A stretch of DNA of 64,000 nt, taken from positions 9,704,501-9,768,500 of the forward strand of contig NC_060021.1 of the NCBI RefSeq assembly GCF_021134715.1. The letters are read 5' to 3'. Below are positions 1 through 64,000 of the stretch, piece after piece. Position numbers and translations under genes: made by a program. Positions within the stretch are counted from its first letter, which is position 1, and the number at the start of each line of letters is the position of its first letter. The notes beneath the pieces are model-generated. The model saw nothing but the letters and a program-made list of their open reading frames with translations, did not search any database and was not told the origin of the DNA. Origin of the DNA: Daphnia pulex. Its lineage: Eukaryota; Arthropoda; Branchiopoda; Diplostraca; Daphniidae.

Positions 1-743
1 AACCCTCGCAACGTCTCATTTGCTACGCGCTTAAAATAGATCCTTCATCAATTCCACATTATCTTCATCGATTCATCTGCGAGAAACGACGGGCATTGAA
101 TCATTTCGAATTTTGTGACTGGAAAAGAGTTTTAGCCCGCTGAGAAAACTAGTCTCCAATCGGATTTGGATACCAACTCTTGAGATTCAGAGGTACCTCA
201 CTTTTTGGTTCCCCAGTGGTGGCCATATGTATTAGATTCACTGAACATAGGCAAGACACAGAATGACTTCTTGATGGTGGTGGATTTTTCACGTCCTCAG
301 GTCTAAGAACGTTTTCTTTGGCGAATTAAAATTTCTACCCGTTCCTGTGACGGAAAGAAAGCAAACACTACCCCCTACGGAACTCATCGGCCGCAAGTTG
401 AACATTAAGCCTCGCTTTTCTACACGCAGATTTGAACGACAAAAGGGTAACGTCGTGCGTGAAAAACCGGCCCCACACAAATTACTCGTCCGGCTCACGA
501 GATCGCAGACTCTCGTTTCCTTTTCTACCCCGAGTGAGCCCAGAACTCGACCGTCAACGATTTCTTTAGAAACCAGGGAATTGTACATTTTCAAGGTAAT
601 GATCAGTTACTGTAATCAATCACCACACAAGTTTTGAGTTGAACCCGTCTTTTCTTACAGGCTGTTATTGGGGTTTTGTTAATTGTATGAGTATTCAAGA
701 GTCTACTTTTCATCGGAAGTAGAAATTCTGGAGGGCAAACACA
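1..743 (+). promoter_or_regulatory. 5' flank and 5' UTR of the ataxin-2 gene
   Basis: No conserved coding sequence was recognised here. A donor (TTCAAG|gtaatg, exon ending near 595) and an acceptor (cttacag, ending at 660) suggest that a non-coding leader exon is spliced across a 65-bp intron to the exon carrying the ataxin-2 ATG at 744. Open frames of about 100 codons on both strands at 289-637 overlap each other; the plus-strand one begins with GTG rather than ATG, so I do not treat either as a gene. The transcription start is not visible: no TATA box was seen. Confidence 0.5.
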
Positions 744-3700
744 ATGAATAAGTCTAAAGCAAAGATGGGCAAACCCTCCACCCCTCAAAATACATCGGGG
801 AACTGCAATGTTGCTGTAACAAATCGCAACACACCACCTTCTAGAAACAAATCGGACAAAGATATCCCATATGAAGGCATTTACCAGAATTTAAGATTTT
901 GTGAAACAATTACTTCCCTCATGGGGAATACAGTTCAGGTATGGTAAATTGTATGACCTTGTAGTCCACAATTTTAGGTTCAACTTGTTTTGTGTTTCAG
1001 ATCCAACTTTCGAATGGGAAAATATTTGAAGGAATTTTTAGCACGTTTTCTCCTCAGTTAGAAGTTGTTTTAGAACTGGTTCATACAGTTGACCCCAGCC
1101 AACCTGATAAAATTGATGTTAAATCAGTTTCTAGGGAGGTTGTCTTTGGTTCCCAAATGATTGTGATGATGAGCTCCAAAGATGTAGAACTGGACTATGC
1201 CACTAAAGGTACACTGCTTCAAATAATGACTGCTTTTGCATAATTCATGCGCACATCACTAATGTTTGAAATTCTTATTTCAGATTTTGCCACTGATACT
1301 TCCATAAGCCGTTTTAATGGGCTCAGTGGAGAAAAAGAGCTTGAACCCTGGGAGGGTGATGGTGATGATTGTAACATTTCACTGGATAATGCGGTAATTT
1401 AAAGCAATTATTATTGTTTTGTACGCATAAAATTTACTGTTTCTTTTTTAAAATTTAGAATGGATGGGATCCTAATGAAATGTTTGCCAGAAATGAAAAA
1501 GTATATGGAGTTCAAACTAGTTTTGTGGAGGATTTGTCACAGTATACGTGTAAACTAGAAAGGAGGGACTCTGCCGAATTCAAGTAAAATTGGATTTTTA
1601 TCCTCGACAATCGTGTAATCGTTAATTAAGCTAATATTTTTTTTAGGGAAAGAGAAGCTCAAGCATCTATCCTGGCTAATAGTATCGAAGGAAACGCTGT
1701 CTCTAAAGCGCATGCGGACCTTGAAAACGCCAGTGACGAAGAAGAAAAGTTTTCGGCCGTGGTAAGACCTAGCCATGAGTCTCGTGAACGCCGTGAGCCC
1801 CGAGACTTCCGAGACTTTAGTAATCGTTCGTCTGACCGAGGCGGGAGCACAATGGGTGGCAGCGGAGGAGGTAGCACAACTTCTGCTAATGCCGGCGGAG
1901 GTAGTGCCCACAGCTGTACGTAAACAAATTCTGTCTTTCATGCAAACGAACTGCCTTATTAAAGTTTCGATTTTTTTTTTCATGCAGCCAAATATGTTCA
2001 TCCAAATAAGCGGCCTATTAAAAGCGCCATCAACCAAAACATGGGCAAGATGATGCGCTCGACGCCCCCTCCCCACGGTGCTCACGGAGGACACGCTCAC
2101 CCCAACCTAGCTCCGAGACATCAGTCGGTAGGCGGAGGAGGTGGTGGTGGAGGTGGATCTTACCACGGTGGCAACAACTACGATGGTGACGGTAGGGGTG
2201 TTGGTCACACTTCGCAGTCGCACCCGAACAACTCGGGTCCAGTACACCACGGAGGTGGAAGTTATCACCAAGGCGGGCCACAGCATCAGCCATTCCAAGG
2301 ATCTTCGCAAGGGCGGGGCTCGTCTTCCGGTCCCTACTATGGTCGTTCCCAAGGACCGCCTGGTGGTTATAATAACAATAAAAATTCTGCTCAACAATCA
2401 GATTCTCGCGTTGCGAACGGCGATGAGCGCAAAGTCAACCGCGATTCGGCTTACGATTCGAAAAGCGGTCACGCTCCATCTCATTCACACGCCCCTATTT
2501 CCTCGTTGCCACAACGCGATCATGGTCCGAAGGAACAGCGGAAGAACTATGCTGGTAAGCACAATCTTGTGCATTCCGAAGTGAAACAAAACTCTAAAAG
2601 TTTCTATCTAAAACCAGGCAAAACCAGAGACGATCAAAACTCGGATCTGAAGAAGTTTAGTCAAGATTTTCGCCTGGCTGAAAACGCCGCTGGGGATGAG
2701 AAGAAAGCAACTCCTTCTCCTACTGCAGGAAACCCAGCTCCGGCGCCCAATAAAACAAGTACACCTCCTCCTCCAGCTCCGATTGCGCCCATAGTTTCTC
2801 CAGCCCCTGGCGCCGCTCCTGCCTTGACTCCTGCCGCCCCAACCGCCCCTTCAGCTACGCCTTCTGCTCAGCCTGTCCCGGCGCAGCCATCTCGTTCCCC
2901 GGTCGTCAGCCCTGTGCAGGTCAACACGACACCTACTCTGGTCACTCCTCCTGGTCCCAGTGTTGGCGCTCCTCGTGAAGCTACTCCTGTGGAAGAAAAA
3001 GCAGGCGAGTCCGTAGAAAAGGTGTCAGACACGCTGAAGAAATCAAGCCTCAACCCGAATGCGAAAGAATTTGTGCTTAATCCAAACGCGCGGGTTTTCG
3101 TTCCAGTAAGTTTTTCTGTTATCTTCTCGATTATGCATTCAATTTTCTATTAACCCTACTCCATCAACGCAGACTCCTCCTCGGTCTCATACTCCACAGA
3201 CTCAACAAGGTGGGCAAATGTTGATACCTGGTCCCATGGGCCAACTAGGACCTTCTATGGGAGGTGGTTTGGGTGGTTCGGGTAGCCCGGCGCAAGGTCT
3301 TCCGCTAATGCCCGTCGTTCACTACGTTCAGACGAATCCGGGCGGAGTACAAAACCAGGGACCCAACCAAGGTGGTAATCAACCACACTATACAGCCCAC
3401 AATCCAGGTGGAACACGGTTCCGCAAACGTGAGCAACAGTTTTTTTTTCTCAGCATTTATTTATACAAATTTATATTTTTCAGTTAGTTTTAAATCATTT
3501 AATATATTGTTTTTGTTATAGCATCGCCCATGCCTGTGAACCACCGACCTGATTTAGCGTCGTCGATGCATGTAGCCGCCGCAACTGGTCAGCCATTGAT
3601 GGCGCCTGCTCCGATGGGTGGACCACAGATCTTTTATAATCCGCCGCAAGGCGCTATGATGCAAGGGACACCCCAGCCTTATCCACAGGTAGAGTGGACC

Positions 3701-4581
3701 TTTCTTTTCTTCTTGAGCTTTCATATTTATCAGTATTGGTCTCAAGTTTGAAAGGGTTTAATTGTCCCGCGGAAACATTATTCACGGGTCGTGACTTCTA
3801 TACTTTATTTTTGAATAGTTGTACGCGATGCGCTTTGTAGGACCGCAGATGCAAGGCATGATTTCAAATTCATCATATGGTGACACAATGACTACGGGGC
3901 ACAGTCCGATTTACATGACGTCACACATGTCGCCCGGACATGGCCAAGGAGTTAACAACCAAGGTCAAATGGCTCCTACCCAACAGCAACAGCACCACCA
4001 TCCTAACTCAACTCCTTCGCCAGCTCAACAGCACTCGATGGCTCAGACTCAAGCCGGAAATCCTCCTCAATTGATTTATCAAACAGCCGGTATGTCACCT
4101 AGGATCCAATTACTTCATCCGCAAAAGAAGAAGGAAGCTTCAATATTGAGTCTAACGATTGCTTAATTTTTTTTTTTTTTTTTCAGGAGGACATCACGGA
4201 CACTCACAAGGTCCCCTTCATAGCCACCATGCCCCCTATCCCATGGTGTTATTACCCCCAGGTCACAGCCAGCTGCCACCGGGCGTTTCCGGGCCATCTG
4301 GAGGTCCGGGAGGTCCACAAGGCGTGCAGCTCCTTCCGCTTGGCTCGTCGGCCGCAATGGGCATGCCCATACCTCAAATTCATTACATTCAGCAAGCCCC
4401 CGGTAATCAAGCACTTCAACGCTTGGGCTGATTTTGCTTTTAGCAACAAAATAATTAGGAAATTTTTTGAATTCACTTATCAAGTCAAGTACGGCTGGTC
4501 GGTCGATTGATTGATAATTTGTTTGAAGGAACAGGTGGGCAGCCTTCCCATATGCAACAATTGGTTCCTCATAATCAATAA
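744..4581 (+). CDS. Atx2: Ataxin-2 homolog (RNA-binding translational regulator)
   Basis: Ataxin-2 is a cytoplasmic RNA-associated protein that binds poly(A)-binding protein and acts in translation control and stress granules (family knowledge). Eleven coding exons: 744-938, 1001-1208, 1284-1393, 1459-1583, 1647-1900, 1988-3105, 3173-3428, 3522-3688, 3819-4089, 4187-4402, 4535-4581; all phases agree and give 988 aa. Domains in order: a Lsm/Sm fold at roughly residues 45-135 (IQLSNGKIFEGIF, then KDVELDYATK), an LsmAD segment with NEKVYGVQTSF and KLERRDSAEF (about 145-230), Gly/His-rich and Pro/Ala-rich disordered regions, a doubled PAM2 motif near residue 660, and a Gln/His/Pro/Met-rich C-terminus. 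The start ATG opens a short polar leader before the Lsm domain. The last intron (4403-4534) may be retained, which would end the protein at 4431 instead. Only short Gln runs are present, no long polyQ tract. Confidence 0.93.
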
Positions 4582-5963
4582 GTTGTCCACATACAGATTA
4601 ACAAAACAAAACAGATATGAAACACAAAAAATTTCAAACCCTATCAAAAGTCTACCTATAAGAATTAAATTCATCCTCCCCTCCATCGATTTTGTTCTCT
4701 AGCAGAAGTGAAAAGGGGGAAAGATCACTTCCTCCTGTTCATGAACCGACAGACGACCTAGGCAACTGGTGAAACTGAGTGAACAAAATTTTTTGCAGTG
4801 GATTTATTTGGAACCATTGCCATCTGTTTTTGTAAAGCGCCTCTTATTTTTTTTGGCCGTATGAAATAGGTGACAAAAGTTTCAATAGCCCGTCTAATCC
4901 GTAACTGACAGAAACGAATAATTTTCTTCATATTTTTCCCATATTTTCTTTCTTGCTCCTAAAATTTTTGAATAATTTCAATCTGTGCAGCTCTTATTGT
5001 TTTTTATATTTTTTTTCCAGCTGCCCTTTTTTTTGAGATATCAAAACCCTTTTTTTTTTTGAAAAAAACTATCAAGTTAACATTGGTTGGATTGGAATTC
5101 TTCTAAGCCCAATTCAACATTGGAATCAATTAAGATTTTTCCTCTGGAAAAAGTCAACTACCCTACTGAGGAATTATTTATTGAGAATTTTTTTAAAAGA
5201 TTTTTTTTTGTTTTAAAATAATTTCCCTCTTCATTGCCCAATATCCTGGAAAAAAAAAATTCAAGAACACAGAATTGGCTGAAATTCTTCCCCCTCAAAC
5301 TACTTTACTGTAGCATTTTCTAATGCAAAGGGAATTAAAAATATATTTGAAGAGAAACAAAATCATCTCTACAGCATTATTTTTCACTCAAATGTTTGAG
5401 CATTTTTTGTCTTCTAGTCTTCTCTTGTACTCGAAAGATGGATAACTCGCTTAACATTTGAATAATGGATGCTGGGGACGTGTTTGCTTGAAGAAGTTCA
5501 ATGATGCTTCTATAAAATTATCAATGGTTTTATGAAGTGAAACATGAAACATGATAAACGTTTATAGGACTAATAGCGTTTAGCAAGAACGATTACCTTA
5601 ATATTCGAGGATTCATAATAATCCCAGCTAACTCGGCAAATTCCATCAGTTCTCTTTCTTTCTGTGAAAAATTTCGTAAGCTATACATTTTAAATTGATT
5701 AAAGTTGCTGGATGATCAAAAGGAAGCTTCTTTTCATTCTATGGTTGGTCTTAATTCATAACTTTTGAATTCAGCACAGCTTCAAGCCACCAAGAATGCA
5801 CGAACGTCAACGCAACGGTCGACAAGTAGAAAAACAACAAAAAAAGATGACGCTCCTCAATTGTTTTTTTCCGAACGAAACGAAGGTGTTGTCGTCTGCT
5901 GCTGTCTGCTAAGTGCTAATGTCATTTTAGTGCTCAGACCTACCAGCGTTTTCAAGTTTCAAA
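4582..5963 (+). other. 3' UTR of ataxin-2 and intergenic DNA up to BAG1
   Basis: AT-rich sequence with many T and A homopolymers, probably the ataxin-2 3' UTR followed by the BAG1 promoter and 5' UTR. The open frame beginning at 5765 lies in a different frame from the BAG1 start at 5964 and shows no recognisable domain. Nothing else is supported here. Confidence 0.5.
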
Positions 5964-6778
5964 ATGAGCAACGGGAATGTGTTGATCGTTCTAGGAAAAA
6001 ATGGTTATCTTTTCTTTAAATTAGATAAGGAAACAATTGTACTAAATCTAACGTAACTGCTTGTTCTTTCAGGAAGTAAAAAATTTGAACTACAAGTTAC
6101 CTTTCAAACTACCGTTGGCGAATTGTGTGCTGAAATCGAAAAAGAAACGGATATACCTGTTAACTGTCAAAGAGTTATTTACAACGGACGAGCTCTAAAT
6201 AATCACGCTGAAGACATGCAAAAAGACCTGCATAATCTAGGGTTAAAATCCCCTGCCAAAGTGCTAGTGCTTGGTAAGAAACCAGATGAAGAGGATGAAA
6301 ATTACAAATTGATGAAGAAATGGGAGATTTCTTGTGATTCAGTCACAAATCAAGTTAGTAGCATTGAAAAAGACATCCTTGAAATGGAAAGGGTAAAAGA
6401 CTAAAAGTTCATTAATTCTGTTATTATAATTTGTTGGTTATAAAAGTTTTTTTTTTTTGTGTTTTAGGGGTTTGCTCCTAAGGAATTGTTTGACAATCTA
6501 CCAAAAGTTGAAAAAAAGATAAACTGTCTAGCAGAAGAATTAATGAAGATTTTGATATCCCTTGATGCACTAAGTTTCAAAGAAGACCAGAAAGTGGCTA
6601 GGGCAAAAAGGAAATGTATAATTGATAAAATTCATTCGTTGCATAAAAAATGTGATGAAATGGTAAATATTATATAATTTTGAATTGAAGTATCAGTTAT
6701 GTCTCATACTCTAATACTCTAAATCATTTTGACACTTAGGTTGCTTCAGTGAAGCAGTTGCAAAGTACAAAATCTTAA
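5964..6778 (+). CDS. BAG1: BAG family molecular chaperone regulator 1-like
   Basis: BAG1-type proteins bind the Hsp70 ATPase domain through a C-terminal BAG domain and promote nucleotide exchange; the ubiquitin-like domain links to the proteasome (family knowledge). Four exons: 5964-6003, 6073-6392, 6468-6662, 6740-6778, phases consistent, 197 aa. The N-terminal ubiquitin-like domain runs from about residue 4 to 85 (FELQVTF, IYNGRALNN, VLVLGKK). The BAG domain occupies about 95-185 (GFAPKELFDNL, VARAKRKCIIDKI), aligning with the human BAG1 segments GFLPKDL and SRLKRKGLV. The start at 5964 was chosen because MSNGNVLIVLGKN gives the first ubiquitin-like strand. The first donor (AATG|gttatc) is weak. 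The protein is short, like the smallest vertebrate isoform. Confidence 0.88.
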
Positions 6779-8200
6779 TGGTGGGTTAAGTAATCCAAAT
6801 ACGGAAATATATAAAATGTTTAATATTCTGCCTTATTAATTATATATTACTATGTAAGCAAATGTTGTGGATTGTAATTACATTTTCATAGAATGGTTAA
6901 AAGTGAAAGTGACTCAACGCGCGCGTGTTAAACCGTTCAACTGTTAGTGGTAAACGTCCAACTGTTGGGCCTGAACGTCCATTGAAATGCTAATAATACA
7001 ATGAATGTATTTAATGTGACTTGATCTCCGTGGCCTAGGCCATAAGGCCAATGCTTTGGCATATTCTTTTTGTTTTGACTGGCGTTTTAATTAGCTTAAT
7101 GGAGGATAGTTTTCTTTTTAAAACTAAAAATTGGTAATGTACGCAGGTTTTCAAGTCGTTCGAGTTCGAGTCGTCATCATGAAAATGTGGATTAAATTGA
7201 ACTTGTGTCTTGCCGTAACTATAGATGGCTATTCGAAATCTGTCATCAGTGAGTCAGTCACAGATGGGACTGGGAGAGGTGTTGAACAAACAACAAATAC
7301 CAAAAGTTCTTTCCTGCTGCTGTTCACTTTTTTTATTGACCAAATTAATATCCACAAAATATATGTAGGTGAATCTGTAACTTTCATAATCTAATCACCA
7401 TAGTTGATACTTAAACTTCATCCCTGTATTCTAGTTGATTCTAGTATTCTACAATCTACATAATGTGTCCACGAAGCTTGTCTGCTGTCATGTCAAGATC
7501 TCATTTAGGTATTGCATCATAGCTGGGTATTGACTTCGCAACCAGATTCTTTGCCATTTGCAATCGGAAAGATCAGTTCAGGTAAGTCAACATTTACTAG
7601 ACATTTCCATGTAAACTTTCACTATACGTACCACAAATTTCACACTGATGCCCAGCCCAGAGTATTACAGTCGGATGTTACATTTGCTTCTGTGTGTGAA
7701 GTTTTTTTTTCCAGTCGAGTTTTTACGGTGCACATTTAGCCACGGTTTGATTTTTGAGTCTTAAGTCTGTAGCTTAACTACTTAAGAATGATTGTGTATT
7801 ATTATAATTATTCCTTGTTATTATGATTAATACACGCATTTTTTAATCTACTTTGATTTATTTTGTGAAAGCATACCGAAGATCTTTTGCCTTTCTCCAC
7901 GTGATCGCTGCCGTGTCATGGAGATGCTTCTTCTAGAGGGTCTATTTCTATATTGCAAGACAAAAATGTGATAATAACAGGAAATCTGAGTTGGTTATAA
8001 TGTACTTTTAAGATAAATCAAGTAGGTTAGTATATTGCTTACATTTTAGTCTACGTATGTGTGCTAAAGAGTCGTACACTCTTACGTTACTTTAGAATGT
8101 TTGAAATTAAATTTGATATATTTTCAACATGTTCAAACTGATGCAGTGTTTATTTATCATTTTTCAATTACCATTTTAGAGTTCAAGCTTCAGACGTGCC
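6779..8200. other. Intergenic region, no gene seen
   Basis: BAG1 3' UTR followed by AT-rich intergenic DNA. Open frames at 7131-7394 and 7512-7739 lack recognisable domains, show no convincing splice structure and look like chance frames. The region ends where the left arm of the inverted duplication begins. Confidence 0.5.
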
Positions 8201-8580
8201 GGCCAGTTTGCATTTCCTGCACGCTTGAAGGTCACGGTGAAAATTACGTGTAAAACTGTCAATGCGGTGGTGTAGAGGTTGGGTGAGAAAGGTACGTGTT
8301 TCATCATTATCAAGCAGGTATAATAGCCACAAGGCTCAGCCATTTGATATTCATTTTGATATTTGTTGTTGTAGACCCATCCCCAGCAACGCCAACCTAA
8401 AGAAGAAAAGGCCAGTTTGCATTTTTTTCATGCTCGAAGGTCACGGAGATCATTACGTGAAACGTATCATGCGACGGCGGAGAGGTTGGGTGAGAAAGCT
8501 ACGTGTTTCATCATTATCAAATAGGTACAATGCCCGCAAGGCTTAAGAGGTGAGGGTGATCAAAAAAATCGTATAAAAAG
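8201..8580 (+). repeat. Tandem 209-bp units upstream of the tyrosine-rich gene (left)
   Basis: Two diverged direct copies with a period of about 209 bp: ggccagtttgcattt occurs at 8201 and again at 8410. Each is followed by cgaaggtcacgg or cttgaaggtcacgg, an attacgtg motif, gaggttgggtgagaaag and tacgtgtttcatcattatca. The second unit runs into the TATA box at 8572. The position suggests duplicated upstream regulatory sequence for the tyrosine-rich gene. A 94-codon open frame (8262-8546) crosses both units but starts and ends without gene-like context. Confidence 0.75.
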
Positions 8581-8607
8581 GAGAGAGAAAAGGCCAGAGA
8601 CATCAGT
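8572..8607 (+). promoter_or_regulatory. TATA box and initiator of the left tyrosine-rich gene 1
   Basis: TATAAAAAG at 8572-8580 is followed about 30 bp downstream by an arthropod-type initiator TCAGT at 8603-8607. This is the expected core-promoter spacing. The leader then runs to the ATG at 8693. The mirror copy lies at about 16877-16909 on the minus strand. Confidence 0.7.
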
Positions 8608-8692
8608 CGAGTGAGCATCTCCGACACGGCAACAACTGCTGTGCCCTATCTGTCACCATCTGCCTTCTTCACCGTATTGCCAGTTCGCATCC

Positions 8693-9657
8693 ATGGGTAA
8701 ATATTCTGTTTGTTTTTTTTTACATTGAGATTGGTATCAATCCTACTTGTTTCTTGATGTATGAATGTATTGAATATTGATGTTTTAATTTGTTTACTGT
8801 CTAGTTAATAAGGTGTCGTATGCTGTTGGGTGTTGTATCGTTGATGGCTGGGTCGACCACTGGTGTACCGATGTCTCCTGGGTATGGCGGATACCAAACC
8901 GCAACGCCGCCGCCTTACTATCCAAGAGCAACTAACGCAACGACCAGTTACTGCACCGAGATCTCCAAGTACTACACCCCTAAGGCACCGGAGTTTTGTA
9001 CCACAACTTACGCTGCCCCGAGCCACTACACTGACGTCCTGAAGTATTACTCTGCCCCGAGTTACTACACCACCAAGGTGACGGAGCATGACTACGCATG
9101 CTGCCCCATCCTACTACACAGAGGCTTTCAAGTATTACTCTATTCTCAGCTACTTATTGCACTGATTTTCCTAAATACTATTCTGTTCCCAGGTGCTACA
9201 CCGAGGCTCCCGCTGATTACTCCACCAAGACGGTCGAGTACTACACCGAAGCGGTAAACTACTACTCTGCCCCGATCTACACAACCACAACTGAGGCGGC
9301 CAAGGATGACGCAGTTCCGTCTTGCTACACCGAAGCTACTCTTTTGTTCTACGTTGAACAGAAATACTACACTGATGCTCCAGTTCACTACACCACAACC
9401 TACGCTACACCGCAGCCCCCAAGCACTACATCGAAGAAGCCGCCTATTACACAACAACGTATGCTGCCTAGTTTACTACACCGAGGCTCCTAAGTACTAC
9501 ATCACTAAGGCACTGGAATTCTACACGTCTATGTATGCTGCCCCTTCCTACTACACCGAGGCGCCGCCTCTTCAACACTGAAGCTCTTAAGTACTACACT
9601 ACAACCTACGCTGCCCCGAGCTACTACACCTACGTCCCGAAGTATTACTGTGCGTAA
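8693..9657 (+). pseudogene. Tyrosine-rich cuticle-like gene, left copy 1, frame-disrupted
   Basis: Exon 1 is only ATGG (8693-8696, donor gtaaat). Exon 2 begins near 8805 after ctgtctag and runs to a TAA at 9655-9657. The body encodes repeats of the type YYTEAPKYY and YTTTYAAPSYYT, a composition seen in Daphnia-type structural or cuticle proteins. Spliced from the ATG, the frame reads VNKVSYAVGCC and does not enter the frame that gives a signal-like segment and SPGYGGYQT (frame of 8820-9257). The tyrosine frame shifts again near 9095 and 9475. The left copy therefore cannot make one continuous repeat protein. It is probably a pseudogene; sequence errors in repeats are the alternative. Function as a secreted structural protein is inferred from family likeness only. 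Confidence 0.65.
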
Positions 9658-9753
9658 AATGAGTCGTCAGAAAAAAAAAAGAAGTCGGTCCCCGAACTGC
9701 AGTGCCCTATCTGTCACCAACTGCATTCCTCATCGTGTAATCCATTCGCAATT

Positions 9754-10714
9754 ATGGGTAAATATTTTTATTTTTACATTGAGTTGTGTATCAATTCTGT
9801 GTTTTTTTTCTATTTGTTAATATGCCTGTTAATATGTAGTATTAATGTTTAAATTTATTTACTGTTTAGATATCTATGGCGTCATGCTCCTATTGTGTCT
9901 TGTTCGTTGATTGGTGGGTCGACCGCTGGTGTAGCGATGTATCCTTGGTAAGGCGGAAATCAAACCGCAACGCCGCTGCCTTCCTACACAACTTACACAA
10001 CGACCAGTTCCTGCACCGAGGTCTTCAAGTACTACACCACTAAAGCACCGGAGTTTTATACCACAACTTACGCTGCCCCGAGCCACTACACTAAAGCCCT
10101 GAAGTATTACTCTGCCCTGAGTTACTACACCATCTAGGCGATGGAGTGCTACATGACTACGTATGCTGCCCATCCTACTACACCGAGGCTCCCAAGTATT
10201 ATTCTGTTCTCAGCTACTTATTGCACCTATTTTCCTAAGTACTACTCTGTTCCCAGGTGCTACACCGAGGCTCCCGCTGATTACTCCACCGAAGCGGCAA
10301 AGTACTTCTCTGCCCTGATCTACACAACCACAACTGAGGCGGACAAGTATTACGCAGTCCCGAGTTGCTACCCAAAAGCAAAAGCTGCCCTTTCGTGCTA
10401 CGTTGAACAGAAATACTACACTGATGGTCCAGTCTACTACACCACGACCTACGCTACACCTAGCTACAACACGGCAGCCCCCAAGTACTACACCGAAGAA
10501 GCCGCCTATTACATAACTACGTACGCTGCCTAGTTTACTACATCGAGGAATTTAAGTATTACCCTGCTCCAAACTACTACCAAACTGAGGTTCATATTTA
10601 TTGCAATTCTCCCGATTATGTCACCACTACTCACGCTGCTCTGACCTTTACACCGAAGTTCTGAAGTATTTCTCTGGATTTGTTGAAAGATTGCTGGAAT
10701 ACAAAATTGATTGA
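9754..10714 (+). pseudogene. Tyrosine-rich cuticle-like gene, left copy 2, frame-disrupted
   Basis: Second tandem member in the left arm. Exon 1 is ATGG at 9754-9757 with donor gtaaat, and exon 2 starts near 9870 after tttag. The spliced frame meets a stop soon after the start (LLCLVR, stop), and another stop lies in what was the SPGYGGYQ-like segment. The open part 10141-10533 reads YCTYFPKYYSVPRCYTEAP and similar repeats. The coding trace ends around 10714. It is closely related to copy 1 (same intron position and phase), so the pair arose by tandem duplication before the inverted duplication. Confidence 0.62.
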
Positions 10715-12233
10715 TAAATCACAAGTGCATGTCTCTATTTTCTCCTCAAGTACCTTTCCTGCTGCTGATTATTGCATGATGTGAGAAAATATTTCTGAGT
10801 GTTATGTAAACTTACAAATAATTGATCTTGCAAATACAACAATGAAAATTCAAACTCATGTTCTATATTTCAATAATATTAACTTTCCTTTTATGAATAA
10901 TTATTTTCTATCATTAAAATTCAAGTCCAACAACCAATATTTTTTTGAAAAAAATCAAAGTCCACACACCTATTATTTCTGCTAAGTCCAGACTTTTGTT
11001 TTTGAAAAAAAATTTAAAAAAATTCCCCTTACACAAAGTTTTTAAAAAATTTTCGCGAAAAATTTTATTCGAATATTTTATTGCAACAAAATTTATTTTA
11101 TTTGAATATTTTATTTCATACAAAATTTTTTTAAATAATATTTACATTTATTTTTCCTGTGGCCCCCAGGGGGGGGGCCTGTCGCTTTCTCTACCGCGAT
11201 AATAACATGATGCAAGTTATATGCAAGTTATTATTTGTTTGGCGCAGAAAGCTTGTTTAATCTAGCAGTTCTCGACTGTGTCAAACCTGATATTGATCAG
11301 GTTGCCTCAGTCGTATACTGCATGATTGAATGAAAACTCGAAAGACAACACATCAAACTTTTAAGTCAGCACACAGTTAACACAGAGAAATTTCATGGCA
11401 TGGATAAAAACGACAACACAAAAATTTTCAAGTCAGGAACCCAGATGGAACAGCTCAGCTACAACAGCACAGCAACTTCTGGATTACACTGCAACCGCAT
11501 GCTGCATACAAGGGTTCAATCTGTCTTCGTCACACCTTTCACCATTTGGCTGCAACAAGGTAACCAACAGCGTTGAAGAAGTGTTTGTTATACCTATTTA
11601 AGAAAAGAAAATTATTTTTGAGAAACACAACTGTGTACACATGCATACTCATTATAACAAAAGAATGCAAAGAGTAACAGAAGACTACGCAGCCCAACAG
11701 AATGACTTTGATATCTGATTCAATATTTCTATAGTAGCGGAGCAAATTGGTCTACTCTCTAGTCATGTTATTTAAAACTGTAATTTTGTAAGACATTTGA
11801 TTAAAATAATTACTTTTTGCTGTTGCATGCGATGAGACGTACGTCTAAGGCAGGCAGCGAGACACACGAGGCACGCCATTTCGGAAATGTACAGGCACTT
11901 CCAAGTCTGAGTTGAATGATTTGGCAAATTGGTTACTATGAGCTAAATCACCTGTAAATTTTCACATCAACATTTTACATTCAATAAAAATAGGAAATTG
12001 ACAATAAATACCTTTTAATTTTCATCGTGAGAAACGTCACAACCAACAACCCATTTCTGCTGCGTCTTGGAACAAAATGGCCGATAAGCGTCCCTGAAGA
12101 CACTCGCGCTACCTGGTGGACATTATTTCAGTCACTTATTCACAGCCACCTATTGACAGCCATTACTCATTAGATAATTGTGTTGAGTGGTTGTCAAAAG
12201 TTTTCCTATTTTTCCATGAAAATTACCGATGAA
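10715..12233. other. Gene-free inner part of the left arm
   Basis: AT-rich DNA (very A/T-rich at 10900-11160), a G/C patch ggcccccagggggggggcc near 11161, a small hairpin-forming sequence cctgatattgatcagg near 11287, and a perfect 12-bp palindrome agacgtacgtct near 11838. No convincing gene was found. The 68-codon frames here are on opposite strands and overlap. The mirror copy is 13248-14767. Confidence 0.5.
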
Positions 12234-13247
12234 CGGCTGGATTGCTTGCTTCGAGACAGCACGGAGCAACTCAATTGAATTGACATGCCTTTCGGCTTTC
12301 ACTAGCTGGCACGAAATGAATCAAATGAGCATGAACACCAGATTACTCCAGCAGCTTTCCCTATGACACAAATACACAAAGTTTTTAGTTAGCTTTTCAC
12401 ACTTTGTAACTCTTTCAACATAAAAATCTATAATATTAACAGAAAGTGTTGGGGGGGGGGGGGGGTCAAGACAAAAAATTAAACTTACAATTTTCTGAAG
12501 AAAAGAATGATTTTCCTGCCTGTGGCTGAAAGGCAACAGCACCAGTTTTCTGTGTTAGAGTACGTACAGTGAGTTGAGTTCCAACCAACTTTGGCATCAA
12601 ACAGTTAGTCATGTTGAATCTAAAGGAAATATGTCAATAAATATTCCAACATTAATCAGATAAACTAAAGTTAATGGCTACCTACTGCTTGTGTTTAACA
12701 TTCAGAAAAATACAACACATGTTGGTATTTGCCCTGCATTTGTTCATATTCTTCTCTTAAGCTGCTGCAATAAACCTGAAGATTGGCCAAGATGATATGA
12801 TATTTTTCATAGTTTTCCCTATGACAGAAAATACAATCTATGACATCAAATAAAAGTTTAAAACCGAAAGAAGAATACTTGTATGTCAATGAATTATTTG
12901 TTGAAAAACAAACATGTCCACACTGGGGTAGTGACCTACCAAGATCAATAGAAAATGCTGATAATTAGACGAATATTAACTAAGTCTGGAAACAAGTATT
13001 TTAAAAAATTGTGACTAAGACATTTTTGGTTTTTACCTGTATTAACTGCATGATGCATTCAGCAGAACGAAGATTTTTAATAAAAGAGTTGGTGTTAGTG
13101 ATGGTAGGCAACTTGTATGCTACTGTTTCCTTTCCAGTTCCTTCCTACAGGTTAGATAGAGGAATTTTGAATTTAATCCAGCACACATAAGGAATAAACC
13201 ACATCACAAACAATTTGCACAGAAACGAACTTGAATTTACTTATGAA
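12234..13247 (-). pseudogene. Palindrome spacer with exon-like segments on the minus strand
   Basis: The 1,014 bp between the arms is single-copy in this window. On the minus strand there are three exon-like blocks. The clearest is 13037-13144, bounded by ctgtag and CAG|gtaaaa and exactly 36 codons (EGTGKETVAYKLP to ECIMQLIQ). The second, about 12745-12830, reads YEKYHIILANLQVYCSS. The third, about 12530-12620, reads FNMTNCLMPKLVGTQL. Each looks protein-like, but the phases of neighbouring blocks do not join and no start was found. I do not recognise the family. A broken or captured gene fragment is the likeliest reading. A 17-bp run of G lies near 12450. Confidence 0.35.
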
Positions 13248-14767
13248 TTCATCGGTAATTTTCATGGAAAAATAGGAAAACTTTTGACAACCACTCAACA
13301 CAATTATCTAATGAGTAATGGCTGTCAATAGGTGGCTGTGAATAAGTGACTGAAATAATGTCCACCAGGTAGCGCGAGTGTCTTCAGGGACGCTTATCGG
13401 CCATTTTGTTCCAAGACGCAGCAGAAATGGGTTGTTGGTTGTGACGTTTCTCACGATGAAAATTAAAAGGTATTTATTGTCAATTTCCTATTTTTATTGA
13501 ATGTAAAATGTTGATGTGAAAATTTACAGGTGATTTAGCTCATAGTAACCAATTTGCCAAATCATTCAACTCAGACTTGGAAGTGCCTGTACATTTCCGA
13601 AATGGCGTGCCTCGTGTGTCTCGCTGCCTGCCTTAGACGTACGTCTCATCGCATGCAACAGCAAAAAGTAATTATTTTAATCAAATGTCTTACAAAATTA
13701 CAGTTTTAAATAACATGACTAGAGAGTAGACCAATTTGCTCCGCTACTATAGAAATATTGAATCAGATATCAAAGTCATTCTGTTGGGCTGCGTAGTCTT
13801 CTGTTACTCTTTGCATTCTTTTGTTATAATGAGTATGCATGTGTACACAGTTGTGTTTCTCAAAAATAATTTTCTTTTCTTAAATAGGTATAACAAACAC
13901 TTCTTCAACGCTGTTGGTTACCTTGTTGCAGCCAAATGGTGAAAGGTGTGACGAAGACAGATTGAACCCTTGTATGCAGCATGCGGTTGCAGTGTAATCC
14001 AGAAGTTGCTGTGCTGTTGTAGCTGAGCTGTTCCATCTGGGTTCCTGACTTGAAAATTTTTGTGTTGTCGTTTTTATCCATGCCATGAAATTTCTCTGTG
14101 TTAACTGTGTGCTGACTTAAAAGTTTGATGTGTTGTCTTTCGAGTTTTCATTCAATCATGCAGTATACGACTGAGGCAACCTGATCAATATCAGGTTTGA
14201 CACAGTCGAGAACTGCTAGATTAAACAAGCTTTCTGCGCCAAACAAATAATAACTTGCATATAACTTGCATCATGTTATTATCGCGGTAGAGAAAGCGAC
14301 AGGCCCCCCCCCCTGGGGGCCACAGGAAAAATAAATGTAAATATTATTTAAAAAAATTTTGTATGAAATAAAATATTCAAATAAAATAAATTTTGTTGCA
14401 ATAAAATATTCGAATAAAATTTTTCGCGAAAATTTTTTAAAAACTTTGTGTAAGGGGAATTTTTTTAAATTTTTTTTCAAAAACAAAAGTCTGGACTTAG
14501 CAGAAATAATAGGTGTGTGGACTTTGATTTTTTTCAAAAAAATATTGGTTGTTGGACTTGAATTTTAATGATAGAAAATAATTATTCATAAAAGGAAAGT
14601 TAATATTATTGAAATATAGAACATGAGTTTGAATTTTCATTGTTGTATTTGCAAGATCAATTATTTGTAAGTTTACATAACACTCAGAAATATTTTCTCA
14701 CATCATGCAATAATCAGCAGCAGGAAAGGTACTTGAGGAGAAAATAGAGACATGCACTTGTGATTTA

Positions 14768-15728
14768 TCAATCAATTTTGTATTCCAGCAATCTTTCAAC
14801 AAATCCAGAGAAATACTTCAGAACTTCGGTGTAAAGGTCAGAGCAGCGTGAGTAGTGGTGACATAATCGGGAGAATTGCAATAAATATGAACCTCAGTTT
14901 GGTAGTAGTTTGGAGCAGGGTAATACTTAAATTCCTCGATGTAGTAAACTAGGCAGCGTACGTAGTTATGTAATAGGCGGCTTCTTCGGTGTAGTACTTG
15001 GGGGCTGCCGTGTTGTAGCTAGGTGTAGCGTAGGTCGTGGTGTAGTAGACTGGACCATCAGTGTAGTATTTCTGTTCAACGTAGCACGAAAGGGCAGCTT
15101 TTGCTTTTGGGTAGCAACTCGGGACTGCGTAATACTTGTCCGCCTCAGTTGTGGTTGTGTAGATCAGGGCAGAGAAGTACTTTGCCGCTTCGGTGGAGTA
15201 ATCAGCGGGAGCCTCGGTGTAGCACCTGGGAACAGAGTAGTACTTAGGAAAATAGGTGCAATAAGTAGCTGAGAACAGAATAATACTTGGGAGCCTCGGT
15301 GTAGTAGGATGGGCAGCATACGTAGTCATGTAGCACTCCATCGCCTAGATGGTGTAGTAACTCAGGGCAGAGTAATACTTCAGGGCTTTAGTGTAGTGGC
15401 TCGGGGCAGCGTAAGTTGTGGTATAAAACTCCGGTGCTTTAGTGGTGTAGTACTTGAAGACCTCGGTGCAGGAACTGGTCGTTGTGTAAGTTGTGTAGGA
15501 AGGCAGCGGCGTTGCGGTTTGATTTCCGCCTTACCAAGGATACATCGCTACACCAGCGGTCGACCCACCAATCAACGAACAAGACACAATAGGAGCATGA
15601 CGCCATAGATATCTAAACAGTAAATAAATTTAAACATTAATACTACATATTAACAGGCATATTAACAAATAGAAAAAAAACACAGAATTGATACACAACT
15701 CAATGTAAAAATAAAAATATTTACCCAT
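14768..15728 (-). pseudogene. Tyrosine-rich cuticle-like gene, right copy 2, frame-disrupted
   Basis: Mirror image of 9754-10714. The ATGG mini-exon has its ATG at 15728 and the large second exon runs downward to about 14768. The same early stop and frame breaks are present as in the left copy, so the damage predates the inverted duplication or has been kept identical by gene conversion. The longest open part is 14949-15341. Confidence 0.62.
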
Positions 15729-15824
15729 AATTGCGAATGGATTACACGATGAGGAATGCAGTTGGTGACAGATAGGGCACTGCAGTTCGGGGACCGACTT
15801 CTTTTTTTTTTCTGACGACTCATT

Positions 15825-16791
15825 TTACGCACAGTAATACTTCGGGACGTAGGTGTAGTAGCTCGGGGCAGCGTAGGTTGTAGTGTAGTACTTAAGAGCT
15901 TCAGTGTTGAAGAGGCGGCGCCTCGGTGTAGTAGGAAGGGGCAGCATACATAGACGTGTAGAATTCCAGTGCCTTAGTGATGTAGTACTTAGGAGCCTCG
16001 GTGTAGTAAACTAGGCAGCATACGTTGTTGTGTAATAGGCGGCTTCTTCGATGTAGTGCTTGGGGGCTGCGGTGTAGCGTAGGTTGTGGTGTAGTGAACT
16101 GGAGCATCAGTGTAGTATTTCTGTTCAACGTAGAACAAAAGAGTAGCTTCGGTGTAGCAAGTCGGAACTGCGTCATCCTTGGCCGCCTCAGTTGTGGTTG
16201 TGTAGATCGGGGCAGAGTAGTAGTTTACCGCTTCGGTGTAGTACTCGACCGTCTTGGTGGAGTAATCAGCGGGAGCCTCGGTGTAGCACCTGGGAACAGA
16301 ATAGTATTTAGGAAAATCAGTGCAATAAGTAGCTGAGAATAGAGTAATACTTGAAAGCCTCTGTGTAGTAGGATGGGGCAGCATGCGTAGTCATGCTCCG
16401 TCACCTTGGTGGTGTAGTAACTCGGGGCAGAGTAATACTTCAGGACGTCAGTGTAGTGGCTCGGGGCAGCGTAAGTTGTGGTACAAAACTCCGGTGCCTT
16501 AGGGGTGTAGTACTTGGAGATCTCGGTGCAGTTTAACTGGTCGTTGCGTAAGTTGCTTTTGGGTAGTAAGGCGGCGGCGTTGCGGTTTGGTATCCGCCAT
16601 ACCCAGGAGACATCGGTACACCAGTGGTCGACCCAGCCATCAACGATACAACACCCAACAGCATACGACACCTTATTAACTAGACAGTAAACAAATTAAA
16701 ACATCAATATTCAATACATTCATACATCAAGAAACAAGTAGGATTGATACCAATCTCAATGTAAAAAAAAACAAACAGAATATTTACCCAT
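15825..16791 (-). pseudogene. Tyrosine-rich cuticle-like gene, right copy 1, largely open but with shifted N-terminus
   Basis: Mirror of 8693-9657, with ATG at 16791 and TAA at 15825-15827. Here a 2-bp difference from the left copy, near 16530, lets the spliced N-terminal frame run on into the tyrosine repeats. One frame is open from the mini-exon to 16225 (SYAVGCCIVDG then YTPKAPEFCTTTYAAP). The N-terminal part is out of the frame that encodes a signal-like leader, and the tyrosine frame is lost downstream, so a functional product is doubtful. Confidence 0.55.
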
Positions 16792-16876
16792 GGATGCGAG
16801 GCAATACGGTGAAGAAGGCAGATGGTGACAGATAGGGCACAGCAGTTGTTGCCGTGTCGGAGATGCTCACTCGACT

Positions 16877-16909
16877 GATGTCTCTGGCCTTTTCTCTCTC
16901 CTTTTTATA
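16877..16909 (-). promoter_or_regulatory. TATA box and initiator of right tyrosine-rich gene 1
   Basis: On the minus strand, TATAAAAAG (16901-16909 region) is followed by TCAGT about 30 bp downstream, the mirror of the left-arm promoter. Both arms retain an intact core promoter although the coding frames are broken. Confidence 0.65.
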
Positions 16910-17280
16910 CGATTTTTTTGATCACCCTCACCTCTTAAGCCTTGCGGGCATTGTACCTATTTGATAATGATGAAACACGTAGCTTTCTCACCCAACCTCT
17001 CCGCCGTCGCATGATACGTTTCACGTAATGATCTCCGTGACCTTCGAGCATGAAAAAAATGCAAACTGGCCTTTTCTTCTTTAGGTTGGCGTTGCTGGGG
17101 ATGGGTCTACAACAACAAATATCAAAATGAATATCAAATGGCTGAGCCTTGTGGCTATTATACCTGCTTGATAATGATGAAACACGTACCTTTCTCACCC
17201 AACCTCTACACCACCGCATTGACAGTTTTACACGTAATTTTCACCGTGACCTTCAAGCGTGCAGGAAATGCAAACTAGCC

Positions 17281-18563
17281 TTTCCTTCTGCAGGTTGATG
17301 TTGCTGGAGAATGGGAATACATCTGGGGAATGGGTCTACAACAACCAATATCAAAATGAATACCAAAAAACCAGACATTCTTTTGAAGAGAGGTTTGGTA
17401 AATGGTTCAATCCAAGCCGACGAGTTATTCTTGGGGCCACGATGGAAATCTTGAACGACGTCGGGCTAGTTGCTTTAATTCTTGTTCAGGTCGGACGAAG
17501 ACGGTTTGTTTTGTTGACATCACTGGGAATTTCTTTTATATCCTGCAAAATACGTCAAAAATAATTGGTTGTATTAAATTGGCTAAATAAACCAAAACTT
17601 CGACAGCAATCCAGTCCTTCAGACCAAGTGTTTAGACACTCGCAAACGCAAATCTGCCATAAAACGCACTTTATATGACCGACCCTAGCTCAAAAACTTT
17701 AAACTGTATAGAGATCAAAGCTCACTTGAAAGATTAATGTAAATTTAGCAAAGTTGCTTTTGGAGTACTGTGGATAAGATGAAAAGTAACAGAGGTTTAG
17801 TTTGCAACTTTAAAAAAGTGTGTAGGTAAGGTTTAGGAAACAAAGGGAAGCAATGCGCTTTCGAATCCCCGCCCAGCAACAAAGATCACATCATAATTAT
17901 TTAATCATATAGATCTATAAGACAATTATAATAAATGAATCACTAACCCCTAGGAGCAGAACAACAAAATCAATCACTATGGCTACCGCATAAATATTTT
18001 TGATTTCATGTCCGGTTACGCTCTTATATTTTGAAATTTATATTTAAGCACAACGACCTCAAAATATTGAGAAGGTTCTTCATAAGCTGATAACTTGTTT
18101 CTTCTACCAGCCCTCCCAAATCTCGCGTCATCATAATCCGTCATTTAATTAGCAGCAATTCCACCTCGATTCCGGAGCATGAGTCGTTCAATACCAGTAA
18201 ATTTATCACGGAGCTATCCAACGAACTATCCAACTTTTGGTTCATTGCATTTGTCAGTTATTTAGTTTCGTTCTCTGTCCACAGTGCTCTGTCTGTCAGC
18301 TACGTTAAGGGAACCGCTTGTCAAACACACAGTATTTATACTTCAATAACTATTCCAGCAAGTTCCAAAATGCTCAGGCACTACCAGTTCGGTAAAAAAA
18401 AAAAATATTCTGTTCAATCGCACAGGTTACCTGTACACGAAATGCATCAATTTTATAGACAAATTCGGTTAAACGAATTTTAAAGTTGCCGATACACGAT
18501 ACACGACAAACCCAAACCAGATTGCTTGCTTGCTATAAAACCCAGTTCACAGTCGACGGCAAA
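17281..18563. other. Right flank of the palindrome and intergenic DNA
   Basis: 17281-17380 carries a further partial copy of the 209-bp upstream unit (gggtctacaacaaccaatat matches gggtctacaacaacaaatat inside the arm). The rest is AT-rich intergenic DNA and probably the promoter of the ionotropic receptor. The open frame 17259-17564 spans the arm edge and has no recognisable domain. Confidence 0.5.
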
Positions 18564-20737
18564 ATGGCACTAGCGGTTATTCGTTTGCCTGTTTCAGCGA
18601 TGGCTAAACTTTGGGTGAAATTACTGGTAACTTATTGCTTTTACTTGTTTTGTCAATCGAACGCCAACTCTACCACGGCAATGGCAAAATGGTCGTCAGA
18701 GTTGAATAAAAAACATCTTGTGGTTCTCGTATCAGAGGTAGGCAATTCAATAAAGTTTAAACATGTTACGTACATACATTTTTGCAAAGAAAAAAATGTA
18801 ATTTTATTTGGCGAGAAAGTATCCGGTATCACTGAAGATCCAAAGGAACTCGACAGGCCAAGTGATTAAATTGTCCGGCGTTTCATCTCTGATATTAGAA
18901 TGGCTATCTCGTCGATACCAATTTGAGTATGTAAAACAATTGAAGACTAAAACTTAAATATTGAGTTGTCAATATTTTAGCTACACTATCCTGGACGTCA
19001 ATGTAACTACCCTTGAAGATGGAGGACCGAAATTACCCGGAATAATTAGTTACGCAACTAGGGGAGTAAGTAAATGACGTACACATTCAATTTGCATAAG
19101 AAAGTAATAAAAAGTTAAATTAAATACTAAAAAAAAAAAATAATGCTCTGCACTTCTCAAAGTTCGTTCATTGCTTATCGCGTTTATATTTAGGAATGTG
19201 ACGTCATTATTGCAGTCATCCGACAAACCCCACAACGTTTACGTCTTCTGGAACTCGTTCACCCCTGGATGTACGCGTCGATGGCCTTTATGATCCCAAT
19301 GCCTGAGGTTTCACAAAATAACGTTGACGCCGTCGTCAAGCCATTTCAGTTCTGGGTTCGTTATTGATAACAATAAAATTTGGATCGTCTATCTATTTTC
19401 TGCGTGAACCCTGAACATATTTTTCCTTTTTTCTTAAAATCCCGTTCCCTTGTGCGCATTCTGTAACGATATCAGGTTTGGATGGCGTTCATTTTTGCTA
19501 CAACGTCCGTTATTGCTACCCTATCGTGTTTCAATCGATTGTTTCAATCGAAGGATCGATCCATTCAAAAAAATACTGCAATACTTTCTTCAGTTGAGGT
19601 GATAAAAAACATTCCCATGTACGTAGTCGGAACACTTTTGAATCAAGGTAAAAATATCGAAAAAATATTTGATTTATATGGGAATTAACTAGCATTAGTC
19701 TCCTTTATTTTTATTTGATAGGTGGCGTCATAACGAACAAGTTAATTTCGATCCGACTAGTGGTAGGAGCCTGGTGTCTTCTGACACTGGTTATGCTAAA
19801 TGTCTACAATGGAGTTCTCATTTCTTACGTAACGGAATCGGGTCGACCACAACCGATCATTACTTCGTTCTATGACGCAGCGTATGACTCTAATATCATC
19901 CTGGTTCTCGATAAAGGACTTGGCGCCGATATTGTGATTTCGGTACGATTTTCATTTAAAAAAAATGAATAGTGCAACCATATTTCAAAATTTTGAGTTT
20001 GAATAATTTGCAGTCGGCACAACAAGGATTGTACAAGGCAATGAAGGACAAATTGGCAGCACATACCAATTCCAGATGTCTCTCCACTCAGCAATGTGTC
20101 GATCTAGTAAAATCTTTGCCACCCCGTTACGTTTACCTAAACGTAAGTGAATAAATTCAATAATAAAAAAAAAAAAAACAGTATATATAACATGTAGTAA
20201 AGTGTGTTGTTTAAATAAGCTAATTATTATATTAATTATGGGCAGTCTGTAGTAGGATTAAAAGCCGCCATAAGAAAAGATTACATGGAAACGCGGCAGT
20301 GCAAACTGACTATAGCTGGAGAAGACCCATTAGTGAAACAGGTTGTCGGTTGGGGACTAGCTAAACACAGCCCTTATCTGGAGGAATTCAATCGAGGGTA
20401 ATTTCTAGCATTGTGAATATCCTATGGTGTTGCGATGAGTATTATTATTAGTTCCGTTATTATTTTTTGTTTTGTTTGCAGAACCGCACGTCTTTTTGAA
20501 TTAGGATTAATATCTTTGTGGCAGAACTGGTATGAGCCAAATTCTAAGCCTTGCTATGACGACAGGAAAAATAGCGGTGAAAACAAGAACAAGGAAAAGC
20601 CCCTGGTTCGATTGTCTTTGACCAATTTGACAGGGGCATTTGCTGTTTTAGCTTTTGGATGTGCCTTGTCCTTCCTAACTTTCTTAGGAGAAATTATAAT
20701 TTTCCATGGAAAAAACAATTGGACTTCGAGGAATTGA
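18564..20737 (+). CDS. Ionotropic receptor (variant ionotropic glutamate receptor family)
   Basis: Ionotropic receptors are chemosensory cation channels related to glutamate receptors and used by arthropods for taste and smell (family knowledge). Nine exons: 18564-18737, 18820-18926, 18981-19065, 19194-19355, 19476-19647, 19722-19942, 20014-20142, 20246-20397, 20482-20737; phases agree, 485 aa. There is a signal-like N-terminus (LLVTYCFYLFC), no large amino-terminal domain, and an S1 ligand-binding half with VSSLILEWLSRRYQF. M1 (VWMAFIFATTSVIATL) is followed by a pore segment with VGTLLNQGGV and M2 with LLTLVMLNVYNGVLISYVT. Then come S2 and the last membrane segment near the C-terminus (FAVLAFGCALSFLTFL). 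The acceptor of exon 2 is weak. A second in-frame ATG at 18600 is possible. I cannot assign it to a named subgroup; a lineage-specific divergent receptor is likely. Confidence 0.85.
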
Positions 20738-22376
20738 ATTTTAACCCGCCAAGGAAGCCGGGATAACATTCTGACGAAATAGAAAACTTGGCACACGGAT
20801 ACGTTAATTCGTATCTTAACTATTTAGTCTAATATAGTTATTACTCCGAATCAAGCACGCTGATGAAAAAAATCATCGAGTCAATCCTTTCATTTAATAA
20901 ATCACAAAATTTAGCATTTTATTCTTCGCAAAACAACATCAATGTTAGCACGAAAATTGAGAAAAAAAAGCAGCAAGGAATCACCAATCATCTGCTACCG
21001 AGTTCAATTGAAATACCACAACACTCGACGCTTTTTAAATATTCTGTGAATTTAATTAGACCGGCATTCTCGCAGCAATTTAATGTTTAATGGACTTGTC
21101 GGATTTTACTTATCAAGCTGTAAAATGGCCTCACGCACGAAATAAATCTATTGAATCAAATACTGCCTTTTATCTATTTTAAATATCAACCACGAAGAAA
21201 GAGCATAACACATCACTGATTAGAACGCGGCATATCGTTTCTTTTCCAAAATTTGGGGATACGATGCACTTTAGGCTACGACATCGACCCTAAAAGTCTG
21301 TCAAGTTTCCTTTAGCACAGTACACAAGAATGATCTCGAGTAGTCGAGTTCATCGTTCGATTGAAAAAGTAAATTGATTACGACTTACTTATGGAAAAAG
21401 AAATTGTTCGAGGTCCACATCTCCCAGCATACCGGTCTGCCTACTTCCACACTATGATACTATGATCGGCTTCGGACGTCATAAACAGCATTAGTGTAAA
21501 ATAGTTAAGTCTCTTTTGAATACTTTTACACATCACAATTCAAATCATTAACAAATCACATACAATACAACAGAACTCGTCGTGAAATAACGTGACTCTC
21601 ACAGTCTCACTCTACACTTGTCCACGAGACGAGATAAACACAAACACGTTAGTTCTGTTCATCACAAATTTGTGCAACCCAAGCAGACGAAGATCCTGTC
21701 GTTTTCTCACTCCTCTGACGCCCAACAGATGTCGTTTTTGTGCGGAAGTTAACTGAGTTAACTAGGAAAATAAGGATCCCTGTTCTATTTCACGTCTCAA
21801 ATCATAATTTTCCTCAACTTCGCCATACTTTGAGCCCAAACTATTTTTCGACATTATGTTATTTGTTATAAAACATGTATTATGTATTTCTCTTTTCATG
21901 AATACAATGGACAAGGTTCACACGTCGAGGCACATCACGCGTAATTACTTTGGTAACGCATTTTACTTCTAAGAAGCACAACCCAGACAATTTACACTAG
22001 GTAAAGCCACTGGCTGCCCGAGCTTGACTTGCTATGGTAGACTTGATCACAAGGCAAGTGCTCTAATGAATGGTGACGGAAATCCTATGACAATTTTTTT
22101 TTATCGCCTGAAAGCTATTTTTTTTCTTTCGAATGGTCTAGGGGACAAAAAGCTGCTGAGGTGGTGCGTAGGTCTAAGTTTTTACCGATTGCAAATGAGA
22201 GGCGACAGACGCAATCGCAATAAAACAAAATTCTTCATTCTCTAGCGGACACTTCAGTTAAGAGATCAAATCTCTTCTACGGCTCAAAATGAATTACGCA
22301 ACCACGAATTTTGTAATAAGAATTTAAAAAAACGGAAATAAAATGAAGAGACTAGAAGTGCAGTATAGACGAAGGA
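20738..22376. other. Intergenic region between the receptor and Fhos
   Basis: 3' UTR of the ionotropic receptor (AATAAA at 21141-21146), intergenic DNA and the 3' UTR of Fhos, which is transcribed from the other strand, so the two genes converge here. The 75-codon frame at 20863-21090 is lysine/serine/isoleucine-rich, has no recognisable domain and is probably 3' UTR. Confidence 0.5.
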
Positions 22377-25300
22377 TCAAGCAGCGGCGACCTGAGCTGC
22401 CAGCGTTATTAGATATTTGCGATCCTCTTCAGACAATCCGTGCTTTCGCGTCCTCCTCACTAAAAATGTAACCAAAAAAGAAAATAGAAAGTATCCAGGT
22501 TATAATTGCAAAGAAATTGGGGGAAATCAGTGAAATTTACGGTGAAATATGAAGCTTTAGCGAAAGGAAGAGTAGTTTCAATGCCGACTTTCTTCAGGCA
22601 GTGGTTGAAAGACGTTGTTGTCGCGAGTCCGTGAACGCTTGACTACAGCCAAGCCAAGGGGAAAATGAAAGAGAAAAAAAGAAAGGAGAAAAAAGAATAG
22701 AAGCCATTGAGTTCACCCCATAACCGAAATACTCAAACACCAGAAATGTTTTTGTTAAAAAATGTGTAACCCAAAATGATAGAGCAGCCAAATGTGTTAT
22801 TGTATAACCTTCTTAACAAATAAATTAAAATATTAAAAGCGGGTAATTACGTGCGGAGCTTCGATCAGCGTGATTGTGTTGACGATTGCTTCGTTTCCGT
22901 TCGCGTGGATGAGTAGTGGTTCGCGTGGCAGTCTTGACAAGACTTTCTAGAATCTCATCGTCACCATCTGTCACCGCATCAGTTAGGTAATCATCACGAA
23001 TCGATGTACTGCGTCCCAAGCCCACTAGAATTTAAAAAAAAACAAACAAACAAATGAATTAATTAAATTTGTCATTCGAACAGTAAAATAACGGCAAAAT
23101 TACTTGATTTCCGCGATCGTCCCCATGTCCCTGTGCGCATAGATTCTGTGTCGGAAATGTCACTGCCGAGAAGCTGGCGGAGTTCTGCATCTGCCCGATC
23201 TTCCTTGGTTCGATATGTGACAGGCGAATCGTAACTACTCAAACTATTCAAACCGTTGGTGCTGCCAATTTGAGTTATCATCTTGCCCCGAGTTTTGCTT
23301 CGTTCACGGTGATTTGCCTTTTTCTCCATTTGCTGGAGTACTCGATCGCGAGTCGTTCGATATTCGAGAGCAAATTCGGATACGATTCGACAAAATGTGC
23401 CCGGCTTCGTTTCACGAACTTGGGCCGGAGGTGTTCCCAACCATAACAGAAATTTCCGAAATCTGAAACAAGTTTTGTAACAGATTTAAAATTTAAAAAA
23501 TTAGTCTTCTGCTTTACATGACTTGATGGGGATTCTATTTATTACCTATTCGTCACGCGCCGATGCACTATTGTTGCCACCTACAAAAAAGTATTTAAAA
23601 AATGTAGTAATTAGAAAATAACCTGTTAAGAATGTATGTACATGTTTAGTACTCTTTTACCATGATTCTTTCAGCGCAGTCAGTTAGAAATTCCGACATC
23701 CTTTGACAGCGAAATCACGGTAAAATTAATGAAAAGATGAAACCGATTAAATCAAACGTGAAATTGAATACTTGATCTTCATAGTAGTGTTGCCGTCGTG
23801 TTTAGCTATGGCTCGCAAATGATCCCATGAAGCCTTGCAGTCCTCTTCCATCTTGTTGAGATTTGCAGCCAATTCGTCATAGTCCACCCTAGAAGCTCGC
23901 GTCACTGCTCCAATTTCTGAATAAAGGTCCGTCGTTTCGACATTTTGCTCCATGATCATGTGACACAGATGGTGCAACAACGAGTGCTTGTGCACCGTGT
24001 CTTTAACTTCAGGCACTTTCGCTAAATAATCTACTTGGAAACCTTTAATCTAGATTGGAATTTTGACAGTGTCAGCAAATTATTCAATTAATTTTCTATG
24101 AATTGGCAACTTACTTCAGCCCCGTTAAGAAAATTTCCCACAGCCAGTAAAGTTGCCAGAATGGCTCTGAAAGTCACGTTGGATTGCAAGATTTCAATTC
24201 CTTGCTTCAAATCCATTAGAGGCTCGGCCAGTTCCTATTTTCGAAAGTAGTGAATAATAAGTACACCATTTGGAAAAAAATAAGCAAAAGTGTTACCTTC
24301 TCCATGTTTTCATAATCCGATTTGAATAGCCACAACTTCAATCTAGCTGCCAATTCGGTGATCGAAGCTAGGGAGAGAAGAAACTGTTCCGCACTACCTA
24401 ACGGCAATTCCGGGCTAGCTAATTGCGCTTCTTGAATTTTAGCGCGTTCCTCATCCGTCGGCAACATAGTAAGGAGTTTCTGTGGTAGCAAAGACGTGGT
24501 TAAAAATCGAAGAACTTTTTACAGAGATTAGACTGAAGGATCCTCATCCTAATTACCTCTATTCCTTCACGGTTGATGATAGTTGAATCCATCTTGAGGA
24601 TAGCAGTTTTGATGGTTCTTGGCGGGGGCAATTTAGTCATACCGATATTAATAGAATTGGATCGTTTAGGATCCAATACGATCAGCTCCTTATTCTTTGT
24701 AGATTCTTGTTGTTTCTGTACGATAAAGCAAAGTGATGAATGTAATTTGATTTAGACAATGAATTACTATGAGATTTAGTTGGGCGGTAAAAACGTTAGA
24801 AAACGTGTTAGACTACGGCGCTCACCTCCTGCACGTTTTTACATTGTTGATTAAGCGAGTGAGATAATCGGTTGAGCCGCCGTGGAAAAAGACAGAAGCC
24901 AAGATGTAACAAAAGAAAGGAATTAGTAAATAACTCGCGAATAAATTTTAGTAGTTAATAATAGCCAACCAAACAAACAAAAAAAAATAAATAATAATAA
25001 TAAATAAAAAATAAAAATCATCAAAATAAGATTAGCGTTTCTGACCTTAGTTATCAGATCTTTGGAGCGCGACTCGAACAAATGTTCCAAGTTTTTGGTA
25101 TCGACGGCCACCGGATGCAATTCATCCCATAACGTAGGTCCCTTAATCAAACTGAGCTGATCCTCACGAATTTCTCTCCAAAATAGCTTGACCGTTTTCT
25201 TCTGTTTCATCAAAGTGTTTGAAGAAGTTGGTTCGGTCCCGTTGTGATGCAGTTGGACACCAAAGAAAACAGGTGGCGGTAAAGCAGATTTTGATGGCGG

Positions 25301-28300
25301 AGGAGGGGGTGGCATCAGCCCCGGCATTGGAGGTGGAGGAACACCGTTCAGATTGGGCGGCGGTGGGGGTGGTGGAGGTCCAAAAGCATTCACTCTGACG
25401 GAAGGATTCAACGGATCGCTATCTTCTTCTAGGTGCAGGTCGGTAAAGTCCAGATCGCAAATCTGCAATGGCCTATCCAACGTCTCTAACAAACTCTCCC
25501 AGTGCAACTCGTTTTCCGATTTCTTGGACTCGGCTTTGCCGGTGGGTGAAAGTGCCGTGTTCTGCTCCAAGTTACGCAGATCGTGACGCGATTTCGATTT
25601 GGTCAATTCCTCTTTAGCTTTAGAAATAATTCCACTCAAATCTCCCAGCCGGTTGAATTTCTCTTCGGTAGGCGACGTGGGATTCGCTGAAATGTGATTG
25701 GCCTGTCGAAAAATGACCAGACAGCGTAAAAGCATGGATTAAAACGTTACATATCCCAAAAGCGATTTCTCCTTTTACCTGTAAACGTTCGGTAAGGTCC
25801 TTAACTGAGGCCTCACGAGATATATCCAACAGGTTGCGATCGATATTGTCCTTGTCTTTTTCCTTTTGCAAATTCGAGATGCGTTCACTGATTGGAGGCA
25901 TGTTTAGAGTCAGGTCGACATTACGGCGATTCTCATCGGCCACATCAGCTACGGTTATCACTTTTGGGACTGAAACTAGAAGACCATTAAAAATTGAGAA
26001 CCAGTCCATTATACACCATTTTGTTTTTGCATTTACTTGTAAATGAGGTGCTGCTATCTTCAAAAGGTTCTTCGATTTGTGATGGCGACATACGAGCAGC
26101 ATCTTCCTGTTCGCGAATCAAGGATCGCTGCCGCTCAGCTCGTTCCCTTCTACGACGCAGGGCCGGAGTGACGCCCACGTCATTGACGTCTAGAACAACA
26201 CGATAGAACGTCATACATCTACTTTTAATTATCTAATTGTGTAGAATTCACCTTTCAAATCTACATGAGATTTCGAGCCATTCAACATATGTTGCTTAAC
26301 GTCTTCCATGGAGCATGAAGACTCGGAAGAAGAAGAACTCCATTGATTGAACGACTTGTCAGCCAGTTCGTTGGCCAACAAAGCGAGATGCTTCTTAGAC
26401 TGAGAAGCCGTCAGCTTTCTTACAATAGCTCCATGCTCCTCACCACTAGAGATATCTTCTTCTTGATTTTTTCCATCGCCAGTGACCGTCTGGAGCAATT
26501 GGAATGAGTTCAACCCTAAGGGGGGAAAAAACCACATCTAGTAATGAAGGCAATTGTTGATCAACAGTTATTCTTACTCTTGTTCCCTTGTTGAGTTTGG
26601 TTAGACGGATGGCGAGGAGATCTGTGGTTTGAACGGCCACTGCGTGGCACTCGACTATTATTTTTCAGAAAACAAATGATGAAATGATTTATTCTCTATT
26701 CAATTATTTCCAGAATTTCACCTGTGTTGATTTGAATAGTCCAAATTGACGTAGGGTTCTCCATCTTCTTGCTTCAATTGATGCTCGTAAATTTCCAGTT
26801 GTTGAATCAAATCTGCATCACCTTCCGGTTTCGACACAAACCTTTGGAAATTGAACAAATTTAGTTTTATGAAAACGACCATGTAAATGAATGAAGACCA
26901 TATTATACCTGGTGACAATCTGCTGCATTCCAAGAGCTTCCAAATTTTCTATTTGATCGTAATACGAGTCCTGATCCGGGAGACCGTGTAGCGTTTTGTT
27001 GATGAGCGTGACGGCGTAGACGAGCAATTCAGAGTCGGACGAGTCGCGCTCTTGCAGTAATCGCATCAGACTGCTCCACGGCTTGGAATCTGTGTCAGAC
27101 ACCAAATCAATTAAGACTCTCGAGCAACTCCATGGCTGCAAAATGCACATGTTATTATTTGGAGCGCACACGTAACCCCCCTGATGACGCAGTTGCACAC
27201 ACACACACACACACAGCAGTGCGATGCATTTGGTTTGTGTCACCGCTCTATTCCAAGTCGATCAAGTGATGCTGTCAACGAAGTAATATAATAGACAAAT
27301 GGGGTTTACCTTGGCCGGAATCCACCGTTTCGATTGCCTTAACCAAAAGCTGGCAATTGCTTTCCACATATTCAACGAATACGAGGAGCAATTTCAGGGC
27401 CGTCTTGGCCACCAAACGGTATTTACTCGCAATCAACGAGTAGAGCCATTGGACTGTCGGGTTGTGCTCCATGACGCCGTTCATTCCGTCAACGTAGAGC
27501 ATCACTTGGCCCAGAGCTAGATAGACGGTAACGATGGAAACAGGAACGAAAAAAAAAGAGAAAGCAATAAAAATCAAAAAATCAAATAATAATAACCGAA
27601 AGAGAAAATAGAGACAACAAGGAATGAGCATTAATGGAAAGCTTTTATGAAACAATGGAATGCTCAAGTACTATACCGCGGAGGATGTAGTTCTGAAAGT
27701 TCTGGTCGGCGGTATGACCCACTCGGATAAGACAGGCTAAACCGTCGTTTTGAACGAATTCGTGTACCAAATCTTTGTCTTCCTGCGCATCCATCGAAAA
27801 AAATAAAAAATAAATGAGAGAGTCAGATAAAAATGGAACTAGGGGACCAGTTTGAAAGTGAAGAAAAAGAAAGGGGTGCAAGTCTATATAAGATCTTGAC
27901 GATTGACGTTAAGCAGGTCAGCGGGTTGTATCAACAGACAACTATAAGAAGATCCGCTCACGGGATCTCAACTATAGTAGCCTAGTACACTATACACCGC
28001 CCCAGTGTAAACACAATCTAGAGACGAGGTGACTCCTTCGCGGTTTTGCAGGGATTTTTATTTTCTTGTTTCAACTCTAAATATAAACCCACCTGGAAGA
28101 TTTGCTTCAAGGAGAAAAGCGCTCGTCGTAATTCTTTGCCTTCCGAGTGGAGGAGTTTGTCTATATCGACCCCAAAAGAAAAAAAATTGTTGGACAATCA
28201 AAAGAGAAACAAATATTATGAGAGTTAGTTTTCATTGATGAGAATTTCAGACTGCATTTACCCATGATGCCGTTCACTCTGACAGACAGCTGCGTTCGGA

Positions 28301-31300
28301 GTACGATCGAGTTCTTCCGGCTGTCAAACAAAAAAACAAAAACACGAAATTTGTTAGAAAATATAGGGCGGTAAGTAAAAATCTCAACTGCGATGCGCTA
28401 TACTTTAATAACTCATTCAGAGTATAGACCAGCTCTTCCTTCTTTTTTCCCTGATGTGTTTTGATAGGCAAATTTGACACGTGCTCTGTTTACGTCGTTG
28501 TTGGTACGTAAACAGACTGGAGAGACAGTGGCGAGATCGACTATACTTCTTCACTTTTCACTTTCAAAGAGGAAAAGAAGAAAAAAAAAAGAAGCAGCGG
28601 ATCGCCGGAACTGAGAGTATATCCCAGCAGGGGGAAAGACTCGTTCGCCTACACCGGTTTGACAAAGTAGGTCGGGTGCCCGCCGCGACTTTTCTCTTGC
28701 CCCCTTCCGTCTCCTCAAAAGACATTAAGCTGGTAAACGAGTCCTCTCCTGTTTCTCTCTCCCCCCTTTTTTTTGGGGTTTTGTTTTTAGAACCAACCGC
28801 CACATATTTAACTAAATACCTTTCGCTCTGATTTATGTCGACTGTCTACCGATACCGAGATTGACGGATTGATTTCGACCAGTTCACGGTTGTTCTTCTA
28901 AACCGCTCAAAAATGCCGTAGAAAGCTCAAAGCAAATGCTGTCGTGCTTTTTCGTTTGAGTGCTCAGTGACTTTCATTTTCTGGAAACATTTTGAAATTT
29001 TGACAAAGTAAAAATCAAAGAAATAAAAACAAAAATATGGAATTCGACAAATTCTTTCAATTACAAGCGTATCGACCGATTCAGAGCAGCAGATGTGCAC
29101 GGCTAAATTGCACTGGGGATTGGCGCAGCCCGCATTCCGATCCGGATGTTTCGCTCATAGCGTAAACAGGGCAAAAGTTCTCTCTGAAATAACGGCAGTG
29201 ATTTATCACCCAAAGTATATGGGCTGCTGTGTGTTGCTGCCCAGCAAAAGAGGTCCCAGAGCGTGCGCAACTGCTGTAGTCAAGGTCCTAGCCCACTAAC
29301 TTCCCCGATGGTTTTGTTTATTCGCTTCGTTTTCTTAACCCAAACCAATAAATTGATTGCCAACATTGCGGACAGGACCGTTTCGCACGTCCGAAACGAT
29401 TTTAAAGAAAAAGAAACACAGCAGATCCTAAAGCAAACTCTAGCGAATGCTCTTGACCGTCGTCTACTTGGCGTCCGGCTTCATCAAGCCAATAAACAAG
29501 GAAATAAATCAATCCCTCGTCATCTGGACGAGGATGAACGAACTTGAACACACTGGACTAGTTCAAACTTGTTTCAATGAAAGCCAATTTTGCCAACCAG
29601 AAGAGATAATACCGTAATAATAATCACCACAAGGCCTACTTACTTTTCTAGGAAACCTTCGAGCTCTTCAGATTGTTCATTAAGTGTGGCTTCCACGTCC
29701 AGGTAGTTGCCATAGTCGCCATCCTTGTACACCTGAAACGTGGCGTCTCCCAGCTGCACCGGAGGCAGACAAAATAATAATAATAAGTATAGACAACATA
29801 CACAACGGAAAAAGAGAAAAATAATAAAAATAAAAAAGTTCACAATCCGACGAATAACAATGAGTCATGCGATTCCAGCAGCTCCACCTCCTCCAGGGAA
29901 ATGAAAGAAGAGGAAAACGACAAGGCCGCGCGCGCTTTACAGGTCGCTGACATTTGAGGTAAAAAAGACTTTGGTTTCATTCTATTTCGTGTCGTCAATG
30001 CCTGTCTCTCTCTCTCTATCGGTTTTCCCTCAAGAAAGAAAACCAGCGAATTTCCAGTGCGATTCCAGTGGGGAGATAGCAGCAGGAGGGAGAAAGACAC
30101 AAGATAATGGTTAGCTGTTGATGTTCAAAAGGTCGCGGAGGCGCTTGAAACCCCTTTTTTCTTTTTCTTTTCTTTTTGGGAGTTTTAGCTGTTGTTGTTT
30201 TGGAGTTTTAGTGGGGCTTTTGTGTTTGCTTTTGATAATAAAAGCGACAGCCGGGACGACGGCAGCAGCGCCCCCTTTTTTGTTTTAAATTTGTGCGCTT
30301 TCAGGTTCCGAAGAAAAACGAGTCGACATTTTTTTTTTATTATTATTTTTTTTTTTGGACGAGTCCTAGTGACTCATTTCGGTCACCGATCCCTGTTTTT
30401 TTTGCGCGTGTGTATATAGACGATGGAAGGAGGAGGGAAAAAAGAAGGAGTTAGCTGCTAGCTTTATTCAAAACAAGAACCCGAGAAGGAGAGTCTAGGT
30501 TTGCTGTTGCTGCTGTGTGTGCTACTACTGCCGCTACAAAGTATTCGGTTGCGCACCGCAGCACGCAACCAACCAAGCAACTCCCGAGGCTGAGATTCCG
30601 TTTCAGTGGTACGTAACAGACCTTTGGCAAATGGGGGAAAGAAGAAGAAAAAAATACGTGTCATTAATGACAACCTAAACACGTTGCCTAGCGAATAACA
30701 GACGAGAAAAGAAAGTCTACACAAGAAGGTTTTCCGAGCCGCCTGCTTGGGTTGATTACTCCGCTCTCGCCTTTAGCCCAAGCCTTTTCTCTCTCTCGTG
30801 TGTGTGATGTTGTGTTCCGCTTTTTTCATTTTCTGCTACTACTAACCGATTCCTCGGGACTGGGTCGTCTAAATAACGCCGACGCTCCCGCTCCCGAACG
30901 CTAGTCTATTCATGGAACGAGGCATTTATACCGAGAACGGGGGGAGGAAAGAAAGAAAGGAACCTAAAAGAGAGATAGGTGGGTTAGGTAGGAAGGTATA
31001 CTCCTGCTGCTGCTGCTGTTGTGTATATACACATCTTTGAACTGGATCTTCGCTCGGGTTAGCGCTCGCGCACACTGTGACGGTTAGAGTTTTGTTTTGT
31101 TTGGGTCCTTTTCTTTTCTGGGTATAGTTTGGTAGCGCATCCTTTTAGTTCCGTGTGCTGTGCAGTGTGTTGAATGTGGCACCGGACAGGCCAGCGCCAG
31201 CCACGTTAACGATGAACGTCTCAACAGCTGCACAGCACCGGCCTAATCTGAAATGGGGAGGCTGTTATCGTCGATACTTTCTGGGGGTTCAAAGTTCCAA

Positions 31301-34300
31301 CAACAAGACGATATATACAAACTTTGTTTTGTTTTGTTTTTTAAAAAAGGGAGAAAAACGAAGATAATAATAATTAAAGAAAAATGACCTGATGGGGAGC
31401 TCCAAGAAGACGGTGAACGGCTGGCAATTGATTAACAAGCGGAATATTGGCGTTAAAACAATGAAAGGGCGGCCGTGGGGGCTCCGGAAAACTTGTGTTA
31501 CTGTAGGTCAAAGGATCGGTATCGTTGACAAACTGCACCCGACAGGTGAACCACTCCATTCTCATTTTTGTAAGTCCAAATTTTTGTTACGTCGCTCGAG
31601 AATTAAACGAAGAAGAATTGTTCAACCGTGTAAGACGGTGACAACATGGAGAGACGCAAAATAGAGAACAAGCCCAACACAACGAATGCGCCGTCTTAAT
31701 CGGATAGGGTTCGACACTCAACTGGTAGGACCCGAAAATCGGATGGTATCTACTCTAGGTCTGCTGGTGCAGCAGAACTACACTACGCGTCAAGATGGCC
31801 CTTTGTTTTGAAAACTCTCTCTCCTTCGCCCTGGCGACGACTCTATGTATAGTATATATATGGGCCATCCGATATCAACAGCAGTAAAAAATAAAAATAA
31901 AATACAAAAATGTCAGTTAATCTTCTTGCTTTTACCCAAATGTCAAAAGCGGCTCATTTTACGGTAGTCCTACAGGACATGATTCGCCTAGAGTCATTTC
32001 AATAGACTATGATGGAATTGGCTTACCTCCTGTTGCTCTGGTGCTGTTGATGGAACGGCCGCCGATGCGCTAGAAACGAACAAAAGGAAAGTAAATGAGA
32101 TAAGAAATATTAAGTCCTCAAACAGAAAAAAGAAAAGAGAGAAAAACGAGATTATCGAATAGTTGTTTCACGTCCGCTGAAAGAGGAAGCAAACTCACAA
32201 ACAAACTCACATATACCTTTTCTCGACGCTTTCCGAGTCCGTTTCTTCCTGGTCTTTGACTATTGGCTCTTCTTCAACTTGGTCACGGTCACCTGTCAAT
32301 GGAATCAACAATAGCCATGGGATGTTAACAACAATAGAAATCGAAATGTTTGTGATGTTATAATACCTTCTTCTTCTTCTTCTTCGCTACTGTCATCACT
32401 TTCTTCTTCTTCTTCTACATCTTCTTCTTCTTCTTGTTTGATTTCAATTTCTTTTTTAACTTGTTCTTCTTCATCTTCTTCCTCTTCTTCATCTTCATCA
32501 TCTTCTTCTTCTTCATTCTCCTCTTCTTCTTCTTCCGCCTTAATTACCTGGTCTTTACTAAAGTCGTTAAGTGGAGACTTGGACTTTTGGGGCTGGATGT
32601 TTATGGGTTCCAGGGATTCTAGCGCTCGCAAGGCGTCCAGACCCCACGCTGTGTTCATGGAACAACCGCTCGGCGATGGTTGGATGGATGTCGAGGTCAT
32701 TACCGGGATGTCCGGTTTGACGTTATCATATGGAGAAGGCGGCCTACGGTAGAAAGGATAACTTCGAGTCATGGGCGGGGTGGCTGGACATTCCGGCCAT
32801 TCGAAACCGTCGGGGGAATATCGGTCTCCGAGCTCTTCAGGATTCACATCTGACCGGCTGCAATCATCTGTTTCTTTGACCGGAAGCGGCGACGACGACG
32901 GCGACAATTCCGCCTCGATACTTACGGCTGGCTCGGAATCACCTGAGAGTTTGGGAATTCCCAAATCGGCCGGCAGATCATCGACTTCAACGTCCGTGTC
33001 GTCACGCTTGTTCTCGGTACTTTCCGTCTCCTCTTCGGTCGAACTCTGAGTCTCGTCGGCCGAAGAAGTGCTGGACTCTTCCGGTTTCATTATCTTCTGC
33101 TGTTCACCAGCGGCTGCCTCGCCCTCCTCCTCCTGTTCCATGGCGGGAACATTGTCGGTGCTGGGCAACCACCAGGGGATAATTTCACTATTCTGTTTGC
33201 GCAACCAGCCGAAAGAGGAGGCCAGTTTGGAAGCGAAAGACGAGGATTCGGCCAGGCCACCACCAGATGGCTCCAGACTGTTCCGTTTCGACGAATTGGC
33301 AGAGTCCTTGATCCGTGAAACGGAGCGGCTGTGCTTTTGAACGCGATCCGACTCGGTCGAAGTCGACGAATCGGTGGATGTACTGCAACTGCGCGCTATG
33401 CTCCGGGCGGAAGCGTTGCGCGATGGAATGTGACTTCGCGACGAGGACGCGGTCGTTCGGCCGGAACGGTTCGGCGGAGGCAAACTGGAAGGTGGCGGCG
33501 GCAGAGACGTTGATGATGCGGCTCTGCTTGGAACTCGTCCAGCGACAGCTCCCGAAGGCGATCGAGTCACGGAACGGGTTCCGCCACTCGTTCCGGCTTC
33601 CGGCGAACGCAGCATCATCTTGCTGTAAGAAGGAGAACGCGAAGAGACGGCCTTCCGGTTTCCCTGGGAAGAGCTGGAAGACTTGGACACCAAAGATTCC
33701 GGGGAAGTGCTACTCCGCTCTTCCGGCCCGCGAGTCATTTTCAGAAGTTTCGACCAGTTCACCGACGAGGATCTCGACTGACTGCGTGACGATTCATCAG
33801 CCGGTTGTACAGCCAGTTGAGGAGAATCCGAATGGACAACAGCTGACGGATTGACGGATGGTGATCGAGATTTGGAGGGGCTCTTGGATGATGCGGAAGC
33901 AGAAGAGGAGGAGGATGAAGACGGCTGAAGCGGTGTCGACCTCCTGGGCGAAGAGGCCGGTGTTAAGACTTTCTCAGCCGACGTTCGAGACAGACTGAGG
34001 CGACTGATGGATTCCGAAGACGTGCTGCTCTTCCGGACAGGCTGAGCGAGCGAAGCGCTTGCTCCAATCGAAGAAGCCGAACTCGAACTCTTGGATTTGA
34101 TCCTGCTCGTCATTTCCTCAGGCACCACCGCCGCTTCTTCCGCACCCGACGAGCTGGACGAACAGCTGGAAGACCTAGAAGAGCTCGAATTCTTGGCGCT
34201 GGTCACGACCTTCCGCCGCGATTGACTGCGGCTGACAGCGGCCTGTTGTTTCGGCTGCTGGATCTTGGCGCTCGAGCTGCGGCTCAACGATGTGCTGCCC

Positions 34301-37300
34301 TTTTCCGAGTTGACCGAATTCCTTCTCGACGACGCCGGAGTTACCGACGGCGTTCGACGGTCAACCGGACCCGGGCTAGCGCTGGATGATTTACTCCCGC
34401 CAGACGAATTCTTCCTGGCTTGTCGTTTGGCTCTTCGCTGAGCCTCGCGGAACTCTTCCTGCCGTTTGCGGAACTCGGAGATTTGCTGGTCGTCGAGATC
34501 GACATTGAGCGCTGATTTGCGGTACTCTTTGCTGCCAACTACCGGAACCGGAATCGGGGGCTTGTGAAGAGTTCCGCTGATGGGTGGCGATTTAGTTTTC
34601 TCTTCCGCCGGTGGACTCGTGCCGGAAGAGTATCGGGAGGGCGCAACGTATTTGCTGAAGTAGCGATCCGTATAGGAGCCTGGTCGGGACGCTGCTGCGG
34701 CGGATCCGTAAGTGGGAGGCGATCCCGTGTAACCCACGAATCTTCTCGGACGAATGGAATCCGGCTCTTCTGTTTGCACTTCCCGGGCGGCAACGGTGGG
34801 CAGACGACTTTGAAGCACCTTGGGACTGCGGATGAATCCGGAAATGGGAAGCAAACTGGCTTTGCTGGATGGGATGGATTCGCTGGAAGGAATAGGAGAC
34901 GTTCCTCGACTAACCACGTAACTCGCATCTGCTTCAGGGGTTTCTTCCGTCGCCTCTTCTTCGTCGGATTCTTCCGATTCGGCCGAATCGGATTTGACGG
35001 CGTCTTCGCTGGGCGTCGGTGGGATTTCTTTAATTTCCTCGACCGACACAACCGGAAGCGACTTGGAAACCGGCTCGCTGAACATGCTCCGATAGGCCGA
35101 TAACCTTTCGGTCGGCTGCTGAGTTGCAGGTTTGGTTGCGTAGCTCAAATCACGCGAAGTTGTGTTAGCCGAACGGCCGTAGGAAGTGGGAACCCTGGGC
35201 GTATAAGTCGACGGTGACTGGAAGGTCGTGCTGGTATTTCCTCGCTGATTGTAAGCCCGGAAAGATCGCGGAAGAGTCATCGAAGACGATTCACTTTTTC
35301 CGGATGCTTCCGTCTTGGGCGCTTCCGTCTCTTTCTCTCGACTTTTGCTTCGAGTGTAGCCTCCGCCGGCCGCATAAGGTGACAACAAGTTGCTCTCGCT
35401 CACGGCAGATGGTGCGGCACCGCCGTTTCTGGATGAAGCCCCCGATTTGCTACTGTTGGCTAATGTGTCCTGGCTGCTGCGTCCAGACGGACTTCGCTCC
35501 GCCCACCCATTGCCGTAATTACTGCTGCCATTGGTACTGCTGGCCGCTGCGGAGCTGCTGGGCAATTTATAAAGATTTCCATAATTGGAGCTCCGACCTA
35601 GCGAATATGAATTATTAGTGCCACCACTTCCGCCTTGTGCCGACTGTGAATTGCCACTGGATTGGGTTGAATTCCGGTCGATGCCCGATCTGCTGGATCC
35701 TACTTCTCGGCTGTCCCTGGCCGTCGTTCCATAGATGGATTTACTCGGCTCTGCTCTGGATGATATTCCTCCAGATCCAGTCGAACTGCTCCCATTATTT
35801 GACTCCCTCTGATTTGATGTTGAACTGTAATTCGGAGAGATTCGATTGGCCTGGACGCCGGCCTGGTAAGAGACTTTGGCGGAAGCTGGCGTCTCTGGCG
35901 CATCTCTCTGTCGACTCCTGCTGCTGACCGACGACGGCTCCTCGCTTCCGGAAGCCGCAGAGTAGGTTGTCCGGGAGCTTCCGTACCGACTGCCAGCACC
36001 GGTGCCGGCGTTGGAAGAAGAAGAAGCGGTCGAAAGTGGCGAGAACGATGACCGGAAAGAATTGCCGCCGGTGGCCGCTGTAGTTCTCGTGGGAGTGGCC
36101 GGTGCTTTATTCTGTCCCAACAATCAACAAGAAGCAACAAAAAAAAACAATTTTTAGAAGAATGAAACCGAAAGTGTGTCGTCCCTTTCAAAGGTAAAAA
36201 TTACACGACAATTATCCATGGCACAGGCTTTCTCCTACTTAACAATAATAGCCGGGAATAAGGAAAGCGGGGGGTGTGTGTGTAAAATTATTGAAAAAAA
36301 TCATGCGTTACGTAATTGTATTGTAAAGAGTCTAAGCGGAGTGGTGTCGAAGCAGCTATGACGAAATTCGACAAGCATGTATTCACGACACAAAGATTTG
36401 ATGGTGTAAGAGCAGCACTGACAAAAATAAAGTACGACTCACTATCGGATCGCAATCACGGCAATATAAAGTTAGACATCAAAACTAACTCTACTTGTGT
36501 GTGTGCCGAAACACAAGCGTACACATAAATAAACCCAACCTTGTAGGAAGAGTAGTAGCTGCCGTAATACGGAGAACTCTACATAAAGAGTTGTATCAAA
36601 GCGTCAAAAAATAAAAAAGGTTAATAAACCCAAGAAATTAAAACAAAACAAGCATGGAATGAGAAGTGAACACAAATATAGAAGATGAAATAATCAAGAT
36701 ATGAATGATGTTTGTGTATAAATACAGATCCCTCCCATTTTTGTCTTTTTGACAGATCAATCGACCGGACAGAAATTCCTGGCTCACCCGAAACTCGTCC
36801 TCACCCTTTTTTTGTTGGTGGTGTGGGTTTTTTGTTCCATTGAGAGACGACTCCCAACAAAAGATCCTATACACATATGCACCCCTAGTATACCCTGCAA
36901 CTGGCATTGGTTTCTTGTGTAGGCAGCGTTAATTAGCGTCGCAGGATACAGATCCATCACGCTGGATTGCCAACGTCAGTCAGCCTGCCCTTTGCCAGCC
37001 CGTGTACACAAAAGTGTTCCAGTTCCTAATGGAACCAGCAGAAGTGAAACGGAGAAAAGAAAAGATATTGGGAGTTGAGAAAAAGGGAACGCGCACTTCC
37101 GTGTTTGCGCCTGTACATGTCCGGCCGTCGTTGGGTCCTGTCGTGTGTTTCATCACATCCCAAAAGTCCTATCTCTTTGACTCGAACGTTTAAATGAAAA
37201 TTCCGAGCAGTTAACCAACAACAAATTTCCTATTGTCGTTTTTTTTTGTTTGTTTTCTTTCTCTTTTTTAAGTTATCGTTACGTTCGTTTTCTTTTTTCT

Positions 37301-38924
37301 TTTTTGGGAAAATGATACCGGTGAAACTTTCTGATCGCCGCCAGTTTTGCTCGTAAAAAAAATTAAGAGTTCTCATCGTCTGTATAGCTGCGGAATCAGT
37401 GGTCTGTGATGTAGTAATCCGAGGATAACTTTCATTCCCATAAATCACGGTCGTCACCCATTGGAAATCGAAATAAAAATAACTTGATTTCGTTTTGTTA
37501 TTCGGCACTCTCCGCTTGGATGCTGGTGGTGGTGGTGGTAGCGACCGCAGATCTGATAACACTCAATAGCCGTAAAGAAAACGAAAATATACTCGGGTCC
37601 GTCAAATTGACTCTGCGATAATATTATACACTCTACAGGGGGGAAAAAAAAATAAGGTGAAATCCTAAAAGTGGAGCGCCGGCAACATGGAGAACGTGAG
37701 AAACGGAGAAGGGCTGTGACTATCCAGCCGTCAACATTAACAGTATTTTATTTGATTTTTTTCTTCTTCTTCTTTTCCCTCTTTCCCTTCGTTGAAAATA
37801 CACACAACAAAACGGCCTTTTTCATTTTTATGATTATTTTTTTTCCATGTTGTTCATCCGGTTGGGAGAAGAGACGAAGAAAGCGAGAGAGCTGCTGCTG
37901 CTGCTGCTGCTGCTAGCTGTCCGGGTCAACGGTATGCAAAGTCGTTTTTCTCCTCTTTCTTTATTTTATTTTGTGAACGGGAAGGAAGCGCGCTGCCGAC
38001 GCGGGCGATGGTGGTGTTGTGTGTATTTATAACACTGAAACCCGGCAGTCGAAAGGCCGAAGAAGAAGAAGAAAAAAAGAGAAAATATTCTCCCCAAACT
38101 TATCTGCGCTCCCGTCTCCTGCACCTCTTTTTTCTCTCTCTCTCTACTTTTCCCCGTTCCAACAGTTTCGGGAGAAATAAAAACACCCCCATCTCTCTCT
38201 CTCTCCCCATCGCTCTAGACAAGTCTGAGCTGACCCTATACTTCACGCATTATCCTGCAAACGTAAATACACTGACTCACCAAGTGTGATAATATCACAT
38301 TAGCCTCTCCCCCCACCATCCCGGCTGATCAGTTGCCTGAACAGAGTTACCCAGGGTGCTACAGCCTGGACACTTTGTTCGATTCGTCGACGACAACAAC
38401 AACGCAGACCCAGTTTGTTTTTCTTTCTAAATTACTCACGGAAGAGAGAGAAAAAGACAAAAAAGAGGAAAAGAATGACATGACCGGGTTCTTCAAATAA
38501 TATACAACACGACTTTGGCGCCAATGCCGACCAACCCACAGCACACACCACGCAACCAAAAATACATTGAAAGAAAATGGTGGTGTGGGTTGACGGTGGG
38601 GGTAGCCCAATGGGCTGCCTTTTCGGTTAATGAGGATGACCTTTCCCTACGTGTGTCCAGTGTCTCTGAGACGTCGTTACAATAATAACTGCGATGCAGC
38701 GCTATTCAATTGTGCACCCAAATGTGTCACCGACTATAATGGTGGGCAAAAGGGTCAGATTGAATGGGCTCTGACTTGTAATAATAATAATAATAACGCG
38801 CGTACATGTCACGAGTTATTACCGTGACCGACTTGGCGCACACAATGGGATAGGGCCACCACGTATAATTGAAATCGACTCAAGGAAACAATGGGATGTG
38901 ACTTACGTAGCCGCGATAAGACAT
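22377..38924 (-). CDS. Fhos: FHOD-family formin (Fhos), long isoform
   Basis: FHOD formins assemble and bundle actin filaments, notably in muscle sarcomeres and stress fibres (family knowledge). Exons in transcript order: 38907-38924, 32367-36111, 32217-32292, 32027-32069, 31389-31553, 29644-29753, 28262-28320, 28093-28160, 27677-27782, 27310-27516, 26909-27089, 26722-26841, 26578-26654, 26252-26515, 26037-26189, 25779-25969, 25046-25702, 24557-24715, 24297-24479, 24115-24234, 23772-24049, 23661-23700, 23546-23580, 23104-23462, 22851-23024, 22377-22459; 2556 aa. After the Ser-rich region comes the FHOD GTPase-binding-like and FH3 part ([43 protein letters not shown]). Next are a polyproline FH1 (about 25300-25380), the FH2 domain ([48 protein letters not shown]), and a C-terminal autoinhibitory DAD with [10 protein letters not shown] and RERKRS. 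A shorter 1266-aa form could begin at an ATG at 31565. Confidence 0.9.
27194..27216. repeat. CA microsatellite in a Fhos intron
   Basis: About eleven CA units between the Fhos exons at 27089 and 27310. Confidence 0.85.
27818..31388. other. Introns of Fhos around its FH3-coding exons
   Basis: Apart from the small Fhos exons at 28093-28160, 28262-28320 and 29644-29753, this stretch is intronic and rich in simple A/T and CT/GA runs. A plus-strand frame at 29093-29298 ([13 protein letters not shown]) is protein-like but unrecognised. Sequence at 30800-31150 is GC-richer, with repeats such as tgctgctgctgctg, and might hold a promoter for a short Fhos transcript, but this is not demonstrated. Confidence 0.4.
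32367..36111 (-). other. Fhos: Giant Fhos exon encoding a serine-rich and acidic N-terminal extension
   Basis: A single 3,745-nt exon encoding about 1,248 residues, bounded by a strong acceptor (polypyrimidine tract then gggacag at 36112) and a donor GAAG|gtatta at 32367. The open frame has no ATG at its 5' end, so it must be reached by splicing. Phase 0 matches the tiny exon at 38907-38924. Composition is dominated by Ser, with SRS and SSS runs, many RSPS-type sites, a Glu/Ser block (about 34930-35010) and an almost pure Glu/Asp tract at about 32373-32540. It looks intrinsically disordered and heavily phosphorylatable. Vertebrate FHOD1 lacks such a region; long N-terminal extensions are known for insect Fhos isoforms. 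Antisense frames of 60-180 codons inside it are shadows. Confidence 0.85.
36112..38906. other. First coding intron of the long Fhos transcript
   Basis: Intronic and low-complexity DNA: poly-T and TTC runs (37740-37800), a CTG/GCT trinucleotide run at about 37893-37915, and CT-rich blocks (38130-38210). No conserved protein was recognised in either strand. Confidence 0.5.
38907..38924 (-). other. Fhos: Tiny first coding exon of the long Fhos form
   Basis: ATGTCTTATCGCGGCTAC followed by a consensus donor gtaagt encodes MSYRGY and ends in phase 0. That joins the phase-0 acceptor of the giant exon ([10 protein letters not shown]). The upstream minus-strand sequence caacatcaacaacagg gives a reasonable start context. 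The call rests on splice signals and phase alone; a different upstream exon could be used. Confidence 0.5.
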
Positions 38925-41900
38925 CCTGTTGTTGATGTTGTTTCTCCAGTTTCAAATGACGCACGAAAACGATCACCAAGAAAATGACTTGTAACAGAGC
39001 AAGTCATGTGTGTGTGTTGTGCTTCGGCCAGCTACTGATGGAACACTATTCCATGTTCGAGAGGAACTGCCCGTCTTGGAAGCTGCTGGCTCGCTCCTGC
39101 CTAGAAAAGAAATAGAAAAACTTTCTCTCTCCTCCCTTTTCTCTTTCCGTTTTTTTCCTCCGAGTGTGAAATGTTCCAGCGAGGGTATAGGTCTGTCTGT
39201 GTGCTGGGAGAAAAGAGAGAAGTTCCACACACACACCACGTCGATCTTTTGTAGGACGACGAGTTGATGTCGGAGATCTTGCCTATTCAAAACAACAACA
39301 ACAACAAAAAATCAACATGAGTTCTTTTTTTTTTTCTAAGAGAGACGAAAGGCCGTTTTGTTCCACTAGATGTGTGGGAAACTATAGCGGGCACACTCGA
39401 CGAGTTTCACTTTCTAGATATTGCCCGGAGTCGACCGCTGTGGATATGATGCGGTCCTCCCCAAGTGGTTACAACTTGATCTGAAGTGTCCGCGTGTGTG
39501 TGTATCTATGTAATAACTTGAAAAATCCTTTCATTTCGCCCGGCAATCAAAATTTTTCTGAAAATTACGATCTTGAAAAAAAAAAGTTAAACAACAAGGC
39601 CGAATGACTAGGAGGGGGGAACGTTCCCTTTACAACTTCCTATCTCTTCGTGTCTGACAATTGTTCGACATTTTCTCTCAATTTGTTCCACTTGAAAAAA
39701 GTTTTAGAGCTACTAAACCAAATTTTGCTTTTCATTTGATGAATACCTCTTTAATTGTTGGCAATGGCGTTCTCCTTTTCACTATTTTAAGACAAACAAA
39801 AAACAAATTTAAAAAAACGGAAGAGAGCACAGCACTCGACGACTCGGACGGGCAGAACCGGAGATTCCCACACTGCCGGACAGGTGAACGTGAACTTTGC
39901 GACTGCGAAACTAAACTGGTATGCGTGCGAAGGCGGTCGTCGCACTCCCCCTTGTGTCTAAATTTTTGTTGTCTGCGAGTTGGTCGGGATTTTTATTTTT
40001 GTTTGCCACAGGGTGAACGACGCCCAACGAGTGTAAGACTTATGCTGTGTAAGCATCGCTCCTACTGTGCCATCTATTTCGGGACTGCAGCGATCGCTCC
40101 TCCCGCTGTCCGTCCGCTTCAGATCCTCTTCCTCCTCCCCTATTTTTTCCTCATATTTTTTTATTGAGGACTCAACGTCAGAGTCACAACAGCCAAAGAC
40201 CAAAAAAAAAACAATATATCAACCTAGATAACAAAAGCGAGGCGCTAGTGGGGAAACCTACATACTCGTTTGTTACGAATATACAGCCGGCTTCCGACAG
40301 GAATGAGCCTTTAAACGATGGATGCAATACGGCAAGCATGTACGTTCCCAACTGGAGGCTACTTCATTTTTCTCAAATCTGTCAAAAATCCTGATTGGGG
40401 TTGGCGTTATTCTCACGTTTCTATAACGAAAAATAATAACAATCCGGTTGTATAATTACGGACGTGTTAAAAAATAAAAAAGGAGGAAACAAGTCACGAG
40501 ACTCTCTCCCACACTGGTGAGACATTTTCGCAGTCAGTTCCGCTCTAGTCGCCAGAGTTTCATGTCTGGATGAGATTACTACGTCTAGCAAATACTACTA
40601 CAAGGGATTCGCTTTCACTGACCATCGTTACAACAAGTGCTTCCTCCCAGTCGGTCAATGGAATAACTGGAAGTGAAAATAACTCTGGAGAAAAAAAAAA
40701 AAACCACAGCTCCCCTAATCTTCTCTCTCCCGTGCCGAAAGAAAAGAATCATCTCTGCATGACGGATCTCGATCATCAGCTTTCTATTTTTAAGAAGAAA
40801 AGGCTTTATTACTGGTTCAAAATCAAGCAAACGGTGTAATGAGCGTCGACCGAATGTGAAAAACAAAAAAATTTATGCACGGGAAAATTGGCAAAAATGT
40901 CGGGTACCTGCTCACGGAGTCAGGTCCAATGACTATGGAACGACCATCTACTACGACAACCGGTAGTTATGGCTAATATCCTATCCCCCGGAAACCCCAA
41001 GAGCTTGTGAGAATAGGCGTCTGCGCGAATCAGAAGAGATACACGGCAACGTGCGTCCTGTAAACAGGGCAGCGCTGAACGTGAAGTACAAGTGAGAGCG
41101 TTTTACGAAGAGACAGTTCTAACCAGATCAGCCTACAAGGAATGAAAGCGATCAATGATCAGATGTGTCCAAACAATCTTGCTGAATCGTTCCACCATAG
41201 TGTGCCTCCTCTGAACGTTTTATACCGTTGCCAAGTTCCCCCTACTTCCTGTTAAGTGAAAAGCAGTAAAATCGCCCTTATAAATTGTTTTCTCAAAAGT
41301 TTACACTCGAATTGCAAATCTAACAAGTGAACAATGTCCGCACTGTTATCAAAAACTTTCTGATGAATACGGTAAATCGAGATTACATCTACATGATTCG
41401 ATTCCCCAATAATTAGATAAATTTGAATAATACTTGTGATAGGCTTGATATTCTACAGCTTTGCCGTCAGAGATACATTTGTAGAGAAACATTCCCAAAT
41501 TCAAGGTGATAGGGCTTAATTTAAAGTTCATTTTAAAATTTCCCTGTAGCTCAATTTGTTCGCTTGATAAATTAAAAATGGCATGAAAAAGAAAAAAAAA
41601 AATAAGTTTCGCCACGAGACTCCTCCCCCGTCCGAGAGCCATATCAGCCACTGCTGCTAGCTGCTTGTCTCAGAGGGGAGGGGCCAAGCCTGCCTAACGT
41701 GTCCTATGCCTGTTTAAATGGTTCTACAAGGAATTTGGACTAAAACTTCAATCATTCTTTAAATAAAAATGGAAAAAAACTTGGATCTTGTCGCCGTGTT
41801 CTCAAAATGTGTCACAAAATTCTTCCTCAAACTATGTTCACACTTCACACAAAGTTTTTACTGGTGGCGAAAGTTACAACATACGACGATAGTTTCAGAC

Positions 41901-42473
41901 TTAAAGTGGGGTAAATTTTGTCATATTGTGGCAAAGTAACGGTCTAAGTATGCACAGATTCAGGAAAAAGAAGATAGATGAATTTTTCTTACATGTTTGC
42001 CGGTTGACAACTGAAAATTTGATGAGTAGAAACCTTTCTCTAGTCGTTTTGAAAACAGATATTTATCGAAGACAAGTAGAATACGTGAAGGTTCGCGAAC
42101 TGAACTTCGTCAATGCGAGTAAGAATACAGATCGAATACATTGCACAGAATTTGCAAGACCACACGTCCACACGCACCAAGAGTCGACCATGCTTTGACA
42201 AAAACTAATCTAAATGTTTTGCTCTTTGCCAGTTTGGAGGAAGGGGGATCAAAAGACACGTAGAAACAAAAGGCGGTAAAATCATCCCCCTCCCTCTTTA
42301 TGATAATAATGAAATAAATAAACTGTTTAAGCACATGTTATTGCAACCACATTGCCAAATAAGGCAAATATTTACTCACCATTAAATCTTAAATAGTTAT
42401 GAATTGTGATAAAAAACAAAATCTAAATGAATCCTTTGACTAAGACGAGCCATTGACGATTTGTTCGACAATT
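38925..42473. other. Upstream region of Fhos and intergenic DNA to Rae1
   Basis: 5' UTR and promoter region of the long Fhos transcript and intergenic DNA. Open frames of 70-168 codons (for example 39661-40167) have no recognisable domains, differ on the two strands and sit in low-complexity DNA. 41560-41700 has an unusual gag/gccaag-rich stretch that could be a promoter. Nothing firm. Confidence 0.4.
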
Positions 42474-42479
42474 TTTATT
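42474..42479 (-). terminator. Polyadenylation signal of Rae1
   Basis: AATAAA on the minus strand about 73 bp downstream of the Rae1 stop codon, a typical position for a compact arthropod 3' UTR. Confidence 0.55.
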
Positions 42480-42551
42480 AATTGTTGAATTTTTATGTAT
42501 TCAAGTAAAATACAAAACAAGGAAAGCTGGAAGAGACATAAAACAATTAAA

Positions 42552-43825
42552 TCATGACTTTTGGCGAGGTTTCATTTCGTCATAACAAGAATGTAAGAAG
42601 ATGTAGTTCTTTTTCTGAGGATTATTGAATTCATGCCCTTTCGACCAATCATAGCTAACAGCATAAGCAAATATTTGGCCGTCACGATTGAAACAGCAAG
42701 CGGTGATTGATTGCTCCAACTGTTCGGAAGTCTTCAACTTGGTTCGAGAATCCTTGTCCCAAAAGGAGAACCTTCCATCAGAACCAGCAGTGGCCAATGT
42801 ACCATGTACTGGATGAAACTTTATATCATTGACAGCATAGATATCTTGGTATTGTTGATTGGTTCCATTTGATCGGTGGCACTTGAAGGTGAAGTTGTCC
42901 TATTCAACAGAAATAAACATCAAATATAAATATTAAGTGATCATAAATCAGTGATGTACCTTTGGGTTTTGAGGGTTGATGTACTGAATAGCAACTCTTC
43001 CCTCAATGCTGCCAAGAGCAAATCCAGTAGGCATTCCCTTTTTATCCTTGAAGATGGAGACACAGCGATGCTGATATTTCAATGGGGATTCAATCCTTTT
43101 AGCTTCACTTGGAGTATTCTCAAGTTGATAAACAATCAAGTTCCGAGAAGCGGTTGACACAACAGCGACTGGGTATTCGACATCAGCACAGTAGCAGCGT
43201 TCAGGCAAATTGATGGTTAGGATAGGAGACTGTTGACGTAAATCCCAAAATTTGAGTGTTTTATCCCAGGATCCAGTCATGAGACACGAATAATTGTGTG
43301 ATTTGATCCAGTGGCAAGTTTTAATAGAAGCTTCATGAGCGGCAACCTGAAAAATTCAAACTTACATTACACAAATCTCGGAAAGTAATTAACAAATACT
43401 TGAATTACCTGAATAGATTGATTAGAACCCAAGTCCCAGCATTTCGCCTGTTTATCACATCCAGCCATAAACACTCTACTTCCATCCTACAGAAAATGTT
43501 TCAATTACAAGTGGAAATGAAAACGATTTGAAGGTAAACTTGCATCACTCCAAGCAACATCAAGAACTGGCCCCTGCATGGTTTCCTGAGATTTTGGTAT
43601 GGACTTGCCAGTCTGATCAATTTCCCAGCATCTGACATGGTTATCCCAGCTACCAGCAATCAAAAAATTTTGAGGAATTGAAGCTGGACTGAAAGCTAAG
43701 CACGAAACAGAATCGTCTGGAGGAGACATTATTTCAAAATCTTTCATTGGGTTATGGTTGGTTGGGGCTGTAACTACATTGCTCCCCATAAAACTGTTTC
43801 CTCCAAATCCCGTAGAACCAAACAT
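42552..43825 (-). CDS. Rae1: mRNA export factor Rae1 (WD40 protein)
   Basis: Rae1 is a seven-bladed WD40 protein at the nuclear pore that binds the GLEBS motif of Nup98 and acts in mRNA export and spindle assembly (family knowledge). Four coding exons: 43544-43825, 43409-43486, 42960-43346, 42552-42899; 364 aa, matching the usual length of about 368. Diagnostic segments, nearly identical to the human protein, are [34 protein letters not shown]-like [55 protein letters not shown] and SYDWSKGHE. The ATG at 43825 begins MFGSTGFGG, as expected. It lies 19 bases inside an exon whose acceptor (ttattttag-type) implies a 5' non-coding exon. The first coding intron appears to use a GC donor (AGTGAT|gcaagt); this choice gives VAWSDDGSRVF, matching the family exactly. 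Confidence 0.95.
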
Positions 43826-43843
43826 TTTCGGATCCTCAAAGAA

Positions 43844-45398
43844 CCTAAATAATTGAAAAAATGTCGTTAGTATGACGTTTTTCAGAGTGGGAGGGGGTAA
43901 GGGGCTGATGTTTATTGACACATTTCCTGCCCTTGCATAACCCTTTGGCATTTTCACAAAATTGTGATATCCAATCAAGAGAATTTCAAGAATATTATTG
44001 TGCTTACTAGTTCGACGACAAGAATTAATCAAGCCCAAGTTTAAGTAAAAAGACGTGTGAAAGTTCAAAGTTGCACTTGAATTGATTGAAACCAGTACAG
44101 CACTAGTCTTGTGGAAAAATGGAATGCCGGCTGCTAAAAAAACGCGGGACGGCGGGAATCAGAGACACCTACCGGCACTAGTTATAACTTTTGTTTTACC
44201 GATCCCATGTTGGCGCGTGAAATAAAAAAACCTGTTTCTATCTAATAAGGATCGTCAACCGTTCACTCGGTAATAACCCAAGGTGGTGAATACAAAATAA
44301 GTCCCGGTATGCAGCGCAATGAAGTACGAGCGTGAACCCAAGTCGGATACCTTTCCGAACAATTTTTCCTTTTACTTATTTCAATAAATTGTTAAAGACA
44401 CGAAAGGTTACCGGTATTACAAATATGTATTTCTACAAAAAATCGATTACTCTGTATTTGTGTTTCCGTACTTTGAAGACTTCTACTAAAAATAGCCGAA
44501 GAACTAATCCAAACAAAAACCAGGTATTCGAAAGTGCGCTACACAGTACACACTGCACGGAATTTACCATAGCTAATTAAGGGAATCAATTGGCCTTCTT
44601 ACCAAAAGTCCGAACACAACCAGGATATCGAATGGGAGACAAATAAAGAGAATATATAAAACGTCAAATACGAATAGGTCAAATGAAATTCAAGACCAAA
44701 TTTTAAGGTGCACCCCAATGTTCAATGTATATTTGATGTATTGACGTGACATGATTGACCGACAATCTTTGATGAGACGAAAAAGGGAAAGTATCAATTA
44801 TAAAACGAAAAGAATAATGAAAAGGAAATAGGAAAGATCAAAGATGACACATCGTTCGCCGGAAATGAATTGAATCGAAAAATTACAAATAAACAGACGA
44901 AAAGGATTTTCTTTTTTGTGTTTTATTTTTTTTAATGTAAGTAAATGGCGTGATCCCTTCACGAATGATTGCACGCGTTTTTGTTTCCCATCATCTTCCT
45001 CTCTATTCAGTCAAAGAGTATAGGGTGACGTGAAAGAAAACGTTTGACTCTCTCTCTCTTTTGATGGTAGGGGAACACGAGACAATAATGTGTGTCACCT
45101 ACAAACATCGATAAGCGTAATGTCTTTCTTTTTTCCTCGAATAAAAAAGCAGACGTTTGGTAATACGGACGGTTAATGAAAAACGCGAATAAGTCATCCA
45201 GGGCCTAGAAAACATGTTAGATGGTGTACGTACTATTAATTAATTTCTGGTGTGTCGAGGTATTGATTTTTTTTTTTTTTTGGTTTTTGTTTTTTTGTTT
45301 TGTTTTGTTTCTTCCTTCCAAGGAAAAAGGGGAACGTTATTTGGTTTTGTAATTATTCGAATTTGAACTTTCTTTGACTAGTGCCCTGACACTTTGCT
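43844..45398. other. Rae1 5' region and Pde1 3' UTR
   Basis: 43844-44300 holds the Rae1 leader and promoter. The open frame continuing upstream of MFGSTG (to 44068) is in 5' UTR or intron, since it crosses an acceptor. 44300-45398 is intergenic plus the Pde1 3' UTR, with a minus-strand AATAAA near 44922-44927, and poly-T blocks near 45270. Confidence 0.5.
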
Positions 45399-48300
45399 TC
45401 AGTCTTCAGGTTTCAATTTGGCTTCCTCCTGTCTTCTTTGTTGATCTTGAAATGTCAAAAGAAAGAAATAAATAAAAATTAATTGATTGAACGTATTTTT
45501 AATTGTTAAGAGAAATGCAAATTGGACAAATTCGTGTCACCTTTGATGCTCAGCTCTTTCCATTTGCCTTTGTTCTCCTCCAGATAAATATCCCAAGGCC
45601 GAGTGATTTTCTCACCGGATATTTTGGAATGGCTTCCTTCTTTTTTGGCTTTTTCCGGCGTGGTTGGCACTGTTACCACCTCGCCGCCTAGGAAGAATTC
45701 AATGAAATTTTAACCATTTGTTTGATCCGAGACGAATAAATGAATCCAACCCGCATCGCATTTCTCTTCAGAGATCGAATCGCGATGATCGTTCCGCACA
45801 GGAGCAGATTGCGGGCGCAAAGGTATCAGGATTTTATCCAATAAGTCACCCATGACTGCCATAGTTGGCTCTACAATGAACTCTATAAAACCTGCGCGTC
45901 CACAAATACAGTCCAAATTAAATCAATGAAATCAATTTGAAAGCAATCTCAACCAACACGTACCGATTTGCGACTCAGCAACTAAAGTATTGTTTCTATC
46001 ACAGAGCGGGCTGTAGGGCAATCCGAGCTCCTTTTCATTGTCGCCCTGTTGGAAGAATTCTTCCAGGAGCAAGTCCGTCCAGTGCCGGTGCAAGAGCCAA
46101 GGTTTGCTCGGATGGGCCACGTCGCAGCAGTGCAGCACTAGCGACAGGATTTTCGACTTATCCACACTGCATCAGATAATCAAAAGATGGCCATCAGCAT
46201 TGCAAATTGAAAGAAGAAGAATAAAAAAAGAAACTTCATTGAATGATAATGGACAAGTTAATTGTTGAGCTCGCTGTAGGGGTGAGAAAGTACGTAAGTG
46301 CTCATCGACACCCTAGGCTAGATGGCCCCCCGAGTCTTTGCGCCAATGCATTGTGAATGTGCATTACACACACACACACAATGCATTTTGTACGGAGCAA
46401 CTTGGAGCAGCAGCCAAGTCCTATAGGGAGTACGCTTCCGCCGGAGCCAACGCAGAGAGCGAGCTTGGGCCAACGATTGACGTAGATCCGTATCTAGTTA
46501 ACTATTCCAACATCAAATATACAAAAGCGTATCATGCCTGAGTTCGGGAACGGTGAGCAAGCCCTTGGCCGCTTTAATCTGTTGGAAGTGGCAAGACATG
46601 TCCGTAGCCAAGACCATGTCAATGACGAGCGATCGGAATTCCCGGAACTCTTCGCGCGATAAATTGACTAGAATGTTGCAGTCTTCCTCCCTCATCAATC
46701 TGTGCGAGAGAGACATTTTGGCCAAAAAAAAAATTGTTGTTGCGATTTTGTTATTTTATTATTTTTTCCTTCCAAGAATTTGAATGAAGCGAAATTTTGT
46801 TCTACCTGAACGCTGCGCTGATGTGGTGGTTCTCCTGGACGGACCGATCGTTGTAGAGCAGGGCCGTCTCGGAGCCAGACATGACGTGGAAGCTATTGGT
46901 CGTTCCCGTGTGCTCAAAATCGTGAATGATGGCTGCAATGATGGCGGCAAAGATCTCCAAATCGGTCAGCCAGTTCTGCCAGGGACGACGCCAAGAAAAT
47001 ATCGTTGACATTTATCATCGAAATGAGACTTTCCTACGTCCATTTTTTTCCCTTCCTTCGTAAAATATGGGGGGTCCCCTTCCACTAGCCATATAAGAGG
47101 ATCATATAAAAACAGCGGTCATACCATCAATCCAGTTTGATAAAGGACGTAGTGAAGCGTCTGGGTCACGTCAGCCGCGTGCGTATTGTTGTGGTAGAGA
47201 TTGCGATGTTTGCAGTAGCCGGCCTCCGTTTGGTTGAGAAACGACTCCAGCGTGTTGCTCGGGATCTGTTTTGTTCATTTGATATATATTTTTGTAAAAT
47301 TTATTAGTACCATGTATGTGCCATCCAGGACAAAACCAAAACAAATTAAACGCCCAAAACAACAAGATCAACAACTTTCAGATTTTGAATTTCACTTTAG
47401 ACCGACACAGGCGCTCTAATCCGCTTCAACTTGAGCTTCACTAATTACAGGATTACTTGGCTTGACATTTCATCGCGATTTAGCCCAAACAAAAAAAGAA
47501 AAAAGAAAGACTGATGAAAACTTTTAAGACGAGCAGAGTTGCTGCTTAATTAACGATGAAACACAAAACTAAGCGAACACGAATCGCGAGCATATTAATA
47601 CCAGCAGCAGCTAGGAGCGGCGGCAGCGGCAGCAGCGCCAACAAAACGTTCCAAGTGGTGTGTATACAACTATAAAGGAGAGAACGCGAGCGTGACAAGC
47701 TGGCTAATTAGTTCTCCGTGAAATTCCAGGAGATGTATATGTGTGTGCTACAGTTCTTGGAAAGCTATTACACGCACACCCACGCCCTCTCAAGAGCCAA
47801 ATAGAATGACGTCGACACTATAACACGATATGAGGATTGGCCATCAGGTGTTTCTCGGCTTCAGTCGGCGCAGAGATTCTATGCTGCTCGTCTTTTCAGC
47901 CTGGACTCTTCTCCCACCCCAAACTAATACTATATAGACAAGCACCCGCACATTGAAAGCGAGTACTTAGGATCGGGAATTATAAAGGAAATGTCTTTTT
48001 TTTTCCCCCACCGGGGATTCCCAGACGTGGCCAACAAGTAAATCCGAGCCAGGGAGGTATATAGCCGCAAGTCTTTTCTCGTTAGAGCTCTAGCAGTGGT
48101 CTAATACACAGTGTAATGGTTAAGTTGGAATGGTATACCTTAAATTTGTGGATGACGCCATAACGATTCAAGAGATCGATGCCGAGATAGCGCAGCGGAG
48201 AACCTGCCGAGACGTCGCTCAAGGCGAAGACGTCAAAGGTCCACTCGTCGATCAACTGGCGGAACACAATTGAGAATGAGACGGATGAATACGTATAGAG

Positions 48301-51300
48301 GAGGATGGAAAAATAAGAGACGTGATGGATGATACACATTCACGGAGAAGAGAGAGAGAGAGAGATTGTAATAATCAATACGACGACGACGACGTCGTAC
48401 CGTATACCGCACAACAGCAGCAGCAGCAGCAGTAGCAACTGGCTGCCGGCAAAACTATTGTTTGCGGTTTCTAAATATAACTGCGGGTCTCGTACCTTGA
48501 GATTGCGAGCCACTTCTGCGGGGAATTGCAAGAAAGACGAAGAGGACATTCGGCGATAAATGCGCTCGACCAGGATTCCGGCCCGTATGGCCTGCGCCAC
48601 CGACCGGAATTTCGGCTTCTCCTCGCCGGGCTTACGGTGACTGCTGATTTGGCGTGTAAAAGTCGACGCCAACCAGGCACGCACTTCCGGCGGCACGGCA
48701 TCGGCCCGCACTTCCGACAAATCGTCATCTTCTTCCGGCGTCCGCCTGTTATTTATTTGGGCGATTAGAATAATAATAAAAAAATGTCAAGAAATCAAAT
48801 CACAATAATGAATACAAATCAGGCGTTTCTCTCCCTGTACATTTCACCGTTCGCAAAACGTTGAATTTTTGTAATGAATTAATTGTCTCGTTTTTGGTCT
48901 ATTTTGGGATAATCCGGTGCGCAATTGATGCACTGGGCAGGTTATTTATAGCGACAGGGAGGAACAACATTATGATTATTATGACGCAGAGTCGACTTTC
49001 ATAAGGATGTGATCTTTGATGAAGGCAATCCAATCCGGATGTCTTCGAGTGTGTGCGTTTCCGCACCGCTACGAATTAGTCAAAGATTTGGACTCGGGGG
49101 GTAGACGAAAGAGACGAGAGAGAGAATATGGCGATTCGAAAACTTTTCTTTCTCATTCGTGGAAGTCACATCCGTTTCTCTCTCCCTCTTGTTATTGACT
49201 CGGCGAAAAAGCAGCAGCAGCAGTAGCAATGGTGTAGTAGTAGGTAGAGCAGTCTCTCTCTCGTCTCGTCTGCTCTGTATATGTACAGAAATGAAGGCAA
49301 AGCTAAAAGTCCTGAGCAAACAAGATGAATTGGAGTGTATATACACACCCGGGCTTGCAACTGGAGGGGGGGACTAGACACACTTCTTCTTCTTTCCAAG
49401 TAGACGGGCAGGCCAAAACTGTAAATAGGTTTCTTCTATTGAAGTTGAGGATTTCTAAAGGCTCTCTCTCTCTCTCTCTCATCTTTCTCTAGTTCCCAAT
49501 GAATAGCTTTTCGAGATACTATCTATTCATCTTCTGGGTTTCGCTTATGCCTCAAATTTTCAATTCCATCTCTCTCTCTCTCTCGTCTGGAAACATAATC
49601 AGGCCGAAAGTTACTTCACTACGGTCCGATTTAGACTTTCCGTCGTTTCATTGATTCTGGCAAATCTGATGAAAGGAACCACACCGCAGATATAGCTATC
49701 CCAGTGCCACTTCAATACGATGGGACTGGCGGACTTTTTCTTTAACTACACAAAAGAAATTCTTCTTCTTCTTTTTTCATTCCAGGGGACCGCCCGGTTA
49801 TTGTCGATGCCGTCCAGTGTACACATATAAGAGTCCCTCAGTTGAAGCGGTCGCGACTGCACGCGGCTGGGCAGCTGCCTAGCAAACCACAAAGACAGTG
49901 CGCTAGAGCTGATATCGGGCCGTAGAGAGGGAAATATATACGTATACGTCATTCAATCGGCATCGTTACGGTTCTTGTTCTTTTCTTTCTTTTTCCTGCA
50001 GCTCAGAGCTCAAATCAATAATCGATACTATACACACACACACACACACACTCTTTCTCTCTTTTTTTCTCTGTACTCGGCACGTCCTTGTTGTTTTGGG
50101 GTTTGCCTTTCATTTTCACGTGATATTCCAGCAGTGATGGCAGTGCCGAGGAGAATAGGAGAAGGCAATCAAAAATAGCGGAAACCCCCTCTAAACAGCA
50201 TCCAGATTGCTGTAGCGTGCGAATTGGTTTCGAGCCAGTCAGGCGCCAACTCTTTTTTTTATTCCTCGCCTTGCCAAAAATAATCTAATAAAAAGGGAAA
50301 AATCTTGTTTCACTAGAAAATTCTTCTTTTTTTTCCCCCCTTCGTCTATAGCTATAATATTTTCTTTTGATTCGTTTTTATCTCGACATAGTAAGTTCTT
50401 CAGTCTAATATTTCCGCTGCTGGGCGGTGTGGCGTCTTTCATTGTGCTACTCCTTTTTCTTTTCTTTTCTTGGCCATTATAAGAGTTAGTAGGACTCGTA
50501 ACGCTATCGTGACTCTCTTCTATTCTTTTGCCTTTGATATTTCACCCATTTACTGGCGCTGTCTCTCTCTCCCTAGCTCTTGTTGTTACACAATCCCTGA
50601 CAGATCAAAAGAACTAGACTGTATATAGTTAAGATAGTGTGTAGCAGTAGTAGTAGCAGCATCAGCAGCAGCTCTCTGGATCGCAGACGGAAGTGCGGAC
50701 GAGTTATACACACGCTCACCGATGATAGAAGAGATAGTACACATCACCTCCGGCACCAGAGGAATTAAGTGTTAGATAAAGCGGAGGGCGGCGGCGGCGG
50801 CGGCGGAAAGTAATAGCTAGGGCGACGACTACTAGGCGGAGGAGGGCGCCCATTAAAAGTGGCTATACACTGGCGAGATGATGGCTCCATAAGAGAATAT
50901 GGGATGACGTGGATGGAGCTATCCACATTTCCTATTTTTTTTTTATTATCAAGATTTTCGGGACGGTTTTCACGCCAGGCTCCAGCCGTTTGAGATGGGA
51001 CGTGAGCGAAATGAAAGACGAGAAACGCAAGACTCACACGCGTGCAATAAAAGATTCAAAAATAAAAAAATAAATATAAGAAATATTAGAGTGTGTGTGT
51101 AGGCCTACAGCAGACGACACAGAGAGGCAGCGACTCGTTTCGGATGGCGCTGGTATTTTTCGGTGGTTAAACAACACTTGTGGAAAATCACACAGAAAAA
51201 TATGGATTCGCAAACAAACGCGAAAGAGACCAAGACGGATAATAAAAATTCGCAAGGAGAAAAAAAGAACCACACACGACGACGAATAAATGATGAGACG

Positions 51301-54300
51301 AAAATAAAAAATAAATAAATGTCAAAAGAGATAGAAAAGATGTCACCTTTTTTTTAAAAGTGCAGGGCGACGAACATGGAGTGAAGATGCCTTTGAAGTA
51401 GTAGTAGTAGTAGCAGTGGTAGTTGTTGTAACACGGACAGTAGCAGAGGAAGGAGGAGTAGAAGAAGTAGAAGAGGAAGAGGAAGAAGAGGAACAAGTGG
51501 AAAAAGAATTGGAGGCCGGTCGGGAGCTGACTCGAAACGGAGAGGCCCGTGAACGGCAGGGTTTTGTCAGATGAGGTAATAACAAGTTGGGAGTGGATGG
51601 TGGTGGTGGTGGTGGTGCTGGCGAAGAAGTTGTGTCATTTGTATCGGGCCACAATGCCTCCTCTTCGTCGACATCGTCGTCGCATTCGGGACTGAAGGGG
51701 TTCCGCGGGATTGGGGTCAGGAACGGGAAATTTCGTTGGAAAGAAAGTAGGAGGAAAAAAAAAGTTGCCAACGACAACACAGTAAATCCCCAAAGTGTAG
51801 AAGAGAAATAAAAATAGAAGAAAAAATAAAAATACAAAAGAAATTGGACGAGAGGACAAAAAGATCATGAAGACGAGAGACATCAGCCAAGGCATCACGG
51901 GCGTTGGTGTTTCGAGGGTGGGCGGGAAAAAAAAAATTTTCAAAAAGAGAAATGAAAGAAGAATAAGATATCCGATAATAATGATAATAAGTGAGAAATA
52001 TATGTACAAAGTGGTTAAAAAAACCGGACACGACGCGCGCGCGCACACACACACACACAACCATGACACCGAACGAGACAAGGCGCACACACACACACAC
52101 ACACACACACAATAAATGAATAATTCAAAGGCTAGCAGTATATAGAGCTCTTGTGTCCCTTTTTCTCTTTTTGACTATTCCTTACTATATAGTAGATGGA
52201 GGCGGATGAAGGGCTACGCGGATCATTTGACATCGTAATTGATTCGATTGATGGCCGAACCGAGTGAGCTGTTTGTCAAAGTCAACGGAGGAAAGAGAAA
52301 ATAGAAAGGAAGAAAAATAGGATTGGCAGCTGCTAGTATTACTGGTATACGTACGCCGTGCGTGGCACAGCCAAAGGGCGTCTTTTCACCCAACTTGATG
52401 GTCCAATTGCGCAGCTTCGTGTCAGACTTATATCTGCTCGGTTTCGGCCCTCATTCTCTTTTTATTCTCTTTTTTATTCTTTTCTAAAAAAAGACAACAC
52501 GGTAAGTGTCCAGGGGCTTAAATTTGTTCATTAATTCCAGGGCTCCCCTTTTATCCTATTCTCATTGGGGACCGCACTGTCACTTAATAATAATAACAAG
52601 CCACCGGAAACCAACGGTCAATTTCTAATTGCCAGAGAGCTTTATCATCCCTTTTTGACATTTGCAGGTAATCATGATAACCAAAAACAAAACAAAAAAA
52701 TGTTTCCATCTCGGATAGATGTCATAACATAACCACAAAGAAATTCACTTTGGTCTCTACAGAAAGGCGTGTGTAGTCTTTTATGGCTGCTGGTTTTACA
52801 CACACACACACACTCACTGGGTAATCGATTTTTATTTTTTGGCCTCCCTCGTTCCCACCAACCCTTTTCGCCTTGTTCGTGCGATTACGATAACGAACTT
52901 GTATAGTCTGCACGGCAGTAGACGATGTGTTATTACAGAATACATAACCCCCCCGGCCCCAATTGACGGCAGGCAGTAGTAGCAGCAGCATCCTCGTGTC
53001 TCTTATTATTTTCTCCTTCATTCTCCGTTTTATCCCCAGCAGTCGCGTGTAACGACCGCCCGAAAAAAAAAAAAAAAAAAAAGAAGTTGCTCATCCACGA
53101 ACCTCTTTTTTTTTTTTTGATTATTATTTAGTTATCCAGGATTGTGTGTGTGGGTGTGTGTAGTTAGATACTCACAAAAACAGTTGATTGGGCTGTTAGG
53201 AGTAATGGTATGAGTAAATTTAGATCTAAGCAAAAGATAACTACTTTGTGTGTGATTATTTCCGCTACTCACCCAAACCCCCCACCTCCACCCACCCGTT
53301 ATTCCCTCCTCTTTGCGGATGAGATCCGTTTTAAAAGAAACTTGAGGCTCTCTACATACACATCAAAACCGGCACGGACTTCATGGGGGGGGGGGGGAGT
53401 TCAATCGATCCTTGTGTGTGTGTGAGAGAGAGTTTTACGGGGTTAACGGGGTGCAAAAGGCCTTTAGATGAGCGCCAGAGGCACGATTTTCAACATCAAT
53501 TAAGAGCGGCAGATACACAGACAGATGTACACACAAACGATTGTGTCTATGCCACATACATATGATAGTTGATGGGAGTTAAGTTTTTAAAAAAAGATGA
53601 GAGAGAGAGAGTATAGTTATACGTATCCAGGGTATACAGAACTATTTGTTCTGCTGGCTGACGTTTTCAGCCTGCGGCGACCGGTTAGGAGCGCAAACTA
53701 TATAGGGTAAAAGGGAATTGGGAGCAGCACAACACACTCACCTCCCGGCCTCGTCGATGTACACGGCGTCGAGCACTTGAATGGCCAATTTCAGATTCTT
53801 CTGCATCACTTCGGGTCGAACTTCGCCCTTGTCCAGGAGCCTTAGTAGGCATTTCAGTCTGAAGCAAAGAATAAAAGAAGAAGAATACACTGTATAAGTA
53901 AAAAGGCTGAAAAGAAAAAAAAAGTAAAATAGGAGGAGATTGTGCCACTAGTCTATAAAATACGGGAGAAGAAAAAAGGAAAAAGTATCATCGGATTCCA
54001 TCATCCGGCTGCTCTCTCTCTCCTTCTCCTCGAAGCAGGATTTTCTGATACACTGTATGTGTGTGTGTGTGTGTGTGTAGTCTAAAGTTGACGGGTCTTT
54101 TCACGTGCTGGCGGCGGTGAAACTCTCGTTCCATCTTCCCGCCCGCCATCCCTTAGGCTGTCACATCATTGATCCTTCTCCGTTCCTCCCTCAAGGATTC
54201 ACGACTCCTCTGCTTGTGCCTCTCACTCTACAGTAGCAGTACGTATATAGACACACACACACACATTCACAGTACATCGAAAGCATTTTACAGGAACGCT

Positions 54301-55900
54301 CGGCTGCTTGCCAATGCGTCGTTTCGACCCCAGAAAGAAAAAAAAAAGAAAAGAAGACAAAATTCCCTCTAGTACATGGCGGATCATTCAAATTTTGTCG
54401 CGTTTCGAGATGCTGCCGCAGAGCTGCGTGGATGGATGGATTATGCGTGACGTACGAACTTATTTTCAATTCAGCATCTCACACGCACAACAGCGTTTAC
54501 CACTATAACGTGCATATAGTTGAGCTGCGGTAGATTAGGACAGATTTCAAATGTCCCGCGTCGGGAACTTTTGATTCCCACCCAACGACGACGACGCCCG
54601 TCGCTAGGGCGTGGCAATCCATTCGAGGTTTACCTGAGAGAGGCATTCTCGCAGATTTCCGATGATGGCACAGTCGCTGACGCAATTTCCATGGGCGTTT
54701 CATCTTCGACGATTCCCACATGTCGTTCCAGGGCAGAGTCATCCAGTTCAGTCACGGACGGAGTCCCAGCGCCGGCCCGCTGACTCTTTCTCTTGCTGCT
54801 CGAGCGCCTCATAATGGTCAGAGTCTCCGATCCTGCACCCAAAAATGGCATCAACGTCAAAACACAATTGAAATCCAAATAATCAAACTGATGAGTTTTC
54901 ACCTGTGTATTCGCCATTGGCCGTCGGAGTGTAATCGAATGTGCTGTCGTCCTTGGATGAGCCTTTCGGGCCGCTGGCCACTGAACGTCAGGAGCAAGTA
55001 AGGACGCGAAGCGAAACGATCCGGAATGAAGGAAAACAAGAGAGAGAGAGACAGAGAAACAACAATCAAAACGAGAGTCTGAATAGAAATGGAAATGGTA
55101 CAGAGCGCAGGCCTTTATATATGTATAGGCTTATAATTCCGTCGGCGGACCGGCAGCAGCAGCAGCACAGTCCAGTGAAATTGCAAAGGGCTTAGACGCG
55201 CTGAAAGCGAGGGGGGAGGAGCCAACCCGTTTTCATATGAAAAAAGGAATAAAGAGGAGAAACAAACAAAAAAATAAAATCCTTACACACAAATCCCATC
55301 TTTTGTGAAACTTCTCCAAGAGGAAAGAGAGAGTCGTACTACATACAACAACGCCCAGTTGGAATCGGCGAACGACAGTGTGTATACGTCCGCGCAGGAT
55401 CTTGGGCTCTCAATCTCCCTCTCCACAGTGTCGCGTGCGTCTCCGTAACAAATTCTGGGCAGGATTTTGTTTCTTTAGATATTTCTTTTCCCTCCTTTGT
55501 GGGAATCCCACCCAGGTCCGCCTCCTCCTCCTACCACCCCGAAATCGGACACGATTCAGCGGCACGTTCCGAATAAAAGGAGAAGAATATCCCTGGGCGG
55601 AGAGCTCGGTTTATTAGCGTCGCACTGTTACAGACACACACATCCGCGATTGATCCGCTGCTAATTTAATTTTTTCCTGGAATTCGGTCAACTTTTTTTT
55701 TTTTTCTTTTTTTGTCGGAGAGAAAAGTTCACAAAAAGTTGTTTTAAATAAAAGAACAGTGCGGTTCTAAGCAAATAATTATTGGCATAGATTCAAACTG
55801 CCAGTGAACCGGAATTACACCGAGAGGGAAATGATGGCGGAAGCCAAATGGAGGGGCAAAAGGAAGGAAGTCAATGTTTGAATACCTCCAGACTTTTCTA

Positions 55901-55931
<31 letters not shown>

Positions 55932-58900
55932 CTTTTCAGTAGGGTCCAGCACCCAAAAAAGGAGAAACAAATTTCCCAAGTTAAAATTAAATTTCCTAAA
56001 CGAACGCGAAGACTAGTGTTGAAGCAAACCAAACGTCTACGGTAAATGTCGAGATGCAACTGTGAAGAAAGGTGGAACCTGTTTTGGACGAGATATCATT
56101 TCCAGCGGGGCGGGTTGTCATGTCACGGTAACGCGGGAACATGGAAACGAACGGCAAAAAATAAAATGAAATAAAATAAAATAAAATAAAATAAAAATCT
56201 TGGCATTTAGGTAGCGCGTTATCTCAAAGTCTCTTTTCTTTTTTCTCCGCGGCTGTCCGTGCGGTTGTCAAGGCAACATTTCTTTAGCTTTATAACCTCG
56301 TCTTACCCAGATGTTTGGCAGTGGGGGGAGGGGGGAATAAGAAGAAACAAAACGAAATAAAACCACCGGAAACTACCAAAGTGCGAAAGAACTTTCAAGC
56401 GGGTGAAAGAGAAAAAAAAATACAACGGGAAAATGAATTTTTTTTTCTTCTGCCGTTGCAAACAAACGACAGCAGCCAACCTTCTGTTATCCAATAGGAG
56501 ATTAATTGGATGCTGGCTCCGACACGCATTTAAAATTAGTCGGGTGATGATCAAACAGTGATGGCAAAACAGGAGGGGGTAGGTCGTTGAGAGCACACGA
56601 CATGATAACAAACAAACCCACCCGCTGTCTCGGCTAATTTACAATCGAGTGCTACAATGACGATGATTGCGTTTCGACAAACTCTTCTCCAAGTCACAAC
56701 AGCAAAGCAACTCGTGACGGCCGTTTTCAATATGATATATTGCCCATGGTCCCAAGTCCGTCCAATTTCAAAAAGAGCAGCTATATAAATTTAATAATGG
56801 ACGTACGATGATTTGTCGATGATGGAAACACGACACGGCGTCGTTTTGGCACCGTCCAGTCGAGCCATCAAGTTACCATGGCAACTCCCGAATTGACTAC
56901 CGCTCGAATGGGAGGAGAGGGGGGTTTCTGTCTAGTCAGTCCAATCGCACAATCCAATCAAAAAGACCCGTGTCTTCCCAATCGTCTTTAATCGAAACTT
57001 TAATCGCTTATGCAAACGAACAAATCACGAATCAAGACTAGGCGCTTCCCCTCCCTGTCTCTGACAGGACAATTCATTTTGAGTCAATCACTGCTGCTGC
57101 TGTCGCTGCTATACAGAAAATTCGCCCGGAGTATTGATGCAGCAGCTGCCGGAGCAGTGTGGAATCGTTACTACTCTTTAATGCACTGCGGGACACGTCA
57201 ATCTCTGCCTACCGTCTAATCAGATTGAACTGCAACCATGGAAATGGAGTTCTCATGACTAAATGGAGATGGGGGAGGCAGTCAACTCGCATAGTTGACA
57301 CACACACACAAGACGCTGCGTGACTGCGCAGCCTACCTTAATTAAAAGTAACGGGGGGGGGATGTATAGTTGAGCTGGAGATTTAGACAGAAAAATTGAA
57401 TTCCTCGATTGATGCCGTGATTGCTGATTTGTTCTGATCAATCGACTGGGACCGTTTGACCGTTTGACCTTTTGTCGGCATCCAGCGAAAGCGGAAGGAA
57501 GAGCTGAGAAGAAAGAATAACATATTTCGTAAGATCTCTTCAGTCAATCGGTTCGTTGACATTAGAACAGTATGACATTAAACACGCTAGAGCTCGTGAC
57601 TGAGTGGCTATACCTAATAATAACACATCGTCTCAACTCTCAACGGCGTCATCCGGATCAAGAAAAAGAAAAAAACTCAAACGGACGTCATCATCTACTA
57701 ATCAGGACGCGTCTTCCATCTCTCCAGGTAGAAATACAACGTGTATCACGGCGGACCCTGTGATTTGCAAAGGGGGGAGAGAGAGAAACAACGTCATCAC
57801 GCCGGCGGAATGTCGTCTGCTCACTACGTCCATCAGAGATAATAAACTCGTTCGTGTCCCTCATCATCTCCTCGGACCCCCGCCCCCCGTTCGTGCGCTA
57901 CAAATGACATCAATTATTCTGCTTAGACGTGTAATAAAATTGGGAGACTGGAAAGAAAAATAAAAAGTTCTGCGGGAGGGGACAGGTGCTAACTCAATTT
58001 TCTTGGGCGTATATTAGGAGCGGAGCCCAGAGGCCCGGAGTCGGCGGGGCTATCTGGGAAGAGATGCTGAGCACGGCCAGCTGAGCTGATATTGCACGAA
58101 ATGGCTGCACGGTGTCTATAGACACAGGGAGAGTAGATCTAGAACGTGACGGACGTGTCAAATGAGAAGACTTTGGAGAGGTTCAGTGACCCAGACGTTT
58201 CGTTTCGACATTTGCGATTGTGTTGGGGATTGAGACGAATCCCGACCTCAGCAGAATCACAAGTCACGACCTTTCGATCTCGATTCGGTATACCAGGACA
58301 TGGGTCTACCACCCCACATCATCGAGACATCCCCCACCGTACAAGCAAACAAAAAACGACGACGACTTTTGTCGTCTTTTTCTCTCCAGTCACGATATCT
58401 TATATACTCCCTCCCACCACAACTGCAACAACAACAACAACAGACAACAACAACAACAACTTAACGGTTTTCAAAGATTCAGGGGAGCAGGAAAAGAAAA
58501 GAAAAGGAAAGCAAATATAAAAGAATGTCGCGGATACCCTATATAGATCGAGGAAAGCACTAGATGTGTGCTACACAGCAGCAGCCAGTTTCGACAGCAC
58601 TTTAACCTGATCTCTTATTCAAACTACTAAGAAATTGAGAGCGGGGAGTAAGAGATGTTGCTCTCGCAGAGTCTGTCCCACGTACGAGCTACATAAAGAA
58701 GAATAAGAAGAAGATATCCAGCGCGCGCAAAAGTACAGGGCGGACGGGCGGGCGGGGTTGGAAGCATACACATAGTACAGTGGGAGCAGTTACTGTACTA
58801 TGCGCCGGAAGTGGCGCACACAAAGGCCGGAACTGGTGAATGTCGACCAGGAGGAACTCGTCGGATCTCGACGAGCTCCATAGTTACGACGTCTCAGGTT

Positions 58901-60703
58901 TCTTTAAGGGCTTTATAGAGATTTCTTATTGATATTATGATTTGGCATTCCGAGTAAACGGTGTAACCGTACAGGTACGGGAGTTTTGATAGTGAAAGGA
59001 GGGGGAAGGGGGAACCGTTGGATCGTTTAAAAGCTGACCACAGCAGCACCGGCTATTAGTACTAGACAAAAGAAAATGTTTGTTTGCCAGCGAGGTGAAC
59101 TGATCGATCCGCGATCAATTGCGTTCATTGTCGATTCATTGCGCCCGCACGGCACCTCAGTTTCCTCCCTACTCGATTGATTGACAATTTTTTATGGCGG
59201 GAACATTTCAAAATAAATAGCAACGGAAAAATTAAAAAAAAAAAAGACTGGGCTAACATACAAATTGAAAGACGTTAGTCACGGGCTTTTTTTACTCAAC
59301 TCCCATTTCGTGTTTTTTTTTTCATTATTTTTATTTTAGTCTGTACATTCCCGCCATTCCCGCATCGATGTCAACACTTGCGCAGTTTTCATGTTCTAAA
59401 TTTATTTTCCAACAGGAACGCGCTTCCATCATCATCTCTGATGTTATTAGCAATAAAACACGAAAAATTTCAGCGAGAGGAAACGCATCCAACAAATGGC
59501 ACATCATCTGACCTTTTTCACCGGAAAAGATGGCGGATATTTAAGTTTTTATTTTATGAGATTTGTCTTCTTCTGGGGGCTTATGTTTTTTGGGGGCTTT
59601 GCCGTTGGCGTTCGTCATTATTAGCGTTTGTTTTAGTCCTTTTTTTCCCCCCATCGTCGCTGACGAACCTGTCCCAGCACACACGGTCAAATCTTTTTCC
59701 CCCGGTCCCTACCACCTAAAGCCTAGTCTTAAGTAAGATCCATGTTTTCCAGCCACGAGGGGGGAGAAGAAAGACATGGCGGATTTGGTGCATCTTATGT
59801 CATGGATCGTTTGATGTGATTTTAATGGAGTCCGCCGAGGATTCCGCGTTCCCTTTTCTTTTAAATACATCGCCTTAAAAGAAAAACGACGACAAGTTCC
59901 GTTGTGATGACGTCACGGTCTACATCGGCCAGCGACTTTCTATGTTTTCCTGACCGTGGAATAAAAAGAGGTTGGAAAACGCATCCAGTTCCGTCCGTCC
60001 GTGTTTGTCTTCCGCACGGAAAAGACGCACACAAAAGCGAGTCGAGAAAGAGAGAGACTCACTTTGAGTAATGAGACTCACTTTAATAATGAAAAAAAAA
60101 GGAGAAGAGCAACACACACATACACTGGTGCACAGTCCTTGTGTGTGTGTGTGATACATGTTTTCGGCTCCAAGAGTTTTTTTTTTAGACGATGGGTTAA
60201 ACAAACACAAAAGAGTTCAAAGGATCGTGCAGTGGCGGCATTCAAAGGTATCGAGGAAGAAACTTCTTCTTCCTCTTGTAAAAGAAAAGAAAAAGCGGCA
60301 AGAATGGATTTGAATAATGAAACGAGATCGATATGAAACGAGTCATCTACAGGGCCCCATAATGTCATGACCGACTCCCGCGGCCGGCTGCCACCCAGAA
60401 AATGGGTGGGTTTTCATTAAGTGGCCCCCTCGCTGCTTCTGCTGCTGTGCTGCTGTACCAGTTGTCTCTTTCTGTTGACTTACTGATGACGTAATTGTAG
60501 CCATCAAGAGTGAGGACGCACTTGGAGAAAGGCGCCAGGTGAAGGGCAGACGTGGATGATGAAGATTTCGAAGTGGACGCTACAGATTTGGCCAAAGGCG
60601 ACAGCGGGGATTTGGGCGACGTCGTCGACGGAGCCGTCGTCGATAGTCGTGCAGGATCGCTGGGGCACTTACGCAACGTTTCTTTCACGACAAAGGCCGT
60701 CAT
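45399..60703 (-). CDS. Pde1c: Calcium/calmodulin-dependent 3',5'-cyclic nucleotide phosphodiesterase (PDE1 family)
   Basis: PDE1 enzymes hydrolyse cAMP and cGMP under calcium/calmodulin control (family knowledge). Thirteen exons in transcript order: 60484-60703, 54903-54980, 54634-54832, 53742-53858, 48496-48745, 48139-48255, 47125-47265, 46806-46975, 46538-46699, 45964-46166, 45751-45891, 45541-45687, 45399-45445; phases consistent, 663 aa. N-terminal regulatory part: LKCLLRLLDKGEV and LDAVYIDEAG, then the PDE1 segment VPPEVRAWLASTFTRQ. Catalytic domain: HNNTHAADVTQTLHY (metal-binding HxxxH-type), HDFEHTGTTN (the class I signature HDxxHxGxxN), LYNDRSVQENHH, DMSCHFQQIK, CCDVAHPSKPW, EEFFQQGDNEKELGLP, CDRNNT and GFIEFIVEPT. 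The first exon is unrelated to known PDE1 termini (MTAFVVKETLRKC) but joins in phase. Long 5' introns (about 5 kb each) suggest several promoters. Confidence 0.88.
51347..51691 (-). other. Pde1c: Probable in-frame cassette exon of Pde1
   Basis: 345 nt, bounded by a strong acceptor (long pyrimidine tract, ccccttcag) and a donor AAAG|gtgaca, open throughout. It enters in phase 2 and leaves in phase 2, exactly fitting the phase-2 junction between the exons 53742-53858 and 48496-48745. It would insert 115 residues: an acidic start (PECDDDVDEEEALWPDTND), a polyproline run, a basic stretch (KPCRSRASPFRVSSR), a Ser run and a Thr run. The insert would sit between the N-terminal regulatory helices and the catalytic domain. 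Low complexity is a warning sign, but splice sites, length and phase all agree. Confidence 0.5.
52086..52111. repeat. CA microsatellite in the large Pde1 intron
   Basis: Thirteen CA units; a second, shorter CA run with alternating CG bases (cgcgcgcgcacacac) lies about 40 bp upstream at 52034-52060, a possible Z-DNA-forming purine-pyrimidine tract. Confidence 0.85.
54057..54078. repeat. GT microsatellite in a Pde1 intron
   Basis: About eleven GT units between Pde1 exons at 53858 and 54634. Confidence 0.85.
54981..60483. other. First Pde1 intron
   Basis: About 5.5 kb with no recognised gene. It contains microsatellites and homopolymers: a 27-base poly-A at 55905-55931, aaaat repeats near 56162-56196, CAA repeats near 58424-58460. 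Open frames of 60-120 codons are compositionally biased and unsupported. Alternative Pde1 promoters may lie here. Confidence 0.45.
55905..55931. repeat. Poly-A tract of 27 bases
   Basis: Homopolymer run in the first Pde1 intron. No target-site duplication or retroposed gene was seen next to it. Confidence 0.8.
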
Positions 60704-63700
60704 GGCCCCACGCACACACACACACCGCACAGGCAGACCTTATTACGACATGGAGTGGAGCGGGAAAAAAAGAAAAAAGGAGAGCCCGTCGTTCCTTGGA
60801 AGAAAAACCACTTGGAGGCACCACCACCAACGTCTCTCCTCTTAATTGACGTACGTAACGGTCAGGAGCGGCGCAACGACGAAAATTTCAAAACGACAAA
60901 TATTGGGGAACTCGACTATATTCAAAGTCATTAAGGACTGAGCGGGAATTTCAAACGACACATGGCAATGTTTGTCGCCGCCTTCGTCGTCCCAAGTGGA
61001 GGAAACCCAAACCACCGACTGGCTGAGCTGCCGTGGCTCGACTGAGTTTTTTCGAGTTGGCCGGCGACACATGCGCTGGCAGGCACTGCTACTCTGATTC
61101 TGACTCTTGAGTCGGTCGCCCGTTGCGCCGATACACGGAACATCAACGTGCAAGTTTCAAAAAAAAAAGGGACAAGAAAAAAAAAAGAAGGGGGAGAACC
61201 CAACGGGAGGGGATAAAGAGGGTGGTCCCGCTCTCTCTCCATTGGCGTCCTCACCTGCAGCCCGCATCTCGAAGGACATGGGAGGGATAGAAAAGAATCA
61301 AGACTACTTGCATGTACGTGTGGTTGTGTCTCTCTCCTTTTTCTCTCTTCTTTTACCACACGCCACGCCCAACATCACGGAGCCAAAAATAGGAACACAC
61401 AGAGAGACACTCAACGTGTGTGCGTAGTCTGCCAATAAATCGATGAATATATGGTGGCACATTGTACGTATTGATGATTACGAGCTATTTTTACTCTTCC
61501 TGTCACATATTAGGCGAAATCTCTGCTAATGTCACGGAGGGGGGGAAACAAAAATCCGCTGGGATCCCAACCCAAAAGCTGATCACTGCCCAGGTTGAAT
61601 ACAATAAGGCACTAAGAGATTTGGTGGTGGGAGGTGACTGGCGATCGCGAGACAACATGTATGACCGACTGATATCGATCGACAATTACTGTCGTAGTCC
61701 AGTAATTAGAAATCAAAACGGGAAGGCGACTGTCGTCCGATTACGGGTCCTCGAGGCAAGGCAATGATTAATCATTTTGACATCATCCTCCAGCCCCCAA
61801 CCGTTACGTCAACTGCTCCCCTTCCCCTCTCTTTCCAGAGAGAGAGACTCCTGATTGGTGTATAACGAACTACAAGTTTCGTGTCTGTCCAAGATGGATA
61901 GACTCATAGATACAAGGTGTACTACTGGAAACCGAAAGGCAATGATCCATTATCTCATTAGTTTGCCCCCATGTAACTCACAACCCCCTATATAAACTTC
62001 TTATCGGCTTCTTCTTTTCATGGTACAATTGTCATCCCCTTTTTTCCTTTTTTTTTTTTATTTCCTGTCCAATTCGCGTCGTAAATTCTTCCGGATTATT
62101 ACACAAAAGAAGGGGAAAAGCAATAAGTTTCGGAATCTGGTTCAAGTTCAAACAACTTCTAGGCGAAATGCAATTGAAATCCAGAGTGCAACTGCCATGT
62201 ATGCAAAATGCAATCGATGCCGGATTCATTTACCAAAAAATACATTTTTTTCTTTCTTTTTTTTGGCTCTGTCAAGATCAGCATTTGAAATGATGATGGA
62301 AAAAGAAAAAGAAAAACGCTCCATCACACCGGCGTCAAATCCAGCGCGCAACCGGAAGGAAAGAATTGAAAATCAACTTATTTAAAAAAAGGGCGGAAAA
62401 ACTTTTTTGAAGTTTGAAAAGCGATTTCCATGGAAGCGAATAAGGAAATAAAAAAAGAAGAAGAAGAAGAAATCTACAGATGATAGATCGAATAAAAAAA
62501 GAAGAAGCGGATGACATGCTGATGCATCCGGATGAAATTGTAGGCCGGCTGTAGAGGACATCAAATGATGACAGTTGAGCGCTAAAAGCCCGGCAACTAT
62601 ATAGCCAGTTGATGCGCGTAACGGCTATGTATGTAAATAAGTGATTTAGCACTTCGCTCCACTAGAAACGATCTATACGCAGATCGACTTCTCTCTCTCA
62701 CACAGAAGCAGCCATCTTTGTTGTACACTTTTCTCTCTACTCTACCGTGCAGTTTCTCGCCTGCATCATTCATCCTCCATCGATTTTGTTTGAAAAAGGG
62801 GGGGAAAAACACTGCGAGAAGATAGAACGCATTTGTAGCCTCTTGTGTTTACCTACGACACTCGTGAACGGTTGCCACTTGTGTCTAGTCGACCAATTTT
62901 CAAGCAGTGCTGATTTCTATCTTCCCCCCTACTATTGACAGACTCTCGTCGACGCTGTAACACTATCGGCCATGTCGTGGAAAAATCGAAATGTCATCAT
63001 CGCAATCGATTTTCGTTGCCCTCTTTTAGTTACACGCAAACCGAACAATAGGCTCTGCCCTCTCGACACGGTAATGCACTGCTATATACCACTAGACAAA
63101 ATCAGGAGTAGGAAAAAAGAAAAAAAAGAAAGCGCAACCAACAGCAGCAGCAGCAGACGCCAAATAAAAAGGAAATAGAGCAAAGATGGGCAACGATTTC
63201 CTGGCCGGAGGCAGCGTCAAACTTCCGCTCGCATCCAGCGCGGAATCAACCGAGCGGAGCGGTAATAGTTCCATAGTTTTCTTCAACTACCTACAATAAT
63301 TCGTTTAAAAAAGTAATCGCCAATAGTCCGAGAGGATGGATCTCTACACAGTTATAACGTCGCGTGCGCCAACAAAATAAAAAAGTTAACGGCCTCGCAA
63401 ATTTCAGGGACGTGATAAATTGGACGTTAATTTTCCATCATTTTATTCACGCTCGTCTACGAGCCTTTCCAGTTGGAAATTTTGGAACAGGACAACGGCG
63501 CCGGCGGGCCCATTTCCGCATTGTAGCCAATCCAGCAACACCAACACACACACACAAAAAACACAAGAATCGAGGAGCTGCTCCTTAATTCCTATTTTCA
63601 TCCACCAGTTAGAAGAAGAAAAAAAAAACTAAAAACAAAAAAAAAAAAAAAACAGCCAAATGTCTCGAGTGCAGTCCCGTGACACGCGGGATCCAACACC

Positions 63701-64000
63701 CAGGCACTTAGAGTCGAGTTCCAGGAATTCAAAGTTGGAAGTTGCTGGAGAGTTGGGAGTCACAAGATTTCTGTGTTGGAAATGTTATTGTTGCAGAGTA
63801 ACGAGCATCTACTGTGATAACAGAAAAAGAATGGAGGACAAGGGAAAAAAAAACACAAATCAATCTAATCCGACTAAAGGGCTCATCCATTGCGTCTGTT
63901 ATTTTCATTTGCGCTTTTTCTTGCGTGACCGAAGCGTAACGTTGCGTTTGGCCTCCCTCCCCACCCCCTTTTGTGTACCGTGACCAGTGAACCGAAATCG
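60704..64000. other. Region upstream of the distal Pde1 exon, no gene seen
   Basis: Presumed Pde1 promoter or 5' UTR followed by non-coding DNA with many A-rich and GA-rich tracts. Frames such as 61462-61767 and 63660-63983 lack recognisable motifs. The start of the next gene may lie outside the window. Confidence 0.4.

Follow-up and report, generated by a model that had tools for sequence, protein, structure and literature searches.

A dispersed family of palindromes in the Daphnia pulex genome with signs of gene conversion between arms

Palindrome-driven gene conversion is best known from sex chromosomes. The closest precedent for the locus described here appears to be the inverted-repeat gene pairs of Caenorhabditis, which in the portions of the account consulted are long near-perfect repeats holding convergent or divergent paralogs, with active maintenance proposed (PMC1803023). 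For the palindromes of Folsomia candida a wide range of Ks is reported, and concerted evolution is not favoured by the authors, as far as the cited portions go (PMC5490193, PMC7953838); a survey of parthenogenetic animals, going by the excerpted text, covered 23 of 26 species in its screen, with D. pulex excluded because annotation was lacking (PMC7953838). Among the titles listed in searches of the open-access literature, with bioRxiv outside the scope, none described the present palindrome family or Daphnia palindromes.

Here we analyse a palindrome in a window of 64 kb (the whole stretch of DNA studied, C5:9704501-9768500) and its relatives in the genome searched (133,188,837 bases in 13 contigs). 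The palindrome is one member of a large scattered family, and not a lone event.

Structure and gene content of the palindrome

Self-comparison of the window confirmed the 9.1-kb palindrome with 4.03-kb arms and a 1.0-kb spacer that an earlier note on this DNA had described: as judged by self-BLAST and arm alignment, the left arm (8201-12233) matches the inverted right arm (17280-13248) with 99.73% identity over 4,036 columns, around a non-palindromic spacer of 1,014 bp (Table 1). The scattered substitutions and indels of 1-3 bp reported in the same note were also recovered. Over the 4,036 aligned columns the arms differ by five mismatches (left-arm positions 8204, 8921, 8926, 8934 and 9320) and three indels, one of 3 bp (8682-8684), one of 2 bp (8949) and one of 1 bp (in a G-run at 11168), and seven more mismatches immediately beyond the left edge, at 8187-8200, mark the arm ends. 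A match so long and so identical cannot be chance, and the palindrome shows the combination expected of gene-converted palindromes, namely an unrelated spacer between arms that are ~99% identical or better. It is the sole long inverted repeat in the window (BLAST, E 1e-10 or better). The tandem pair of ~135 bp at the outer end of the left arm has its mirror counterpart where the right arm ends on the outside. The remaining self-BLAST matches in the window fall within the same two arms or at the arm edge. Searches of the 64-kb window for tRNAs and for Rfam families found nothing.

Table 1. Positions of the palindrome, its parts and its flanks within the window
Feature	Position	Strand	Basis or remark
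Outer flank A	7532..8200	+	homology to six other palindromes compared, in their outer flank or outer arm
Left arm	8201..12233	+	self-BLAST and arm alignment, 99.73% to right arm
Upstream tandem pair, ~135 bp	8201..8543	+	copies 8201-8336 and 8410-8543, 82% alike
Decayed gene copy 1, left arm	8634..9500	+	frameshifted; ~80% to copy 2
Decayed gene copy 2, left arm	9695..10562	+	sequence comparison
Inner 68 bp of left arm	12166..12233	-	exact inverted copy of spacer right edge 13248-13315, 100% over 68 bp
Spacer	12234..13247	+	repeat extent ~12232 to 13303-13315; at or near centre of related palindromes
Right arm	13248..17280	-	self-BLAST and arm alignment
Decayed gene copy 2, right arm	14920..15787	-	mirror of left copy 2
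Decayed gene copy 1, right arm	15982..16847	-	mirror of left copy 1
Outer flank B	17281..17828	-	0.5-0.6 kb of homology with the opposite flank of two related loci

Each arm carries two decayed tandem copies, ~80% alike, of a gene for a secreted tyrosine-rich protein with YYTTKAPEYY repeats. Intact relatives elsewhere in the genome have a signal-peptide-like start (..LLLGVVSLMAGSTTGVPMSPGYGGYQ..) followed by YYTTKAPEYYTTTYAAPSYYTEAPK repeats, and the open frames of three of them are 548, 357 and 402 residues long; exact 21-mers shared between the arm and these three number 27, 20 and 49. We compared the frames of the three intact loci with those of 16 palindromic or single-arm loci (the start motif was not found in two of the 16): the open stretch after the start motif is 321-536 residues in the former and at most 140 residues in the latter, the window palindrome likewise having at most 140 open residues past the signal-peptide motif. 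Some family matches across the genome have long stop-free frames, and further copies of the gene may be intact. The single divergent locus among the matches listed, C1:4.61 Mb, has an inverted repeat, 99.1% alike, with two frames of 357 residues, so an apparently working pair of the family is also palindromic. A Pfam search with two pieces of the tyrosine-rich repeat protein matched no family, and the sole match for an open frame from the 3' portion of an arm was to RyR, below the cut-off (E 0.045). Our guess is that the protein is structural or cuticular.

A dispersed family with a common centre

Many relatives of the left arm are present across the genome searched, often arranged as inverted pairs with 0 to ~1.2 kb between them; identity is mostly 83-97% for the longer relatives (31 of 619 candidates scored). 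A 30-base motif from the gene start, allowing up to three mismatches, matched 259 times on one strand and 256 times on the other; the reversed control gave 0 and 0 matches. Grouping matches less than 16 kb apart among the 400 listed, some of which represent the same gene, yielded at least 125 gene-family loci: 48 convergent, 1 divergent, 0 mixed and 76 on one strand only (among the matches listed, the last figure being inflated). As independent inverted duplications would yield both orientations, the 48 convergent loci against one divergent speak for a single layout; we give this count without a probability, the loci being related to one another. The loci occur on most contigs in a single internal orientation, and their positions (hand-picked) are non-uniform on the eight contigs tested (p between 8e-6 and 0.03, Kolmogorov-Smirnov test).

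We compared ten two-arm palindromes: that of the window and those at C5:9.87, 9.09, 9.29, 8.30 and 11.24 Mb, C12:9.40 Mb, C2:1.21 Mb, C9:0.61 Mb and C10:13.63 Mb. The window's spacer, either complete or reduced to a remnant of 110 bp or more, lies centrally in nine of them (on C2, C5, C9, C10 and C12), the exception being C5:8.30 Mb with a 148-bp centre that has no spacer match. Since the spacer is common to the centres of nine of ten, the palindrome is older than its copies. In the genome at large, 80 spacer matches merged to at least 40 places (40 of 196 candidates scored), with inward-pointing family matches within 7 kb on both sides of the spacer in 16, on one side in 17 and on neither in seven; five of these seven are the most diverged (74-76%) and one has an outward-pointing arm alongside. 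We considered the spacer as an independent mobile element inserted centrally and dropped the idea, as 33 of the 40 places adjoin an inward-pointing arm or gene. We read the spacer mainly as the old centre of the palindromic unit.

The outer flanks extend the comparison. Homologues of flank A occur at 80-83% identity (five) and at 72% (one), and none was found on the right side of the window palindrome; flank B has shorter homologous pieces at other loci besides its two longer matches. Both of these unlike flanks recur at C5:9.87 Mb and C5:9.29 Mb, which lie ~150 and ~425 kb from the window, and the arm edges coincide to within a few bases. Flank A of the window differs by 12-14% from seven other copies, which differ among themselves by 0-6%, a divergence that a simple one-origin history does not explain, and the three copies of flank B are 11.5-15% apart. 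High flank divergence as proof of exchange between loci was dropped, the window's flank A being an outlier.

At C5:8.30 Mb the palindromic arms extend to the limit of the 14 kb examined, and no other place matched more than ~0.6 kb of their outer 2.3 kb (40 of 141 candidates scored); either re-growth towards the outside or a history of its own would fit this. At C1:5.22 Mb a pair of 4-kb stretches, 18 kb apart end to end, are mirrored at 99.8%, the DNA between them being known from search matches; the mirror image is still running 9 kb from the centre, and much of the outer stretch resembles many places, most of them without a mirror partner (among the matches listed). Outer edges thus vary locus by locus. 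At ten or so other places homology continues beyond the arm end of the C10 copy.

Homogenisation, exchange and the history of the family

To relate the arms to one another, we used a tree of a 2-kb core (window positions 10100-12127) with 26 arms from 16 loci; of its 20 inner forks, three have weak support. In nine of ten palindromes both arms group together as sisters, 0-2.7% apart, and divergence between loci (one arm from each of the 16) is 2.0-11.7%. The homogenising is uneven, since the arms at C5:9.09 Mb are 2.7% apart in the core and those at C12:9.40 Mb, which are not sisters, 8.9%. Sister arms in nine of ten palindromes, together with a common centre in nine of ten, are what a palindrome older than the divergence of its arms should display. 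As layout and centre are common across the splits of the tree, the arms must have been homogenised afterwards, that is, by gene conversion; the pattern in the sequences thus supports concerted evolution of the family through arm-to-arm gene conversion, by a presumed molecular pathway. On this reading the arms appear young only through repeated copying from one to the other.

The window locus bears further traces of such exchange. At the inner end of its left arm a 68-bp copy replaces a junction of ~26 bp that leads into the spacer elsewhere, namely at C5:9.87, 9.09, 9.29 and 11.24 Mb, at C12:9.40 Mb and in three single arms; repair that copied the right arm beyond its edge would explain the extension. 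A larger symmetric extension into the spacer is found at C2:1.21 Mb. With flanks A and B as reference, C5:9.87 Mb carries the spacer in the opposite orientation to the window and C5:9.29 Mb, as crossing over between arms would make it. Finally, the spacers of the window and C5:9.29 Mb are 99.4% identical, despite arms that are ~91% identical by BLAST (4.8% apart in the core, substitutions), and exchange between these two loci is therefore probable.

Could the palindrome be an assembly artefact, formed by mirrored contig ends or by two haplotypes joined head to head? The arm identity of 99.7% would fit either, but each arm holds a variant of its own that is common to both arms of another locus: among 21 arm rows compared, the 3-bp deletion occurs only in the window's right arm and both arms at C5:9.87 Mb, and the T at 9320 only in the window's left arm and the same two arms. 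These variants shared in trans mean that the arms are distinct sequences, which counts for exchange and against a mirrored assembly. The earlier note likewise took the real differences to speak against a mirrored artefact; its reservation about a mis-joined pair of haplotypes loses ground, given variants shared with another locus and unlike outer flanks that recur elsewhere. With the flanks unlike on the two sides, and with outer and central junctions that recur at other loci, we regard an artefact as extremely improbable.

Each palindrome might instead be a separate recent inverted duplication of a single arm, with arm identity dating the event. That same-palindrome arms are closest relatives in nine of ten cases, and that arm ends are unlike among many loci, would fit this; however, the same spacer or a remnant of it is central in nine of ten two-arm palindromes, convergent loci outnumber divergent ones 48 to 1 (among the matches listed), and both outer flanks of the window are common to two other loci, so that this explanation is very unlikely. 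A recent single inverted duplication was rejected on the common centre, the flanks and the orientation. Of the two readings offered earlier, active gene conversion is supported, but not a very recent inverted duplication. The inversion predates the arm identity, because the layout and the central spacer are common to palindromes whose arms differ from the window's by ~2.5-10% in the core, and because outer flanks and edges are also common to two other palindromes. A transposable element with very long terminal inverted repeats, which captured a host gene and spread by transposition, would account for loci on most contigs with one internal orientation, for the inward-pointing arm or gene adjoining 33 of 40 spacer places and for the uneven placement along the eight contigs tested. 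Such an element should have constant outer ends, but arm ends differ among the loci compared and no constant outer end was found there, so a classical, fixed-end transposon is not supported; moreover, the mirror image at C1:5.22 Mb persists 9 kb from its centre. Among the open frames listed for a few loci, none was conspicuous as a possible transposase. Inspection by eye of the arm ends of eight loci revealed no target-site duplication, but arm ends need not be element ends, and this result carries little weight. We consider a transposon origin unlikely.

The history that we consider probable is that of an old palindromic unit of single origin, copied whole, whose arms are mutually overwritten by gene conversion, with some exchange between loci. 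The unit would have comprised two inverted arms, with two decayed tandem gene copies each, facing one another across the spacer; it would have been born once in the inward-pointing layout and the whole of it then copied to many places. Layout, centre and some edges are common to the members, from which we infer the single origin and the copying; spread through copying of whole segments is preferred but unproven. Arms, spacer and outer parts would later have been lost or grown, and in most copies the arms would keep overwriting each other by gene conversion. Occasional crossing over between arms could flip the spacer, and break repair copying past the arm edge could lengthen arms into it, by 68 bp in the window; the junctions are present in the sequence, and the repair route would be the one outlined here. 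Shared variants suggest that some exchange also occurs between different loci. A more speculative version, in our view distinctly unlikely, has the palindrome as a self-maintaining repeat that spreads as a block and renews itself by copying between arms and across loci, and whose readthrough double-stranded RNA could tune intact family members: the fixed inward orientation would let readthrough transcripts pair into long double-stranded RNA.

Comparison with known systems

Under the history of an old unit copied whole, dozens of palindrome copies of differing age in one genome make conversion, spacer inversion and arm growth or loss readable as a natural series, with little selection to blur it, since the genes are broken in the copies compared. 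With several Daphnia assemblies available, and with mutation-accumulation lines used in the genus, rates could be measured.

Like these palindromes, those of mammalian X and Y chromosomes are described, in the portions cited, as having arm identity above 99% kept by gene conversion, and rare inversions; they lie on sex chromosomes, often with genes (PMC3723533, PMC8981503, PMC6790999), whereas the Daphnia palindromes have arms of ~4-9 kb, many loci and contigs, and decayed genes in the loci compared. Palindromes of the parthenogenetic invertebrates F. candida and Adineta vaga have likewise been discussed together with gene conversion, but in the passages cited they are fewer (11-19) and detected by gene order (PMC5490193, PMC7953838). 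Drosophila hairpin-RNA loci, going by the cited portions, resemble the present family in that their inverted repeats are, in principle, potential sources of double-stranded RNA with similarity to other genes (PMC10317233, PMC10292708); the Daphnia arms differ in being kilobases long, with a 1-kb spacer. The Caenorhabditis pairs share with the Daphnia palindromes inverted repeats that are older than arm identity suggests, although that account, in the portions consulted, concerns a few annotated gene pairs compared between species (PMC1803023). In Daphnia, by contrast, we find one family dispersed within a genome, with two-strand loci nearly all convergent and gene copies broken in the loci compared.

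Palindromes on contigs C5 and C1

At C5:8.30 Mb, the palindrome occupies all 14 kb fetched; its centre is 148 bp long and lacks the usual spacer (that of the window's palindrome), and its outer arm is nearly private to that locus. The two 4-kb stretches from C1:5.22 Mb, which contain a repeat present at many other places, mirror each other at 99.8% identity and are the outer parts of one palindrome of at least 18 kb.

Inverted-repeat loci and the stretches fetched from them
Feature	Stretch	Coordinates
Palindrome	L018, L019	C5:8293700-8307700
Mirrored outer stretches	L042, L043	C1:5220600-5224700 and C1:5234600-5238700
Inverted repeat with head-to-head gene pair	L040	C1:4612800-4617500

Other features

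A frame flanking the C5:11.24 Mb palindrome (L020:313-1194, +) matches UDP-glycosyltransferase (Pfam PF00201, E 3e-16). Within the window, a 370-residue frame (2041-3153, +) matches PAM2 twice (Pfam PF07145, E 2e-7), and the strand is strongly purine-rich at 51001-52000 (GC skew 0.35, AT skew 0.37).

A divergent gene pair

The inverted repeat at C1:4.61 Mb, with arms of at least about 2.1 kb that are 99.1% identical, holds two open 357-residue frames of the tyrosine-rich repeat protein family, oriented head-to-head. This pair is divergent and apparently working, a counterpart to the broken convergent palindromes.
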